Source: Nitrospirota bacterium (GTDB lineage: Bacteria; Nitrospirota; Thermodesulfovibrionia; Thermodesulfovibrionales; SM23-35). From it: 64,000 nucleotides of DNA. Under the pieces are notes generated by a model. It made no database searches. It was not told the DNA's origin and saw nothing but the letters and a program-made list of their open reading frames with translations. Below, piece after piece: positions 1 to 64,000 of this stretch (position 1 is its first letter; every line of letters starts with the position of its first letter). Where the stretch lies: NCBI GenBank assembly GCA_040754395.1, contig JBFMCL010000005.1, positions 1-64,000 of the forward strand, read 5' to 3'. Made by a program: the position numbers and the translations under genes.

Positions 1-249
1 AATCTCGGAGCGATGGCTGACATTGTGAAAGATGAGGTTACCGGGCTTTTATTCACTCCAATGAGTACGAGTGAACTTGCTGAAAAGGTCAGATGGCTCT
101 GGAATCATCCTGAAGAGTGCAAGAGAATGGGACAGAATGCAAGGAAGGAATACGAAGAGAAGTACACCCCGGAGAAGAATTATGAGCTGCTGATGAGGAT
201 TTATAAAAAAGTGATCGAACAGAAAAAGAGTCATAGAAAGATCAATTGA
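1..249 (+). CDS. Glycosyltransferase family 4, C-terminal fragment (5' end outside window)
   Basis: The frame is open from the first base and ends at a TGA at 247-249, so only the last 82 residues are visible. They read NLGAMADIVKDEVTGLLF, then a helical tail. This matches the C-terminal part of GT-B glycosyltransferases of family 4, where an acidic residue and a V-x-D-x-x-T-G-L-L motif contact the nucleotide sugar. The protein probably transfers a sugar in surface polysaccharide synthesis, which agrees with the second glycosyltransferase at 865. Donor and acceptor cannot be told from this piece. Confidence 0.75.
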   Translation, partial: NLGAMADIVKDEVTGLLFTPMSTSELAEKVRWLWNHPEECKRMGQNARKEYEEKYTPEKNYELLMRIYKKVIEQKKSHRKIN

Positions 250-254
250 GAAAA

Positions 255-566
255 ATGGAGCAGAATATCTTGTTTGAAACAGATACGCCCTTGGGAGTTC
301 AGGTGCGGGTGACTGACAAATACTGGGAATACATTGTTACCATAAAGCACAGGCCTATGAAAGGGAAGGAAGAGCTTGTAAGGGAGATATTGGCTTGCCC
401 TGATGAGATAAGAAGAAGTAAAATGGATAAAGAGGTTCATCTTTATTACAAGTTCACAGATAAGTTGTACTGTGTGGTATGTAAACATGCAGGTGATACG
501 GGATATATTATTACTTCTTATCCGACGGATAAGGTAAAGGAGGGAGAAGTTATATGGACAAAATAA
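255..566 (+). CDS. DUF4258/RelE-like small protein (putative toxin-like partner)
   Basis: A 103-residue protein starting at ATG 255; a TTG at 246 is in frame but poorer. The central motif is a repeated beta-strand pattern with RPMKGKEELVREILACPDEIRRS and a C-terminal YIITSYPTD followed by EGE-IW. This arrangement is typical of small DUF4258/BrnT-like nuclease-fold proteins. Its last codons overlap the next gene (554), a DUF2283-type protein, and the two are often paired. A toxin-like role is inferred from fold resemblance only; no catalytic residue can be assigned with certainty. Confidence 0.55.
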   Translation: MEQNILFETDTPLGVQVRVTDKYWEYIVTIKHRPMKGKEELVREILACPDEIRRSKMDKEVHLYYKFTDKLYCVVCKHAGDTGYIITSYPTDKVKEGEVIWTK

Positions 567-766
567 AAGTCTATTACAATAAAGAGGCAGATACCGTTGA
601 TATATGGTTTGGTAATCCGGATGATGAATTTGTTTCGGAAGAGGCAGGGGAAGGAATCATACTCAAAAAGAACAAGGACGGCATTGTTATCGGTATTGAA
701 AAATTATATATCAGCAGGCTCTATGAGTCCAATAAGCCGTCGTCTGTGGAAGTTCTTGTTTCTTGA
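554..766 (+). CDS. DUF2283 family protein
   Basis: 70 residues, ATG at 554 preceded by GGAGAAG and overlapping the previous gene by 13 bases, so the pair is translationally coupled. The sequence runs YYNKEADTVDIWFG, then EEAGEGIILKKNKDGIVIGIEKLYIS. That is the hallmark of DUF2283 proteins (a short beta-rich domain ending with D-G-x-I-V-G-I-E). Function in the family is unproven. Pairing with a DUF4258-like gene suggests an antitoxin or accessory partner. Confidence 0.7.
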   Translation: MDKIKVYYNKEADTVDIWFGNPDDEFVSEEAGEGIILKKNKDGIVIGIEKLYISRLYESNKPSSVEVLVS

Positions 767-864
767 TGTCTTTTGGAGTTTTCACAAGCAATCTTCACTA
801 AATTAAGGCTTACCGGAAAGCGGGAATGACAGACTCCCTCAGTGCCTTTTTCAACTGATTCCAT

Positions 865-1938
865 ATGAAGATTTCAATCATCGGATCCCGCGGAATCCCT
901 GCCAGATACGGAGGATTTGAAACCTTTGCAGAAGTGCTGGCACAGGGTTTGACGGAATATGGCCATGAGGTTATTGTCTATTCCCTTCCCGAGTTTCAGA
1001 ACATTCCTTTTTCACACCAGAAGATACAACGGGTCTTCATAAATGCTTCAGGAATACCCGCCCTCGAAAAAGTCTCCATGAGCAGTTTTTCCATATTCCG
1101 TAGCGTATTCAGGGAGAAGAGCGATGCGATTATTTTTCTTGGAGTTTCCGGAGGGCTGATTATGTGGCTCCCCAAAATATTTGGCATGCGAACACTTGTG
1201 AATGTTGATGGCCTTGAATGGAAACGTTCACGCTGGGGAGGATTTATCAAGTTTGCATTGAAATCACTCGAACGTTTGGCAGTCAAATCGGCTGATGTCG
1301 TGGTTGCTGACGCTGTTGCAATCGGGGAGTATGTACTATCAGAGTACAAGAGGGGGTATGAATTTATCCCCTATGGGGTAGATGCATGCAGGTATCAGCC
1401 AGGGGATTGGCAGCAGGTGAAAAATCAATATCGGCTTGAAAAGAACAGTTACTATCTTGTTGTTGGTCGGCATGTGCCGGAAAACAATTTTGATATCAGC
1501 ATCCAGGGTTTTTTGCAATCTGAAAGCAACAAAAAACTGATAATCGTGAGCAACCTCAGGGAGATGGAGAAATCTCCGTCAGAAAAAGTGCTATTCACAG
1601 GTCCCATTTATGATCGTCCAGTACTTTATGCACTAAGAGAAAATGCGTATGCCTATATCCATGGTCATAGTGTTGGAGGAACAAACCCCTCGCTTCTTGA
1701 GGCAATTTCGAGTAAGAACATCGTCCTGGCATATGATGTGCCATATAACCGGGAAGTTTTGAGTGAATACGGATACTTTTATAAAGATAAGAATGATTTG
1801 AAAAAGTTGATTGGCTTTATTGAAAAAGATTTCAAAGAAGCCGATAAAGATAAAATTCTTAGCTACTATGAGAAAATCTTGAAAGAAAAATACAATTGGG
1901 ATCTTGTGATCAGGAAATATGAATCCTTGCTACACTAA
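865..1938 (+). CDS. Glycosyltransferase with N-terminal DUF1972 domain
   Basis: 357 residues. The N-terminus (IIGSRGIPARYGGFETFAE) is the signature of the DUF1972 domain found in rhamnosyltransferases such as streptococcal Cps2T. The C-terminal half is a GT-B family 4 donor domain with the HGHSVGGTNPSLLEA motif, whose Glu sits in the usual nucleotide-sugar pocket. It probably adds a sugar, perhaps rhamnose, to a lipid-linked oligosaccharide at the cytoplasmic face. The neighbouring GT fragment (1-249), the WecG remnant (2790) and the sugar transferase at 6978 fit a polysaccharide locus disrupted by mobile modules. ATG 865 has only a weak ribosome site. Confidence 0.85.
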   Translation: MKISIIGSRGIPARYGGFETFAEVLAQGLTEYGHEVIVYSLPEFQNIPFSHQKIQRVFINASGIPALEKVSMSSFSIFRSVFREKSDAIIFLGVSGGLIMWLPKIFGMRTLVNVDGLEWKRSRWGGFIKFALKSLERLAVKSADVVVADAVAIGEYVLSEYKRGYEFIPYGVDACRYQPGDWQQVKNQYRLEKNSYYLVVGRHVPENNFDISIQGFLQSESNKKLIIVSNLREMEKSPSEKVLFTGPIYDRPVLYALRENAYAYIHGHSVGGTNPSLLEAISSKNIVLAYDVPYNREVLSEYGYFYKDKNDLKKLIGFIEKDFKEADKDKILSYYEKILKEKYNWDLVIRKYESLLH

Positions 1939-1983
1939 CCCTCAATAATTTACACCTCCAAGGTGAAAGTCGAGTCTCTAATA

Positions 1984-2011
1984 AAACTTGCACTTACGAC
2001 GTGCAAATATT
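1984..2011. repeat. RAYT-associated hairpin repeat, solitary copy A
   Basis: A 28-bp sequence identical to 4973-5000. Its 23-bp core (TTGCAC, seven-base loop TTACGAC, GTGCAA, then ATAT) also recurs at 5660-5682. The arms TTGCAC/GTGCAA form a 6-bp hairpin. This copy lies about 3 kb from the transposase gene that the other two copies flank, so it looks like a dispersed product of that enzyme. Confidence 0.8.
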
Positions 2012-2043
2012 ACATTGCAAGACGGGGACTAGGGAGTGGGAAC

Positions 2044-2076
2044 TTGACACGTGAATAAAGTTTAACTATAGTTAAA
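2044..2076 (+). promoter_or_regulatory. Sigma-70 promoter with perfect palindromic operator for the AbrB/PIN module
   Basis: TTGACA at 2044-2049, a 17-base spacer, and TATAGT at 2067-2072. The -10 box lies inside a perfect 16-bp palindrome, TTTAACTATAGTTAAA (2061-2076). The downstream gene encodes an AbrB/MazE-type DNA-binding antitoxin. A symmetric site over the -10 element is what autorepression of a toxin-antitoxin operon would need. Binding is inferred. Confidence 0.75.
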
Positions 2077-2103
2077 AGTAGGAAAATAAAAAGGAGTATA
2101 ACT

Positions 2104-2361
2104 ATGCAGTATCTATTAAAAGTGTCGCCAAAAGGTCAGGTCACTTTACCCAAGAAGCTCAGGGAGGGGCTTGGAGTCAAGGACATGATCGAAATCAAGG
2201 TTAAGGATTATGAAGGCATTTTGAAAAAGCCTCAAAAGGCTACGGAAGAGCTCGCAGGCTGTTTTAAAAAATATGCGGTAAAAAAGAAAATTCCTCTGGA
2301 GAAGGCTGTTGAAAAAGCAATAAGGCTGACTGCCCGTGAAATTGCCCAAAAAAATAATTGA
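2104..2361 (+). CDS. AbrB/MazE/SpoVT-type antitoxin
   Basis: 85 residues with a clear AGGAG site 7 bases upstream of ATG 2104. Residues 7-35 (VSPKGQVTLPKKLREGLGVKD) form the swapped-hairpin AbrB DNA-binding domain. The charged C-terminal tail would wrap the cognate toxin. It overlaps the PIN-domain toxin gene by 26 bases, so it is the antitoxin of a VapBC-like module and probable autorepressor at the palindrome 2061-2076. Confidence 0.85.
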   Translation: MQYLLKVSPKGQVTLPKKLREGLGVKDMIEIKVKDYEGILKKPQKATEELAGCFKKYAVKKKIPLEKAVEKAIRLTAREIAQKNN

Positions 2362-2749
2362 TACGAATATCATCCTGAGGTTTCTCCTCGCAGACGACGA
2401 GAAACAGTTTTTGAAGGCGAAGGCGTTTATCCAGAAGCTTGAATACGGCGAAGACGAAGTGCTTCTTCCTGAGATTGTTTTTGCAGAAGTAGTGTGGGTC
2501 CTGCACAAGGTCTATGATATACCGCGGGAGGAAATTTCTGAACAATTTACGAAATTGCTCCATTACAATGGGATAAAAACAATTATCAACAAGGAGGGTT
2601 TTATAGAAAGTCTCAGGATATATCCTGTTCATTCGATGGATATTCAGGATATTTTTCTTGCTGTGCTTGCCAAAACAAAAGAATGCACGGTCATAACATT
2701 CGATAAGACAGACTTCAGGAAATTTGGGATCGATTTCAGAGAGCCGTAA
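2336..2749 (+). CDS. PIN-domain toxin (VapC-like)
   Basis: 137 residues from GTG 2336 (a TTG at 2342 is also possible). The four acidic positions of a PIN ribonuclease are visible: Asp in IIDTNIILRF, Glu in PEIVFAEVVW, Asp in HSMDIQDIFLA and Asp in VITFDKTDF. PIN toxins are Mg-dependent RNases that cleave tRNA or rRNA when freed from antitoxin. The start lies inside the antitoxin gene, as usual for such coupled modules. Confidence 0.85.
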   Translation: MKLPKKIIDTNIILRFLLADDEKQFLKAKAFIQKLEYGEDEVLLPEIVFAEVVWVLHKVYDIPREEISEQFTKLLHYNGIKTIINKEGFIESLRIYPVHSMDIQDIFLAVLAKTKECTVITFDKTDFRKFGIDFREP

Positions 2750-2789
2750 CATCTTCCGACTGCCATAACCCAGAACCTAATAAGCCCAG

Positions 2790-2915
2790 GTGAAGCCGAT
2801 AAATGATTCCGGGGCTCATATCCTTTTTATTTGCCTCAGCGCACCGAAACAGGAAAAATGGATGGCGGCACACACACACAAAGGAAGGATTAAGGCTGTT
2901 CAGCTTCAACACCGG
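2790..2915 (+). pseudogene. Remnant of a WecG/TagA/CpsF-family glycosyltransferase
   Basis: In one frame from GTG 2790 the translation contains INDSGAHILFICLSAPKQEKWMAAH followed by KGRIKAV. This is the family's signature segment (I-N-x-S-x-A-D-I-L-x-V-x-L-G-x-P-K-Q-E-x-W). Everything before and after it is missing: full-length members have about 240 residues, here fewer than 45 match. There is no good start or ribosome site. The gene was evidently deleted when the neighbouring modules entered. Confidence 0.6.
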
Positions 2916-3101
2916 GAAAAAGATATAGCGTATAGCTCATGGCTGATAGCTCAGAAGGAACAGGAAAAGTGAATTGATAAAAGGCAAAAGGCAAGTGAGA
3001 TAAAAAAAGGGAGATGGTGTGATAGTTTTTTTGCATATTGACTTCCTCACTACGTGCAATTTTACTTGCACAGGAGAGAAAGCTGATTAAAAGCTGTATG
3101 A

Positions 3102-3107
3102 TATAAT
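3102..3107 (+). promoter_or_regulatory. Probable -10 element (TATAAT) of the HEPN/nucleotidyltransferase operon
   Basis: A perfect TATAAT 15 bases before the HEPN start codon at 3123, followed by an AAAAGGAAT ribosome site. No convincing -35 box is seen at 16-18 bases upstream. Confidence 0.4.
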
Positions 3108-3122
3108 GTACCTAAAAGGAAT

Positions 3123-3518
3123 ATGGCAGAATTTGACGTTAATAAAACTGTAAAATATTGGTTTGAGGGAGCACAGTATGATCTGAGTGTGGCAAATGCT
3201 ATGTTAAAAACCAGGAAGTATCCATACGCGCTTTTTATGGGGCATCTGGCCCTGGAAAAACTCCTTAAGGCTTTTGTGGTAAAAAATACAAAAGCACATG
3301 CACCCTTTAGCCACTCACTTCCCTTGTTGGCGGAGAAGTCCGGCAAGAAGTTCCCTGAGCAGATAATGGTAAAGCTGCGCGAGTTCATGGAGTTTCATTT
3401 TGAAGGGCGTTATCCCGATGCGACAAAGGCATTCTACAAGAAATGTACAAAAACATATACCACTGCACAGGTAAAGGAGATCAGGAAGATATTTCGATGG
3501 ATAAAAGAGAAGTTATAA
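3123..3518 (+). CDS. HEPN-domain protein
   Basis: 131 residues. The helical pattern KTVKYWFEGAQYDLSVANAML, then YPYALFMGHLALEKLLKAF and the basic C-terminus is the HEPN domain (PF05168 type). Such proteins pair with minimal nucleotidyltransferases; in HepT/MntA-like systems the HEPN protein is an RNase held in check by the partner. A clear R-x4-6-H RNase motif is not obvious here, so activity is uncertain. It overlaps the next gene by 22 bases. Confidence 0.8.
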   Translation: MAEFDVNKTVKYWFEGAQYDLSVANAMLKTRKYPYALFMGHLALEKLLKAFVVKNTKAHAPFSHSLPLLAEKSGKKFPEQIMVKLREFMEFHFEGRYPDATKAFYKKCTKTYTTAQVKEIRKIFRWIKEKL

Positions 3519-3817
3519 GAACGATCAGGAAATTCGGAAAAGCACTGAGAAAGCATGGAATTCCTGTAGACTATATTGTTCTTTATGGTTCTCACGCATC
3601 AGGAAAAGCTGGTCCCGACAGCGATATTGATGTCGCTGTGATCTCGGGGCATTTCGGCAAAGACAAAGTTGATGAGGGAATGGCTCTTTTCAGAATTGCC
3701 GGGACAATAAATAGTCGACTTGAACCGGTTCCCATATCCGATCAATCATATCAACAGGATATGTGGATTCCTTTAATCTATGAGATAAGAAAGACAGGGA
3801 TTGAAGTAAAAATATAG
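3497..3817 (+). CDS. Minimal nucleotidyltransferase (MNT) partner of HEPN
   Basis: I chose ATG 3497 (MDKREVIRT) rather than the upstream in-frame start at 3443, because it places the gene at a normal overlap with the HEPN gene. Residues about 28-47 carry GSHASGKAGPDSDIDVAV, the GS-x(n)-DxD motif of the DNA polymerase beta-like fold. MntA-type proteins AMPylate and silence their HEPN partner. The 106-residue length is usual. This is the third two-gene toxin-like module in about 3.5 kb. Confidence 0.8.
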   Translation: MDKREVIRTIRKFGKALRKHGIPVDYIVLYGSHASGKAGPDSDIDVAVISGHFGKDKVDEGMALFRIAGTINSRLEPVPISDQSYQQDMWIPLIYEIRKTGIEVKI

Positions 3818-4021
3818 TCGCACAGGATAGTTGCTGACACTTTGTAGCTGCAGCAGCTTGGAAAAACTTTCACCTGCATGTCCCTCGTCCCTGAATTCTT
3901 TCTGAGAACATTCATTCAATGGATAAGGCAGTGACCCCAGAACCTGCACCTGCGCGCTGTAAGTACAGTCGCCAAGATACTTGCATGTAAAAAATGGTGA
4001 AGTGTGTGCTGGGGGGTATAG

Positions 4022-4053
4022 TTGACTTAGCTAATGACTTAGTCTAATATAAT
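4022..4053 (+). promoter_or_regulatory. Promoter with direct-repeat operator; probable leaderless start
   Basis: TTGACT at 4022-4027 and TAATAT at 4045-4050 (17-base spacer), with TATAAT overlapping at 4048-4053. An 8-bp direct repeat TGACTTAG occurs at 4023-4030 and 4035-4042, one helical turn apart, which suits cooperative binding by the Phd/YefM-type antitoxin encoded downstream. The ATG at 4057 lies about where transcription should start, and no ribosome site is present, so the mRNA is probably leaderless. Confidence 0.6.
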
Positions 4054-4056
4054 TTT

Positions 4057-4290
4057 ATGGCAATTGTCAACATACATGAAGCAAAGACCCACTTATCCCG
4101 AATTCTAAGCCGCGTGCAAAGCGGTGAGGAGATTATTATTGCAAAAGCCGGCAAACCGATTGCCCGGCTTGTCTCCGTGGAAAAAAAGCTTCCAAGAAGG
4201 ACCCCGGGAACTGCGAAAGGAAGACTGACAATAAAGAAGAGTTTTTTTGAACCTCTGCCTGATGCGATGCTCCATGAGTTCGAAAATTGA
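4057..4290 (+). CDS. Phd/YefM-family antitoxin
   Basis: 77 residues. MAIVNIHEAKTHLSRILSRV and SGEEIIIAKAGKPIARLV are the canonical N-terminal DNA-binding fold of Phd/YefM antitoxins, followed by a C-terminal toxin-binding tail. The stop codon overlaps the PIN toxin start (TTGA). It should neutralise the toxin and repress its own promoter at the TGACTTAG repeats. Confidence 0.88.
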   Translation: MAIVNIHEAKTHLSRILSRVQSGEEIIIAKAGKPIARLVSVEKKLPRRTPGTAKGRLTIKKSFFEPLPDAMLHEFEN

Positions 4291-4676
4291 GAGTGCTGTT
4301 AGATACCCATATCTTTCTCTGGTGGATAACAGACGATTCCCGGTTGATTGCCAATGTTCGTGATATCATTGCCGACGGGACGAATGATTTATTCTTAAGC
4401 GTTGCGAGCTGCTGGGAGATTGCCATAAAAGCGCAGCTTGGAAGCATTGATCTCCCGGATAAGCCGGATAAGTTTATCGCTGAACAATTGTCTTTAAATG
4501 CAATCATGAGTCTTCCAATTCTTGCAAATCATGCGCTGAATGTCTTCAATATCCCTTCTCTTCACAGAGACCCTTTTGACCGGCTCATTATTTCTCAGGC
4601 GATAACCGAAAAATTGCCCATTGTTACCTCTGATCCTGTATTCAGACAATACGGGATTGAAACGGTCTGGAAATAG
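4287..4676 (+). CDS. PIN-domain toxin (VapC-like), second module
   Basis: 129 residues starting with TTG at 4287, overlapping the antitoxin stop. PIN residues are visible: LLDTHIFLWW (Asp), SVASCWEIAIKAQLG (Glu), HRDPFDRLIISQA (Asp) and TSDPVFRQYG (Asp). This is the PIN subclass that pairs with Phd-type antitoxins. It is expected to be an endoribonuclease. Confidence 0.87.
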   Translation: MRVLLDTHIFLWWITDDSRLIANVRDIIADGTNDLFLSVASCWEIAIKAQLGSIDLPDKPDKFIAEQLSLNAIMSLPILANHALNVFNIPSLHRDPFDRLIISQAITEKLPIVTSDPVFRQYGIETVWK

Positions 4677-4777
4677 TACGTCTGCTAACTCCTCATGAAA
4701 GTATTCATGACACATTATTATGACCAATTTTCTTCTCCCTCTGCAGGCTCATCCAGCTGATAAAAAGATACCCCTAA

Positions 4778-4962
4778 CCCATATTATTCATACAATTGGG
4801 AAAAACGTCTGAGGACAGAGTATTTGCGCGGATTCTTTTGCAGATAGTCAAATACACTATGTGAACATAAAGAGGCAAAAGCCTTGCAGGAAGGAACGAC
4901 CGAGAATGAGAAAAAAATACTCTGTCCTCAGGATAATCAGAAAAATTCATGAATAATAAGGG
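4778..4962. mobile_element. 185-bp MITE-like element, copy 1
   Basis: Nearly identical in length and sequence to 23058-23242, with a partial copy at 31141-31204. The ends are inverted: left CCCATATTATTCAT, right (reverse complement) CCCTTATTATTCATGAA. Inside them a second inverted pair, CTGAGGACAGAGTATTT and AAATACTCTGTCCTCAG, follows. There is no transposase gene, only short non-conserved reading frames, so it is a non-autonomous element or structured repeat. Flanking target duplications are not clear. Confidence 0.8.
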
Positions 4963-4972
4963 CTGATCTAAG

Positions 4973-5000
4973 AAACTTGCACTTACGACGTGCAAATATT
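4973..5000. repeat. RAYT-flanking hairpin repeat, copy B
   Basis: Identical over 28 bp to 1984-2011. It ends 11 bases before the transposase ATG at 5012 and forms the hairpin TTGCAC/GTGCAA with loop TTACGAC. Confidence 0.85.
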
Positions 5001-5011
5001 GAGAATAACTT

Positions 5012-5659
5012 ATGCGCAAACAACCTCTAAATACGGGGAATAGTTATCATATATTCACGAAAAGTATAGCCGGGTATAAAATTTTTCGGACGAAAAAAGA
5101 TTATAAGCGCATGACTGATCTTTTAAAATTCTACCGGTATAAAAAGCCACCTTCCAGATTCTCAACATATATTCAACTAAAAGATAAGAAACAATTTTTC
5201 AAAAAGTATATTGAAGAAAGAGAGCATATCGTGGGAATCAATGCCTATTGTTTGATGCCAACGCATATTCATCTTATTCTCACGCAACTGGATGAAAACG
5301 GTGTGTCTGTATTTATGAAGAACATTCTGGATAGCTATACAAGGTACTTTAATATCAGAACAAAAAGAAAGGGGCCGCTCTGGCAGAGCAGGTTTAAGAA
5401 TGTCATGGTTGAAAATGATGAGCAAATGCTGCATCTCACAAGATACCTTCATCTTAATCCAACGAGCGGGGGGCTTGTTGAAAGACCAGAGGAATGGCCG
5501 TATTCTTCGTATGCTGAGTTTATTGGTATCGAGAAAGAAAGAACATGTAACAGAGATATGTTGCACGATATTCTTCCTAACGACTATAAGATATTTGTCG
5601 AAGAGAGGGTAGAATATCAGAAAGAAATAGCTATCCTGAAAGACCTTTGCCTTGAATAA
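5012..5659 (+). CDS. REP-associated tyrosine transposase (Y1/IS200-like, RAYT)
   Basis: 215 residues. The HUH motif lies in LMPTHIHLIL (His85 and His87) and the nucleophilic tyrosine is Tyr109 or Tyr112 in SYTRYFN, followed by GPLWQSRFKN. These enzymes nick single-stranded DNA at hairpins. The gene sits exactly between two copies of the same hairpin repeat (4973-5000 and 5660-5682), and its stop codon directly abuts the second copy. This is the arrangement expected of a RAYT with its own target hairpins. All catalytic residues appear intact. Confidence 0.9.
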   Translation: MRKQPLNTGNSYHIFTKSIAGYKIFRTKKDYKRMTDLLKFYRYKKPPSRFSTYIQLKDKKQFFKKYIEEREHIVGINAYCLMPTHIHLILTQLDENGVSVFMKNILDSYTRYFNIRTKRKGPLWQSRFKNVMVENDEQMLHLTRYLHLNPTSGGLVERPEEWPYSSYAEFIGIEKERTCNRDMLHDILPNDYKIFVEERVEYQKEIAILKDLCLE

Positions 5660-5682
5660 TTGCACTTACGACGTGCAAATAT
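5660..5682. repeat. RAYT-flanking hairpin repeat, copy C
   Basis: 23 bp identical to the core of copies A and B in the same orientation, starting at the base after the transposase stop codon. Confidence 0.85.
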
Positions 5683-5823
5683 AGGCTGTTCAGCTTTATT
5701 GACAGAAAAAGTGCGTCAGGCTCCGAAGTGGTGCAAGCGAGCAATTTCTATAAGCGTCATAACCGACAAAACGCTGAAACTACTGTCTCAATAAACTTAA
5801 AACGCGATAGTACGCTAACCCCA

Positions 5824-6978
5824 ATGCACCCCAAAAACACGGCCAGCGAATCGCTCTTCCTGCAGCTGGTGTTTCCTTCCCCAATTAGGGAACCTTTGGA
5901 AGTGCAGATGACGAACTTTCAGGAGCTGAAAGCGTTATGCCTGCACCACAACCTTTTCCCCCTCGTCTATACTCGCGTGGAGAAATACGGCCGTCTTTTT
6001 TCCCCGGAAAAGGCGGTCAATGATTTTCTGGAGGAATCGAAAGGGTTATACCTGAAGGGAGTTGCCCTGTCCGCACAGCAGGAAGCTGTAGAGAATGAAA
6101 TAGTCAACCTGCTGACACAAAGACAGATTCCGTCTGTGGTGATAAAGGGGAACAGGCTTGCCAACGAGATATATGACGATCCGAACTGCAGGACGTCATC
6201 TGATATCGATATCCTGATCCGCAGGCAGGACGCGGTAATGGCTGACAGCATCCTCAGGGAACACGGATATATCGCAGAGGCGGATATCCCGCTGATCTAC
6301 TGTCTGGCACGCATCCATCACGCAATCTACTTTCACCCCCAAAACAGCCTGCTTGTTGAAATGCATTGGGGATTTGGCGTTCCATACTTTTTCAGACTGG
6401 ATGCGACGGAAATCTGGAGAGAGGTCAGTATTCCCGATATGGGAGAGGCGAAACTTTCCCCTGAAATGCTCATGTGCATGCTCCTGATTCACCATCACGC
6501 CCATTCATTCAGGGAACTCAAGATTCTTGTTGACATCATATGGACGATGGGGAAATATGAGGATGTGATCGACTGGCATTCTTTCTTCCGGGGAATCAGG
6601 AAAGCGGGGCTTATCAGGACAACCCATATTACACTGAAGCAGATGCGGAGTGTATGGGGAACGGCTATTGATCAGGTAAAAGCTGCGGGGATACTCGAGC
6701 AGGAAATCGGTACTGCCGGAAGCAGAATTCCTTCACTGCTCCTCTCATATTTCCGGATGAATATCGATAAAGACAGGGAAAATAATCTGTATAAGGATAA
6801 ACTTGTTGCGCGGTTTGCGCTGGATCATTGGTCAACCATCCTGCTCTCCTATTTCAGGACATTGTTTCCGATGCCCGAGGCGATCAGGGAACTTTACCGG
6901 GACAGGAGGACCTGGTCGCTTCCGTTCAACTATCTGAGATTCATACGCTGGCGCGTAAAGGAGTGGGTTAAAGGGTAA
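5824..6978 (+). CDS. Nucleotidyltransferase family protein (PF14907-like)
   Basis: I chose ATG 5824 (MHPKNTASES); the frame is open to GTG 5728 but that extra sequence is low-quality and adjoins the repeat. The 384-residue protein contains IPSVVIKGNRLANEIYDDP and RTSSDIDILIR, the K-G and D-x-D signature of the uncharacterised nucleotidyltransferase family. A His-rich segment, LIHHHAHSFRELKILVD, follows. Such proteins occur both in polysaccharide loci and in HprK/PqqD peptide systems; here the next gene is a sugar-phosphate transferase. The substrate is unknown. Confidence 0.75.
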   Translation: MHPKNTASESLFLQLVFPSPIREPLEVQMTNFQELKALCLHHNLFPLVYTRVEKYGRLFSPEKAVNDFLEESKGLYLKGVALSAQQEAVENEIVNLLTQRQIPSVVIKGNRLANEIYDDPNCRTSSDIDILIRRQDAVMADSILREHGYIAEADIPLIYCLARIHHAIYFHPQNSLLVEMHWGFGVPYFFRLDATEIWREVSIPDMGEAKLSPEMLMCMLLIHHHAHSFRELKILVDIIWTMGKYEDVIDWHSFFRGIRKAGLIRTTHITLKQMRSVWGTAIDQVKAAGILEQEIGTAGSRIPSLLLSYFRMNIDKDRENNLYKDKLVARFALDHWSTILLSYFRTLFPMPEAIRELYRDRRTWSLPFNYLRFIRWRVKEWVKG

Positions 6979-7583
6979 TGCTGAAACGCCTTTTCGACAT
7001 GTGTCTGTCAGGGTTCGGGATCCTGATTTCCTCTCCTTTGTGGCTTCTCATCAGTATTCTGATAATCCTTGAGGATGGTCTGCCGATTTTCTACGGTCAG
7101 GAGCGGGTGGGGAAAAACGGGAGGATCTTCAGGGCGATGAAATTCCGTTCCATGATAAAGGATGCCGAGAAGGATACGGGACCGGTGCAGGCAACGGAGA
7201 ATGATCCGAGAATAACGAAAATCGGCAGGATACTGAGAAGTACCGCGATGGACGAACTGCCGCAGTTATGGAATATCTTCATAGGAGATATGAGTTTTGT
7301 CGGGCCACGATCGCTGAGGCCGAAGGAGAAAGAGGTTCACGGCAGCTCCGACGAAGTGGATATCGAAAAGGTGCCCGGATACCGCGAACGGTTGAAGGTC
7401 AGGCCCGGTCTTACGGGCATTGCACAGATTTATCTGCCGACTGACGCCCTCAGAAAGGAAAAGTTCAAGTACGACCTGCATTATATCGAGAACCAGTCCT
7501 TTCTCCTGGATCTGAAGCTTATTCTCCTTTCCTTCTGGATTACGTTCAGGGGGAAATGGCAGAGCCGGGAAAAGAAGATATAG
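6978..7583 (+). CDS. Initiating sugar-phosphate transferase (monotopic PGT)
   Basis: 201 residues with an N-terminal re-entrant membrane helix (ISSPLWLLISILIILEDG). The catalytic-core motifs are QERVGKNGRIFRAMKFRSM, TAMDELPQLWNIFIGDMSFVGPR (the essential Asp-Glu pair) and RPGLTGIAQI. This minimal phosphoglycosyl transferase moves a sugar 1-phosphate onto undecaprenyl phosphate, the first step of exopolysaccharide or O-antigen assembly. Its ATG overlaps the stop of the preceding gene by one base, so the two are co-translated. Confidence 0.92.
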   Translation: MLKRLFDMCLSGFGILISSPLWLLISILIILEDGLPIFYGQERVGKNGRIFRAMKFRSMIKDAEKDTGPVQATENDPRITKIGRILRSTAMDELPQLWNIFIGDMSFVGPRSLRPKEKEVHGSSDEVDIEKVPGYRERLKVRPGLTGIAQIYLPTDALRKEKFKYDLHYIENQSFLLDLKLILLSFWITFRGKWQSREKKI

Positions 7584-7595
7584 AATTATCCACAA

Positions 7596-7618
7596 CCATG
7601 CACCTCCGGGGTGCATGG
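7596..7618. repeat. 9-bp-stem hairpin upstream of vanZ-like gene
   Basis: CCATGCACC and GGTGCATGG are perfect arms around a 5-base loop, 13 bases after the sugar transferase stop. There is no T-run, so it is either an RNA processing/stability hairpin or a REP-like repeat. Confidence 0.5.
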
Positions 7619-7641
7619 AAAGTTGAAAGAAGTCGATAATT

Positions 7642-8097
7642 ATGAACAGAAAAGTGTATTTGCTGTATTACTGGCTGCCGCCGGTTTTATGGATGATTTT
7701 CATCTCTCCCCTGAATGAGCTTCTGAGTTCATCCCACACGTCTTCGTTTCTCCTGCCGCTGCTGCAATGGCTTTTCCCGCAGGCAGCGCGTGCGACACTT
7801 GAGGCAGTGCATGTCTTCATACGGAAGATGAGCCATTTCCTTGAGTATGCCTTTCTCGCCTTTCTCCTGTTCAGGGCGTTTCGTGCGGGCAGCAGGGAAT
7901 GGCGAAAGGAGTGGCTTGTCAGTGCAGGGCTGATCGCAATCGCGTACGCATGTCTTGATGAATGCCTCCAAAGCTTTATTCCTTCGAGGACCGGATCGGT
8001 ATATGACTGGATGATCGATGCAACAGGAGTCTTGTCGTTTATGGTAATTGTGGCACTCTGGAATTCCGGAAGAAGGAAATATTACGACTGCAATTAA
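7642..8097 (+). CDS. VanZ-like family membrane protein
   Basis: 151 residues, about four membrane helices. The family signatures are RKMSHFLEYAFLAFLLFRA and DECLQSFIPSRTGSVYDWMIDATG. VanZ-like proteins are integral membrane proteins often found at the end of exopolysaccharide clusters; their biochemical role is not established. It follows the sugar transferase by 58 bases on the same strand. Confidence 0.85.
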   Translation: MNRKVYLLYYWLPPVLWMIFISPLNELLSSSHTSSFLLPLLQWLFPQAARATLEAVHVFIRKMSHFLEYAFLAFLLFRAFRAGSREWRKEWLVSAGLIAIAYACLDECLQSFIPSRTGSVYDWMIDATGVLSFMVIVALWNSGRRKYYDCN

Positions 8098-8342
8098 TTA
8101 TTTTGATACATTTCAATGTGCGATATGCATCTCGGTATCTGAAGCGCATTCCTTTGCGCGGGTTTGTTCTCTTCTTGTATAGCATTATGAGGAAGAATGC
8201 AATTGATGTTGCAGAGATTTTTCTGACTGCACTGCCGCTGCCGGTGATGTGTCAGGTGACAGTCAGGCCCTGAGTCCCCCCGAAATTTTTTTCACCCCTG
8301 TTTTTAAAAACCTCTCCCGAAGCTTCTCAAATATATCTTTCC

Positions 8343-8374
8343 AACTAATAATTAGCAATAGCTAATTATTAGTT
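8343..8374. promoter_or_regulatory. Perfect 14-bp inverted repeat (candidate operator) overlapping -35
   Basis: AACTAATAATTAGC and its exact complement GCTAATTATTAGTT are separated by AATA. The last bases of the right arm are the first bases of a TTGACA box. The size and symmetry fit a dimeric or tetrameric regulator such as a MarR/TetR-type protein. No such regulator gene is adjacent. Confidence 0.7.
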
Positions 8375-8401
8375 GACATTTCACGTTGTTTTCTCTATGA
8401 T
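8373..8401 (+). promoter_or_regulatory. Sigma-70 promoter of the 16-codon ORF/exported protein unit
   Basis: TTGACA 8373-8378, a 17-base spacer and TATGAT 8396-8401. Transcription would start near 8408, leaving about 100 bases of AT-rich leader before the ATG at 8508. Confidence 0.7.
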
Positions 8402-8507
8402 GGAAAATAATGAAACGTTATTTTACGGATAGTTAAAAATTAATTTAAAAATTCAAATGCTTAATATTGTTATGAGTTTGTAAATCCTGGAATGGGAGGT
8501 GGGGATA

Positions 8508-8558
8508 ATGGCCACAAAACTGGGTTCAGGCAAAGGTTTTCTGCAGTATTGGGAGTAA
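8508..8558 (+). CDS. Very small ORF (16 aa) with ideal ribosome site
   Basis: The ORF translates as MATKLGSGKGFLQYWE. GGAGGT lies 7 bases upstream of the ATG, the best Shine-Dalgarno in this neighbourhood, and a strong promoter precedes it. It could be a leader peptide, a small functional peptide or a chance ORF. Coding bias cannot be judged at this length. The exported-protein gene follows 43 bases downstream. Confidence 0.4.
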   Translation: MATKLGSGKGFLQYWE

Positions 8559-8601
8559 GGCGAGGGTTTTGGCGTAACAAGATTAACGAAAGGGGTCCGG
8601 T

Positions 8602-8982
8602 ATGTCAGCAGGAAAAGGGATAAGAATTTTTCTTATCATCGCATTTTCGGGTATGATGGCATTTTCAGCGGTTCTGATCAGTTATGCCGGAGAAGAGAAA
8701 ACGATGGTCGGAACCTTATCTGCACAGCTTGACAGCGAAAAAAATACTGTGACAGTGATGTTTGTGGGATACACGGAGGGGACTCCGGTGATCATAGGCC
8801 CGACATCATGGGAAGTCAGTGAACAGGATTTTTCTAAGGCAACGGCTGAGGAAATCGGGAAGAAGCTCTGCGGCCAGGACCATTCGATGAAAAAAGTGAC
8901 GAAATTTTCGAATACCGGGAAAGAAATTGTAGCTGAAGTGGTCATCAAGAGCGAAAAGTCATCGGTTATGGTAGGAAGATAG
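8602..8982 (+). CDS. Exported hypothetical protein
   Basis: 126 residues. Residues 1-30 are a typical Sec signal (GIRIFLIIAFSGMMAFSAVLISYAG) with likely cleavage after YAG. The mature part is a small beta-rich domain without cysteines or a recognisable motif. AGGGG precedes ATG 8602. It is likely controlled by the palindromic promoter at 8343-8401, and a terminator follows at 9005-9040. Function unknown. Confidence 0.7.
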   Translation: MSAGKGIRIFLIIAFSGMMAFSAVLISYAGEEKTMVGTLSAQLDSEKNTVTVMFVGYTEGTPVIIGPTSWEVSEQDFSKATAEEIGKKLCGQDHSMKKVTKFSNTGKEIVAEVVIKSEKSSVMVGR

Positions 8983-9004
8983 GGGACGAACGGCCATGTC
9001 ATTG

Positions 9005-9040
9005 CCTCTGGTCTGAATTTTGATCAGAGGTGTATTTTTT
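9005..9040 (+). terminator. Rho-independent terminator
   Basis: CCTCTGGTC (9005-9013) pairs with GATCAGAGG (9022-9030), with one G-T pair, followed by TGTATTTTTT. It closes the 8508-8982 unit. Confidence 0.8.
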
Positions 9041-9107
9041 GTATTTACATCGTGATCTGCATTGATGCGATTTCAGCATGTCTGATAGTGTTGTTTTGCA
9101 GTGAGGG

Positions 9108-9404
9108 ATGAATTTGAAAAAAAATTTGCGAAGATATACACGGGTGCCGTTTGCCCGGCCAATAACCTATACGGTATCCGTGCTGGATTTCAGTCTGGTG
9201 CGCCGTATTCAGGATTCCGGAATATCTTCTGACATCTCTGCTGAAGGACTCTGTCTGATAACCGGGTATCCACTCGAAACAGGTCATGTTGTTATCCTCG
9301 AGGATCGTTACAAAAGGCCCGATGCGGATAAGGAACTCGGGGTGGTAAAGTGGGTCAGCCAGATCGGGGAAAACAGGTATCGGGCAGGAGTGCAGCTTGT
9401 GTAA
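9108..9404 (+). CDS. PilZ-domain protein
   Basis: 98 residues, ATG 9108 directly after GAGGG. The N-terminal RRYTRVPFARPITY is the R-x3-R-x-P c-di-GMP-binding loop variant of PilZ. DISAEGLCLITGYPLETGHVVIL is the D/N-x-S-x-x-G strand. It probably senses c-di-GMP, consistent with the diguanylate cyclase at 12844. It converges with the minus-strand gene at 9445. Confidence 0.82.
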   Translation: MNLKKNLRRYTRVPFARPITYTVSVLDFSLVRRIQDSGISSDISAEGLCLITGYPLETGHVVILEDRYKRPDADKELGVVKWVSQIGENRYRAGVQLV

Positions 9405-9444
9405 ACTGGGAATACATTTTGTCTTACGGCAAAAATTGTGACAA

Positions 9445-10575
9445 TCAGACCTGGATGATAGGGCTCACTGATATCCTGACCGGCCAGGCATATGATCCCG
9501 GCTGCGCTTCTTCGGAGAGAAGAAACCGGTAGCTTAACTCGACCATCATGGGGTCTCTCCCCTGATATGGCTGCGCAATCCATCCCCCGTTGGCGTTAAT
9601 ATGGGCATCCTTTCCGAGTCCTCTCACTACTACTTCTCTCACCGGACCGCCAATGCCCTCAAACAACACCAGAAACCCGGACAGGTTATTGTTCCGGATC
9701 TCGATATGCGCACCGAGGGGGATATCAATATATCCGCGCACGACATCCTCACGGGTTAGGGTCAGTTCCGATTTCTGATAGACAATCTTGAGGGACGTAT
9801 GCATCTGTATCGATTCGGTTATCTTTGCCGGCGTCTCCTGTGTTCGGGTATCAAAGGGAGATGGTTCTGCTGCCTGGATGTATGAGAGAGGAGCCAGTGA
9901 CAGAACCGCTATGAGTGCCGAAGCCAGGAGTCTTTTCTGAAGGTTCAGCCCGTGGTCGAGCTGTGTATGGTTTATATATCCCGATGCAACAAGAACTTCC
10001 CCGAGTTTCTTCTTCGAAATCTTCTGGCGGGCAAGCGCCTCGTCGAGCTGGGATCGTGAAATCTGGTGTGTCGCAACAAGAAGTTCACCGAGGCTTAGCT
10101 TCCCGGGAGGCCTGAAGCCGGTTTCCTGCTTTTTCTGGAACTTCAGGAGGACATCGAGTTCCCCTTCAGTAAGAAAACCGAGGCGCAGAAGAACCTTGCC
10201 GAGTTGTTCCCCTGTTGACTTCTGAACCTTCAGCGCAAGATCAAGCTGTTCCTCAGTAACATGTTTCGCCTTGAGCAGAAGTTCTCCCAGGAGATGCCGA
10301 ACGCCAGCAGCAAGGCTAATCGCACTCTCGAGCGAGGCAAGGTCTTCGTTGACCGAGAGCACCGCCTTGAGGTCGAGAGGATCAAGCAGGCCCATGCTGA
10401 CCAGAGTCTCACCCAGCATCCGGTTCGTATTCTTCTGCTGCTCAAGGCCCTGCTCAAGGTCGTGATAGCGGATAAAATCGCCGTCCACCAGAATCTGTCC
10501 GAGCAGACGGCCGGGTGCTCCGGAGGAAGAATCCGATTGTCTGGCATATGCGCTGCTCATCTTTTTATGGTACAC
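9445..10575 (-). CDS. MshEN/GspE-N repeat protein with one membrane helix and periplasmic domain
   Basis: 376 residues. From about residue 23 to 214 there are six tandem repeats of the form L-G-E-x-L-V-x-x-G-x-I-x-x-x-x-L-x-x-A-L-x-x-Q-K, the motif of the N-terminal domain of GspE/MshE secretion ATPases that binds c-di-GMP or XpsL-like partners. No ATPase domain follows. A hydrophobic segment (LASALIAVLSLAPLSYIQA) and a roughly 135-residue beta-rich C-terminal domain come instead. It may relay a cytoplasmic nucleotide signal to the periplasm or to a pilus/secretion machine. Confidence 0.7.
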   Translation of the reverse strand: MYHKKMSSAYARQSDSSSGAPGRLLGQILVDGDFIRYHDLEQGLEQQKNTNRMLGETLVSMGLLDPLDLKAVLSVNEDLASLESAISLAAGVRHLLGELLLKAKHVTEEQLDLALKVQKSTGEQLGKVLLRLGFLTEGELDVLLKFQKKQETGFRPPGKLSLGELLVATHQISRSQLDEALARQKISKKKLGEVLVASGYINHTQLDHGLNLQKRLLASALIAVLSLAPLSYIQAAEPSPFDTRTQETPAKITESIQMHTSLKIVYQKSELTLTREDVVRGYIDIPLGAHIEIRNNNLSGFLVLFEGIGGPVREVVVRGLGKDAHINANGGWIAQPYQGRDPMMVELSYRFLLSEEAQPGSYAWPVRISVSPIIQV

Positions 10576-10652
10576 ATCTTAGCATGCTTCAGGTGAAAGG
10601 TCAAACGGCATTGGGCCGCATGAAATCTCCTGTTGCACGCTTCAGGTGCCGG

Positions 10653-11903
10653 CTATTGTTCAGCCCTCAGGTAGTTCACAATCTTCTCCGGACCTTCAAT
10701 TCTGAACAGTTTGTCCCCGCCTATAAGTTCGCTGAGTTTTTCTGTGGCAATATGGTTATAGAAGACAGGTTTTATGTAAGATTTGTTACCGGTGTCACCT
10801 GAAAGACTTCCCCAGCATCCCCTGTCGTGCATGATGATATCCGTGATTTTGAGCGATTTGTAAAGCCTGATGTAGGTGTTGACGCTGATGCTGTCCGGAA
10901 GCGGCCTCCTGAGGTTGTCAAAATGCCCGAGCAGGTCATCTGCGGACTCATTGGGAAATCCGGTAAGGAAATCCACCGCTATGCGTATCCCGCACGATTT
11001 CGCATTGAACACGAATTTTTCATACTCAGCCCAGTACTGGTCACACTTTTTCCACGAGTCCACTGAGAGTGTGATGAGATATGCACCGGTATCTTTCAGA
11101 AGTCTGAAGAGGGGCCTGCTAAACTGCGAGGGCTTCATGTAGAGGGCCCATTGCATGTCAAGACCGGCTTTTCTGAGTGCGGTGCAGAAATCAACCGAAT
11201 ACTCAAGGCTTTCGTTGAATTCTGAATCGCACAGGTGGAAGCGGGTAAGTCCGCTGTCAACGAAATGCGTCAGCTCGCGTATGACATCGTCGGGGTTCTT
11301 GAATGCAACCGGTGTTCCGGACTCCATGCAGTATACACAGGATGAACTGCATCCCTTGTGGGTCTCAAAGCCCGCAATACCCCCCGCATCACAGTATGTC
11401 CTGTAATCGATTCTCGTCGGTTTCCGGATGCAGGCGCTGTACGAAGGATATGTTCCCCGAAAAACCCGTCTGCTGTTTCCATGATTCACCATTGCATCAA
11501 GAACCTCGTGCACTGCATGTTCTCCGGGCCCCGCAACAGCAAAATCAGCATTCAGATATCCGAGAATGCCTTCCGGGTTGGCAGAGATACCTGTCCCCCC
11601 GATAATGACCTTGAGCCCGGAAGCCGCTTTAATCTGATGTATGATGTCTTTTATCTCGTCCAGAAAAAATTCATTGGTGTGATAGAGGACGCTGTCGACA
11701 TTTCGTACGGTTACTCCCGCAATGTCCGGTCTGAAAGAGCTGAGGGTGTCATGCAGTGCCCGGCCAATATTCTCTGCAAAGCAGAGATCAAGAATCTCGG
11801 CTGAGTGCCCCTTGCCCTCGAGCGAAGCAGCGAGGTATTCGAGTCCTATCGGCGGGACAGGAGGCGATTTGTACCTGTTCGGGTTTACGAGGAGGATCTT
11901 CAT
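10653..11903 (-). CDS. B12-binding-domain radical SAM protein
   Basis: 416 residues. The N-terminus KILLVNPNRYKSPPVPPIGLEYLAASL followed by IIGGTGISANPE is a cobalamin-binding (Rossmann) domain. The radical SAM cluster motif is GCSSSCVYC (C-x3-C-x2-C). A TIM barrel follows, including FLTGFPNESADDLL. It lies 20 bases after the pterin-binding methyltransferase-like gene, which could feed methyl groups from a folate to its cobalamin. Such enzymes methylate inactive carbons or rearrange skeletons; the substrate is unknown. Confidence 0.85.
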   Translation of the reverse strand: MKILLVNPNRYKSPPVPPIGLEYLAASLEGKGHSAEILDLCFAENIGRALHDTLSSFRPDIAGVTVRNVDSVLYHTNEFFLDEIKDIIHQIKAASGLKVIIGGTGISANPEGILGYLNADFAVAGPGEHAVHEVLDAMVNHGNSRRVFRGTYPSYSACIRKPTRIDYRTYCDAGGIAGFETHKGCSSSCVYCMESGTPVAFKNPDDVIRELTHFVDSGLTRFHLCDSEFNESLEYSVDFCTALRKAGLDMQWALYMKPSQFSRPLFRLLKDTGAYLITLSVDSWKKCDQYWAEYEKFVFNAKSCGIRIAVDFLTGFPNESADDLLGHFDNLRRPLPDSISVNTYIRLYKSLKITDIIMHDRGCWGSLSGDTGNKSYIKPVFYNHIATEKLSELIGGDKLFRIEGPEKIVNYLRAEQ

Positions 11904-11923
11904 GGGGGTGATTTCAGTATACG

Positions 11924-12709
11924 TTATGAAATATCAGCCTGAGAGAATATGACCTCATCCCTGAATGCCTTAATGAGATACAGGGTTTTCCTGATGTGCT
12001 CATCCATAACGTCCACCATGGCTGCATCCAGCCCGGCACCGGCCAGATACGTCAGAAACGCGGCTTCAAGAGGTTTTCTGACTGAACGGGACAGCCCTGT
12101 AGATATGTTCGAAATCCATGCGATCGTATTCAGGGGAGGTTCGACGAGTTCCCCCAGCATCATGATGCACTCACGGGAATTTACCAGGTGTTTCTGTCCC
12201 ATGCCCCTGCCCATATGGACGATCGAGGGATCGGCAAAGAGCCGTTCATTGGGGATGTCGGCTTCGTTTACAAGTTCCATAAGCTCTTCGAGGATCTGCA
12301 GTTTGGCCTCAAGAGAGACAGGTATCATGCCGCTTGACGCCCTGAGCACCAGCGACGCTTCGGAGTCTGCTATGAGGGAAACGAGCCTTTCCCTATCTTC
12401 CGGCTCGTTTCTGGAGATGAAATTGACGAGCGGCGGGTTGCTGCATACGGGCATTGCAATTTGCACGGCCGCGGTATTCCGTGAATCAAGGGATATTCCG
12501 CAATCTACGGTATCAGAGATAATTCCGGCAACCCACGGCAGCATCTCTTCATCTCCTGCACCGTCCAGTGAGCACTGAATGTTGATCATATCGGCACCTG
12601 CGCCGGCGAGTTGTTTCGCAAGTCCGGCAACAGAATCCCTGTCTCTTTTTGCCAATGCTTCCATGTATGCCCTGTTCCTCGTATTCAGGTTATCCGCTAT
12701 GGCGATCAT
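11924..12709 (-). CDS. Pterin-binding (DHPS-fold) methyltransferase-like protein
   Basis: I set the start at ATG 12709 (MIAIADNLNTRNRAYM), which has AAAGGAGG seven bases upstream; the frame is open further but without a signal. 261 residues is the length of methyltetrahydrofolate:corrinoid methyltransferases such as AcsE/MeTr. It shows GADMINIQ, ISLDSRNTAAVQIAM and NERLFADPSIVHMG at the pterin-pocket positions. Together with the cobalamin radical SAM protein downstream it may form a folate-dependent methylation pair. It is unlikely to be folate-synthesising FolP because the sulfonamide-loop motifs are absent. Confidence 0.7.
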   Translation of the reverse strand: MIAIADNLNTRNRAYMEALAKRDRDSVAGLAKQLAGAGADMINIQCSLDGAGDEEMLPWVAGIISDTVDCGISLDSRNTAAVQIAMPVCSNPPLVNFISRNEPEDRERLVSLIADSEASLVLRASSGMIPVSLEAKLQILEELMELVNEADIPNERLFADPSIVHMGRGMGQKHLVNSRECIMMLGELVEPPLNTIAWISNISTGLSRSVRKPLEAAFLTYLAGAGLDAAMVDVMDEHIRKTLYLIKAFRDEVIFSQADIS

Positions 12710-12843
12710 GTCTAGCCTCCTTTGTTGTGAAAATGCTTTTTCGGGGAGAATAAGCATGCAGCACAGCACCCCGGAAACGGAAAGACTTTAGATTATTATA
12801 GTACTTTCGGACGGTTCTGAGGACAGATTTCTTTGAAACGGGA

Positions 12844-14736
12844 TTAATATCGCTCTTCGGTCCACATAGCAGACGTAAATCTCACCACCCGGTTTCTGCC
12901 ATACTCTTTTGCCTTGTAGAGCGCGACATCCGCAAACTTGATGGCTTCCCAGATGCTCTGCGTATCGAGAGGGAATTCGCTGACGCCGATGCTGATAGTC
13001 TTGCTGATGATTCCCCCGGCAACATGAATCTTGGTCTTTTCCAGGGAAGCTCTAATTTTATTGCCGATATCAAAGGTGGCTTCAGGCTGAATGTCGAGCA
13101 GCAACACAAGGAATTCCTCTCCGCCAAAGCGGACGACGAGATCGGAATCCCTGACAATCTTCCTGATGACATTGGCAGTTTCTCTCAGCACTGCGTCGCC
13201 GACGTCATGCCCGTATTGGTCGTTCACCTCTTTAAAGAAGTCCAGATCACACATCAGCAAGCCGAGGGTCGAATTTCTTCTCAGAACCCCGGATACTAAC
13301 GATTCAAAGGTTTCTTCAAGAAATCTCCTGTTGTAAAGACCCGTCAGCGAGTCTTTGATAGAAGACTCCTTAAAAGCCCTCATGATTCTCTTGGATTCCA
13401 GCACCGGCTGGGCTTCCGATATATATTGCAGTGTTTTGTTGATCTTTTCCTTTAATTCGGCGGAGGATGCTTCCTCCCCTGAGAGGACAAACTGAACAAC
13501 ACCTCCCACCTTCCCCGAGATAAAGATCGGGATGCAGATGTGGACGCTGCCCTCTTTTTTTCTGAAAAATTTACAGATATCCTGATGTTTTTTTGATGAA
13601 ATGATATGCCCCGTCCTTTTTACCCTGCAGAGATCGCAGTTCAGCAGCACCTCTGTATCGCAGGAAAGGTCAGACACCACGGGATCCGGAGGATATACCG
13701 GTTTGATCGTATTTTTATAGGTGGAGATTTCGTAGATGGTGAGGTTTTTGAACGCCAGATCCCCTGACAGAAAATTCCCGAGACGGGAATAGACATCCTC
13801 GACTGTTTCATCTTCCTCGATAATCTTCTTGAAAGAAGTTATCGCCTGAATCATATGAATGAATTTGTTATACTCGGCCGCAAGTATGCCGATTTCATCT
13901 TTTGACGGTACCATGATTTCCTTTACCGCATCATGTTTTTCCGTGAATGACCTGAAATTTGCCACAATGGCGTTGACGGGTTGCACGAGATTTCGAGAAA
14001 TCAGAAAGCCAAACATGACCGAAAGGAAAGCTCCAACAAGAAAGGTACAGACGATGAGTACAAGGGCGGTGTGGAAGCCTTCTTTGATGCCATGAGATAT
14101 GCTGCTTTCTTCCCGGCGTAATCCTGCCGAGGATTTGTTCAGGGTTTCGATGATGTTCTGGGTTAGGGTGTCATATTCTGCAATCTGCTCCCTCAGTATG
14201 ACAGGAGATGCCGTGCCCCGTTCTTTTGCAGGAATGATTTCTGACAGAAGATTCTCCAGTCTTGTGGTCTTTGTGAGAACGTCTTTCAGTGAAACCTCAA
14301 GCACCACAACGTTCGAAGGGATGCCGGAGATTTCTTTGCTGAACAGGTTACCTGACTGCGGATATCCCTGTATCACACCTCCGGTCCGGAGCAGCATGAG
14401 ACGGGATCGGCTTTCCTCGATCCCGAGTTTCGCCTTCAGCAGCTTCTCGCGGATCATATCTGTGTTTTCAAGGAGCAATACCTGATGGAGGGTTATGTCC
14501 GATTCTGCTAATTCTCTGATAACACTCTGCAGGATGTTCTGCTGGGGTTCGATGACATCAACCAGCGTGCGGGATTCAGCGCTCAGACGAGAAAGTGTGA
14601 TAAAGCCGATGGCAGAAATGACCACTATCCAGAAAAGGGTGCCGGCGGAAAAGAGAATGAATTTTTTACGTATCGGGAGGTCGGTAAATGTCAGGATATT
14701 GATAATCCTGCTCAGAAATGCCCTGATTTTTCGCAT
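12844..14736 (-). CDS. Membrane-bound diguanylate cyclase (sensor-HAMP-GAF-like-GGDEF)
   Basis: 630 residues. Helix 1 (FSAGTLFWIVVISAIGFITL) and helix 2 (ALVLIVCTFLVGAFLSVMFGFLI) enclose a helical periplasmic sensor region. A HAMP domain (RNLVQPVNAIVANF) and a GAF-like region containing LLNCDLCRVKRTGHI follow. The GGDEF domain starts at DSLTGLYNRRFLEETF and has an active GGEEF motif in VVRFGGEEFLVLLLD. It makes c-di-GMP, probably read by the PilZ proteins here (9108, 40177). The Cys pair in the GAF-like region could bind a cofactor. Confidence 0.88.
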   Translation of the reverse strand: MRKIRAFLSRIINILTFTDLPIRKKFILFSAGTLFWIVVISAIGFITLSRLSAESRTLVDVIEPQQNILQSVIRELAESDITLHQVLLLENTDMIREKLLKAKLGIEESRSRLMLLRTGGVIQGYPQSGNLFSKEISGIPSNVVVLEVSLKDVLTKTTRLENLLSEIIPAKERGTASPVILREQIAEYDTLTQNIIETLNKSSAGLRREESSISHGIKEGFHTALVLIVCTFLVGAFLSVMFGFLISRNLVQPVNAIVANFRSFTEKHDAVKEIMVPSKDEIGILAAEYNKFIHMIQAITSFKKIIEEDETVEDVYSRLGNFLSGDLAFKNLTIYEISTYKNTIKPVYPPDPVVSDLSCDTEVLLNCDLCRVKRTGHIISSKKHQDICKFFRKKEGSVHICIPIFISGKVGGVVQFVLSGEEASSAELKEKINKTLQYISEAQPVLESKRIMRAFKESSIKDSLTGLYNRRFLEETFESLVSGVLRRNSTLGLLMCDLDFFKEVNDQYGHDVGDAVLRETANVIRKIVRDSDLVVRFGGEEFLVLLLDIQPEATFDIGNKIRASLEKTKIHVAGGIISKTISIGVSEFPLDTQSIWEAIKFADVALYKAKEYGRNRVVRFTSAMWTEERY

Positions 14737-14816
14737 CAGAATCTCCTGTTTTTCCGGGTACCTGATTTACTATATCACAGGAGAAACACAAATATAAAGC
14801 GAATGCTAAATTTTGC

Positions 14817-16811
14817 TTAATTTTTTATTCCGATCTCCAGAATCTTCGCTTTTAGTTCCTTGATTCTATCCCGTATCTGTGCGGCCCGTTCAAACTCTAG
14901 CCTTCCTGCAGCCTCTTTCATCTCCGACTCAAGCTGCGTTATGTGTTCTTCATCATATCCGTATGCGGCCTGTTCTTCTGCCGCAACAGGAACTGTCCAG
15001 TAATCTGCCTCATAGATGGAACTCAGGATGTCCTTGATATTCGACCTCACTGTCTCCGGGCTGATACCCATCCTTCTGTTATACTCCTCCTGTATTTTTC
15101 TTCTTCTGGCAGTTTCGTTCATGGCTCGCTGCATCGATCCTGTTATGGTATCCGCATAGAGGATTACCCGTCCGTTAATGTTCCGCGCTGCCCTCCCTGA
15201 TGTCTGGATCAGAGAGCGCTCAGACCTGAGAAAGCCCTCCTTGTCTGCATCGAGAATCGCCACGAGCGACACTTCCGGAAGGTCGAGCCCCTCACGGAGA
15301 AGGTTGACCCCGACCAGCACATCGAAATTCCCAAGCCGGAGATCTCTCAGTATCTGGACGCGCTCAAGGGTGTCTATCCCCGAGTGCAGATACCGCGCCC
15401 TTACATTGAGACTGGTATAGTGATCGGTCAGGTCTTCCGCCATTTTTTTTGTCAGGGTTGTTACGAGAACCCTCTCTCCTTTATCCGCCCGCACCCTTAT
15501 CTCTGACAGGAGGTCATCGACCTGACCGTTGACCGGCCTGACTGAAAGTGCAGGATCAATCAGTCCGGTAGGCCGTATAATCTGTTCAACCACATGTCCC
15601 CTTGACTTTTTAAGTTCATACGGCCCGGGTGTTGCAGAGACATAGACAGTCTGATGAACCCTGTGTTCAAATTCTGCAAAGGTCAGCGGACGGTTATCCA
15701 GGGCTGACGGGAGCCTGAATCCGTAATGCACGAGAGTCTGTTTTCTCGAACGGTCTCCTTCATACATGCCGCCGATCTGGGGAACAGTTGCATGGGATTC
15801 ATCGATGATTATCAGGAAATCTTCGGGAAAATAGTCTATCAGTGAATAGGGCGGCTCACCGGGCGCCCTTCCGCTGAGGTGGCGTGAATAGTTTTCTATG
15901 CCGTGGCAGTAGCCGAATTCCTTCAGCATTTCAAGGTCAAACCTGGTTCTCTGTTCGATCCTCTGCGCCTCCTGAAGCTTCCCCTCTTTCAGGAACCATT
16001 CGATCCTTTCCCCCATCTCTTTTTCGATGCTGATCAGTGCAGGCTCGAGACGGGCCTTTGGGGTTATCCAGTGGCTGTTGGGAAATACCGCATATCTGTA
16101 AAGCCTCCGGATTTTTTCTCCGGTAAGCGGATCGAATTCATGCAGCGCGTCAATGTCGTCTCCGAAAAATTCTATCCGCACCCCCCTGTCAAGGGAAAAT
16201 GACGGGTGGACTTCCACAATGTCTCCCCGCACCCTGAAAGTCCCCCGTTTGAATTCAGAGTCAGAGCGGACGTACTGCATCTCAACCAGCTTTCTGAGGA
16301 GTTCGTCCCTTTCCGTATGCATGTTTTCTTCTATCACCAGGTGCATTTCAAGGTAATCCTGCGGAGAACCGATTCCGTAGATGCAGGATACAGACGCAAC
16401 CACCACGACATCACGCCTTTCCAGGACAGCCTGTGTCGCTGAATGCCGCATCCTGTCGATATCATCGTTGATGAGGGCATCTTTTTCTATATATGTGTCA
16501 GTAGTCGGGATATATGCCTCAGGCTGGTAGTAATCATAATAGCTCACGAAGAACTCGACCGCATTTTCGGGAAGCAGTTCCCTGAATTCCCCGAAAAGCT
16601 GTGCTGCCAGAGTCTTGTTATGGGCGATTACCAGGGTCGGCCTGTTCAGGCGCGCAATCATATTGGCGATTGTGAAAGTCTTTCCGGAACCGGTGACTCC
16701 GAGTAGTACCTGGTGTTGCAGGCCTGTCTCGATTCCCTTCACAAGTGCATCGATCGCCTGAGGCTGGTCGCCTTTCGGAGTAAAGGAGGTAACGATGTTG
16801 AATTGTTCCAT
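14817..16811 (-). CDS. uvrB: UvrABC excinuclease subunit B
   Basis: 664 residues, full length. The sequence shows Walker [17 protein letters not shown], the beta-hairpin region [35 protein letters not shown], helicase motifs [15 protein letters not shown] and QTSGRAARN, and a C-terminal UVR motif ([23 protein letters not shown]) that binds UvrC. It is the damage-verification helicase of nucleotide excision repair. The next gene downstream in genome order is a DNA glycosylase, but the gap gives no evidence of coupling. Confidence 0.97.
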
Positions 16812-16854
16812 TTTCTCGCTGTAAGAATTATTATTCGGTGTTTATTTCATTATA

Positions 16855-17598
16855 TTATGAAACAGATCCGGCGATATCCTGCTGTCGTTTCTGCAGCGTT
16901 TCCATTTGACGAAACTTCTTTGCCTGATGAGGAGCATTTTCCCGGAAGGTGATACGGTCTTCTTGCATGACTTCAAGCGGACATTGTACACATAACGGGT
17001 TATTTCTCCTGCAGAACGTCTTTCCCGCCTTAACAATCAACGCGTGATATTCATTGAAAATACCGGCATCGCGCGCAAGTGCATCGTGGAACATCTCCTG
17101 AAACCTGTCATACGGCTTGTCATGTTCCATGATTCCATGACGTGAAAGCATTCTTTTGGTATATGCATCGATCACAAATACCGGTTTCCCTGTTGCGTAC
17201 AGGAGTATCGAGTCAGCGGTTTCAGGCCCGATCCCCCTTACAGAAAGAAGCTTTGTTCTCAGTTCAGTCATGTCCTCTTTTCCCATCTTCTGCATGCTTC
17301 CGCCGTAGTGGTGCATGAGCCATCCGACAAAAGACTTAAGCCTTACTGCCTTAATGTTGAAATATCCCGCAGGCCGTATCATGCCGGCAAGTTTCCCGTC
17401 CGGAATTGTGTGCAGCGCCTTTGCGGACAAAGCCCCGCCGGTTTTCAGATTGCGTATCGCTTTCTCAACATTGCCCCAGTTGGTATTCTGGGTCAGGATG
17501 GCGCCGACCGCGACCTCGAAAGGCGAATCACCCGGCCACCAGTGCTGGGGGCCGAATGCCTGATACAGCTTGACATATATAGCCTGAAGGATATGCAT
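16855..17598 (-). CDS. Endonuclease III-domain DNA glycosylase, MagIII-like
   Basis: 247 residues. The HhH-GPD motif reads VRGIGPETADSILLYATGKPVFVIDAYTKRML: the catalytic Asp is present, but the Lys of bifunctional Nth (G-x-G-x-K-T-A) is Glu. The C-terminal iron-sulfur loop has C-x6-C-x2-C, and the expected fourth Cys is missing. Both points resemble the monofunctional 3-methyladenine glycosylase MagIII rather than Nth. It likely removes alkylated bases without lyase activity. Confidence 0.8.
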   Translation of the reverse strand: MHILQAIYVKLYQAFGPQHWWPGDSPFEVAVGAILTQNTNWGNVEKAIRNLKTGGALSAKALHTIPDGKLAGMIRPAGYFNIKAVRLKSFVGWLMHHYGGSMQKMGKEDMTELRTKLLSVRGIGPETADSILLYATGKPVFVIDAYTKRMLSRHGIMEHDKPYDRFQEMFHDALARDAGIFNEYHALIVKAGKTFCRRNNPLCVQCPLEVMQEDRITFRENAPHQAKKFRQMETLQKRQQDIAGSVS

Positions 17599-17750
17599 GG
17601 TATATTGTACGTTATTTGAAGGCCATCCACAAAATCAGCTTCCGGCTGTTCCTGCAGGGATTTCTCGCTTTTTCCATTCCCGACTTGTTTCTCATTCAGC
17701 GAATTGCCTATAATATCCCTCTGAAAGAAATCGAAAAAAATGGAGGAATG

Positions 17751-18251
17751 ATGCTGATCAGGGGAAGAGTATGGAAATTCGGCAACGATATCGATACTGA
17801 CGCGATCATCCCTGCGAGATACCTGAATACGTCCGATCCGAAAGAACTTGCCAGGCATGTGATGGAGGATGCGGACAATTCTTTCGCAGGCAGGGTGAGT
17901 ACAGGAGACCTTATCGTTGCGGGCAAGAATTTCGGGTGCGGTTCATCGAGGGAACATGCTCCAATCGCCATTAAGGCAGCAGGCATCCAGGCCGTAGTGG
18001 CAAGGGATTTTGCGAGGATATTTTACCGGAATGCCTTCAATATCGGCCTTCCGATATTTGCATCTCCCGATGCATCGGAAAAGGTGCGAGAGGGCGATGA
18101 GGTTGAGGTTGATGCAGACAGGGGAATAATCCGGAACATTACCACAAGGGAAGAGTATAAAGCGAATCCTATTCCTCCGTTCATGCAGGAATTGATAGAT
18201 TCGGGCGGGCTGATCGAGTGGACAAAAAGGAAACTCGCTAACAAGAAATAA
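17751..18251 (+). CDS. leuD: 3-isopropylmalate dehydratase small subunit
   Basis: The start is set at ATG 17751 (MLIRGRVWKFG) four bases after GGAGG; an adjacent ATG at 17748 is too close to the site, and the open frame back to 17616 is not homologous. 166 residues is the normal length of the archaeal/bacterial stand-alone small subunit. GNDIDTDAIIPARYL and AGKNFGCGSSREHAP are the swivelling-domain signatures. With a LeuC encoded elsewhere it isomerises isopropylmalate in leucine synthesis; leuB follows in the same direction. Confidence 0.92.
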   Translation: MLIRGRVWKFGNDIDTDAIIPARYLNTSDPKELARHVMEDADNSFAGRVSTGDLIVAGKNFGCGSSREHAPIAIKAAGIQAVVARDFARIFYRNAFNIGLPIFASPDASEKVREGDEVEVDADRGIIRNITTREEYKANPIPPFMQELIDSGGLIEWTKRKLANKK

Positions 18252-18301
18252 GTGCCCCTCCACGTACAAGGCAGAAGGATGGGGGGCTGGGAGAATAATT
18301 T

Positions 18302-19375
18302 ATGAAATCATATGACATTGCAGTCATCCCGGGAGACGGGACCGGGCCTGAGGTAATAGGGGAAGGAATCAAAGTGCTGAATGCTGTTTCAGCCAAGTAT
18401 GGCATACGCCTTAATTATACCAGCCACGATTTTGGCGGCCAGCGGTATTTAAAGACCGGAGAAGTTCTTCCGGACGGAGCTGTTGACGAACTGAGGAAAT
18501 ATGACGCGATATACCTCGGTGCAATCGGTCATCCGGAGGTGAAACCGGGCATACTCGAAAAGGGAATTCTCCTGAGGCTCAGGTTCGAGCTTGATCAGTA
18601 TATCAACCTGAGGCCTGTCAAACTGTATCCGGGTGTCGACTGCCCGCTTAAAAACAAGGGTCCGGAAGATATCGATTTTGTGGTCGTGAGAGAAAATACC
18701 GAAGGTTTATATGCCGGTGCAGGAGGGGTTCTGAAGAAAGGCTCCCCGGACGAAGTTGCGGTGCAGGAATCTATCAATACCCGGAAGGGAGTTGAGCGCT
18801 GCATACGTTTTGCCTTCGAGTACTGCAAAAAGAGGAATAAACACCACAAGCTCACGCTTTGCGGGAAGACCAATGTACTGACATTCGCCTTCGATCTGTG
18901 GGAACGTACGTTCTACGAGGTTGCGAAGGAGTACCCTGACATTAGGGTGGATTACGCGCATGTTGATGCAACGACCATGTGGTTTGTGAAGAACCCGGAA
19001 TGGTTTGATGTCATCGTCACGGACAATATGTTCGGGGATATTATCACCGATCTCGGGGCGATGATCCAGGGCGGCATGGGCATTGCTGCAGGCGGCAACA
19101 TCAACCCTGAGGGGGTCTCGATGTTCGAACCGATAGGAGGTTCCGCGCCGAAATATACCGGACAGAATGTTGTAAACCCGCTCGCAGCGATCTGCGCAGG
19201 GGGAATGATGCTCGAACAGCTTGGGGAGGATAAGGCCGGAAAACTTATCGAGAAGGCGGTGATCGAAGTGACCGGCAGACATCTCAAGAGCCTTGCTGCC
19301 GGAAAGATGGGATATGGTACCACAGAGGTCGGCGACCTTGTCGCAAAGTTCGTGACTGAGCTGAATGCCGATTGA
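18302..19375 (+). CDS. leuB: 3-isopropylmalate dehydrogenase
   Basis: 357 residues. It shows [18 protein letters not shown] at the N-terminus, substrate-binding arginines in [32 protein letters not shown], and metal-binding aspartates in [20 protein letters not shown]. It oxidatively decarboxylates 3-isopropylmalate with NAD+. The VRENTEG form also occurs in related malate/homoisocitrate dehydrogenases, but leuD 50 bases upstream supports leucine synthesis. The tRNA-Asn promoter overlaps its stop codon. Confidence 0.88.
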
Positions 19376-19401
19376 CAAACGGTTCGTGCATCTGGTATAA
19401 A
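19372..19401 (+). promoter_or_regulatory. Promoter of tRNA-Asn
   Basis: TTGACA 19372-19377 overlaps the leuB stop; an 18-base spacer and TATAAA 19396-19401 follow, about 60 bases before the tRNA. Confidence 0.7.
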
Positions 19402-19461
19402 AAAAATCTACCTTGCAGAGAAATCGTCTTTAACAAAGATGGTTGATTGTCCTCATACTAC

Positions 19462-19537
19462 TCCCGGGTAGCTCAGTCGGCAGAGCAGGTGGCTGTTAAC
19501 CACCCTGTCGGGGGTTCGAGTCCCTCCCCGGGAGCCA
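19462..19537 (+). tRNA. tRNA-Asn (GTT)
   Basis: A 76-base cloverleaf. The acceptor TCCCGGG pairs with CCCGGGA, discriminator G and encoded CCA follow, the anticodon stem-loop is GGTGG-CTGTTAA-CCACC, and the T-loop is GTTCGAG. Anticodon GTT reads Asn codons. The 42 bases from the anticodon to CCA (19496-19537) are duplicated at 19829-19870. Confidence 0.96.
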
Positions 19538-19550
19538 ACAAAATAATACC

Positions 19551-19832
19551 TTGCCATTTCTTGTCTACATATTAAAGAGTGAATCAACCTCTCAATATTA
19601 CATTGGCCATACTGATGACCTTGATCGCAGAATCTCTCAGCATAACAATATTGATTATCATGGGTCTCAACACACAAAGCGGAATAAGGGGCCATGGACA
19701 TGTGTTTATACAGAAACTTTTCTTACACGGTCGGAAGCAATGCAGAGGGAAAAGGAAATCAAAAGCAAAAAAAGCAGAAGATATATTGAATACCTGCTCA
19801 ATTGGCAGAGTCCCGAAGGTGTTCGGGATTAA
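19551..19832 (+). CDS. GIY-YIG nuclease family protein (putative homing endonuclease)
   Basis: 93 residues from TTG 19551. FLVYILKSESTSQYYIGHTDDLDRRISQHN carries the G-I-Y/Y-I-G core in its Y-I-L/Y-I-G variant with the catalytic Arg, and the later Glu is in SEAMQREKEIKSKKSRRYIEYLL. It is of the UvrC-like/URI single-domain type. Its stop codon TAA is formed by the first bases of the duplicated tRNA segment, showing that gene and repeat are one unit. It probably cuts at the tRNA anticodon-loop sequence. Confidence 0.85.
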   Translation: MPFLVYILKSESTSQYYIGHTDDLDRRISQHNNIDYHGSQHTKRNKGPWTCVYTETFLTRSEAMQREKEIKSKKSRRYIEYLLNWQSPEGVRD

Positions 19833-19870
19833 CCACCCTGTCGGGGGTTCGAGTCCCTCCCCGGGAGCCA
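19829..19870 (+). repeat. Duplicated 3' half of tRNA-Asn (att-like repeat)
   Basis: An exact 42-bp copy of 19496-19537 including the CCA end. It marks the far end of the GIY-YIG insertion. Confidence 0.9.
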
Positions 19871-20229
19871 CACCAATCAAGGGATTGCAGAGGTATAGCC
19901 TTTTTTATCTCAAAATTAAGCCATTCTGCAAGGATCATACTTTTTTAAATTTTCATTGAAGCCATTTTTTCTCAAGAAGCCTGTTATTCCACGAGAATCT
20001 TCTTCTCACTTCTGTCCTGAAGTAAACTGCTAACGTAACTGTATTCCAAAGAGAACGAGAGAGATTCAACAGCATTTAGTCTTATCTCACTTCCGAATAC
20101 GCATCATTCCGCTGCGTGAGTTGAGGAATGATGCGTATTCGGAAGGCAACAGTATAAATTTCCTAAGCTATTGATTATCTCACCAATAGCTCTCGTGCAA
20201 AGAATATGATCCTGAACTCCTCAGGAGTC
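19871..20229. other. Intergenic region containing a long perfect hairpin
   Basis: No gene is supported here. The only clear structure is the 21-bp inverted repeat at 20090-20145. The rest is AT-rich and leads into the perR promoter. Confidence 0.5.
20090..20145. repeat. Perfect 21-bp inverted repeat upstream of perR
   Basis: The arms 20090-20110 (CTTCCGAATACG...) and 20125-20145 are exact reverse complements around a 14-base loop. No T-run follows. It would form a very stable hairpin in RNA or a cruciform in DNA. It could be a bidirectional terminator remnant, a repeat copy or a regulator site. Confidence 0.75.
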
Positions 20230-20258
20230 TTGACAATTAGGAATAAATACTATATAGT
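20230..20258 (+). promoter_or_regulatory. Sigma-70 promoter of perR-katG (probably leaderless)
   Basis: TTGACA 20230-20235, a 17-base spacer and TATAGT 20253-20258. The start codon at 20266 lies 7 bases after the -10 box, where transcription should begin, and no ribosome site exists. The AT-rich spacer ATTAGGAATAAATACTA loosely resembles a Per/Fur box, so autoregulation is plausible. Confidence 0.7.
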
Positions 20259-20265
20259 TTTAATT

Positions 20266-20709
20266 ATGGGAAATAAGAAATTACAAAAATCAGGGCTGGA
20301 TTTCTTTTGGCGGAGGTCCAGGGAATATGGGCTGAAAATAACCCCTCAGCGTACTGCCATCTATCAGGAGCTTTTGAAGGCTAAGGACCACCCGTCTGCC
20401 GATGACATCTATAAAAGGATAGTCAAAAAGATTCCAAACATATCATTTGATACGGTCAACAGAACACTCTTGACATTATCTCAAATTGGTATTACAAATG
20501 TAGTAGAGGGGTATGGTCAACCCAAACGATATGACCCTGATCTGGATATCCATCATCATTTCAGATGCACTCGTTGCGATAAAATTATTGATTTTCATTA
20601 TGCAGATTATGACAGCCTGGTAATTCCTCCGGATATTCAAAAGCAGTTCACGGTATTCCAGAAAAAGGTTGTCTTGGAAGGTCTTTGTGACCGTTGTAAG
20701 AATAAATAA
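20266..20709 (+). CDS. Fur/PerR-family peroxide-type regulator
   Basis: 147 residues from ATG 20266; the upstream in-frame start at 20206 lies before the promoter. A winged helix (YGLKITPQRTAIYQELLKA, FDTVNRTLLTLSQIG) precedes a dimerisation domain with two CxxC zinc motifs (FRCTRCDKI and GLCDRCKNK) and an IHHHFRC metal ligand region. katG starts 21 bases downstream, so this is most likely a PerR-type sensor whose metal-catalysed oxidation derepresses catalase-peroxidase. Confidence 0.85.
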   Translation: MGNKKLQKSGLDFFWRRSREYGLKITPQRTAIYQELLKAKDHPSADDIYKRIVKKIPNISFDTVNRTLLTLSQIGITNVVEGYGQPKRYDPDLDIHHHFRCTRCDKIIDFHYADYDSLVIPPDIQKQFTVFQKKVVLEGLCDRCKNK

Positions 20710-20715
20710 GCTTAA

Positions 20716-22902
<2,187 letters not shown>

Positions 22903-23057
22903 TCATAGAATACACGTCTTCGAAGGCTTCTGACAGGGCGGCGAACAAACAGTCAGTGAACAACCGGTTCCAGCGGACGGCGTATCGCCGCCGCTGAACC
23001 GGGCTGCTATGCAATTCTTTTCCCAGCAACGCTCTTTCGTCACAATAATGCACATAG
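22903..23057. other. katG downstream region with a bulged GC-rich hairpin
   Basis: 22964-23002 folds as CCGGTTC-AGCGG-CGGCG against CGCCG-CCGCT-GAACCGG with two one-base bulges. There is no T-run, but the position just after katG suits a transcript-end or stability hairpin. No gene is seen before the MITE-like element at 23058. Confidence 0.5.
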
Positions 23058-23242
23058 CCCATATTATTCATAAAAATGGGAATAGCGGCTGAGGACAGAG
23101 TATTTGCGCGGATTCTTTTGCTGATAGTCAAATGCAATATATGAAAACAAAGAGGCAAACGCCTCGAAGGGAGGAACGACCGAGAATGAGAAAAAAATAC
23201 TCTGTCCTCAGCAGAATCAGAAAAATTTATGAATAACATGGG
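23058..23242. mobile_element. 185-bp MITE-like element, copy 2
   Basis: The same length as copy 1 (4778-4962), with about one base in eight different. The outer ends are CCCATATTATTCAT and its near-complement ATGAATAACATGGG. The inner inverted pair is GCTGAGGACAGAGTATTT/AAATACTCTGTCCTCAGC. The spread of differences shows that the two copies are not recent duplicates. Confidence 0.82.
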
Positions 23243-23352
23243 ATAAGGGGTATAACAGAACAACTTTTACTGTATATCCCATAATATCAGGGAATGCCGA
23301 CATAAAGATATTTATTTGCGACAATCACTCCGCAATCTGATAACATATCGAT

Positions 23353-24009
23353 ATGAATATTCATACAATATTTGCTGTCTTCTTTTTGCTTCTTGTGATG
23401 CTCAACATCACGGTCATCTTTTTTCTTCCTGATGACCTGACTTTTCTATTCATTAAAGAATGGGGACCGGTGGAGAATGCACAGGTTATTCTTTATGTGA
23501 CTGGTGCACTTGTCTCGTGGATTTACGCAAAACGGAACATATGGGCTGGAGGTTATCAGGGCTGTATAATTCTTCTGATTTTCGCTATGCGTGAACTCGA
23601 CTTCCAGAAAAAGTTTACGGGGATCAGTATCACGAGAACAAAATATTATTTTCATTCCGATGCAGCGCTTCTTACAAAGATAATGTTTGCGTGTATCGTT
23701 GTCTGCATAGTTGTTTTTATTATCGTATTCGTCAGGAAAAATTTCAGCGTTTTGCTGCACAATGTAAGAGCACGTAAAAACTGGGCGCTATCTGTTCTCG
23801 CGGGGTTATTGTCCATGCTTTTTGCTTTTTTTGTCGACGGAAGTACAAGAATTCTCGAAACACTCGGAATCGAATCCGTTAAGCACGAACATCTATTGAA
23901 AAATTCCATGGAAGAACTATTCGAACTTGCGATACCTTTCTTTTTTCTCAATGCGCTCCTTTTGTATGGAAAGTCGGATAAGGGAAATTACACGGACAAA
24001 GTGAAATAA
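23353..24009 (+). CDS. Multi-pass membrane protein of unknown function
   Basis: 218 residues with about five hydrophobic helices. The conserved-looking loops EWGPVENAQVILYVTGALV, MRELDFQKKF-TGISITRTKYYF and MEELFELAIPFFFLNALLL carry charged residues inside or next to the membrane. This is characteristic of a conserved hypothetical membrane family. No motif allows a function to be assigned. It stands alone, 110 bases after the MITE-like copy 2. Confidence 0.7.
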   Translation: MNIHTIFAVFFLLLVMLNITVIFFLPDDLTFLFIKEWGPVENAQVILYVTGALVSWIYAKRNIWAGGYQGCIILLIFAMRELDFQKKFTGISITRTKYYFHSDAALLTKIMFACIVVCIVVFIIVFVRKNFSVLLHNVRARKNWALSVLAGLLSMLFAFFVDGSTRILETLGIESVKHEHLLKNSMEELFELAIPFFFLNALLLYGKSDKGNYTDKVK

Positions 24010-24538
24010 TCAGTTTTATCCGAAAAAATTCTCTTCCTCCTGACAAGCAGCATATTTACCCAGCGGAGTAACCATCCATTGCCCGAATAAATGCGCACGT
24101 GCAGTAGTGGAGGGAATTATGCAGGCGTAAATAATTATGTGAGGGAAATCACAGATTTTCACAAAAAAAATATTTACCATAGTAATGGTGAAAAATTTGA
24201 AATATGGTACGGCTGATGCGCTTGAATATATTGGATAGCTGTTAGCGAAAAGCAAGGCATATTTAACATATGCTTAAATGTGCGGCATAAATTTACTGAG
24301 GTACATTTACAGTGCGGTTGAAATAGATTATATTGAAGTATTAACTAGATAGACTAAGAATACAGGGAAAAACGATGACCGTACCAGTTTCTTTTTTCTG
24401 TGAACAAGGGGGAAAGATGTGTCCCCTCACTCCTGGTTTTATTTCTTCCTTATTATCGCCAATCTGCGGAATGCTCCTGCAAAAGTCTGGAGATGAATCA
24501 AATCGCACAGGATAAACAAACAAAAAGAGAGGTTTGCC
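24010..24538. other. AT-rich intergenic region upstream of the pilY1 unit
   Basis: No credible gene or riboswitch was found in these 529 bases. A small GGGG-N11-CCCC hairpin near 24406-24424 and the AT-rich stretch 24300-24360 could belong to the leader and promoter of the following two genes. Confidence 0.4.
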
Positions 24539-24853
24539 ATGGGGAGAAAAAAAGGTAAGTATTGGCTTCTGGTTATTTCGGCATTTTTTTTGCTGGCATG
24601 GAGTATCCATCCCGTGCATTCTGCCGATGAGCTTTTTTTGACAGGGGTCGTGAAACGGGTTGACTCTACCCGGGGTCTGGTCATTGTGGAGATCCGTTCC
24701 GGAAGCTGCCCGGGGACTATGACATTAAAGGTAAGGGATATCGAAGAGGTGTCAGGGAGTGAAGGGAAGAAGATCTCGTTTTTTATCAATACTTCAATCT
24801 GCAGCACAACTGAACTAAACGAAATGTATGACATTGTATTTCTGAGAGGGTAG
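24539..24853 (+). CDS. Small exported protein preceding PilY1
   Basis: 104 residues. The N-terminus MGRKKGKYWLLVISAFFLLAW is a signal peptide cleaved near HSADE. The mature part has two Cys (GSCPGT and TSICST) that could form a disulfide, and a beta-rich pattern (VVKRVDSTRGLVIVEI). An AGAGAGG site precedes ATG 24539. It ends 5 bases before pilY1, so it is probably a pilus-assembly accessory translated with it; this role is inferred from position only. Confidence 0.7.
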   Translation: MGRKKGKYWLLVISAFFLLAWSIHPVHSADELFLTGVVKRVDSTRGLVIVEIRSGSCPGTMTLKVRDIEEVSGSEGKKISFFINTSICSTTELNEMYDIVFLRG

Positions 24854-24858
24854 AAGCC

Positions 24859-27800
24859 ATGAGAAACAATCTGATTAGAACGATAACAGTATGTACCATG
24901 ATATTCTTTCTTTTTCTTCCGGAAAGTAACGCGCAAACAATGAGTGATTACTGCCAGATCCCGCCGTACGTTGGTTTTGCTGTGGCGCCGAATGTTCTTT
25001 TTGCAATCGATGTGAGCGGAAGTATGAGCTGGAAAGCGTATTCTTATCAGGACACAGACAGCAACGGTGATGGATATCTTGACAGATATAATCCGGCAGT
25101 TTCCTATGAAGGATATTTCACGCCTTCCAAAATATATAAGTCTGATGCGAACGGAATATATGAGGAAACAACACCTACTGGAGTACCCTGCACCTGTACC
25201 TGTATAGACTGGAGGTGCAGGAATACCAACTGGGGCGGTTGCGTCTGGCGAGGGGGAGGATGCAATCGGTGGGGATGCTGCATACAGGAACAGTGCACAG
25301 GTGACTGCAATCTGGAATCGGGCAATTATCTCAACTATGCGAATATGGCGCGCATAGATCTGCTTCGCTGGGCTATGACAGGGGGCACACCGAGTTCCTG
25401 CACTGGAGCACAGACTTTTAATAACGGTTTTTGCAACCCTGAATTATGGGCTCAGCCGGGGAATGCTGTCAAAGTCGGAAGTGTATGCAACGATAGCCTG
25501 GATGTTAATGGTGACGGCATAGCGGATGGCGGATGCATCCTGCTGACTGATAACGGAACTCGGGTAAAGGTTCCCTGGGACAGGGTTTATGCCGGTCTTG
25601 CATTCAAATTCAAATCGTTGGAACTAAGACCCAGGGTAGGTGCCATGTTGTTCAGCGGTACCGGCGTGAGGGCACAGAAGATTTATATCGGTGATTTTAC
25701 CGCCCCCAACTCGACAGCCGACGAATTCCCGTATATGAATTTCATTTCCCATATCAACTCGGGACAACCGACAGGTGCAACTCCAACAGGACCCGTTATG
25801 TGGGATGCCTCGAATTATTTTTCACAGAAAACTCCTGAATACGGCGGTTTTTCGCCTCAAAGCGGGGAAGGGGACCGGTGGAAAAACCCGATGTACGTAT
25901 GTGTTCAGGGAGGAGCAAACTGTAGGTATGTTCCGTGTGCGAACAATTTCGTCATACTTATGTCAGACGGACAATGGAACACCGGCGGGGGCCCTCCGGC
26001 GTTTTCTACCTGTTCCATCAACTCGGGATTTGAGAACCACTCTGCAGACCCTGTTGTGCCTGCCTATAAGATGCATATGGGATTTGACAATATTAAAACA
26101 GGTGTTCGTACAAACGTAAAAAATGTATATACCGTAGGTCTTTTCATGGGCGGCACGGGCGAGCATTCTATGAAGAACGTTGCGGTATATGGCTCTTTCG
26201 ATAATATTGCAAGAACCTGGCCGGCAAACTTAGCAGGATATCCTGACGATTCCTGTGCAATGGATGACTGTGGAACCGGCAGGGGAAGCCCCTGTGAGCC
26301 ATTGCCCGCATCCTCACCTGACTGGGACAAGGACGGAGACGGCAACCCTGATACGTTCTATAAAGCCAGTGATGCATTGGGCATTAAGGACAACATTCTC
26401 GATGCTATCCTGTCGATCCTCCAGCAGATAGCCTCAGGGACAGCGGCATCTGTGCTCGCATCCGGGGAAGGAACAGGGGCAAACCTCGTTCAGGCCATCT
26501 TCTACCAGCAACGCTCTTTCGGAACAAATGACATTGAATGGTCGGGTTCACTCAAGAACCTCTGGTATCATATTGATCCGCTGCTGTACAGCAGCACAAT
26601 CAGAGAGGACACGGCATCCCCGAATATTCTTGACCTGTCAAATGACAATATCATCAGATTCTTTTTTGATTTGACCGACTTTACCACAAAGGCACAGCTC
26701 TTTTCGGACGCGAACGGTGACGGTACTGCTGACAGCACGATCCCTGTGGCAACTGTACCCTTCAACAATGTAAAGTCTCTCTGGGAGGCAGGAAAGGTGT
26801 TGCATCGAACAGATCCCGCAGACAGGATCATTTATACCTTTGACGGAACAAGCCGCATTGTTCTGCCAAATACTGCGGGCAGCGGTTCTCCCTTAATCTC
26901 GCTCCTGCAGGCAGAAAACGTCAATGAGGCAACAGCGCTCTTGAGGTATACAAAAGGGACTGACTTGAAAATCTGCTCTGTAAACAAAAATATCTGCAAC
27001 TCCGATGCAGACTGTACCCAGAGTGGAGAAACATGTAAGTCTTACAGGAATCGGACGGTGACATATGACGGAGTGACAAACACCTGGAAACTCGGAGACA
27101 TTATCAATTCAACTCCGAAAGTGGTTTCATGGATACCCCTCAATGTCTACCACACACTATATCAGGATCAAACCTATCGAAACTTTATTCGGTCAAGTGC
27201 CTATCTGGACAGGGGCTTGGTCATTGTTGGGTCAAATGACGGGATGCTCCACGCCTTCAGATTCGGGAACCTGAAATTGTTCGAAGAAAAATTCAGGAAA
27301 GCGGAATTGACAGGAACAGAATTCGGCAGAGAGGAATGGGCCTTTATTCCCCAAAATGCACTGCCTTATCTGAAATATATCGCGGATCCAAACTACTGCC
27401 ATATCTATACAGTTGACTTAACTCCTCATGTGTTTGATGCCAGCATAGGTTCACCGGGATCAGGAGACGTGTCAGACAGTGCAAAACCTTCTGACGGGTC
27501 TTCATGGAGGACTGTGGTAATAGGCGGCATGAGGTCAGGCGGAGCCTGCAGGGATGTCGCGACACAATACGGGGTGCAGACCCCCGCAGCCGGCAGGGGA
27601 TTCTCATCCTATTTTGCGCTTGATATTACAGACCCGGGGAATCCTCAAGTCCTGTGGGAATTCTCGCATCCAACCCTCGGTTTTTCAACCGCAGGTCCTG
27701 CTGTGGTCAAGATCAGCAGCAGAACAGGCGGCGTACCTGACAGCAGCAAAAACGGCAAATGGTTTGTGGTCTTTGCCTCAGGCCCAACAGGCCCGATCAA

Positions 27801-28806
27801 TACCGTGGCAAAACAGTTCAGGGGTTATTCAGACCAGAATCTGAGAATTTTCATACTCGATTTAAAGACCGGGCAACTCCGCAAAACAATTGATACCGGA
27901 ATACAGAATGCCTTCGCAGGTTCCCTGACCGGCGCATCGGTTGACTTTGATCAGAACAATGCGACAAATGCAGGTTTTTATCAGGATGATGCACTTTATT
28001 TCGGTTATGTGAAGGCAGAAAATAATCCGCCGACTGCAAGTACGAAATGGACAAGAGGCGGGGTAGTAAGGATTCTCACAAACCAGGACCCGAATCCGGA
28101 TAATTGGATCTGGAGCAGAGTCATAGACGATACAGGACCTGTTACAGGAGCAGTGGTGAAGCTGCAAAACTACAAAACAGACGTCGTGCGTCTTTATTTT
28201 GGTTCAGGAAGATACTACTTTAAGATTGCTGACGAAATAGACGATGCCGACAGTATAAGAAAACTCTATGGTATCGTGGAACCCTGCTTTTCCGCATCCG
28301 GGATAGACATTTCCTGTACCACGATGGTTTCAGAGAGTTCTCTTAGTCAGGCTGACAGCGCAAGCGGTTCCACAGATCCGGATGGCTGGTACATACTTCT
28401 GGATTCATGTACCAATGCAGCAGGTGCGGAAGTCGCGTGTGCAGACTCTTCAGTCCGCTACAGAACTGAAAGAATGGTTACGGATCCGCTTGCTACTCCT
28501 ATTGGTGCAGTGTTTTTTACCACTACAAAACCTGCTTCGGATATATGTGGCTTTGGAGGAACAACTCATCTCTGGGCGGTAAAATACGATACAGGCGGCG
28601 CAGTTGGAGGTTCGATACTGAAGGGGAAGGCGCTTGTGCAGGTATCGACGGGGAGCATTGAGGAGATTAATCTGAACACGGCATTTACTCAGGAAGAAGG
28701 GAGGCGGACTGCTGCTTTTCATGGTGTTCCCCCGCAGGGTCCTCCCCCCGGGATTATTGTGCCCCCAAAACCTATACAGAAGATTATGCATATCAGGGAA
28801 AGATAG
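24859..28806 (+). CDS. pilY1: Type IV pilus tip/biogenesis protein PilY1
   Basis: 1315 residues with signal peptide (TVCTMIFFLFLPESNAQ). A von Willebrand A domain has the MIDAS motif Asp51-x-Ser53-x-Ser55 (FAIDVSGSMSW). EF-hand-like Ca loops are DTDSNGDGYLD, DVNGDGIADGG, DKDGDGNPD and DANGDGTAD. The C-terminal half is the PilY1 beta-propeller (LDRGLVIVGSNDGMLHAF, EEWAFIPQNALPYLKYIADP). Residues 111-150 form an unusual insert with ten cysteines inside the VWA region. PilY1 acts as a Ca-dependent adhesin and mechanosensor on type IV pili; minor pilin genes are not adjacent. Confidence 0.93.
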   Translation: MRNNLIRTITVCTMIFFLFLPESNAQTMSDYCQIPPYVGFAVAPNVLFAIDVSGSMSWKAYSYQDTDSNGDGYLDRYNPAVSYEGYFTPSKIYKSDANGIYEETTPTGVPCTCTCIDWRCRNTNWGGCVWRGGGCNRWGCCIQEQCTGDCNLESGNYLNYANMARIDLLRWAMTGGTPSSCTGAQTFNNGFCNPELWAQPGNAVKVGSVCNDSLDVNGDGIADGGCILLTDNGTRVKVPWDRVYAGLAFKFKSLELRPRVGAMLFSGTGVRAQKIYIGDFTAPNSTADEFPYMNFISHINSGQPTGATPTGPVMWDASNYFSQKTPEYGGFSPQSGEGDRWKNPMYVCVQGGANCRYVPCANNFVILMSDGQWNTGGGPPAFSTCSINSGFENHSADPVVPAYKMHMGFDNIKTGVRTNVKNVYTVGLFMGGTGEHSMKNVAVYGSFDNIARTWPANLAGYPDDSCAMDDCGTGRGSPCEPLPASSPDWDKDGDGNPDTFYKASDALGIKDNILDAILSILQQIASGTAASVLASGEGTGANLVQAIFYQQRSFGTNDIEWSGSLKNLWYHIDPLLYSSTIREDTASPNILDLSNDNIIRFFFDLTDFTTKAQLFSDANGDGTADSTIPVATVPFNNVKSLWEAGKVLHRTDPADRIIYTFDGTSRIVLPNTAGSGSPLISLLQAENVNEATALLRYTKGTDLKICSVNKNICNSDADCTQSGETCKSYRNRTVTYDGVTNTWKLGDIINSTPKVVSWIPLNVYHTLYQDQTYRNFIRSSAYLDRGLVIVGSNDGMLHAFRFGNLKLFEEKFRKAELTGTEFGREEWAFIPQNALPYLKYIADPNYCHIYTVDLTPHVFDASIGSPGSGDVSDSAKPSDGSSWRTVVIGGMRSGGACRDVATQYGVQTPAAGRGFSSYFALDITDPGNPQVLWEFSHPTLGFSTAGPAVVKISSRTGGVPDSSKNGKWFVVFASGPTGPINTVAKQFRGYSDQNLRIFILDLKTGQLRKTIDTGIQNAFAGSLTGASVDFDQNNATNAGFYQDDALYFGYVKAENNPPTASTKWTRGGVVRILTNQDPNPDNWIWSRVIDDTGPVTGAVVKLQNYKTDVVRLYFGSGRYYFKIADEIDDADSIRKLYGIVEPCFSASGIDISCTTMVSESSLSQADSASGSTDPDGWYILLDSCTNAAGAEVACADSSVRYRTERMVTDPLATPIGAVFFTTTKPASDICGFGGTTHLWAVKYDTGGAVGGSILKGKALVQVSTGSIEEINLNTAFTQEEGRRTAAFHGVPPQGPPPGIIVPPKPIQKIMHIRER

Positions 28807-29057
28807 GAGCATCTGGATGTAAAAAGGCGCAGAGCAATGGCACTGGCATGACTGCCTTATCTGAGTCTGCCAGTGTCTGAAATTTGAAAGAGTAGTGCTC
28901 TCACATGTATGTGAGGCCTGTCAAAAAACGCATAATCTTGCCCGCGACAATCTGTTTTTTCAAGATAATTCCGTGGCATACGCATGACATGCCGAAAATA
29001 TGGTAATTAATTTTTTTTTAGTTATAATAAAAAAGCTTTTGGAGTGTATTTGTCGTA
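28807..29057. other. Intergenic region between pilY1 and rpsU leader
   Basis: It contains two inverted repeats: CACTGGCA/TGCCAGTG around 28842-28876 and CTCACAT-GT-ATGTGAG at 28900-28915. Neither is followed by a T-run. A TATAAT-like element near 29021-29028 may start the rpsU transcript. Confidence 0.45.
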
Positions 29058-29093
29058 AACCTTCAGATGCTTTGAAAGCTCTGAGGGTTTTTT
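29058..29093 (+). terminator. Strong hairpin with U-run upstream of rpsU (terminator or attenuator)
   Basis: AACCTTCAGA and TCTGAGGGTT pair (one G-T), with an inner GCTTT/AAAGC stem, followed by TTTTTT. It lies downstream of a plausible promoter (TATAAT near 29022) and before the RRM remnant and rpsU, so it may attenuate rpsU rather than end pilY1. Confidence 0.75.
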
Positions 29094-29106
29094 CATGTCA
29101 AAATGA

Positions 29107-29271
29107 GATTGCGTTGAAAAGACAATGATCACTGAACTGAATGACATGATATTTATGGGCGAAACACTCACATTGGAAAAAGCGAAGCCTCAGCGATCCG
29201 GAGGCGGGTTTCGGGACAGGGAGACCAGCTTTGGAGGCGGTGGCAAAAATTTAGGGAAAGTCTGGAGATAG
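29107..29271 (+). pseudogene. C-terminal remnant of an RRM-type RNA-binding protein
   Basis: In frame with ATG 29125 the translation reads ITELNDMIFMGETLTLEKAKP, then RSGGGFRDRETSFGGGGKN. This is the last strand of an RNA recognition motif (x-L-N-x-x-x-F-M-G-R-x-L-x-V-x-x-A-x-P) and the Gly/Arg-rich tail of bacterial Rbp proteins. The RNP1/RNP2 core is absent and a stop lies just upstream (29104). Such genes often precede rpsU; here only the tail is left. Confidence 0.6.
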
Positions 29272-29276
29272 CTGTT

Positions 29277-29471
29277 TTGGAAATCCGAGTGAGCGGAAAC
29301 GATATTGAAAGAGCCTTAAAAAGCCTTAAGCGCGAACTGCAAAAGGAAGGTCTTTTTAAGGAAATCAAGCAGAGAAGCTATTATGAAAAGCCGTCCGAGA
29401 AGGAAAAACGGAAAAGGAGAGAAGCGCAGAAGAAAAGGAGAAAAGCTTTACGGTTTAAGAGATCTGTCTAG
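29277..29471 (+). CDS. rpsU: 30S ribosomal protein S21
   Basis: 64 residues from TTG 29277, with GGAG 9 bases upstream. EIRVSGNDIERALKSLKRELQKEGLFKEIKQRSYYEKPSEKEKRKR is the typical S21 sequence, with a very basic C-terminus. It helps start-codon recognition on the 30S subunit. It lies between an RRM-protein remnant and a DEAD-box helicase, a common RNA-metabolism neighbourhood. Confidence 0.93.
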   Translation: MEIRVSGNDIERALKSLKRELQKEGLFKEIKQRSYYEKPSEKEKRKRREAQKKRRKALRFKRSV

Positions 29472-29644
29472 GCAGTGAAAAATAAGAATCAACCTTCTTA
29501 ATACTCCCTTAAAGGAAAAGTTGTTTTGATTTTCTGCTTTCCCTGCACAGGATTCATAGCACTCAAACAAAAAAGCACAGGAACAGTAACCCCATACCGA
29601 CATGATGTCAGGTAACAAAAAAAACACACGAAGGATAGAAAAGA

Positions 29645-31096
29645 ATGATATTTGAAGAATTCAAGCTCAGTAAAGATACACTGAAATCCATATCAGAATT
29701 GGGATTTGAAGAACCTACTCCCATTCAGGTGTCGGCCATACCGCTCATAATGAACGGACGTGATATCGTGGGCCAGGCGCAGACCGGAACAGGCAAGACA
29801 GCTGCCTTCGGTATCCCGATTGCTGAAAACATGCACATGGGCAAAAACCCTTTTGCGATAATACTGGAACCGACCAGGGAACTGGCGGTACAGGTGTCGC
29901 AGGAAATCCACAAACTGGGCAAGTACAGGAACGTCAGCGTCCTGCCTGTGTACGGGGGTACATCGATTGAAAGGCAGATAAAATCACTGCACCGCGGCGT
30001 AAATGTCGTTGTCGGAACCCCCGGCCGTATTATAGACCTCATGAACAGAAAAAAACTCTCATTGTCTGAGATAAGGATTGTGGTTCTTGATGAAGCAGAT
30101 GAGATGCTTGACATGGGTTTTCTTGAGGACATAGAGATGATCCTCGGCGCTGTCCCGGCCGGACGTCAAACCCTTCTCTTTTCCGCCACCATGCCGCAGC
30201 CTATCATGAATATCGCGAGACGTCATATGAAGAATCCTGCAAAAGTACGGATAAACGCGCAGGAGGTTGTTGTTACAAAGATACGCCAGGCAGCATACGA
30301 AGTCAGGGAAGAGAGCAAGGTCGATGCACTGTCACGTCTCCTTGATGTGGAAAATCCGCAGCTTGCCATCGTCTTTTGTCATACAAAAAGAGAGGTTGAC
30401 GATGTCTTTATGAAACTCAGTCAGCTTGGGTACAATGCGGGGGCCATTCATGGTGATTTTACCCAGGTGCGTCGCGAAGAAGTGATGAAACGGTTCAGGG
30501 CAGGAATGCTGGATATCCTCGTTGCGACTGATGTGGCTGCCAGGGGTCTTGATATAAAGGATGTATCCCATGTAATTAATTACAGTATTCCGCAGAACCC
30601 TGACAGCTATGTCCACAGGATTGGAAGGACAGGAAGGGCAGGCAGGTCAGGCAGCGCGATCACCTTCGTGACTCCCTGGCAGTACAAACATCTGCGTTTG
30701 ATCGAAAAAACTGCAAAGACAATCATCCACAGAAAAAAACTGCCTTCTTCCGCAGATGTTGTGCGGGCGAAAGAAAAAAATATTGTCAGGGATATCGCGA
30801 AAATCATTCAAGACAAACGTCATGAGGGATATTTCCAGGCAGTAAAAGAATTGTCCGGAGACCACAGTTTTAGCGACATTGCAGCGGCAGCGTTATGTGC
30901 AGCCTATGGTGAGATGCAGGAGAGGCCGGCAGAGAAAGCACCAAGCAAGGACCCGCATGTTCATCTGATCAAGACCGAAGGGAAAAATGGCAGCAGGAGG
31001 TCACCGGATATCCTGAATTCAGGGACATCAAAAAGTCACATGTATTTGCAGAGGGGACGAAAACACCGGGAAAAAAGCTTTTACAGAACTTTTTAG
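29645..31096 (+). CDS. DEAD-box ATP-dependent RNA helicase
   Basis: 483 residues. All core motifs are present: Q motif (FEEPTPIQVSAIP), AQTGTGKTAAFG, PTRELAVQ, VLDEADEMLDMGF, SATMP, VATDVAARGLDI and HRIGRTGRAGR. The C-terminal extension of about 115 residues is basic but has no clear DbpA RNA-binding domain, so it is nearest the CsdA/RhlE group. Likely roles are cold adaptation, ribosome assembly and mRNA turnover. A GC hairpin at 31114-31133 (CCCCGGAC-GTAA-GTCCGGGG) follows the stop. Confidence 0.93.
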   Translation: MIFEEFKLSKDTLKSISELGFEEPTPIQVSAIPLIMNGRDIVGQAQTGTGKTAAFGIPIAENMHMGKNPFAIILEPTRELAVQVSQEIHKLGKYRNVSVLPVYGGTSIERQIKSLHRGVNVVVGTPGRIIDLMNRKKLSLSEIRIVVLDEADEMLDMGFLEDIEMILGAVPAGRQTLLFSATMPQPIMNIARRHMKNPAKVRINAQEVVVTKIRQAAYEVREESKVDALSRLLDVENPQLAIVFCHTKREVDDVFMKLSQLGYNAGAIHGDFTQVRREEVMKRFRAGMLDILVATDVAARGLDIKDVSHVINYSIPQNPDSYVHRIGRTGRAGRSGSAITFVTPWQYKHLRLIEKTAKTIIHRKKLPSSADVVRAKEKNIVRDIAKIIQDKRHEGYFQAVKELSGDHSFSDIAAAALCAAYGEMQERPAEKAPSKDPHVHLIKTEGKNGSRRSPDILNSGTSKSHMYLQRGRKHREKSFYRTF

Positions 31097-31140
31097 TTCC
31101 ACCTACGTAAACCCCCGGACGTAAGTCCGGGGCAGTTTGC

Positions 31141-31204
31141 CCCATATTATTCATAACTTTTCTGAATATCCCGAGGATAGAGTATTCTTGCTCAGTCTTT
31201 CCTT
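31141..31204. mobile_element. Partial third copy of the MITE-like element
   Basis: CCCATATTATTCATAA, then CTGAATATC-CCGAGGATAGAGTATT matches one end of the 185-bp element, including its inner CTGAGGACAGAGTATT motif with a few changes. The other end is missing; the homology stops at the 3' end of the minus-strand gene at 31203. Confidence 0.6.
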
Positions 31205-31433
31205 ATTCTACTGCTACAAACGTTTCTGTCCTGGTGAGTCCTTTTATTTTTCTTATGTCTTTCAATATCTTGTTGAAGATATCATTCATGTCTTTTGCTT
31301 CGAGGATGGCTATGAGGTCATAGGCTCCCGTAATGATGTCGGCACTTTCTACTCCCTTTTTCCCGCGCAGGGTATCCCTCACGAAGCGTTCCTTTCCCGT
31401 GGTGATATTTGCCAGCATATATACCCGTGACAT
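31203..31433 (-). CDS. Stand-alone Lrp/AsnC ligand-binding (RAM) domain protein
   Basis: 76 residues with no DNA-binding helix-turn-helix. SRVYMLANITTGKERFVRDTL and ITGAYDLIAILEAKDMNDIFNKIL, then TRTETFVAVE is the alpha-beta ferredoxin-like RAM fold that binds amino acids in Lrp-family proteins. Single-domain forms may modulate full-length Lrp relatives. The stop codon lies at the edge of the partial MITE-like copy. Confidence 0.87.
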   Translation of the reverse strand: MSRVYMLANITTGKERFVRDTLRGKKGVESADIITGAYDLIAILEAKDMNDIFNKILKDIRKIKGLTRTETFVAVE

Positions 31434-31557
31434 GTGCTCCCCTCCCTTTCATCCGGCCTTTTCAGGTTGATAAGTGAACTGCTTTCCTAGAAGTATCATG
31501 CATATCTGAAATCTGCCTGTGAAGATTGCAGATGAACACTGCAACGAATGATGGACC

Positions 31558-32121
31558 TTACCACCAGTACGGCGGGGGCGGACCTGGCCCGTAACCCTTC
31601 CACCAGTAGTGATGTCCCCACCAGGGGGGATATGGCTCATAATACGGGGGAGGTATATAATAGACATTGCGTTCTTCCCAGAGATAGATTTCTCTGATCC
31701 TGAACAAAGGATAGCCGTAATCCATTTCGTCTATCTTCCCCTGCCTTATCCCGAGGAATTCCCCTGCAAAAGTTATCTGTCGGTCCTTCCTGAAAATAAT
31801 CGGGTCGAGGAGACCGCTTTCCCTTGGGAAAAGGGCATAGAACCTGCCATACGCTCTCCCTGTTTCCTGCAGATAACCCCTGGCATCAACCGGCACATAA
31901 AGTGCTTCTATCAGGGAGCCTTCAGCGGTAGCCTTTGAGCTGATAATTACTCCGCCGAGGACGAACAGCTTTCCCGTATACTTCTCGGGAACCTGCCTCA
32001 TATCAGAAAGATGAAAATCCCTGATGGAGACATCCATCACATCTTTTCTGAGAACCGGTGCGCAGGAAAGCATGGCCAGCAGAACGATGAGAACAGGAAT
32101 AAACGACGGATTACGTTTCAT
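31558..32121 (-). CDS. Slp-family outer-membrane lipoprotein
   Basis: The start is placed at ATG 32121 (MKRNPSFIPVLIVLLAMLSC), giving a clean lipoprotein signal with lipobox LLSC; the open frame extends 6 codons more. KYTGKLFVLGGVIISSKATAEGSLIEALYVPVDARG and FLGIRQGKIDEMDYGYPLFRIREIYLW are Slp signatures. The C-terminus is an unusual run rich in Pro, Tyr, Trp and Gly. Slp proteins are envelope stress/starvation lipoproteins of unclear mechanism. The gene is divergent from 32186. Confidence 0.85.
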   Translation of the reverse strand: MKRNPSFIPVLIVLLAMLSCAPVLRKDVMDVSIRDFHLSDMRQVPEKYTGKLFVLGGVIISSKATAEGSLIEALYVPVDARGYLQETGRAYGRFYALFPRESGLLDPIIFRKDRQITFAGEFLGIRQGKIDEMDYGYPLFRIREIYLWEERNVYYIPPPYYEPYPPWWGHHYWWKGYGPGPPPPYWW

Positions 32122-32185
32122 AATTAAATTGTAAAACATTTTGCAGCATTGTCAATATGCAGGGATAACAGGTAATATAAATACT

Positions 32186-35158
32186 ATGAATCTTATTGTT
32201 ATCATTGCAATTCTTGCATCCTGTATGTTCCCTTTCCCTTCGCTTGCAGCTGCTGAGGAAATCCCGTCTCACAGGATTTCTGTTTCATTTGATACCGGGA
32301 AAAACGTTGTCCGGGGCACGTCGGTCATAGTTCTCAGGGAGCGGAAGGCGACAGACATCCATACCGGTGACCTCCACATTATCTCTGTGCAGAAGGACGG
32401 CAGACCTTATGTTCCCGAAATGAAGGACGGCGTGTTTTCAGTTACATCAGCAGCCACTCTTGAAATAGTCTTTGAAGGGGTATACAGGGAAAATCCATCG
32501 GACAATAACCATCCGGAATCGCCGGGAGTCATCGGAGGAAAGGGGATACATCTGTCCGGTCGGTGGTATCCGTATGTAGATGGGCCTGCGTTTTACACGC
32601 TGAAAGTCCTGCTGCCCAAGGGATTTCGTGCGGTTTCCGAAGCAGAGGATGTCGAGGTGCAGGAGACCGCAGACGGAATGCAGTATTCGTTTATCTTTCC
32701 CCATCCGGTAGAAAGAGTGAGTCTTGTTGCCGGAAGATATCTGGAAATACAGGAAACGTTCGAAGGGATTTCACTCACCGGGTTTTTCTTTCCGGAAGAT
32801 GTTGCTCATGCAAAAACGTATTTCGGGTATGCCAAGAAATACCTCAGGATGTACGGCAAACTGCTGACACCTTTCCCGTACAGGAGGCTTTGCATTGTGG
32901 AAAACATCCGGCCCGGCAGTCATTCCCGGCCTACCTATATTGTGGTGGAACCTGAGATGATTCAGGACCCTGCATATGCAGAGGAATCCTTCAGACGTGC
33001 ATTCCTCCGGCAGTGGTTCGGACACTATATCTTTACGGACCGCAGGGAAGGAGACTGGTCCGGGGGACTGGTTGCCTATCTCTCTGACCATTTTATGAGG
33101 GAGAAAGCCGGAGAGGGAGTGCAATACAGGAAACAGATGCTGACAGAGTATGCCAATTACGTGAACCAGAAAAACGATATCCCTCTCAGGAATTTCATAT
33201 ACAGGCATAATCCGTCAGATTCCACTGGATACATTAAAGGATTGATGGTATTCCACATGCTGGAAAATCATACGGGAAAGGATGCATTTTACAATGCGCT
33301 GAAGAAGCTCGTTCGCGAACACGGGTTCAGGGAGGCATCCTGGGATGACCTGAAAAATGCGTTTGAAACTGAATCCGGTAAAAAACTGGAAAGATTTTTT
33401 GACCAGTGGCTGAACCGGAAAGGACTTCCGTCACTTACGGTGAATGATCCCAGGGTATTGGTTCTGCGGGGAACGCCGACAGTAGTCTTTGACATCGTGC
33501 AGGAAGGTGAACCCTACACTATGGACCTGAAAGTGAAGATCGTGACCGATGTATCTGAATTTTCCAGAACACTTACTCTTGACAGCGGAAAAGGGTCGTT
33601 TGAAATCCCTGTACAGGGATCACCTGTGAAGATGACCGTGGACGGAGATTGCAATGTCCTGAGGAAACTTTCTGATGAGGAAATCCCGCCGCTGCTGTCG
33701 GGTTTTTTCGGAGATGAGAAAAAGATTATCCTCGTTTCCGATGAAGACAGGGAAAAATACCAAAAACTCATAAGTATCGTAAAAGGGGCGGTCATAAAGG
33801 ACGAATATGAGATTATGGACGAAGATATCAGGACTCATTCATTGCTCGTGTTCGGATACGGCGGGCCTGTCATGAAGCGGCTGTTCGGAACTGCGAACAG
33901 GACGGGTGACGGATTTTCCCTGGAAATATGGAGGAATCCCCTGAATCCGTCAAAGGTAGTTGCGATAGCATCAGCAATTTCCCGGGCTGAGGTAGATATG
34001 TCGGCAGAGAAAATCTTCAGTTACGGGCATACATCGTTCGTGCGGTTTAAAAAGGGGAAAAATGTCGATGTGAAAACCGCTCCTGCCGAACTGGGATTAG
34101 TGTTCGGTCTCGACAAGCCGGTGCTTGTCATACAGCCGCGGCAGATCACAAGGATTGAAGAGATCATTCCCAATATTCTTGAGAAACCCGTCATCTATAT
34201 CGCGGAACGTCATACCGATTACGAGGATCATAAGGTCCAATTGAAGGTAATCATGAACCTCCATGAACAGGGAAGAAAGTTTGCGATCGGCATGGAGATG
34301 TTTCAGAGACCGTTTCAGAAGGTCATCGATGATTACCTTGCCGGTGCGATAAGCGAAATGGAGTTTCTGAAAGGCACCGAGTATTTCAAGAGATGGCAAT
34401 TCGATTACCACCTTTACCGGGAGATTGTCGAATATGCAAAGGCAAAGAAAATCCCTGTGATTGCGCTCAATATCTGGACAGAGATTGTCAAAAAGGTTTC
34501 CTCGGAAGGCCTCGATTCCCTCTCTGATATCGAGAAAAGGGAAATCCCTGAATCGATGAACATGTCTGATGCGGCATACCAGGAGAAACTCCGTGATGTA
34601 TTCAGGCAGCATCAGCATTCGAACAAGGAAGGACGGAATTTTGAAAATTTCTATCAGGCACAGATCCTCTGGGATGAAACCATGGCTCATTCCATAGATG
34701 CATTCCTCAAAAAGAATCCTGATTACCAGATGGTGGTGCTTGCGGGTACCGGACATATCATGTACGACTCCGGAGTTCCGAACAGGGTACACCGGTTGAA
34801 CGGGAAGGAGTATGTAACGATCATTCCGAATAACGGATCTGTCGACGCAGAACTTGGGGATTATCTTTACTCAGCAGAGAGTATCCCTCTGCCTTCGAAT
34901 CTGAAACTCGGTGTTGTACTGAAAGAGAAAAAGGGGCGGGTTGAAGTCGAGAAGATTGTGCCTGGAAGTATCGCCAAGAGCGCGGGCGTGGAGGAAGGAG
35001 ATATTATTATCTCACTGAACGACTGGGTGGTTTCTGATATCGCAGATGTGAAGATCTTCATGCTCGAAAAGAAGAGGGGGGAAAAGTTTACTGTCAGGGT
35101 GATGAGAAAAGGGTTCCTGTCCGGGTACAAAGAAGTTGTTCTGATCGGAACGATGTAG
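32186..35158 (+). CDS. Exported fusion: inactive M1-peptidase-like domain + ChaN-like haem-binding domain + PDZ
   Basis: The start is ATG 32186 (MNLIVIIAILASC...), a signal peptide; 990 residues. The N-terminal half follows the M1 aminopeptidase architecture, but the zinc site is gone: the HExxHQWFG position is RAFLRQWFG (about 270-279) and the downstream N-E-G-x-A-x-Y segment is SGGLVAYL. From about residue 668 there is a ChaN/Cofac_haem_bdg domain (VIYIAERHTDYEDHKVQLKV; GMEMFQRPF; VVLAGTGHIMYDSG). A PDZ domain ends the protein (IVPGSIAKSAGVEEGDIIISLND). It probably binds haem or iron-related ligands and protein tails in the periplasm. Confidence 0.8.
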   Translation: MNLIVIIAILASCMFPFPSLAAAEEIPSHRISVSFDTGKNVVRGTSVIVLRERKATDIHTGDLHIISVQKDGRPYVPEMKDGVFSVTSAATLEIVFEGVYRENPSDNNHPESPGVIGGKGIHLSGRWYPYVDGPAFYTLKVLLPKGFRAVSEAEDVEVQETADGMQYSFIFPHPVERVSLVAGRYLEIQETFEGISLTGFFFPEDVAHAKTYFGYAKKYLRMYGKLLTPFPYRRLCIVENIRPGSHSRPTYIVVEPEMIQDPAYAEESFRRAFLRQWFGHYIFTDRREGDWSGGLVAYLSDHFMREKAGEGVQYRKQMLTEYANYVNQKNDIPLRNFIYRHNPSDSTGYIKGLMVFHMLENHTGKDAFYNALKKLVREHGFREASWDDLKNAFETESGKKLERFFDQWLNRKGLPSLTVNDPRVLVLRGTPTVVFDIVQEGEPYTMDLKVKIVTDVSEFSRTLTLDSGKGSFEIPVQGSPVKMTVDGDCNVLRKLSDEEIPPLLSGFFGDEKKIILVSDEDREKYQKLISIVKGAVIKDEYEIMDEDIRTHSLLVFGYGGPVMKRLFGTANRTGDGFSLEIWRNPLNPSKVVAIASAISRAEVDMSAEKIFSYGHTSFVRFKKGKNVDVKTAPAELGLVFGLDKPVLVIQPRQITRIEEIIPNILEKPVIYIAERHTDYEDHKVQLKVIMNLHEQGRKFAIGMEMFQRPFQKVIDDYLAGAISEMEFLKGTEYFKRWQFDYHLYREIVEYAKAKKIPVIALNIWTEIVKKVSSEGLDSLSDIEKREIPESMNMSDAAYQEKLRDVFRQHQHSNKEGRNFENFYQAQILWDETMAHSIDAFLKKNPDYQMVVLAGTGHIMYDSGVPNRVHRLNGKEYVTIIPNNGSVDAELGDYLYSAESIPLPSNLKLGVVLKEKKGRVEVEKIVPGSIAKSAGVEEGDIIISLNDWVVSDIADVKIFMLEKKRGEKFTVRVMRKGFLSGYKEVVLIGTM

Positions 35159-35242
35159 CATTATCCTTTAGGCCGGGTTTTTCATCCTGAGCCTGCCGTG
35201 ACTGCAGACTTCTATGAGCTTTTTCCGCTGAACAGGAAAGGA

Positions 35243-35914
35243 TTACTTGAATATTTCTCCTGTCTCCTTGTACCAGAGAAGCAGATCCAGATGTGCTAAG
35301 GGGATGCCTGTGCTCAGGGCAAACTCGGCCATTCTCTGCTCTGTCAGCAGATACGCCCCCCTGCTGAGGGATCCGGGAATTTCCTTGATGACGCCGAGAA
35401 GAAGGAGATTTTTCAGGATATGTCTGTCCAGGATTGCAATATTCTCTCCGAGGCCGATATTCCTCAGGAAATGACTTGCTTCCTTGTATCCGAGTCCCCT
35501 GATATTCTCTGCCAGCCATTCCCTGAGTGCACGGCAGTCAGCATGAGATTGGATGATACGTCTTATGGAGAACCTGCCATCCTTCATGCACAGCGACCTT
35601 GCCTCAACGACATACCCGGCTTTTTTGTTGTGGAACCGTACACGGTGGAGCCTGTCTCGTATCTGATCGACAGTCCCGTCAGTCAGAAGATTCTGCTCCT
35701 TAATGGAGAGAACCGCATTCCAGCAGCACTTTGCCCTGGATTGCGGAGTGAGGAGACAGAATACGAGTTCACCGAAGAGTTCTTCGTCCGTGCAGCGCCT
35801 GCCGCAAAGCCGGAATTCCCTGAGACGTGAATCTATTTCACGTTTCTTGCCTGCATGAATTTCAAGGAGCTGATTGAGTATTGTCCAGTTATATCGTTTT
35901 TTCAGCAAGGGCAT
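35243..35914 (-). CDS. N-glycosylase/DNA lyase, Ogg2-type 8-oxoguanine glycosylase
   Basis: The start is set at ATG 35914 (MPLLKKRYNW). About 223 residues. The helix-hairpin-helix and catalytic region reads IRGLGYKEASHFLRNIG, then IAILDRHILKNLLLLG, with the Schiff-base Lys and activating Asp both present. The N-terminal FGELVFCLLTPQSRAKCCWNAV is typical of Ogg2/AGOG-like enzymes. It excises 8-oxoguanine and cleaves the strand, complementing the MagIII-like glycosylase and UvrB in this window. Confidence 0.85.
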   Translation of the reverse strand: MPLLKKRYNWTILNQLLEIHAGKKREIDSRLREFRLCGRRCTDEELFGELVFCLLTPQSRAKCCWNAVLSIKEQNLLTDGTVDQIRDRLHRVRFHNKKAGYVVEARSLCMKDGRFSIRRIIQSHADCRALREWLAENIRGLGYKEASHFLRNIGLGENIAILDRHILKNLLLLGVIKEIPGSLSRGAYLLTEQRMAEFALSTGIPLAHLDLLLWYKETGEIFK

Positions 35915-36095
35915 AGCTGTGCACACTGCGGGGTTCAGTCCTATATCTGCCTGAGACAGGGAATATGAGACAGAAAATCTTCTCGCATAAAACCGTCTGA
36001 TGCATTGTAGTGATCAACAGAATTTCCTGACAGGCACGACTATCAATAGTTTAACACAGCAGCATGTTAGAGTATACTAATGAGGAGGCTGTATA

Positions 36096-37268
36096 ATGGT
36101 GCAGCAGCCAGAAGATATCCTTACACGCGAAAGGTTTGATATGGACATATATCGGCTTGCAGAGGCACTCGGCAGGCAGGAGAGAGATATCCTTGATTTC
36201 AGTTCGCCGGTGAATCCGCTCGGTGTCTCCAAAAAGGTAAAGGCGGAATTGCGGAAGCATCTCAAGTATCTCTCTCAGCATCCTGACACTGAAGCAGTAC
36301 GACTGAGAAAAAGGCTCGGACAATTCCATGGCATCAACCCGGAGATGATACTCTGCGGAAACGGAAGCACAGAACTCGTGTATCTGCTCGCGAGGGTTAT
36401 CGCGCCCCGGAAGGTTCTGATCCCTTCCCCCACACTGCCGGTATATGAACAGGCATTGCTGAAAGATGGACGCGGGGAGCGGCGGACAGATATCGCATTC
36501 TTCTTTCTTGAAGAGCACAATGGATTTCAGATAGAGCCGGATGAGTTTATTGGTATTCTCAAAGGCAACGAATTTCTCCCGCCTCCCGTCGATAACTCGT
36601 CATCTTCCTGTAATATGGCCTTTCTGTGCAATCCCAATAACCCTACAGGACGGCTGCTGAAGAAGGAGCATGTGCTGAAGATCGCAGATGCTGCGAGAGA
36701 CACCCGGTGCTATTTGATCGTGGACGAATCGTATATGGATTTCTGTCCGGGGGACTCGGTTATCAGTGAAGCCGGAAAAAATCCCTATCTGGTCGTACTC
36801 AGGAGCATGACCAGTTTTTATGCCCTTGCAGGTTTGAGGATCGGGTTTGGTGTCTTCCCCCCCTCCCTTGCAGAAAGACTGAAGCGGAACAGGGAGCCAT
36901 GGACAGTGAACAGTCTTGCGCAGCGGGCGGCTGTCATCGCAATTAGGGATAAGGCATACCGGAAAGAGACGTTTGTCCTGATGGAAAAGGAAAAACGCTT
37001 TCTCGAAAAGAAATTCAGGAAACTCGGAATAGAATATTTTCCCTCGGATGTAAATTTCTATCTTCTGAAAACTGCCTCTTTGGACGAAATATCTTCCAGA
37101 CTGAGAAAAAAGGGGATACTCGTGAAAACCAGCTCCGGGCAAAGGGGACCCGAAAAAAAATACCTTATGGTTGCGGTGAAGACACATAAGCAGAACTCGG
37201 TCCTGATCAGGGAAATTTCCTCTGTCATGAAGGAAGGAAAGAATGCAGAAAACGTGACAGGATCATGA
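36096..37268 (+). CDS. CobD/HisC-like class I aminotransferase-fold protein lacking the PLP lysine
   Basis: 390 residues, with GAGGAGG before ATG 36096. LDFSSPVNPLGVSKKVKAEL is the CobD-type N-terminus, and ILCGNGSTELVYLLARV, FLCNPNNPTGRLL and IVDESYMDF are PLP-binding signatures. The expected internal aldimine segment S-x-T-K-F-Y-A-x-x-G-L-R reads SMTSFYALAGLRIGF: the lysine codon is AGT (Ser240, bases 36813-36815). Without this lysine normal PLP catalysis is not possible. The family makes aminopropanol phosphate for cobalamin or acts in histidine synthesis. Confidence 0.82.
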   Translation: MVQQPEDILTRERFDMDIYRLAEALGRQERDILDFSSPVNPLGVSKKVKAELRKHLKYLSQHPDTEAVRLRKRLGQFHGINPEMILCGNGSTELVYLLARVIAPRKVLIPSPTLPVYEQALLKDGRGERRTDIAFFFLEEHNGFQIEPDEFIGILKGNEFLPPPVDNSSSSCNMAFLCNPNNPTGRLLKKEHVLKIADAARDTRCYLIVDESYMDFCPGDSVISEAGKNPYLVVLRSMTSFYALAGLRIGFGVFPPSLAERLKRNREPWTVNSLAQRAAVIAIRDKAYRKETFVLMEKEKRFLEKKFRKLGIEYFPSDVNFYLLKTASLDEISSRLRKKGILVKTSSGQRGPEKKYLMVAVKTHKQNSVLIREISSVMKEGKNAENVTGS

Positions 37269-37346
37269 CCGATGCCCAGCACTGGCCAGCCAGTTTACCG
37301 GGAAGGGCAGAAATGATGCCAAAACGGAGAACCGGACAGAGGGAAC

Positions 37347-38069
37347 ATGAAGAAGTTACGGGATCTTACCATGCCGATCAGGCAATGGCTGAAAAGCGCT
37401 AATTTTGCGATAGAGGGGATCCTGCATGCTGCAAAAACACAGCGGCATGTGCGATACCATCTTCTTAGCGCCGCAGTGGTGCTCCTCCTGAGTTATGTCC
37501 TCGGGGTCTCGCGCATTGAGTTCCTCATCATTGCCCTGTCTGTTATCGCGGTGCTCCTTGCCGAGATGTTCAATACCGCAATTGAAGTCATCGTCGATAT
37601 CATATCACCGGAGCATTCCGAGAAGGCGAGGGTCGTAAAGGACATCGCAGCGGGAGCAGTGCTGATCACCGCATTCGGTGTTGCGGTCATCGGGTATATA
37701 GTGCTTTTCCCCTATCTCCAGGACACCTTTCACAGAGGGCTCTACATCACAAAACACTCCAAGGAAGAAATCGCCCTCATCGCATTTATTATTGTGGTGA
37801 TCCTTGTCGTGGTGACCAAGGCATATTTCGGAAGGGGTCTGCCGCTGAAGGGAGGAATGCCGAGCGGACATGCAGCGCTGGCATTCTCGGTGTGGGTAGC
37901 GACGACGTTCATGACAGAACACTTTTTCGTCTCGGTTCTCTCGTTTGTCGTTGCGGTTCTGATTGCACAGAGCAGGGTAGTCACCAGGGCGCATTCTATA
38001 TGGGAGGTCATCCTGGGAAGCCTTATGGGGGCATCCGTGACGTTTCTCCTCTTCAGGATATTTTCCTGA
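37347..38069 (+). CDS. DgkA-type kinase fused to PAP2 phosphatase
   Basis: 240 residues. The first ~125 residues are a three-helix diacylglycerol/undecaprenol kinase (SANFAIEGILHAAKTQRHVRYH and LLAEMFNTAIEVIVDI). The C-terminal half is a membrane PAP2 domain (KAYFGRGLPLKGGMPSGHAALAFS and SRVVTRAHSIWEVILGSLMG), with the usual final Asp replaced by Glu. The fusion could both phosphorylate undecaprenol and dephosphorylate the diphosphate, controlling the carrier-lipid pool for envelope polymers. Confidence 0.87.
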   Translation: MKKLRDLTMPIRQWLKSANFAIEGILHAAKTQRHVRYHLLSAAVVLLLSYVLGVSRIEFLIIALSVIAVLLAEMFNTAIEVIVDIISPEHSEKARVVKDIAAGAVLITAFGVAVIGYIVLFPYLQDTFHRGLYITKHSKEEIALIAFIIVVILVVVTKAYFGRGLPLKGGMPSGHAALAFSVWVATTFMTEHFFVSVLSFVVAVLIAQSRVVTRAHSIWEVILGSLMGASVTFLLFRIFS

Positions 38070-38182
38070 CGCAGGGATTTGAACAGTTTGCAGGGAAATC
38101 TTCCGCTGCTGACGCAATAACACCAAATCCCTTCACAAAAGCGCAAGGTTTCCTTAATCGCAGGAATATGAAATAATACAGC

Positions 38183-39061
38183 ATGCGGAATTTGCGCGAT
38201 GCAATAGTGGACCTTTACCGGCAGGCTGCAACTTCATTGCCACGGGATGTGGAAAAGGCTTTAAGGAAGGCGTATCGGAGAGAAGCGCAGGGTTCGAACG
38301 CGCGCGCTGCCCTTGCAACGGTTCTCGAGAACGTACGCATCGCACGGGATGACTCGAAGCCGATATGCCAGGATACCGGCGTGCCAGTATTTTTTGTCAG
38401 CATACCTTCGGGCATAAGCCATCTTCAGGTAAGAGAAGACATCATCAGGGCAACCAGAATTGCAACCAGGCAGATTCCGCTGAGACCCAATGCGGTCGAC
38501 ATTCTGTCTGAAAAGAATTCCGGCGACAATACCGGAGCCGGATTCCCGGTGATATACCTTGAGGAGACCAAAGATACACTGCTTGTCATGAATCTCATGC
38601 TGAAGGGTGCGGGATCGGAAAATATCGGACAGATCTATAAACTTCCTTCCGAAGACCTCATGGCTGAACGCAACCTTGAAGGAGTGAGAAAGTGTATTCT
38701 CGATGCGGTATACAAGGCACAGGGCAGAGGATGTCCTCCTTATGTCATCGGGGCAGGCATAGGTGCTGCGAAGGATCAGGTGGCAAAGCTTTCAAAAGTG
38801 CAGTTCCTGAGGGATATTGAAGATAAAAATATGCATCGCGTCCTGCGAAAGCTCGAACAAAGAATCCTGGAAGATCTCAATCGTCTCGGGATCGGACCAA
38901 TCGGCTTCGGTGGCGCAACAACAGCCATAGGAGTGAAGATCGGCGTTTGCCACAGGCATCCGGCTACGTACTTCGTAGACGTTGCAATGTCCTGCTGGGC
39001 GGACAGAAAGGCACAGCTTGTGTGGGACATCCGCAAGCCGCAATTCGAAATCAGGAAATGA
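38183..39061 (+). CDS. Class I fumarate hydratase, alpha (N-terminal) subunit
   Basis: 292 residues. SKPICQDTGVPVFFVSIP, NSGDNTGAGFPVIYLEE and GPIGFGGATTAIGVKIGV are hallmarks of the [4Fe-4S] fumarase/tartrate dehydratase alpha chain. Cluster cysteines include those in PICQDTG, KCILDAV and GRGCPPY. It hydrates fumarate to malate in the citric acid cycle. Its stop overlaps the start of the beta subunit. Confidence 0.92.
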   Translation: MRNLRDAIVDLYRQAATSLPRDVEKALRKAYRREAQGSNARAALATVLENVRIARDDSKPICQDTGVPVFFVSIPSGISHLQVREDIIRATRIATRQIPLRPNAVDILSEKNSGDNTGAGFPVIYLEETKDTLLVMNLMLKGAGSENIGQIYKLPSEDLMAERNLEGVRKCILDAVYKAQGRGCPPYVIGAGIGAAKDQVAKLSKVQFLRDIEDKNMHRVLRKLEQRILEDLNRLGIGPIGFGGATTAIGVKIGVCHRHPATYFVDVAMSCWADRKAQLVWDIRKPQFEIRK

Positions 39062-39702
39062 CAATGAAAGAAGCCAGGGGAATCTGCCTTCCGATGACAC
39101 AAAAGGACGCACGCACGCTGAAAGTCGGTGATCTCGTCCTCATCAGCGGAAATATCGTTACAGGAAGAGACAGGATCCATAATTACCTGTTCAATATGAG
39201 GCCGACCGAAAAAGAAGTGCCGTTTCCTCTGAATGGCACTATCATCTACCACTGCGGTCCTCTCATGAGAAAGATACACGGAGGCTTTGAGTGTGTTGCG
39301 GCAGGTCCGACAACAAGCGCAAGGCTCGAGATATATGAACACCGGATTATTGCTGAATATGGTATTCGGGGTGTTATGGGGAAGGGTGGTATGGGCGCAC
39401 AGACTTTGAGCGCCCTTCAGAAGGAAGGGAGTGTATATTTTCATGCCGTTGGCGGTGCAGCAGTGTATCTTGCCGCTAAGGTCAAGAAAGTGGCCGGTGT
39501 CTGGATGCTCGATGAATTCGGCATGACAGAGGCGATGTGGCTGCTTGATGTGGAGGATTTCCCCGCATTGGTTACGATGGATGCCCATGGCGGAGACCTG
39601 CATGAGGCAATAGACAGGAAATCGTTTCATGAATTCAGGAGACTTGCCGGCATAGGGGAATATCGCAATCCACCTTATCCGGAAAAAGGAGTCAATCCTT
39701 GA
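39058..39702 (+). CDS. Class I fumarate hydratase, beta (C-terminal) subunit
   Basis: The start is ATG 39058 in an ATGA overlap with the alpha gene; ATG 39064 is an alternative. About 214 residues. GDLVLISGNIVTGRDRIHNYLF, IIYHCGPLMRKI, AAGPTTSARLEIYE, GVMGKGGMGAQTL and FHAVGGAAVYLAAKVKKVAGVWML are the typical swivelling beta-domain motifs. With the alpha chain it forms the two-subunit fumarase common in Nitrospirota, Aquificae and archaea. Confidence 0.92.
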   Translation: MTMKEARGICLPMTQKDARTLKVGDLVLISGNIVTGRDRIHNYLFNMRPTEKEVPFPLNGTIIYHCGPLMRKIHGGFECVAAGPTTSARLEIYEHRIIAEYGIRGVMGKGGMGAQTLSALQKEGSVYFHAVGGAAVYLAAKVKKVAGVWMLDEFGMTEAMWLLDVEDFPALVTMDAHGGDLHEAIDRKSFHEFRRLAGIGEYRNPPYPEKGVNP

Positions 39703-40052
39703 TGAAATACTACACAATGACCGTTCTGCTGACAGTGTCATTTGCACTGTTTTTATTTCAGGCTGGATGCAGGAAGGCAGATCAGCCTCCTGAAGCACCA
39801 AAGAGGACCGGATCGCATCAGGCAGCAGAAAAGGCGGCTGAAAAGCTGTTCAATGAACGTTGTCTCATGTGCCATCATGACAGCGCCACGATGAAAAAAA
39901 TCTCACAGACGGATGAGATTATAAAAACGATAAGGAATCCGAAAAGGGGTATGCCGAAATTTGCAGAAGAAGAAATCTCGGACGCGGAGGCAGAAGCCCT
40001 TGCAAAATACATTTTCTTCCGGATACTCACAGGGGCATTGAATAAGAAGTAG
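39702..40052 (+). CDS. Small monohaem c-type cytochrome lipoprotein
   Basis: 116 residues from ATG 39702, overlapping the fumarase stop. The hydrophobic N-terminus ends at FLFQAGC, a likely lipobox. The haem site is ERCLMCHH (CxxCH), and a Met ligand is in KRGMPKFAEEEISDAEAEALAKYI. It is a class I cytochrome anchored in the membrane facing the periplasm and could carry electrons to a terminal reductase or oxidase. Co-translation with fumarase is positional evidence only. Confidence 0.85.
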   Translation: MKYYTMTVLLTVSFALFLFQAGCRKADQPPEAPKRTGSHQAAEKAAEKLFNERCLMCHHDSATMKKISQTDEIIKTIRNPKRGMPKFAEEEISDAEAEALAKYIFFRILTGALNKK

Positions 40053-40176
40053 AGTTTATTGGTATAGACGGCTTGTCTCCCACGTTCGTTCCCCGTATTT
40101 TTTTCAGGCGTTAAATGGATGCTATCAGAAAGGTTTTGCTTCAAAACAGGACGGTTTTTCACTACAATGAGAAATA

Positions 40177-40617
40177 ATGTCGGGTCAGAAATCGGGCAGA
40201 AACAGGAATAACAGGCAGCACAAACGGTTTGAAGAGCGCTGCAAGACGGAATTTTGCGTAAAGAATGCAAGATACCGTGGGCTTTCGAGCAATTTTTCTC
40301 TTGGCGGGCTCTTCATTAGAACACGACATCCGTTCCCCCCGGGGACCCCGGTTACTATCGTGATCCATTTGCCTGACGGAGCATCTTCACATATACGGGG
40401 CAAGGTCAGCAGGGCTTCAATAGCTCCGGCCGGAAAGGGAAGCCAGACAAGAAAATATCTGCAGAAAGGATTTGGCATAGAGATAACAGAAAAAGATACG
40501 CATTATCTGCACTTTCTGAGATATCTGCTGAATCTCGAAACGCTTGGCAAAAAATATGCGCGGAGCGAAATAAGCAGATCAGAATTTGAAGCAGGAAAGA
40601 GAGACCTGAAGATCTGA
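40177..40617 (+). CDS. PilZ-domain protein with C-terminal SHOCT-like tail
   Basis: 146 residues. HKRFEERCKTEFCVKNARYRGLSSNFSLGGLFIRT carries R-x-x-x-R-like and N-x-S-x-G-G PilZ elements that bind c-di-GMP, followed by FGIEITEKDTHYLHFLRYLLN. The last ~25 residues (GKKYARSEISRSEFEAGKRDL) resemble a short SHOCT-type helical tail. It is a probable c-di-GMP effector, fed by the diguanylate cyclase at 12844 or others. Confidence 0.78.
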   Translation: MSGQKSGRNRNNRQHKRFEERCKTEFCVKNARYRGLSSNFSLGGLFIRTRHPFPPGTPVTIVIHLPDGASSHIRGKVSRASIAPAGKGSQTRKYLQKGFGIEITEKDTHYLHFLRYLLNLETLGKKYARSEISRSEFEAGKRDLKI

Positions 40618-40783
40618 GAAGGGAAATTTACAGCCCTGATTTCCTTTTTCAAGCCTGCGGGCATTCCCCAAATTTTTTGCCCTTGAGTTCTTTTTGTGGT
40701 TTCCATTTGACAAAACCTGATTGAGTTTCTAGATTATAGTCAGTAAGAATACAGTCAGTATCAATAAGCGCAAATAGTATCCA

Positions 40784-41896
40784 ATGAATATCTGCTCAAG
40801 AAGACAATTCATTCAATCGTGCATTTATCTGTCGCTGGCGGGATTTAGTGCAGGTCTTATCCCGCTCTGTTCCGGATGTAATCGGAAAGAAAACGCATCA
40901 TCACTCGACCTCTTCAACAACAAAAAAGAGTCACGCTCATCATATGAAAAAACAGAAGAAATTAATCAAGGATCTGAACCATCCTACGTACAACTGCATA
41001 AGAGCGGGGAATTAAAAGAAAGAGGAGAAATGCTGTGGGACATCATGAAGAGTTGCCAGCTTTGTCCGAGAAAATGCGGTGTCGATCGGATAGAGGGAAA
41101 TAAAGGGTTCTGCCAAGCTTCCTCTCAACTCGAGATTTCATCCTATCACCCGCATTTTGGAGAGGAAAAGTCTCTGGTTGGAAGGAATGGTTCTGGAACT
41201 GTATTCCTTACGAATTGCGGACTGAGATGCGTTTTTTGCATAAACTGGGAGGTCAGCCAGGGCGGTGCAGGGAAACGCAAACGCATTGAGGACATGGCAG
41301 AGATGATGCTCCATTTACAGAAAATGGGATGCCATAATATCAACTTTGTAACCCCGACCCATTACTCGCCGCATATTGTTCTTGCTGTTGACATGGCAGC
41401 GAATAAAGGGTTGAGGCTCCCCCTTGTATATAACACGTGCGGATGGGAACGCATAGAGATATTGAAAAAACTTGATGGAATAGTAGATATCTATCTGCCG
41501 GACTTCAAGTATTCAGACGGCAGGATGGCAGGCAGATATTCATCTGGAGCAGAATTATATCCCCAAGTCACGCGGGAAGCGCTGCTCGAGATGCACAGAC
41601 AGGTGGGCATAGCAAAACCCTCAGGGGATGGGCTTATGTACAGAGGATTAATGATACGGCACTTGGTTATGCCCAACGGCGTCAGTGGAACCAAAGGAGT
41701 GATAGAATGGATAGCAAAAAACCTTCCCAAGGATACTTACCTCAACATCATGTCGCAATATAGGCCGGTGTATAAAGCATTCGAGTATCCGGAAATCTCG
41801 AGGAGAATTACCTCTCAGGAATACAAAGAAGCGGTAGAATGGGCGAAAAAGGCAGGGCTTACAAATCTTGATATTCAGGGATACCACGCTTTTTAG
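40784..41896 (+). CDS. PflX/PflA-like radical SAM protein with twin-arginine signal
   Basis: 370 residues. The N-terminus CSRRQFIQSCIYLSLAGFSAG is a Tat-type signal (S-R-R-x-F), which is unusual for a radical SAM protein. The catalytic part has the PflX-type Cys motif CQLCPRKCGVDRIEGNKGFC, then FLTNCGLRCVFCINWEVSQ with the C-x3-C-x2-C cluster, and VTPTHYSPHIVLAVD and YLPDFKYSDGRMAGRY. The substrate is unknown. If exported, it would need folded cluster insertion before transport and a periplasmic electron donor. No partner gene is adjacent. Confidence 0.82.
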   Translation: MNICSRRQFIQSCIYLSLAGFSAGLIPLCSGCNRKENASSLDLFNNKKESRSSYEKTEEINQGSEPSYVQLHKSGELKERGEMLWDIMKSCQLCPRKCGVDRIEGNKGFCQASSQLEISSYHPHFGEEKSLVGRNGSGTVFLTNCGLRCVFCINWEVSQGGAGKRKRIEDMAEMMLHLQKMGCHNINFVTPTHYSPHIVLAVDMAANKGLRLPLVYNTCGWERIEILKKLDGIVDIYLPDFKYSDGRMAGRYSSGAELYPQVTREALLEMHRQVGIAKPSGDGLMYRGLMIRHLVMPNGVSGTKGVIEWIAKNLPKDTYLNIMSQYRPVYKAFEYPEISRRITSQEYKEAVEWAKKAGLTNLDIQGYHAF

Positions 41897-41911
41897 AACC
41901 CGGACACCACA

Positions 41912-42583
41912 CTAAAAATAACGTTTCTCCCATGATACGGCTTTTTCATAATGCGCGAACAGCCGCTCGCGCTTTTTGAAATCCGGAGGATGTACTGACC
42001 TCCTGCCGTTTTTCTTTTCTTCGTGAATGGTGCTGTGAAGCATCTCGTGGTACACGACGAATGAGATGAAATACCCGGGCACGCGTTTTCTGTCCAGACA
42101 CGGATTGATTCGGATGATATTCGACGCATAGCAGTAACTTCCCAGAGTCCGTTTTCTGACAGACCGAAAGGAATTCCTGTTCCCCCAGGTAATCGAAGCG
42201 GTGATATGTCCTCCGAAGTATTCATCGTTGAGTGCGTCAAAAATCTCCTGAAGGTTGAAATGCCTGCCATGAATGTGCAGGCGTTTTACCCTTAACGGCT
42301 TGGGCCTGAGAAGATGCTTCTGGGCATGGATGAACTTTCTGATGAGCAGGGTGCTCTTTTTTCTGTCACTGATGAATGCGGCAATCTCTCTGAGAATCTC
42401 CTGGTGCGCATTGAGGAAAATCCGGTGAAGTCTTATATTTGCTGTCCCCCCTCTTTTTTTCACCGAGAGCATGCTGGTTGAGTTGTCAGTTATGACAACG
42501 GAAAGGGTTCTGCCTGTCTCCCTTTCGAAAAAGTCCCTGAGAGAAGCCGTGTTATGTAAAAAATGAAGATCCATCTGTTCCAT
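41912..42583 (-). CDS. SprT-like zinc metallopeptidase-fold protein
   Basis: 223 residues. The metal motif is VVYHEMLHSTI (HExxH) in the C-terminal third, preceded by FDALNDEYFGGHITASITWGNRN, typical of SprT/SprTN-like proteins. Further His residues in RSVHPPDFKKRERLFAHYEKA could supply the third ligand. Such proteins degrade DNA-crosslinked or misfolded proteins in some organisms; the bacterial role is unclear. It converges with the radical SAM gene. Confidence 0.75.
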   Translation of the reverse strand: MEQMDLHFLHNTASLRDFFERETGRTLSVVITDNSTSMLSVKKRGGTANIRLHRIFLNAHQEILREIAAFISDRKKSTLLIRKFIHAQKHLLRPKPLRVKRLHIHGRHFNLQEIFDALNDEYFGGHITASITWGNRNSFRSVRKRTLGSYCYASNIIRINPCLDRKRVPGYFISFVVYHEMLHSTIHEEKKNGRRSVHPPDFKKRERLFAHYEKAVSWEKRYF

Positions 42584-42761
42584 ATGACCACGAAATTCGG
42601 CAATTCGGAGTATATATTACCGGAATCCGGCAATAAATAGCTCGGAAGGTTCAAGCATGTGATTTTGCGGGTACCCGTGCACGGCAGTTTGAAGGCATTC
42701 AATTATTCGCGGGCGAATGCGTTAACAGGCAAAATATCTGTGAAGACATGAACAGTGATGA

Positions 42762-43001
42762 TTATTGCTGGGGCAACATTCTGACATTTACATCAGTAAC
42801 CCACCATTTCTTCCCGGGTTTTGGGTGCTGGTTGTTAAGCCGGATTTCTGACTCGATAATCTTCTGGATCAGCGCAAGTTCTGAATACTCATCCTTCAAC
42901 ACATCCCAGGTTAAGAGTGTCCTGATTGCATCCTTGAAAAACATTCTCTCCGAGATTGATAACTGCTGAATCTCCATTTTCCAGTACCTGACGGGTTTCA
43001 T
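42762..43001 (-). CDS. Small hypothetical protein
   Basis: 79 residues starting at ATG 43001 with AAGGAGG 7 bases upstream, so translation is likely. The sequence is amphipathic and helical (SISERMFFKDAIRTLLTWDVLKDEYSELALIQKIIESEI) with a tryptophan-bearing C-terminus. I do not recognise a family. It stands alone between the SprT-like and SlyD-like genes, all on the minus strand. Confidence 0.65.
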   Translation of the reverse strand: MKPVRYWKMEIQQLSISERMFFKDAIRTLLTWDVLKDEYSELALIQKIIESEIRLNNQHPKPGKKWWVTDVNVRMLPQQ

Positions 43002-43275
43002 GATGCCTCCTTGTTTCAGAATCCTCTCGATTTCTGCCGGGGCCCCATGGGGTGGGAGACAGCAGAACTCTCTATTTGCCGTTTTTCGAAAAGAGATGTT
43101 TGCGGGAGAGGTTCGTAGAATAACTATACACGAAATAACGCCCAGACTCTGTGATTGTCGTCACATAAAAGGCTTTGCCGGGAAGGTATTCCAGAGAGTA
43201 ACCGGAAGGCAATATCTCTCCTAACCGACTGATCTGTCAGCATATTCAGCAAAGGGATAAGACGTCGAAGGCCTG

Positions 43276-43722
43276 CTATGATTTCACTATTTCCAGGAGA
43301 GCAAGATCGAAAAGAAGATCCTTACCTGCAAGAGGATGATTGAAGTCAAGCATGACAGACGACCGGGAGACTTTCCTGACAATGGCAGTCGAAGTCTGGC
43401 CATTCTCGCGGGGAATCTCGAAATAAAGACCCACTTCCGGGTTCCAGTCCTCAGGAAACCTGTCTCGGCCAACATCGAGGACCCATTCCTGGTGGTACGC
43501 ACCATAGGCTTTCTCAGCCGGGATGAGCATTGTTTTCGATTCCCCGACTTTCATGCCATTGACTGCCTCGTCAATTCCTTTTATTACCTCACTGTTGCCG
43601 AGAATAAATTCGAGGGTTTCCTGACCGATAAGAACCTCATTTTTTTCGTGCTCTGACAGGCTGCAGGTATAGGTGATCTTTACCTTATCGCCATTTTTCG
43701 CTTTTACCCTTGTTCGTGCCAT
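43276..43722 (-). CDS. FKBP-type peptidyl-prolyl isomerase, SlyD-like
   Basis: 148 residues. AKNGDKVKITYTCSL, then LEFILGNSEVIKGIDEAVNGMKVGESKTMLIPAEKAYG is the FKBP fold. The inserted-in-flap segment (residues ~77-125) and DFNHPLAGKDLLFDLALLEI are SlyD signatures. The His-rich metal-binding tail of E. coli SlyD is absent. It catalyses proline isomerisation and acts as a folding chaperone in the cytoplasm. Confidence 0.92.
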   Translation of the reverse strand: MARTRVKAKNGDKVKITYTCSLSEHEKNEVLIGQETLEFILGNSEVIKGIDEAVNGMKVGESKTMLIPAEKAYGAYHQEWVLDVGRDRFPEDWNPEVGLYFEIPRENGQTSTAIVRKVSRSSVMLDFNHPLAGKDLLFDLALLEIVKS

Positions 43723-43800
43723 TCTCTGTCCCTTTCAAAAGTGGCTGCTGCGGTTTTATGAGATGTCAACATGCCTTCAACTAAAGGCCGGGGGAACACT

Positions 43801-44142
43801 TCAGGCGCCTGCAGGACATGCAAGAGCAGGAAGCCCTGCCCATTTCAGCAGCCGTGGAATTGAAAGACCTTCAAAAATTCTGTGCAGCTTTGCCAGACTC
43901 AGGCCGGTTCCTTTCGTAAGCAGAAAGAGTATCTCCCCGTCACCTGACGGCAGCATGTTTTTTTGATACAGGTCCCTGAGGAGTTCCAGGACGGACCAGT
44001 GTTTTTTGTCGTTCCCGAGTTTCCTGAAGCCGTCTTCAGACGCGATCAGCACAGCAAGTTCCCTTGTCCATTCGGAAGCGTCTGTCAGATATCCGTTGCT
44101 GTCTAATTGGATTTCTTTTCCATTGAAAACAAGAGTCGGCAT
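43801..44142 (-). CDS. TusE/DsrC-family sulfur-relay protein
   Basis: The start is ATG 44142 (MPTLVFNGKEIQL), with GGAAG upstream. 113 residues. LDSNGYLTDASEWTRELAVLIASEDG, KHWSVLELLRDLYQ and LAKLHRIFEGLSIPRLLKWAGLPALAC follow the DsrC/TusE pattern. Only the C-terminal Cys (position 109) is present; the second Cys of DsrC proper is missing, so it is more TusE-like, passing persulfide sulfur, perhaps for tRNA thiolation or a regulator. The family's usual R-x-L-x-K is degenerate. Confidence 0.8.
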   Translation of the reverse strand: MPTLVFNGKEIQLDSNGYLTDASEWTRELAVLIASEDGFRKLGNDKKHWSVLELLRDLYQKNMLPSGDGEILFLLTKGTGLSLAKLHRIFEGLSIPRLLKWAGLPALACPAGA

Positions 44143-44274
44143 TACTTCACTTCCTTTTAATAACATTATATCAATATATAATGTGATATTTTAGAGAAAG
44201 ATGCAATATATTTGATCGTTTTTGCAGAGAAGATTCCTTCTTCTGTCTCCGAAGGATTTGCGTACCCGTAAGCT

Positions 44275-45123
44275 TCACCTTTTGTGAATCGATGCCTCAG
44301 GGAGTATTACGTCAAGTATCAGAAAAAGCCTGAGAATATTGATCCATGTTCCCGGGCTTCTGGTTATTATCCCTGTTTTGGGACGCGGGAGTTCCTCTTG
44401 TCCGGGCAATCCCGGCCTGATTTCTGAGGCATGAATAATTGTGCTGACAATCAGCATCTGCATGACAACAGAAGAAATCCACAGAATTATGCAGAGTATC
44501 AGCACAGCCGGAGTGAAGCGGGGTTCAGGGGGAATGAATGACAGGATAATATATGCAAGCCCCAGCAGGTTCACCAGTGCGATAGAGATGCGGAAGGGAA
44601 CAAAAAGCGCCCTTTTTTCGAGAGTTTTCAGAGAGGAAGATTCCTGATCCCATTTTCTGATGTACTCACCCCATAGCGGAATCTCAGGCAGATTAAGACT
44701 GGTCTTGAGTTCGGTCTTCCAGCGGTAACGTTGAAAATATTCCTCAAGTTCATTGCAAAAACCGGAAGCTCTCATGATTTTTATTTCTTCTGCCAGCAGC
44801 AGATACATGAACCCGCAGGCAAAAAAACCGGCGCCGGCGAGTATCAGGACGCCAAAAAACACATGCAGCGAGAATAAATAGACTGTCAGGGCAGCGGCGA
44901 CAATCAGCACGATCAGCCCTATTTTTGTTACATCGTGCTGGAAGCGGAGATTGTCGAGCATCTCTTTTTTCGCATTTTCACACGCTTTCAGATACAGGGA
45001 AAATTCGTTTTCAAAGACCCTTCCCTGACTCGTATCAGAAAAATACTGCGTATACATCTGGTTCAGTCGCTGTTTCAGTTCGGCCACCTTGTGTTTCAGC
45101 TCAACGGTTTTTTCATCTTCCAT
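44275..45123 (-). CDS. Coiled-coil membrane protein of unknown function
   Basis: 282 residues. An N-terminal coiled coil (VELKHKVAELKQRLNQMYTQYF) precedes two close helices (IGLIVLIVAAALTVYLFSL and FFGVLILAGAGFFACGFMYLLLA) and, near the C-terminus, two more (ISIALVNLLGLAYIILSF and VLILCIILWISSVVMQMLIVSTII). No enzymatic motif is seen. It is preceded by a long intergenic region shared with the divergent response regulator gene. Confidence 0.65.
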   Translation of the reverse strand: MEDEKTVELKHKVAELKQRLNQMYTQYFSDTSQGRVFENEFSLYLKACENAKKEMLDNLRFQHDVTKIGLIVLIVAAALTVYLFSLHVFFGVLILAGAGFFACGFMYLLLAEEIKIMRASGFCNELEEYFQRYRWKTELKTSLNLPEIPLWGEYIRKWDQESSSLKTLEKRALFVPFRISIALVNLLGLAYIILSFIPPEPRFTPAVLILCIILWISSVVMQMLIVSTIIHASEIRPGLPGQEELPRPKTGIITRSPGTWINILRLFLILDVILPEASIHKR

Positions 45124-45403
45124 GGCAGTATTTCACTCCCTTATCAACATTCCAGATGAATGGATTTCTCCCATTTTTTCCAATTCAGGTTGCACTGGTT
45201 ACTGAAAGATACTTCAGAGTCTGCAAAGCTTCACTGTTCACGATTTGAGAAAGCACAACTGCACAATAGCAGGTTACATCTCTTTCCCATATTAGCATAA
45301 TCTGCCCCCAAATTCCACTTTGAGTGTGGGAAGAACGCGGGGTCGTGAGATCTCCCGGACACCCTACCCAGGTAGGATTGACGCATAGGATAAAACGGCT
45401 AAA

Positions 45404-46744
45404 ATGAAAGGTAGGCCGCGTATGTATAAAAAGAGAAACACCGAATTATCAGAACGTATGCACTTGCCGGAAGGTTCGGCAGTCTGGAGTCAGTCGCATA
45501 TCCTGATCGTTGATGACGAGCCAGAGTCCGTAATACCGTTGCGGGACATGCTCTCCGAGTGGGGCTATCAGGTGATGTTCCTGAATTCAGCGCATGAAGC
45601 GTTGGCTGCAATCAAGGATCAGTCTTTTGATATCGTAATCAGTGATCTTATCATGCCTGAAATGGACGGGATTGAACTGCTGAGGATGGCCCGCGCCGTT
45701 GATCCGAATCTCATATGCATCATTATGACAGGATATGCCACGGTTCAGATGGCCATAGAGGCGTTGAAGATTGGGGTCTTTGATTTTGTTCTGAAACCAT
45801 TTGATTTCAAGATGCTGAGATTTACCCTTTCCCGCGCCTCCGAAGTAAGGAATCTTCGTAAATCAGAGGAAATTTACCGTTCAATCGTCGAAGACTATCA
45901 GACAGAGTTCATCTGCCGTTTCCGTCCTGACGGTACGCTTACCTTTGCAAATCAGGCATTCTGCCGGTATGTTGGCAAAGCGAATGAGAAGGTCATCGGG
46001 AGAAACTTTCTGCGCTTTGCACCTCCGGAAGACAGAAAATATCTCATGAAACAGCATTCGTCCCTCTCCGTCATGAATCCTGTGACAAGCTACCAGATCC
46101 GTGTCCTCAGGCCGGACGGTGCAACCGGATGGCAGGAATGGACCTGCAGGGCAATATTCAACAGACAGGGAACTATCGCTGAGATACAGTCAATAGGGAG
46201 GGATATTTCCCTTAAGGTGGAGACAGAGGAAATCCTTGCGCTGAAGGAAATGGCAATAGCAAACTCGATCAACAGTATTGCGATTTTCAACGGTAAGGGG
46301 AATCTGACATACGTCAATAATGCATTTCTCCGTTTATGGAAGTATGAGAATGCTGCGGATGTTCTCGGCAGGCATGCGACTTCGTTCTGGCACACCGAGG
46401 AAGAGGCTGAGAAGGTCATACAACTGATTCGTGAAAAAGGTAGCTGGATCGGCGAACTCACTGCAAGTGGAAAGGACGGAGAGACGTTTGACGTGCATCT
46501 TGTGGCGAGCATGTTCATGCATGAAGTTACACACTCTTCCTACATGATCGCATCATTTGTGGACATTACGGAGCGAAGATTGTCAGAAAAATCATTGCAG
46601 AAAAAAGAGGAAGAACTGAAAAACAGGGTGAAAGAGCTCGAGGAGTTTTATGAAATTGCTGTAGGAAGGGAACTCAGAATGAAACAGCTCAAGGAAGACA
46701 TGGAAAAGATGGAAAGGGAACTGAAAAAATATAAGGGCGGGTAG
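45404..46744 (+). CDS. Response regulator with REC-PAS-PAS and coiled coil, no output domain
   Basis: 446 residues. The receiver domain begins ILIVDDEPESVIPLRDML; the phospho-acceptor is Asp in DIVISDLIMPEMDGIELL, with conserved Thr in IMTGYA and Lys in LKPFDF. Two PAS domains follow (SIVEDYQTEFICRFRPDG and SINSIAIFNGKGNLTYVNNAFL), then a highly charged coiled coil. No kinase, GGDEF or DNA-binding domain is present, so it must signal through protein contacts. ATG 45421 is an alternative start. Confidence 0.85.
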   Translation: MKGRPRMYKKRNTELSERMHLPEGSAVWSQSHILIVDDEPESVIPLRDMLSEWGYQVMFLNSAHEALAAIKDQSFDIVISDLIMPEMDGIELLRMARAVDPNLICIIMTGYATVQMAIEALKIGVFDFVLKPFDFKMLRFTLSRASEVRNLRKSEEIYRSIVEDYQTEFICRFRPDGTLTFANQAFCRYVGKANEKVIGRNFLRFAPPEDRKYLMKQHSSLSVMNPVTSYQIRVLRPDGATGWQEWTCRAIFNRQGTIAEIQSIGRDISLKVETEEILALKEMAIANSINSIAIFNGKGNLTYVNNAFLRLWKYENAADVLGRHATSFWHTEEEAEKVIQLIREKGSWIGELTASGKDGETFDVHLVASMFMHEVTHSSYMIASFVDITERRLSEKSLQKKEEELKNRVKELEEFYEIAVGRELRMKQLKEDMEKMERELKKYKGG

Positions 46745-46864
46745 GCTGCAAGGTCCGGTGCAGGATTGTTTCAGGCGATGGGACGACGGCTGTTGCAGCA
46801 CTGACACGCTGAAATTTTATGAAAAGCGAATTCTTCTGATCATGCACGTGCGGTATTGAATGTA

Positions 46865-46894
46865 TTGACAGAATCTCCTGAAGATTAGTACATT
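46865..46894 (+). promoter_or_regulatory. Sigma-70 promoter of glycine-zipper lipoprotein gene
   Basis: TTGACA 46865-46870, an 18-base spacer and TACATT 46889-46894, 28 bases before ATG 46922. Confidence 0.55.
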
Positions 46895-46921
46895 ATTTAC
46901 TCTAATAAATAGAGAAAGCGT

Positions 46922-47515
46922 ATGAGAAAACTAGTGATTTTGGTGATTATCGGGTTCCAACTCAGCGGTTGTGCTACGCTGAGAAATGAATTCGATACAA
47001 GAGCGAATATGGGCATGTTCGGAGGATGCGTTTCGGGGGTAGTCGTTGGAGGGGTTGCCGGCAATGTCTTCGGCGCATTGCTCGGAGGGATGATCGGAAC
47101 CGCTACGGGGAATTTTATCGGGGAACATTATGATAAAAAGCTGGGAACACGCGAAGAGGCGATGCTGAAACACAGAATGAAGGACAGGGAAGAGAAACTT
47201 CTTGTTGAAGCCTCTCAGATGCATCCACGGACAGCAACAGCCGGATCCGTCATAAATACCAGTGTGCGATATACGGTTGTGGCACCTTCTGATGTCAGGG
47301 AAATCAAGATAACCGAAACCAGAATGTTCTTCAGTGACAACGAAGGATTTATTAAACTGGATGAGAGGGAGGTTCTCAGAACACAGGGCACCTTCAGTTC
47401 AGCGTTCAAGTTTACTGTCCCTGAAAAAATATCAAAAGGTGATGCCCTTGTCATTACCGTCATTTCAAGCGACAAGCAGAAAGATTCTGTTACGTCCTCC
47501 CTGAAAATCAGCTGA
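46922..47515 (+). CDS. Glycine-zipper lipoprotein
   Basis: 197 residues. The signal ends with lipobox LSGC (QLSGCATL). Residues ~35-70 are a glycine zipper (GGCVSGVVVGGVAGNVFGALLGGMIGTATGNFIG) of the kind that inserts in or spans membranes in SlyB/OmpA-like lipoproteins. The C-terminal ~90 residues form a beta-rich domain (VINTSVRYTVVAPSDVREIKITETRMFF). It is probably an outer-membrane lipoprotein in envelope integrity; its exact role is unknown. Confidence 0.8.
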   Translation: MRKLVILVIIGFQLSGCATLRNEFDTRANMGMFGGCVSGVVVGGVAGNVFGALLGGMIGTATGNFIGEHYDKKLGTREEAMLKHRMKDREEKLLVEASQMHPRTATAGSVINTSVRYTVVAPSDVREIKITETRMFFSDNEGFIKLDEREVLRTQGTFSSAFKFTVPEKISKGDALVITVISSDKQKDSVTSSLKIS

Positions 47516-47723
47516 ACTGGATACAAAAAAACCGTATAGGTGTTCCCGCCTTCCAGAACGTTGCATGTCCGTGATACTGTTCCCTGCATCATCCCTGATT
47601 TATCCACAGATGTGAAAAGACATTTGCTCTCCTTATGACTAACATAATTTGTCACTTGCTGCACGGAAAGGATTCATCGATTCCTTTTTTGCCAATAAAT
47701 TCAAATGATTAGGCGGGGATTTT

Positions 47724-47740
47724 TGGCATGGTATATGCTT
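47724..47740 (+). promoter_or_regulatory. Candidate sigma-54 promoter 1
   Basis: TGGCATG-GTAT-ATGCTT keeps the invariant GG (-24) and GC (-12) at the right distance. It is almost identical to 53890-53906. Transcription would start near 47751, about 25 bases before the small gene at 47776. Confidence 0.6.
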
Positions 47741-47775
47741 CGTAATATAGTAGAATTACAATCAGAGAGTAAACA

Positions 47776-48015
47776 ATGAGGAAAATGCACATGACGTCTC
47801 CAACAATACGAATCCTGCATATGTATGAAACCGTAAAAGGTTTTCTGGCAAACGCCATGAGAAGGGAGAGACCAGACGCCTCGATGTCTGAAGGGAATTT
47901 TATCGGGTACGAGGCGTTTCCTTCGGGGTGCCAGCATCACACAGGGAAATGCAGGTCTGGAAATGATGTGCCCTGCTGCGGGAAGCTCAGGAAACAGGAT
48001 AAAAAAGAGCCTTGA
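47776..48015 (+). CDS. Small hypothetical protein, possibly sigma-54 controlled
   Basis: 79 residues. The N-terminal SPTIRILHMYETVKGFLANAMRRERP looks helical. The C-terminus has four Cys (GCQHHTGKCRSGNDVPCCG) next to two His, which might bind metal. The ribosome site is weak (GAGAG). No family recognised. It lies right behind the sigma-54-like promoter and is followed by another small gene at 48070. Confidence 0.5.
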   Translation: MRKMHMTSPTIRILHMYETVKGFLANAMRRERPDASMSEGNFIGYEAFPSGCQHHTGKCRSGNDVPCCGKLRKQDKKEP

Positions 48016-48069
48016 TAAACATGGCATGCAGGTATGCAGTGAGGCAGCACATAGCCGGAGGTCGGAGAA

Positions 48070-48228
48070 ATGAGCAGAGATAACATGAAAAAAATCGTCT
48101 CAATCCTGATGGGATCACCTTTTTATCTGACCTTGTCAATTGAGGAGCGGTATCATCTTGTGCAGAGATTGCTGCGAGATTATAAGATGCATTTAAGGGC
48201 TGAAGACAGCCAGGCAGACATTCGGTAA
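48070..48228 (+). CDS. Small hypothetical protein (52 aa)
   Basis: ATG 48070 follows GGAGGTCGGAGAA. The sequence MKKIVSILMGSPFYLTLSIEERYHLVQRLL (given here from residue 6, minus its tail) is well-formed, amphipathic and helical, with a basic end. It may be translated in one transcript with the gene at 47776. I do not recognise a family. Confidence 0.55.
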   Translation: MSRDNMKKIVSILMGSPFYLTLSIEERYHLVQRLLRDYKMHLRAEDSQADIR

Positions 48229-48281
48229 TCGTGAAAAGTAACGATGTCAGCAGCGCCTGTCTCTGTATGTATCCGTAACGT

Positions 48282-48839
48282 TCAGAATGTCTGCTCGACA
48301 AAGATTCCGTATCTGCCGGTGAGCTGATCAAGTTCACGATATCCATCCGCAACGTGAAGGGAATAATATTTTTTGTTGCATATTTCGCAAAGAATACCGT
48401 TGACCGAAAAATCGTCAGAAAAATGGTAGTATGCCCAGCCTATCGCAAAAGGTGCAGAGTACAGATGAATGACATATTTGCATATGCAGCAGATGCCAAA
48501 GGCAAGAGACACGGGATAGGCAAACTGTGCCCTGTAACCGAACTGGTGTTTCTGAATGACGCCCCACAGATGAACCCTTCCGAGGAGTGTGCCCCGGTAA
48601 CAGAACCTATCGATATTTTCAAGAGCGGACCGAGAAGTTTTGTATGCGTAAATACCGTTGCCAGAATGGGTTTCCGGGAAGCTTGGTTTTTTCTCAATTC
48701 CCGCACGGAAAGCTGCACCAGCTTCAAATCGCAGGCCCGGAGGCCAGAAATCATTCCTGATCACGGATTTGAGCAAAACACTGCCGTCTTCAGGACTCTT
48801 CCGGATCTTCCAGAAACGCCACCCGGTAAGCGCCGTCAC
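48282..48839 (-). CDS. Conserved-looking protein with GxxHLWGxV...GYRAxxAYP motif
   Basis: 185 residues from GTG 48839; the frame continues upstream as NERVTVPDYVTALTGW, so the real N-terminus may lie a little further up. The recognisable part is GIYAYKT and LGRVHLWGVIQKHQFGYRAQFAYP. I have the impression of a recurrent motif that follows short Pro/Glu-rich proteins in other genomes. The C-terminal part has Cys pairs (CCICKY; CEICNKKYY). It follows the 43-residue gene at 48872-49003. Function unknown. Confidence 0.6.
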   Translation of the reverse strand: MTALTGWRFWKIRKSPEDGSVLLKSVIRNDFWPPGLRFEAGAAFRAGIEKKPSFPETHSGNGIYAYKTSRSALENIDRFCYRGTLLGRVHLWGVIQKHQFGYRAQFAYPVSLAFGICCICKYVIHLYSAPFAIGWAYYHFSDDFSVNGILCEICNKKYYSLHVADGYRELDQLTGRYGIFVEQTF

Positions 48840-48871
48840 ATAATCAGGAACCGTGACCCTTTCATTTTCCT

Positions 48872-49003
48872 TTAATATTGCGATACCTCGGCAGGTTCGT
48901 TTGCCGGCACAGCCGGCACTTGAGCGGGCACTCTTTCTGCAGGGAGAGGTTCTTTCAGGGGTTCCGCGATAATCGTTTCTTCAAATTCTCCGATCTTTCC
49001 CAC
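48872..49003 (-). CDS. Small Pro/Glu-rich protein (43 aa)
   Basis: GTG start at 49003 with AAAAGGAG seven bases upstream; stop at 48872. The N-terminus is GKIGEFEETIIAEPLKEPLP and the remainder repeats P-A-x-V-P-A-x-x-P. Short acidic/proline proteins of this kind (I-G-x-x-E-x-x-I-I-x-E-P-L-x-E-P) commonly sit directly before a gene with the G-Y-R-A-x-x-A-Y-P motif, as here. This supports both as real genes. Function unknown. Confidence 0.6.
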   Translation of the reverse strand: MGKIGEFEETIIAEPLKEPLPAERVPAQVPAVPANEPAEVSQY

Positions 49004-49159
49004 AAATTTTCTCCTTTTTTGTACTATACCATATTTTTTGTGATAGTCTGTCAGGGGCGGCTGCGAAAAAACACTGCTATCGACTGGGTGCTCTCTTGTC
49101 TGTCAAAAGGCCGGCAGATGAGGATATTTCACGACCACAGTTGACACGATTCCCGATTT

Positions 49160-49993
49160 ATGGCTTTATTAATAGGATATCCCGAAATATGCAGATTTCA
49201 GGAGGAAATCGAGCATTCTACTACCGCTATGAAAGATCCAAAAGCACTGCAGGAAATATTCGCCAGGGACGACCGGCTTATCCGTCTTCCCTCAAAGGGC
49301 CGGGCGGTATTCGTCGGGGATACCCACGGGGATCTGGATGCTACAGAGACGGTTTTCAAGCTTTTTTTTGAGCCCGGGAACATACTGATTTTTCTGGGAG
49401 ATTATGTAGACAGGGGCGAAGAATCGAGGGAAAACATGGAGTTCCTGTTGCAGAAGAAGTCAGATGCCCCGGACCGGGTGTTTCTTCTCGCAGGCAATCA
49501 TGAGGGGTATTGCTCGCTTCCGTTCAGCCCGGCTGATTTCTGGGAAAGCCTCTCGCCGGAAGAATTCCGCTACTATTCATCTATCTGTCGTTTCCTGCCT
49601 TTTGCCGCGGTCAGCAGCAATGGCCTTCTGGCCGTGCATGGGGCACCGCCCGATGTAAGTGACGCAGAGAAGATCAATACCATCCAGATGTGCAGTGAGC
49701 AATGGCAGCAGCTCACGTGGGGAGATTTCATGGAAGAGCAGGGAGAATTTATTGGTTCCCGGGGCGGACGTCCTGTATTCGGAGAGGACTACTTTTCACG
49801 GACGATGAAGCAGCTGGGAGCACGTGTGCTCATCAGATCCCATCAACCGCAGATCAGGCCGGTTATTTTCGGCAAACGGTGTCTGACGCTAATGACTTCA
49901 TATTACTATACTTTCAGCCGGCATATCGCTATTGCAGACCTGGAAAAGACATATATCAATTCAGTCGATGACCTGGATCGCACAGAGATTTGA
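49160..49993 (+). CDS. PPP-family metallophosphatase (Ser/Thr phosphatase-like)
   Basis: 277 residues from ATG 49160, though a TTGACA at 49141 suggests the real start may be ATG 49229 (MKDPKALQEIF). The di-metal motifs are AVFVGDTHGDLDA, LIFLGDYVDRGEES, LLAGNHEGY, AVHGAPP and IRSHQPQ. These are the complete signatures of the PP1/PP2A superfamily. It probably dephosphorylates proteins in the cytoplasm, but no cognate Ser/Thr kinase is in the window. Confidence 0.9.
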   Translation: MALLIGYPEICRFQEEIEHSTTAMKDPKALQEIFARDDRLIRLPSKGRAVFVGDTHGDLDATETVFKLFFEPGNILIFLGDYVDRGEESRENMEFLLQKKSDAPDRVFLLAGNHEGYCSLPFSPADFWESLSPEEFRYYSSICRFLPFAAVSSNGLLAVHGAPPDVSDAEKINTIQMCSEQWQQLTWGDFMEEQGEFIGSRGGRPVFGEDYFSRTMKQLGARVLIRSHQPQIRPVIFGKRCLTLMTSYYYTFSRHIAIADLEKTYINSVDDLDRTEI

Positions 49994-50076
49994 CGGGTTT
50001 GCGTTTTCAGAAACAGACGCATTCCTCTACATGACAACCACATGGAATAATTACCATTCAGGAAGGTGAGGGAGAC

Positions 50077-51534
50077 ATGAATAATACTGAGGAAATACTC
50101 GTTGCAAGAGGAAAACAGGATCTTGCGGTGCATTCTCAAATGGCCAACCGCCACGGCCTTATTGCCGGCGCTACCGGTACCGGAAAAACAGTCACACTCC
50201 GTGTCATGGCAGAGCAATTCAGCCGGGCGGGTGTGCCGGTTTTCATGGCTGATGTAAAAGGAGATCTCTCCGGACTTGCCAGACCTGGCGGTGACCATCC
50301 CAAGGTAAAGGAACGGGTGCGGCAGCTGGCTCCCGATGATTTCTCATATGAAGGGTATCCGGTAATATTCTGGGACGTATTCGGGGTGCAGGGACATCCT
50401 CTCCGCACAACGGTATCTGAGATGGGGCCGCTTCTTCTGGGCCGCATACTCAATCTGAACGATATCCAGAGCGGTGTGCTTGGCCTGATATTCAGGATTG
50501 CTGACAATAACGGGCTTCTGCTGCTCGATCTGAAGGATCTCCGGGCAATGGCACAGTTTGCGGGTGAGAATGCGCGTCAATTTACCACGGAATACGGGAA
50601 CATCTCTGCTGCAAGTATCGGGGCAATCCAGCGGAACCTTCTTCTGCTTGAAGAACAGGGCGGAAATGCATTATTCGGGGAACCGGCGCTTAATCTCCAC
50701 GACTTGCTGCAGACTGACAGCAGTGGAAAGGGAATGATCAGCATCATGTCAGCCGAAAGACTTATTCAGGCTCCAAAAGTGTATGCAACTTTCCTTCTGT
50801 GGATTCTTTCAGAACTGTTTGAACAGCTGCCGGAGGTGGGAGACCCTGTCAAGCCGAAATTTGTGTTTTTCTTTGATGAGGCGCATTTGCTCTTTGATGA
50901 TACCCCTAATGCGCTGAAAGAAAAGATTGAGCAGGTAGTACGTCTCATACGCTCAAAAGGGATAGGCGTGTATTTCGTCACACAGAATCCCCTCGATCTG
51001 CCTGATACGGTTCTCGGCCAGCTTGGCAACAGAGTTCAGCATGCGCTCAGGGCTTTTACCCCGAAGGATCAGAAAGCGGTCAGAGCAGCAGCGGAGACGT
51101 TACGTGCAAACCCTGCGCTTGATGCTGCACAGGTGATCACTGAACTCGGGGTCGGAGAAGCACTGGTATCATTTCTGGATGTAAAGGGATCTCCCGCTAT
51201 TGTGGAAAGAGCCCTGATCTTTCCTCCTCAGAGCCGTCTCACTCCGCTTGATGCGCAGGAACGCGCTGATCTGGTCCGGCAATCGTTGCTCGCCGGGCAT
51301 TATGAGCGATTGGTTGACAGGGAGTCTGCCTATGAAAAGCTGAAAGAGAGGGCCGAGCAGGAGGTGCTTCAGCAGCAGACAAAGCCGGCTGACGGGAAGG
51401 CGGCACCGAAAACCCAGGGGAGAACCCTCTTTGAGGCGCTTGCGAAAAGCGCCGCACATGCGATCGGCAGCCAGATCGGACGGCAGATCATCAGGGGCGT
51501 CCTCGGTTCAATACTCGGGGGAAGGAAAAGATAG
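50077..51534 (+). CDS. HerA-like/DUF853 ATPase
   Basis: 485 residues, with GAGGGAGAC before ATG 50077. Walker A is [39 protein letters not shown] and Walker B is [61 protein letters not shown] is the DUF853 signature. The C-terminal ~90 residues are helical and end with a Gly/Arg-rich hydrophobic tail. These FtsK/HerA-superfamily ATPases are annotated as helicases, but their cellular role is not known. No nuclease partner (NurA) is adjacent. Confidence 0.9.
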
Positions 51535-51970
51535 AAACGCCTGGCAGGCAAGGAAGGTAACTATTCTCTGACAGTATCCTATTGACTCGGCAAATACCAA
51601 ATCCAGCGAAATGCATCTTTCAGGTGCTCGCAAAGACCTGTTTCCCAGACGTTTGAGTTGTTGTGTATCGCTGGATCTGGGAGACAGTATATTCCGGATT
51701 ATTGATGAGTAACCCTTCAGTGAAGGGTGCTATAAGGTAATATAGCGACACGCTAAACATTGATGAGGTTTTTTATCTTGACAGGAGATTCTTTTTCGGA
51801 TTAATATTAAAAGTTTGGTAAAATTTCCCCGACGGTTATGTCGCCTTTGTCCTGGCTTTGCCAATCAAAAAAGGGAATACACAATAGTCGAATTGCGCGC
51901 TGACAGGCGCATCCGGATAACTGCTGGTACGTTGTGAAGGAATTAAACTAGCGGAAAGGAGGAGGGTATC
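51535..51970 (+). other. Intergenic region with promoter and hairpin before the zinc-ribbon gene
   Basis: It contains a 7-bp hairpin ACCCTTC-AGT-GAAGGGT (51712-51728) and a promoter with TTGACA at 51778-51783 and TTAATA at 51801-51806 (17-base spacer). This leaves a leader of about 160 bases before ATG 51971. No known riboswitch pattern was recognised in it. Confidence 0.5.
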
Positions 51971-52129
51971 ATGGCTGACAAAGGGAAATCGAAAACAGAC
52001 GTTTCCTCAAGAGCAGAATCCAAGGGAAGGGTTCACACCTGCCGTTTTTGCGGCAACAAGGTTGAAGTTGTCCTTTCAGTGACCTCATCGGGAAAGAAAA
52101 GAATGAAACGTCTTTGCTGCGAAGGCTAA
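51971..52129 (+). CDS. Small zinc-ribbon protein (52 aa)
   Basis: ATG 51971 is preceded by GGAAAGGAGGAGGG, a very strong ribosome site, and a strong terminator follows at 52138. After a charged, flexible N-terminus the sequence HTCRFCGNKVEVVLSVTSSG-KKRMKRLCCEG gives C-x2-C and a C-C pair near the end, a short zinc ribbon. The single-gene transcript with strong signals suggests high expression. The function may be nucleic-acid or ribosome related, but this is a guess. Confidence 0.7.
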   Translation: MADKGKSKTDVSSRAESKGRVHTCRFCGNKVEVVLSVTSSGKKRMKRLCCEG

Positions 52130-52137
52130 GAACGCTT

Positions 52138-52180
52138 CCCCTGCGGGAGAAAAGTATTTTCTGTCGCAGGGGATGTTTTT
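52138..52180 (+). terminator. Strong Rho-independent terminator
   Basis: CCCCTGCG/CGCAGGGG with an inner AGAAAA/TTTTCT stem, then TGTTTTT. It ends the zinc-ribbon transcript and may also serve the convergent asnS. Confidence 0.88.
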
Positions 52181-52229
52181 CCGAAGTTGCTAAATATTCC
52201 ACGCATGCCACTTCCCCCGGTTCAGATAG

Positions 52230-53630
52230 TCAGATCCCGATAGTATGAGGCGCCCGCGGGCATGGGATAACATCCCTGATATTGGCCATGCCGGTGACAT
52301 ACTGCACAAAACGTTCGAATCCCAGTCCGAATCCCGCATGGGGAGCAGAGCCGAATCGTCGGAGATCCAGATACCACTGGAGGTTTTCCACGGGAACTCC
52401 GGCCTGCCGCATCCGTTCCTCCAGTACCTCAGTCCTTTCTTCGCGCTGGCTTCCGCCCATTATTTCCCCGATTTTCGGAACAAGGACGTCCATCGCTGCA
52501 ACAGTTTTGCCATCCGGGTTCAGCCTCATATAGAATGCTTTGATCTCTGCAGGATAATCTGTCACGATAACAGCACCCCTGAAAACCCTGTCTGTGAGAT
52601 ACCGTTCATGCTCGGACTGAAGGTCAGCGCCCCATTCGGCAGGAAACTCAAACGATTCTCCGGAACTCTTCAGTTCCAGTATCGCATCCGAATATGAGAT
52701 GCGGGTAAACGGCGTTTCAGAGAGACTCTGCATCTCTTCCACAGAGATCCTTCCATACTGTTTTCCCAGGAACGCGAGTTCATCCTCTCCCCTTTCAATG
52801 ACGCTTCTGCAGAGAAAACGGAAGAAATCCTCTGCAAGACGCATGTCATCAGCAAGATCTGCGAATGCCATCTCGGGTTCGATCATCCAGAACTCGGAAA
52901 GATGTCTGGTGGTATTCGAATTTTCCGCCCTGAAAGTCGGTCCGAAGGTATACACATTGCCGAGCGACATGGCAAGGAACTCAGCCTCAAGCTGACCGCT
53001 GACAGTGAGAAAGGCCCGCCTGCCGAAGAAGTCCTGAGTGAAATCAACCTCGCCGTTTTCCTTCCTCGGAAGGTTTGCAAGGTCAAGTGATGTAACGGAA
53101 AATAATTCACCTGCCCCCTCGCAGTCACTGGAGGTGATAATCGGGGTATGCACCCAAATGAAGCCGCGCTCCTGAAAGAATTCGTGAACAGAAGCGGCAA
53201 TGATATTGCGGACCCTGAAGACCGCGCCAAATGTGTTGGTTCTTGACCGGAGATGCCCGATCTCCCTGAGGAATTCGAGGGTATGCCCCTTTTTCTGCAG
53301 AGGGTATCTGTTGGGGTCTGATTCACCGAATACTATAATCTCAGATACCTCGAGTTCGAACTTCTGTCCCTTGCCGGGAGACTCCCGCAGAACTCCTTTT
53401 GCCATGATTGCTGCGCCGGTGTTGCACCGGTGAAGTTCCCTGAATGCCCCCGAGTTCTGCGGGACTACGAGTTGAAGGGTATCCTGTGATGAGCCGTCAT
53501 TCAGCACCAGGAAGGCAAAGCCTTTCGATTCACGTTTTGTCCGGACCCAGCCGCATACTGTTGCCTGCTGTCCCGTGAAGCCGTCTCCAAGGAGATCCTT
53601 TATCAATGATCGTGTCACGGTTCCCTCCAT
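52230..53630 (-). CDS. asnS: Asparaginyl-tRNA synthetase
   Basis: 466 residues. An N-terminal OB-fold (VCGWVRTKRESKGFAFLVLNDGS) precedes the class II core: motif 2 FRAENSNTTRHLSEFWMIEPEMAF and motif 3 GFGLGFERFVQYVTGMANIRDVIPCPR. RTNTFGAVFRVRN and the H-T-P-I-I-T-x-S-D-C-E-G-A-G segment are AsnRS-specific. A GTG at 53618 lies behind a perfect GGAGG and may be the true start instead of ATG 53630. Its substrate tRNA-Asn is in this window (19462). Confidence 0.95.
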   Translation of the reverse strand: MEGTVTRSLIKDLLGDGFTGQQATVCGWVRTKRESKGFAFLVLNDGSSQDTLQLVVPQNSGAFRELHRCNTGAAIMAKGVLRESPGKGQKFELEVSEIIVFGESDPNRYPLQKKGHTLEFLREIGHLRSRTNTFGAVFRVRNIIAASVHEFFQERGFIWVHTPIITSSDCEGAGELFSVTSLDLANLPRKENGEVDFTQDFFGRRAFLTVSGQLEAEFLAMSLGNVYTFGPTFRAENSNTTRHLSEFWMIEPEMAFADLADDMRLAEDFFRFLCRSVIERGEDELAFLGKQYGRISVEEMQSLSETPFTRISYSDAILELKSSGESFEFPAEWGADLQSEHERYLTDRVFRGAVIVTDYPAEIKAFYMRLNPDGKTVAAMDVLVPKIGEIMGGSQREERTEVLEERMRQAGVPVENLQWYLDLRRFGSAPHAGFGLGFERFVQYVTGMANIRDVIPCPRAPHTIGI

Positions 53631-53889
53631 TCTCCCGTGCAGGGGTTATACGATACGGGTATTTCTCTTGCTGCAATGTTTTTCATTGTATCACATCCGG
53701 TTTTTTCAGGGTATGCAATGCCATTTCTGATATTTGCCTGCAGGACAAACTCCCGGCTCACCAGGCAGCAAAGCGCGTGAATGCCGGATAATTTCAGGAC
53801 ACTGACAATGCATGTCACTGGTATACCGGATACGCGGCAGATGCGACACGATTTCATTGCAAATCAATACCTTATCAGTATGGGAAGTA

Positions 53890-53906
53890 TGGCATGAAAT
53901 ATGCTT
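53890..53906 (+). promoter_or_regulatory. Candidate sigma-54 promoter 2
   Basis: TGGCATG-AAAT-ATGCTT differs from the element at 47724-47740 only in the four spacer bases. The start point would be near 53917, just before the hairpin 53941-53985. Confidence 0.6.
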
Positions 53907-53940
53907 TGATACCTTAACAGCATAAGATTCTCAGCTTATT

Positions 53941-53985
53941 GCTGTGGCAGGGAGGATGCAGACCCAGAGGATAGCCTGCCACAGC
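53941..53985 (+). repeat. 11-bp-stem inverted repeat downstream of sigma-54-like promoter
   Basis: GCTGTGGCAGG and CCTGCCACAGC are exact complements with a 23-base loop, followed by ACCTTTTCTG. The RNA would carry this stem about 25 bases from its 5' end. Confidence 0.65.
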
Positions 53986-54223
53986 ACCTTTTCTGCAACT
54001 AAGGATTTTGAGGGATTTTGCAGAAACACAGTGTTTGCGTTATGCGGAGACAATGCTGCGATTACTAGAAGGATAACGCAAAATCTCGGGAACGTTCCGT
54101 ATGGAATGAGAAAAATGGCTGGAAAAATAAAGTCTTATGGCATAAAAAGAAAAAATCTCTTGTGCGGATAGGGATTATTTAGGTATAATTATTAAATTGT
54201 AATGTAAGGAATCCGTATACTGT

Positions 54224-54571
54224 ATGAAAAAATTCTCTCGCGTTTCATTTTTGTTTCTGCTGTCTTTCTTCATCTTTTCACTTTGCTTTTTTGGGCCTGC
54301 TGAAGCAGCACAAAAGGACGATACCCCTCTTATGAAAGGTCTGGTGTCGAAAGTCAGCTGGAAATTGACCAGTACGTTCTGGAAAGCGAATAATAAAGAG
54401 ACTGTTGAAAACAGGTACGACAACCCGGATTTGTCATCTCCGCCACAGATTTCACTGAGCCACAGTCTGAAGGCATTTTTTTCTCTCAGGGCTCCCTCAG
54501 TAAAGGAGTTTGTTGAGAAAGAAAAGTTCGATTATTACCGCGCGCTGTTCGGACTGAATATCGCGTTCTGA
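54224..54571 (+). CDS. Small exported protein
   Basis: 115 residues. The first 29 are a Sec signal (MKKFSRVSFLFLLSFFIFSLCFFGPAEAA). The mature part has no Cys and ends FDYYRALFGLNIAF, an aromatic C-terminus that is more outer-membrane-like than soluble. It may be driven by the sigma-54-like promoter 300 bases upstream or by a nearer TATAAT at 54182. No family recognised. Confidence 0.6.
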   Translation: MKKFSRVSFLFLLSFFIFSLCFFGPAEAAQKDDTPLMKGLVSKVSWKLTSTFWKANNKETVENRYDNPDLSSPPQISLSHSLKAFFSLRAPSVKEFVEKEKFDYYRALFGLNIAF

Positions 54572-54626
54572 AACAGCGCAATTCCCTGCCAGACATCCCA
54601 TGATATCCTGTATGTTGTAACGGATG

Positions 54627-55445
54627 TCATGACTTTGACCTGTAGGGAAAGTACAGACTGAAGGTGGAACCTTTCCCCACGGTGCTCTCTACATTCACCA
54701 GCCCGCTGTGCAACTCAACAACTTTTTTTGTGATTGATAACCCCAGACCCGTTTCCTGTTTGTTTGCTTTTGTGGTAAAAAACGGTTCAAAAATCAGATG
54801 CATATTTGCTGCCGGGATTCCCATGCCGTTATCAGACACTTTAAGGACGGCGTAAGACCTCTGATTGATATGGTCCCTTGTAGTAGATACCGTTACTATC
54901 CCGCCCTGCGGCATTGCATCAGCGGCATTCATGAGAAGGTTATTGACCGCCTCCTTGACCTCTTTTTTTGCCACATAGATCCGGGGGATATCACTGAAAG
55001 ATCTGGTAACGGTTATTGAGCGTTCCTTGAGGGTTTTTCTGTACTTTTTCAGACATTCATTTGCAAGTTCGTTGATATCGCATTCTGTTCTCTGGGAGAC
55101 AGGACTGTCGGAAAACGAAAGGACATCCTTCAGGATGTCCTCAAGCCTTTTTGCTTCCGCTACAATAGATTGCAGGTATTCCTTCTGTTGCGCGTCATTT
55201 ACAGGGAATTTCCCGAGCCTCCTCGCAAGTCCTCCGATAACGGTAACCGGATTTCTTATCTCATGCGCGACATTTGCCGTGAGCCTGCCGAGCGCGGATA
55301 ATTTTTCATACTCCAGCAGTCTCTTGTCCAGCTGTTTCTTTTTTTTCTGGAACCGCGCCTTGCACCGCTCAAGGTGTGCTACACATTTCCGCAGGTCTTC
55401 TAGTTCACTGATCAGATGAGATTTTGTCCTTTTCTTGTCTTCCAT
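54627..55445 (-). CDS. Soluble sensor histidine kinase
   Basis: The start is ATG 55445 (MEDKKRTKSHL). 272 residues. An N-terminal coiled coil leads directly into HisKA (LSALGRLTANVAHEIRNPVTVIGGLARRL, phospho-His in VAHEIRN). HATPase_c follows (EAVNNLLMNAADAMPQGG, VSDNGMGIP, FEPFFTTKANKQETGLGLSI). There is no membrane segment or input domain, so it must receive signals through the coiled coil or a partner. No response regulator adjoins it. Confidence 0.9.
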   Translation of the reverse strand: MEDKKRTKSHLISELEDLRKCVAHLERCKARFQKKKKQLDKRLLEYEKLSALGRLTANVAHEIRNPVTVIGGLARRLGKFPVNDAQQKEYLQSIVAEAKRLEDILKDVLSFSDSPVSQRTECDINELANECLKKYRKTLKERSITVTRSFSDIPRIYVAKKEVKEAVNNLLMNAADAMPQGGIVTVSTTRDHINQRSYAVLKVSDNGMGIPAANMHLIFEPFFTTKANKQETGLGLSITKKVVELHSGLVNVESTVGKGSTFSLYFPYRSKS

Positions 55446-55774
55446 GACAGGTGCCGGATGCAACAGAGAGCAAAGATTATTTATTAATAGTAATACAAAT
55501 GAACAGAAAACACCAAATGATTACAGGGAAACGGCCTGCTGACATTCTGTGCACCAGTATCCTGCCGGTGACCCTGCATGTCAACAGGCTGCCAATAATT
55601 GGAGAAAAAATTCTTGCCACGAGTTCATCTGTGTTCTTCCACAAGTACAAAGTATCTATAAATCAAAGAGTTGTCAATATGGTACCAATTTTGCTAGAAA
55701 AATTCTGTTGGGAGATGATTCTTTCACACAACGGGGAGCTGAACCCCGTCTCTTATTTCCAGAAAGGAGGATGT

Positions 55775-56053
55775 ATGAAAGCCAGACATCTTGCCGAGGC
55801 GATTATCCTGCAGTCGATTGAGGATCTGTGGGATAAGGACAGCAAAGAAGAGAGCATTCGGTTTTTTACCGAAGAGGATTTCAGGACATGCGCTGCAATT
55901 GCGAAAATAGACATAGCAGATCAGATCAGGATACTCACCATGCTCAGCGAACAGATAAAGAAGCTGCACAAACCGGCCAAAGCACGGAAGAAGACTTCTG
56001 CCAGATACATCTTCCCTGATTATGCATCGAATAAGGAATTGATTAGAACATAG
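55775..56053 (+). CDS. Small hypothetical helical protein
   Basis: The start is ATG 55775 (MKARHLAEAIILQSIEDLW), four bases behind GGAGG; the long open frame back to 55451 is not coding. 92 residues: an acidic helical part with FFTEEDFRTCAAIAKIDIADQIRILTMLSEQ, then a basic C-terminus (KPAKARKKTSARY). No family is recognised. It is divergent from the histidine kinase gene. Confidence 0.65.
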   Translation: MKARHLAEAIILQSIEDLWDKDSKEESIRFFTEEDFRTCAAIAKIDIADQIRILTMLSEQIKKLHKPAKARKKTSARYIFPDYASNKELIRT

Positions 56054-56201
56054 CGCTTCTCTTGTCATTGATCGGTGAAGCAGGAAGGGCTCAACGAAAA
56101 ATCACGTCCTGGCATTGATTCCTTTTCTTTCTCAGAAATCAAATCACTCAGCCCAAATCTGTGCGGAGATTAACCACTCCAAAATCCAGCGATAAGAATA
56201 A
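56054..56201. other. Short intergenic stretch
   Basis: No gene or strong signal is seen between the gene ending at 56053 and the structured repeat beginning at 56202. Confidence 0.5.
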
Positions 56202-56339
56202 TCATTGCGGGTGTTGTTGCGAGGCAGAGCCGGAACAAACCAGGAGCGGGATTCATTACTCTGTATGGAACAAGCTCCGCAATCTTGTCTTCTCTATCAA
56301 GATTGTCACATCCCGAATACTTTCGGGACTCGCAATGAC
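56202..56339. repeat. Structured intergenic repeat with three nested hairpins
   Basis: The outer arms are TCATTGCG (56202-56209) and CGCAATGA (56331-56338). Inside are CAATCTTG/CAAGATTG (stem over 56280-56305) and TCCCGA-ATACTT-TCGGGA (56311-56326). This layout resembles interspersed repeats seen in many Nitrospirota and deltaproteobacterial genomes; only one copy lies in this window. Confidence 0.55.
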
Positions 56340-56460
56340 TTGTTTGCCAGGTGTTTGAGATATTTATTGCTGGTTCTGAGCTAAAATATCCTTTAGTACA
56401 AATGTCGCTAAATATCAAAGTGACAGAACAATATGTGCAGACCGTTAAGGAGGTGCTGTT

Positions 56461-57780
56461 CTGACCCCATATCTTGTCCTGGTGTTTTTTCTCTATGTGA
56501 TGAAAGAATGTGTCGGATACCTTCTGCAGTATCTGAATCTCCGTCACATGAAAAGACAAGGGCTGTCGGTGCCGCCGGAAATCGAGGGGCAGGTCGGTCT
56601 TGAACTGCTGAAAAAGACACGGGATTACGAGGAAGACAAGACGCGGTTTAGCTTCATTTCATCCCTGTCAGGAAATGGAGTGACAGTACTGTTCCTCTTC
56701 GGGGGACTTTTGAATGCCTATAATTCCTGGATCGTCTCTCTGCAATGGTCTTTTATCTTTTCCGGGCTGGTGTTTTTTCTTCTCCTGAGCTATGCAGGCT
56801 CGTTTCTGTCCATCCCGTTCAGCCTGTACAGTACCTTCAGTATAGAGAAAAAATACGGGTTCAATACCATGACTCCCAGATTATGGATATCTGATTTTCT
56901 GAAATCCCTGCTTCTCTCGACTGTTCTGAGCGCTGCCCTGATCTCCGCGGGACTTTGGATGATTCAGCTCAGCCCAGAGCACTGGTGGATATGGGTCTGG
57001 GGGTTTTTTCTCGTCTTCAGCCTTTTCATCATGTATATTTCACCTTATGTCATAGAGCCCCTCTTCAATAAATTCACGCCAATAGATGAGGCTGGTCTGG
57101 AGGACAGGATCAGGGAAATGATGGCGCGTGTGAACATTAAGGTAAGCAGTGTTTTCAAAATGGATGCTTCCAGAAGGAGCAGGCATACGAATGCATACTT
57201 CTCAGGGATCGGAAAGGTGAAGCGGATCATTCTCTATGACACGCTGCTCGAAAACATGAACCAGGAGGAAATACTCGCAGTGCTTGCCCATGAAGCAGGA
57301 CACTGGAAAAGAAGACACATTCTGAAAATGATCGTCATGGCCGAAATCATCTCGTTCATCGGTATCTATTTCTCCTTCCGGGTGCTCCGGTCAGATTTTC
57401 TCACGCAACTGTTCATGGTCGAGCAGGGAACGTTATTTGCAAAAGTCCTGGTGCTCGGGTTCATGGCAAGTATTTTGGCCTTCCCGTTCACTCCCCTGGG
57501 CAGTTACATTTCCAGACGTTTTGAAAAAGAAGCTGACAGGTTTTCTTTCCAGCTTACGGGAAACCGGGAGGCCATGGCGAGCGCACTGATAAAGCTCTCA
57601 AAAGACAACCTTTCGAACCTCCATCCCCATCCGGTCTATGCGGCATTTTATTATTCACATCCCCCTGTTGTTGAGCGGATACGGAATATCAGGAAAGGCG
57701 CCCTGAAAGGGCATTCCCCTTCCGGCGTGTTGAAAAAGACACATGGGGATACAGACGGATCAGATGGATTGCCGAAATAA
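56461..57780 (+). CDS. M48 (Ste24/CAAX prenyl protease 1-like) metallopeptidase
   Basis: I place the start at CTG 56461, seven bases after AAGGAGG; the next canonical start, GTG 56482, lacks a site and would cut the first membrane helix (TPYLVLVFFLYVMKECVGYLLQ). About 439 residues, with several helices. The zinc motif is VLAHEAGHWKRRH, with the third ligand in FEKEADRFSFQLTG. Bacterial Ste24-like proteases degrade misfolded membrane proteins. The last ~25 residues are hydrophilic. Confidence 0.9.
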   Translation: MTPYLVLVFFLYVMKECVGYLLQYLNLRHMKRQGLSVPPEIEGQVGLELLKKTRDYEEDKTRFSFISSLSGNGVTVLFLFGGLLNAYNSWIVSLQWSFIFSGLVFFLLLSYAGSFLSIPFSLYSTFSIEKKYGFNTMTPRLWISDFLKSLLLSTVLSAALISAGLWMIQLSPEHWWIWVWGFFLVFSLFIMYISPYVIEPLFNKFTPIDEAGLEDRIREMMARVNIKVSSVFKMDASRRSRHTNAYFSGIGKVKRIILYDTLLENMNQEEILAVLAHEAGHWKRRHILKMIVMAEIISFIGIYFSFRVLRSDFLTQLFMVEQGTLFAKVLVLGFMASILAFPFTPLGSYISRRFEKEADRFSFQLTGNREAMASALIKLSKDNLSNLHPHPVYAAFYYSHPPVVERIRNIRKGALKGHSPSGVLKKTHGDTDGSDGLPK

Positions 57781-57845
57781 AATTCCCGGATGACGTGAAT
57801 TACTGATGGGACCGGGAACGGAGGAGATACTCGAACAGCGGGGAT

Positions 57846-58388
57846 TCAGAGAAAGGTTTTTTTGACGAAGCTGCGCAATGAGGGGGAGATTGAACACCGC
57901 TGGATCATTACAAAAAAATTTGATTTTACAAGGCTTTTCTTCGCAATGAGATAATTGCTGATTCTGCGGGGAAAGGATTCCATATCAAGAGATGTTTTTC
58001 TGCCTCCTGCACCACATCTCTCCACGCTGATCACCTTCCCGAGGATATTCTCCGCACAAACCGGGTCATCCAGCCCCCTTAAGGCATCTCCCTTTGTCTG
58101 AACAATATTCACCTTCTCTCTCCGCTGCATTCTGACGACCCTGTGGAGCAGTAAGGAATTGTCTGCTGCGGTGAAAAAGATCAGATCACCAACCTGCAAT
58201 GAAGGAACGGGAATTTGTTTGATTGTCAGGACTTCTCCTCCGTTCAGAAAAGGAGCCATGCTGCGGCCGGTTACCTTCACCCTGAGAGTCAGTCCGCTGC
58301 GCAGGATTTCTTTGAAAAGCGCAGATGTGTATGGGGTAGCAAGGTCTCCGGTAAGATCTGGCGGGTTATGCCGAGAGAAAATTTTCAA
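57846..58388 (-). CDS. S24/S26-type signal peptidase, Ser/His (SipW-like) class, in the RiPP operon
   Basis: 180 residues. VTGRSMAPFLNGGEVLTIK carries the nucleophile Ser43. LQVGDLIFFTAADNSLLLHRVVRM carries His82 where bacterial signal peptidase I has Lys, so it is of the Ser/His type. TKGDALRGLDDPV is the usual S-x-D-N-like box in the form G-D-A. No long N-terminal membrane helix is seen. It overlaps the kinase gene by 23 bases and is the last gene of the operon. It may cleave the leader of the precursor peptide; this is inferred. Confidence 0.8.
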   Translation of the reverse strand: MKIFSRHNPPDLTGDLATPYTSALFKEILRSGLTLRVKVTGRSMAPFLNGGEVLTIKQIPVPSLQVGDLIFFTAADNSLLLHRVVRMQRREKVNIVQTKGDALRGLDDPVCAENILGKVISVERCGAGGRKTSLDMESFPRRISNYLIAKKSLVKSNFFVMIQRCSISPSLRSFVKKTFL

Positions 58389-59259
58389 GGATATCTACCA
58401 CTTCTGTGCCGGGCCTGAAATGCAGCCTGTATGCCGGCACCCGGGAAGTCAGCTCTTCACAAAAGAAGAGAATGTGCGGCATTATCTCGCGGTCGTACCA
58501 AGGGACGGATACGACTGCGATAAGGCTCTCAAATGCCTCCCGCTGAGTTATCTGCTCTATCCTGTTATCATCGGCGTGTGCAAGGAAGAAAATTCCTTCC
58601 AATACAACGCTTTTATTCATCGCGATTCCGCCTTCTCCCGGCCAGGGCGTACCGAATACTCTGAATGCATTATCTGTCATTCTGACAGCGACTCTGTCAT
58701 CGCTGAGCATATCAGCATATGCTTTTTTCACAAACTGCCGGGAAAGTGTAGTCTTCCCGGCGCCGGAACGCCCGGGAAAGATATAGCCTTTTTTATCAAT
58801 AATGATCCCCGCTGCATGTACCAGAGCGCCTGCCCGCTGTGCAAGGTGATACATAAGAAGGATCTGGTCAAGGGGGTATCGCACGGGATTGGAGAGAAAG
58901 GGGCGGCCGTCTTTTTCAATCGCGAGATAGTCGCTGCAGTATACGGTTACCTCTGCAATATCATGATTCATTCTGGCGAGCCACAGAGGATGTTCCGAAA
59001 CAGGGGGATTATACAGGACGCAGTAGTCGGAACCATCACGGAACATCGCCCATGCCTGTTCACTGTCGAAGATTTTGTTCATCCGGCCGGTGTCGGGTAG
59101 GGGAGTAGTTTCAAGAGAGATCCGCATATCGGCAGCAGCGACTGGTTCAGACACGAAAAAAGTCACATATGCTGGATCGTCATCCAGTGCTATCCCTGCA
59201 TGATTGCATTGAATGTGCATACGGACAGACGCGATGTCCAGATTATGGATATCCGGCAT
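58366..59259 (-). CDS. HprK-related kinase in the RiPP operon
   Basis: 297 residues. Walker A is YIFPGRSGAGKTTLSRQF (about 163-175). A conserved AYADMLSDDRVAVR and FGTPWPGEGGIAMNKSVVLEGIFFL follow, matching HPr kinase/phosphorylase-like proteins of the HprK-related group found in PqqD-containing gene clusters. The N-terminal ~140 residues are not part of the kinase core. Its substrate may be the precursor peptide or a small molecule. The gene begins 26 bases after the precursor stop. Confidence 0.82.
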   Translation of the reverse strand: MPDIHNLDIASVRMHIQCNHAGIALDDDPAYVTFFVSEPVAAADMRISLETTPLPDTGRMNKIFDSEQAWAMFRDGSDYCVLYNPPVSEHPLWLARMNHDIAEVTVYCSDYLAIEKDGRPFLSNPVRYPLDQILLMYHLAQRAGALVHAAGIIIDKKGYIFPGRSGAGKTTLSRQFVKKAYADMLSDDRVAVRMTDNAFRVFGTPWPGEGGIAMNKSVVLEGIFFLAHADDNRIEQITQREAFESLIAVVSVPWYDREIMPHILFFCEELTSRVPAYRLHFRPGTEVVDILENFLSA

Positions 59260-59285
59260 GATTAGTTCTTTATGGATGAAAAATC

Positions 59286-59465
59286 CTATGAACCTGCTTT
59301 AGAGCACCTATGCGCCATGCAGGGAGGGGGCTTTATCGGGGCAGCCCCTGACTGGCTTGTTTTGCATCCTATTGCCAATACTTCGTCCGCAGTCAACTCA
59401 ATTACCCTGAGCATTGGTTTCTCATATACAGGCTTTGTAGCAGTGTGTGTAAAATCGTCTTTCAT
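59286..59465 (-). CDS. RiPP precursor peptide (59 aa)
   Basis: ATG 59465 has GGAGG with a 6-base spacing; an overlapping ATG at 59470 hits a stop after two codons. The leader part contains YEKPMLRVIELTADEVLAIG, then CK at positions 34-35. The C-terminal part has a Pro-rich stretch and ends CMAHRCSKAGS. Cysteines are at 34, 49 and 54. Position between a radical SAM/SPASM gene and an HprK-like gene, size, and the leader/core look mark it as a modified-peptide precursor. Likely changes are thioether or similar links at Cys. I cannot assign a known precursor family. Confidence 0.8.
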   Translation of the reverse strand: MKDDFTHTATKPVYEKPMLRVIELTADEVLAIGCKTSQSGAAPIKPPPCMAHRCSKAGS

Positions 59466-59481
59466 TCCATCCCTCCTTTTT

Positions 59482-60552
59482 TTAGGGAATTTCTTGTATC
59501 ATCTGAAAACGGGATCTGCCGAGGGCACAGAGATATGCGGAAGGAGCATCTTCGGAATTGTTCTCGAGCCTGAAAAAGGCCGGGCAGTATCCGCACAAGA
59601 TTCTGTTGCTGCATGCCCTGCAGACATGGTCTGATGCAGGTTTTTTCTCCATGAGTCGGGGGATGACCATATTCCATCCCTCAATAAATCCCCCTTCTCT
59701 GAGGTCGAAACCAAGTTCCGTTGGCATCAGACAGGGCTGGAGAATGCCGTTTGGATCGATATAGAAATCCGTAACGCCGGCACCGCAATAATAGACCGTT
59801 TCCAGCGATGAAGTATCAGAATATCCCGCATAGAAATCCTTCCAGTCCCTGCTTCTGTCATCGTCTGCGAATTCGAACGCAACTGCATCTTCTGGAGGGA
59901 CGCGAAGGGTTAGGGGTGATTGATCGCCGTCAAAACACGGAAATATTGCCGGGTCAAACCGGAACTTTACTCCCAGACTTCTCGCAAGGTTTTCCATGGC
60001 ATGAAACTCATGGCGGTTCAGGGTCATGAGAATGGTTTTGAGTCTTACTGCGATGTTATGTTCGAGCAGTGTTGTGATCCCTGCAAGGCATTTTTCAAAT
60101 GAGTCCTTTATGCCGGTGATATGTTCGTACGTTGCGGCAGTGGCTCCGTACACGCTTATCTCAACGGACTGGGGAGGCAGTTCTCTAAACAGGGCAGCCA
60201 CGTCATCGGTTATCAGCGTCCCGTTCGTAAAGACACTCACCAGTATGCCGTTCAGTTTTATGTGCCTGTAGATATCAGGGAAATCCTTGCGCAACAGCGG
60301 TTCCCCGCCGGTAATCAGGATATCAAGGCAGCCTGCGGCTGTCACGTCATCGATGACAGACAACAGATGCCCTGTGTCCATCTCGCTCATGCCGTTTTTT
60401 TGCGCAGCAGGGATATAACAGTGCACGCACCTGAGGTTGCAGCGATGCGTAATGTCCAGGGTTCCGGATAAAGGAACACGCAGGGCTGTGAGCCTGTTGC
60501 TGAACCATTGGAAATATTCCTTATTGCTGAGAGTTGAGGTCGAACATTCCAT
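59482..60552 (-). CDS. Radical SAM/SPASM peptide-modifying enzyme
   Basis: 356 residues. The radical SAM cluster motif is ITHRCNLRCVHCYIP (Cys38, Cys42, Cys45), followed by LITGGEPLLRKDF and SVYGATAATYEHITG. The C-terminal SPASM domain has YYCGAGVTDFYIDPNG-LQPC and HVCRACSNRILCGYCPAFF for auxiliary clusters. It ends 16 bases before the precursor start and begins one base after the PqqD stop. It is the probable maturase of the 59286-59465 peptide. Confidence 0.93.
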   Translation of the reverse strand: MECSTSTLSNKEYFQWFSNRLTALRVPLSGTLDITHRCNLRCVHCYIPAAQKNGMSEMDTGHLLSVIDDVTAAGCLDILITGGEPLLRKDFPDIYRHIKLNGILVSVFTNGTLITDDVAALFRELPPQSVEISVYGATAATYEHITGIKDSFEKCLAGITTLLEHNIAVRLKTILMTLNRHEFHAMENLARSLGVKFRFDPAIFPCFDGDQSPLTLRVPPEDAVAFEFADDDRSRDWKDFYAGYSDTSSLETVYYCGAGVTDFYIDPNGILQPCLMPTELGFDLREGGFIEGWNMVIPRLMEKKPASDHVCRACSNRILCGYCPAFFRLENNSEDAPSAYLCALGRSRFQMIQEIP

Positions 60553-60553
60553 T

Positions 60554-60859
60554 TTATTCTTTTCTGAGAATCAACCCTTCTTTCAGAAGCTGGGCGATGA
60601 ACTCCTCGATATCGGCATCTGCCTGCCCCTGGCCGCCCTCAAAGTGGCTGATGGTTTCACTCCGGATATCACCGAGCGTTTTTCTGCCATCCAGCTGATT
60701 CCACACGAATGCAGCCACAGGATTCAGTGCAAAAATCCTCTGCATATCAGCCAGTTTTCCCTTGACCGGAACAAGGATGGTTTCTCCCGCGATCGAGCGG
60801 TGAACAATGTCCTCCTTCTTTACAAAGGTTTCCGACCAGATTCTGCCGTCAGTATGCAT
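60554..60859 (-). CDS. PqqD-family peptide chaperone (RiPP recognition element)
   Basis: 101 residues. ALNPVAAFVWNQLDGRKTLGDIRSETISHFEGGQGQADADIEEFIAQLLKEGLI is the winged-helix PqqD fold that binds leader peptides and presents them to a radical SAM enzyme. KADMQRIFALNP-type and W-x-x-L-D-G-x-x-T signatures are visible. It adjoins the SPASM gene directly and begins 6 bases after the C25 peptidase stop, so the three are surely one transcript. Confidence 0.92.
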   Translation of the reverse strand: MHTDGRIWSETFVKKEDIVHRSIAGETILVPVKGKLADMQRIFALNPVAAFVWNQLDGRKTLGDIRSETISHFEGGQGQADADIEEFIAQLLKEGLILRKE

Positions 60860-60865
60860 TATTGT

Positions 60866-63800
60866 CTATTTTAGTCTCAGTGCCGGGTCACCGGTAACGC
60901 CGTATAAGTCCATTATATATCCGGAGACACCCATTATGCCACCCTTTTCCAGGGTCTTGCGGACAATGTCTCCGAGGACTTTTGTATTGTCCACAAGATA
61001 TGACTGGAAAAACGCCTTGTCCAGAGCGACCGCTTCAGGATTCATGGACATCCCGCTTGGTGAGAACACCGCAATAGCTCCCCCGTTCTGTTTCAGGATC
61101 AGCGCTTCACCCAATGTATCCAGCCCGGGGACCGTATGGTCTCCGGTAAGGCAGGTCATGGCGGTCAGAACAGGGAGACGCTCCATGTTATTCATTAAGG
61201 CAACATCATCTGTTGTCAGGAGACCGTCCTGGGACAGCCGGTCGAAGCCCGCGTGACCGATATAATTCAGCACCACGGCCCCGCGGTTGATGCCGTTCAG
61301 GGTAAGACTCCGTGCTTCCGACACGGAATGGTCAGAGAGATAGATTTTTTCTGTCGTATACTGGGAAGGTACAAGCGCAGCAACCGCATCGCTGTCTGCA
61401 GGGAAATTCCCTCCGGGTTCAGGATAATCGGCAAGCATGAGAATACGGTTCTTCCAGTCTCCGCCTGACGAGCTTTCATAGGAAATTATTTTATTCAGCA
61501 GATTCTGGAGTTCCTGTGAGGAAACCGCAGGCAGTCTGCCTATCGACATCTCAGGCACATGATCTCCGTTTACGTCAGCATAACGGTTGTCTGAAGGGAA
61601 CAGGCCGTCAGGTGTGCCGATGATGAAAGGAGGCATGAGATTCGTTCCGTATCCGAGCCTGTCCTTGTAATCTTCCGTGCCCTTTCCTGCAAGCGCGACA
61701 TAGCGGGGTGCCTTATTCCAGCTGTAGTAGGCATATGCGAGGAATTTCCTGATTGCCTCAGGTGAAAAGATACTGTCGCTGAATTCGTCCATGATGTCTT
61801 CTATCTCTACCACTGCGGTTTTCAGTCCCTGGGATTTCCGGTAGTCTGCAAGCGCCTGTGATGCTCCCTTGAGTTCCTTCGGGGTGATGACCAGATAATC
61901 GGCGCTGTTTGTCCTGCTCCTGAGCTGGGAAGGATGGTCCGCAAGGACAGAAAGAGGAGATTTGATGGCTTTGGACGAGAGTATAAAATATACAGAAGCA
62001 GGGGATGACGGCATGAAACTTGCGCGGTAATTGCCGGGTCCTTTACTGTCAATTGTCGTTCCTTGTATGAGTTTGACCTTGTCCGGTCTGGTGACATCGA
62101 AAACAAGGATTTTCGGGTCGGTAAATCCTTCGGCAGTCACTACAGGATTCCCGTTTGCTCTGGCGAGCAACTGATCATTTTCCGCTCTGTAGAGCCGGTG
62201 ATAGCTCAGATCAAGGGAATCGATATACACGATGCTGTAAGGGACACCTGCGTCGAGCAGACCGTTCAGTCTCACGGTATTATTCCCGTCGGTCAGGTGT
62301 GACTGGCTGAAAGAGACGCTGAAAGTGTGCGGCTTGGCGCCATACCAGGTGCTTTCCCCGATTTCGGTGCCATTCATGCTTACAGACACATGATGGTCTG
62401 TGTTCGTCGCGCCCACGAGGTTGACGGTAAGGATCGCACTGCCGGATACCCCGGCAACTCCGCCCGCATTGATATCAATGCTGATGCTGCCCCAGTCGGG
62501 GTCGTCAGCGACTATATAGTCCCATAGCCAGTAATCGGACTCAGGATCAGTGAATAGGCCTGTTGCGGTCCAGAGGTCTTCCTCATAATGGACTGTATCG
62601 AAAAATGTCTGTACAACAGAAGCAGGAACAGGGCTCCTTCCGGAGATGCTCTCCATGAGCATTGCTTTGCCTTTTTCAAGCCGGTAGACATTCTTGTCGG
62701 TATAAAGGCTTTCAATACCCACCCCGTAGAAATAGATTCCTGCGTTGTTATCAGCAACCAAATAGGCGTGATCCTTTCCACGGTTCTTGAGGCTCAACTG
62801 ACTGCTTAGCGCAGGATTTGCAGTGCCGCCCTGGAGCAGGAAAGAGATATCAGCCTTATTGATGAAATAGAGACCGTTTTCTCCTACCGTTATCTTGGCG
62901 GCTGCCGTCTGATTCGGGGCGGCAGGGGCGGGCGGGAGCGAGGGAGACGGTTTGCGGGAAAGTGCGGAATACCTTGATTTCTCTGTGTCCTGAATTGTTC
63001 CGCCTGCGAGGATTCCGGCTGTTGCCTGTGAGACGCGGCGGGCAGAGAGCTCATGTGCAGTCCTGCTGTATCCGGCATGCCGTTTTCCGCTCATGCCGAA
63101 TGCTGAGAGGTGATTGTTTGCCTGTACTCGGTATGGTCCATAGGTGTTGTTTTTCCCGCTTGATTCAATCTCGACAAGCAGATACTCATAGGAGTTGCCG
63201 GCAAATGCATTGTTGTCCACATATCTGTAGGTGCCTCCCTGGGGAGCAGTGAGCAGTCCCGGAAGAAGTCTGTCATTGACCTGCAGATATTCCCCCGATG
63301 CCTTATCCAGGCGGTAGAGATAGAATCCGACAGTACCTGTTTCAGATGCAGTTGTCCAGGTTACCACTGTCCTGCCGTTCTCAACTCCTGCCGAGAATGA
63401 GGATATGACCGCACGGGTGATTACGAGCTGCTCACAGATCTTTGCCGTCTGATTGTAGCTCCAGTCGTTCGTGGTGTTGCTGTCGAATCCGTCGGATGTT
63501 CTCCTGATCGACCAGCCGGGAGATACGGTGCTTACATTCACAAATGCATCGTCCTGCCATATCCCTTTTGCGACCGCAGGAGAATCGTCTCCCAGAAAAT
63601 CGGTATCCAGGGTGATGGTGGAACTCCATGCCACATAGTCTACAACCTCTCCTCCGGAATTATAGAGCAGTATCTGGTCTGATGGGGAGGAGTTCCGCGG
63701 GTCTCCGAAATCATCGGACGGGAAAGAAATGCACACATCATCACCGCCTGAACAGTTGCTGTCAGTGGCGCAGGGAGTGTTCGATACCGCGCAATACTTA

Positions 63801-64000
63801 TTATACGATTGCGCAAAAAGATAGTATGTGCCATTCACCTCTTGATGCTGCGGCACTATTTCGTACAGGAAGACATAGAGTTTCTGCCGGGAAGCCAGCA
63901 TGATGTCCGCATTGTTGAACTGCGGGATGGTAAACGTGAACCCGTCGCCGTCGGTAATCCTGTAACCTGTTACATTGACCGCTGCAGTTGAGGCATTGTA
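60866..64000 (-). CDS. C25 (gingipain-type) cysteine peptidase with lamin-tail and FN3-like domains, N-terminus outside window
   Basis: The frame is open to the window edge, so the 5' end is missing; 1044 residues are visible. The first ~150 form a lamin-tail domain (DQILLYNSGGEVVDYVAW and WSIRRTSDG), followed by an FN3-like module (VVTWTTASETGTVGFYLYRLDK). The C-terminal half is the C25 domain, with catalytic His in LNYIGHAGFDRL and Cys in TAMTCLTGDHTVPGLDTLGEALI. It ends at the C25 boundary (GVTGDPALRLK) without a sorting domain. It is a secreted peptidase, transcribed with the RiPP genes. Confidence 0.87.
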   Translation of the reverse strand, partial: YNASTAAVNVTGYRITDGDGFTFTIPQFNNADIMLASRQKLYVFLYEIVPQHQEVNGTYYLFAQSYNKYCAVSNTPCATDSNCSGGDDVCISFPSDDFGDPRNSSPSDQILLYNSGGEVVDYVAWSSTITLDTDFLGDDSPAVAKGIWQDDAFVNVSTVSPGWSIRRTSDGFDSNTTNDWSYNQTAKICEQLVITRAVISSFSAGVENGRTVVTWTTASETGTVGFYLYRLDKASGEYLQVNDRLLPGLLTAPQGGTYRYVDNNAFAGNSYEYLLVEIESSGKNNTYGPYRVQANNHLSAFGMSGKRHAGYSRTAHELSARRVSQATAGILAGGTIQDTEKSRYSALSRKPSPSLPPAPAAPNQTAAAKITVGENGLYFINKADISFLLQGGTANPALSSQLSLKNRGKDHAYLVADNNAGIYFYGVGIESLYTDKNVYRLEKGKAMLMESISGRSPVPASVVQTFFDTVHYEEDLWTATGLFTDPESDYWLWDYIVADDPDWGSISIDINAGGVAGVSGSAILTVNLVGATNTDHHVSVSMNGTEIGESTWYGAKPHTFSVSFSQSHLTDGNNTVRLNGLLDAGVPYSIVYIDSLDLSYHRLYRAENDQLLARANGNPVVTAEGFTDPKILVFDVTRPDKVKLIQGTTIDSKGPGNYRASFMPSSPASVYFILSSKAIKSPLSVLADHPSQLRSRTNSADYLVITPKELKGASQALADYRKSQGLKTAVVEIEDIMDEFSDSIFSPEAIRKFLAYAYYSWNKAPRYVALAGKGTEDYKDRLGYGTNLMPPFIIGTPDGLFPSDNRYADVNGDHVPEMSIGRLPAVSSQELQNLLNKIISYESSSGGDWKNRILMLADYPEPGGNFPADSDAVAALVPSQYTTEKIYLSDHSVSEARSLTLNGINRGAVVLNYIGHAGFDRLSQDGLLTTDDVALMNNMERLPVLTAMTCLTGDHTVPGLDTLGEALILKQNGGAIAVFSPSGMSMNPEAVALDKAFFQSYLVDNTKVLGDIVRKTLEKGGIMGVSGYIMDLYGVTGDPALRLK

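Follow-up and report, generated by a model that had tools for sequence, protein, structure and literature searches.

A PqqD, radical SAM/SPASM and HprK-like kinase operon in Nitrospirota points to a RiPP pathway related to the LPP peptides

An operon of six genes on a Nitrospirota contig probably encodes a RiPP pathway built like those of the linear polyphosphorylated peptides (LPP) and the phosphorylated lasso peptides, its signature being a radical SAM/SPASM step. The gene set appears to represent a so far undescribed relative of the LPP family, which was first reported in 2026 (Nat Commun). It joins two RiPP logics that were previously apart in the literature we searched: radical SAM crosslinking on the one hand, and phosphorylation by an HprK-like kinase with signal-peptidase-type leader removal on the other. 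Six or more phyla, nearly all of them uncultured, carry the combination. Its link to a C25 peptidase, a giant secreted protein that is in some cases fused to S26, provides a handle on the purpose of phosphorylated RiPPs, named as an open question by the LPP authors (PMC13381572).

Results

The original prediction for the window (the whole stretch of 64,000 nucleotides analysed here) described five minus-strand genes for a PqqD protein, a SPASM enzyme, a precursor, an HprK-like kinase and an S26 peptidase; the last two overlap by 23 bases, and the neighbours up to the kinase lie 1, 16 and 26 bases apart. All five open reading frames were confirmed in place and with this spacing (Table 1). What had been overlooked is the first gene, encoding a C25 peptidase; the true operon thus comprises six genes in the order C25, PqqD, radical SAM, precursor, HprK-like kinase and S26. 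A gap of 6 bases separates the end of the C25 gene from PqqD, and the gene upstream of C25 has the opposite orientation. The start codon of the S26 gene, a TTG at 58388, is uncertain. Downstream genes for an M48 protease, a TraB-like and a PAP2-like protein are conserved neighbours in close relatives only and were left out of the system.

Table 1. Genes of the operon and their positions in the window
Feature	Position	Strand	Basis
C25 (gingipain/PorU-like) secreted peptidase, first operon gene	60866..64000 in window, to contig 66142	-	Pfam C25, LTD domain
PqqD-family RiPP recognition element (leader binder)	60554..60859	-	Pfam PqqD
Radical SAM/SPASM peptide maturase	59482..60552	-	CX3CX2C and seven SPASM Cys
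Precursor peptide, 59 aa	59286..59465	-	Alignment of relatives
HPr-kinase-like peptide kinase	58366..59259	-	P-loop, His/Asp conservation, HPrK/PEPCK fold
Soluble protease of the S26 family (archaeal/SipW type), probably the leader peptidase	57846..58388	-	TIGR02228, Ser/His/Asp triad

The placing of a 59-residue precursor between maturase and kinase was borne out by homologues at the same spot in dozens of genomes. Its ATG is preceded by a strong ribosome site (aaaggaggg), and it is under purifying selection, with dN of 0.11-0.32 and dS of 0.9-1.8 where estimable in six sampled homologous pairs. The recurrence of homologues between maturase and kinase, together with this selection, shows that it is not a chance open reading frame. 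The leader motif YEKPML occupies residues 14-19, the core starts at about C34 and includes C49 and C54, and the chain ends in Ser59. Across 29 aligned precursors, Y14, P17, C34, K35, C49 and C54 are invariant. In the wider set of 79, [Y/W]xxP is present in 78, the lone exception being a fragment without a cluster, and exactly three Cys are found in 57, with nearly all having at least two Cys beyond the first core Cys. Of the 68 precursors in which the motif is complete and a CK-type site was parsed, 65 have this first core Cys 20 residues after the Tyr or Trp. An LxxGC site in the precursor could be read as that of a lipoprotein, a reading we dropped because no hydrophobic signal precedes the site.

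Of the 79 precursors, 75 end in Ser, two in Thr, one (an orphan fragment) in Phe and one in Gly, counts that are not independent, as the sequences share ancestry; Ser is the last residue in about 9% of neighbouring open reading frames. Because the sequences are homologous, our argument for the C-terminal Ser is its contrast with the variable core rather than the raw count: outside the Cys, the last Ser and the Gly before it, the core is high-entropy, and no other core Ser/Thr position, including any near the core start, is conserved in the 79 precursors. The pattern is broken chiefly at a divergent locus (L137:4893-6290), in which kinase and S26 genes adjoin a precursor-like open reading frame ending in Gly.

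Upstream of the precursor, the PqqD protein matches the Pfam PqqD family with 58.2 bits (cut-off 23.4; E 1e-15) and is the sole PqqD match in the genome. The maturase, encoded by the single radical SAM gene in the window, carries the CX3CX2C motif (C38, C42, C45) and seven SPASM cysteines (C256, C274, C311, C314, C320, C323, C342), all invariant in 26 homologues. By sequence, its nearest PDB entry is SkfB (6efn, E 5.6e-17), followed by PqqE, while the fold of its model matches SuiB (closest, Z 24.7), SkfB, anSME and CteB. Given the SPASM type and the invariant Cys of the precursor, we assume that the enzyme modifies the core and consider Cys thioether crosslinks its most likely, and plausible, chemistry. 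It is possible, if somewhat doubtful, that it instead epimerises residues or joins them through C-C or C-O bonds, and that the three Cys serve for disulfides or metal binding. In favour of this, SuiB, the nearest enzyme by fold, links Lys and Trp by a C-C bond, PqqE ranks second by sequence, and SPASM folds do not separate these chemistries. Against it, strong conservation of core side chains is limited to the three Cys, the Lys and the last Ser; the core also has no conserved Trp/Tyr/Lys acceptor pair, and the best match by sequence is SkfB.

On the other side of the precursor lies the kinase, whose P-loop residues (GxSxxGK[T/S]), H148 and D187 are invariant in 12 homologues. Its AF2 model (pLDDT 92) has a PEPCK/HPrK fold. 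The fold matches are dominated by PEPCK; since HPrK/P is also matched and the cluster context is that of peptide modification, we read them as superfamily membership. What, then, would such a kinase phosphorylate? From the pattern of precursor conservation, phosphate is likely to go onto the last Ser, at its hydroxyl. The same position is used by the lasso peptide kinases PadeK, ThcoK and SyanK (PMC8498205), and the two replacements by Thr retain the hydroxyl, although they fit a C-terminal phosphosite imperfectly, as LppK does not accept Thr (PMC13381572). We regard it as unlikely that, within the same RiPP machinery, the kinase targets a Ser/Thr inside the core, with the C-terminal Ser kept for recognition by C25 or S26 or for attachment. 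Such a site would have precedents in LppK, which phosphorylates Ser3 of the LPP core (PMC13381572), and in BsfK, which phosphorylates the core Ser3 of Bsf lasso peptides; moreover, an LPP-like Butyrivibrio cluster without a radical SAM gene has the kinase, yet its precursor ends in Trp. Against it stand the near-invariance of the last residue, the variability of every other Ser/Thr position in the core and the behaviour of the three lasso kinases.

The S26 protein scores above the cut-off of the NCBIfam model for archaeal signal peptidases (TIGR02228; 58.4 versus 51.85 bits), and inspection of its sequence revealed no evident N-terminal membrane anchor. Its S43, H82 and D107 are invariant in 19 sequences, with spacings of 39 and 25 residues that equal those of LppS (S29/H68/D93). 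By its sequence and by analogy to LppS, the protein is likely the leader protease.

The newly added C25 gene spans 60866-66142 on the contig and encodes a protein of 1758 residues with an N-terminal signal-peptide-like sequence, a C25 domain (Pfam, E 5e-79) and an LTD domain. Its dyad of His1630 and Cys1664 is invariant in 35 homologues. C25 genes are present at 32 of the 74 examined loci, and only 2 of these 32 have an ABC exporter nearby. In Acidobacteria, an S26 domain is fused to the N terminus of the C25 protein and is followed by a hydrophobic segment, repeats and the C25 domain. These fusions are secreted proteins of 2,400-2,800 residues (L071, L072, L073, L075, L080, L081, L083, L084), one of them from a betaproteobacterial bin. 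The window-type clade of the kinase tree combines Nitrospirota, Thermodesulfobacteriota, Aminicenantes, Chloroflexota and Auribacterota (support 96/98). C25 is not confined to this clade: another one, mostly acidobacterial, and one Chloroflexota locus have it as well. The occurrence of C25 in separate kinase clades suggests horizontal transfer and repeated association.

Judged by operon position, recurrence at loci and fusion to S26, C25 is a linked secreted partner; as many clusters are devoid of it, it is predicted not to be essential to the core chemistry. Its place as the first operon gene, its recurrence in separate clades, the S26-C25 fusion, the matches to NCBIfam PorU and the rarity of ABC exporters beside it could also mean that the peptide does not exist as a free natural product: a PorU-like C25 would transfer or anchor the peptide, or the modified peptide would be needed for the function of the giant C25 protein at the cell surface. 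We think this improbable, as many clusters have no C25 and the variable core better fits a diversifying secreted peptide. The PorU match, too, falls short of the NCBIfam cut-off (242 versus 420 bits), and the genome contains no Por_Secre_tail match; for the same two reasons, we rejected the assignment as a type IX sortase PorU or to type IX secretion. Less probable still is the more far-reaching proposal of a cross-phylum RiPP class with three-Cys radical crosslinks and a C-terminal Ser phosphate, in which the secreted PorU-like C25 would use the phosphorylated end for attachment or finishing at the cell surface.

How widespread is the gene set? Searches with the kinase gave relatives in 38 of 198 Nitrospirota genomes and, in a genome collection, 43 loci. 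Radical SAM genes accompany the kinase at 39 of these 43 loci, PqqD at 34, S26 at 29 and C25 at 26, figures that include many truncated contigs. A search with the precursor only gave matches in 63 of 396 Nitrospirota genomes. The set of PqqD, SPASM, precursor, HprK-like kinase and S26, usually with C25, occurs in Nitrospirota, Desulfobacterota, Acidobacteriota, Chloroflexota, Aminicenantes and others. Homologous precursors beside related PqqD/SPASM genes, whose absence elsewhere would have spoken against the original prediction, are thus present in many genomes. Viral contigs searched with the precursor contained no relatives, and a plasmid collection searched with the kinase gave three weak matches only, among them the Butyrivibrio cluster.

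Several variants were seen along the way. Nitrospira-type clusters (L032, L033, L034, L037, L138-L144) have three radical SAM genes, an HprK-like gene, S26 and often an NTP transferase; their precursors end in RPS or RAS, and a core Cys-Ser replaces Cys-Lys. A subgroup with a WxxP leader (L036, L130-L135; WSKPEC...) has a rearranged gene order and, in some members, ABC exporters. In one genome (G196), a second, almost identical precursor copy (L121:9282) lies about 10 kb from the main cluster. The Butyrivibrio cluster mentioned above is located on plasmid pNP243 (L148:5818-7841), where kinase, a Cys-rich 57-residue YVKPEL peptide, PqqD and an S24/S26 peptidase stand together within a polysaccharide locus.

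Discussion

From the gene set, its conservation, the motifs, catalytic residues and folds, and the S26-C25 fusion in Acidobacteria, we infer the chemical steps and the sequence in which they occur, as well as export and what C25 does. PqqD would bind the YxxPxL leader and present the precursor to the SPASM enzyme, which would then act on the core, with thioether crosslinks at Cys as the most likely outcome. Next, the C-terminal Ser would be phosphorylated on its hydroxyl by the HprK-like kinase, and the soluble S26 protease, with PqqD assisting, would cleave directly ahead of the conserved (G)CK to remove the leader. The product may act together with the secreted C25 protein, or C25 may carry out the final trimming or attachment. 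Among these steps, leader binding by PqqD and leader cleavage by S26 are well supported by sequence motifs and by the LPP precedent. The proposal of a RiPP-type pathway with PqqD, SPASM, kinase and leader protease therefore holds up on gene set, conserved precursors, motifs and folds, though its first version lacked C25. The three Cys, the last Ser and S43/H82/D107 are residues at which the model can be tested.

In LPP biosynthesis (LppA/B/K/S/N/D), a YxxP leader is bound by the RRE protein LppB, without which LppS does not cleave it; phosphorylation of the core is the task of LppK (PMC13381572). The window system resembles it in its discrete RRE, YxxP leader, HprK-like kinase and archaeal-type signal peptidase with the same Ser/His/Asp spacing, as well as in having no macrolactam cyclase. 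Unlike LPP, it has a radical SAM/SPASM enzyme, a three-Cys core and a C25 partner, its conserved Ser is C-terminal instead of Ser3, and its host does not belong to the Bacillota. The LPP precursor motif YxxPxVLxHQxIxFETxxS is not matched either: its HQxIxFET part is found in none of the 79 precursors, though [Y/W]xxP is nearly universal. The LPP paper (PMC13381572) makes no mention of radical SAM or SPASM.

The likeness to phosphorylated lasso peptides (paeninodin, those of ThcoK/SyanK, and Bsf; PMC8498205, PMC10368454) lies in a YxxPxL leader bound by a PqqD-like B1 protein, an HprK-like kinase and the C-terminal Ser phosphosite. In contrast to these systems, the operon has no lasso cyclase and features SPASM and S26 instead. 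The genome contains no match to Transglut_core3, the lasso B2 protease domain, and one partial Asn_synthase match outside the operon. A gammaproteobacterial, lasso-like locus (L064:4238-9064) combines an Asn-synthetase-like gene, PqqD and a related kinase with no radical SAM gene; a small open reading frame there has a YEKPRL motif, a core without Cys and a last residue other than Ser.

With SPASM RiPPs, that is, sactipeptide systems such as that of SkfB and the streptide system of SuiB, the operon shares a SPASM maturase with two auxiliary clusters, a discrete RRE and a Cys-containing core, but its maturase has no N-terminal RRE domain. Kinase, S26 and C25 are not known as components of sactipeptide or streptide systems. 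The combination of PqqD, HprK-like kinase and radical SAM/SPASM also recalls the SynChlorMet (Scm) cassette, and ScmD, ScmE and ScmC are among the best-scoring models for the respective proteins; that the operon is this cassette, or another system already named in NCBIfam, is nevertheless highly improbable and was rejected, as scores fall far below the curated cut-offs (ScmD 45.8/100, ScmE 106.7/400, ScmC 25.8/125), and the precursor differs and matches no precursor family. The window also has a single radical SAM gene.

As the LPP motif is missing, a SPASM enzyme is added, lasso cyclase and B2 protease are lacking and the Scm scores are below cut-off, we file the operon under none of these three classes; by sequence and analogy, it would work like LPP with a radical SAM step. 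The original prediction knew of no described class with exactly this set. This is literally true of the open-licence literature we searched, where looking for PqqD with HprK and radical SAM, for a signal peptidase in SPASM clusters and for C25 in RiPPs yielded no paper on this set; a prior description elsewhere is possible. It is less apt in that the LPP family (2026) shares the RRE, kinase, signal peptidase and YxxP leader, and that the pairing of kinase and C-terminal Ser is known from lasso peptides.

In the window, no exporter adjoins the operon, nor does an LPP-type NTP transferase or an MsbA-like exporter; an NTP transferase and an ABC exporter are found with some relatives, which share them with LPP and with phosphoglycosylated lasso clusters. 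An NTP_transf_5 gene (PF14907) does lie in the window at 5728-6978, 52 kb from the operon and beside a sugar-transferase-like gene. Its product could act on a phosphopeptide, though it is more likely a polysaccharide gene.
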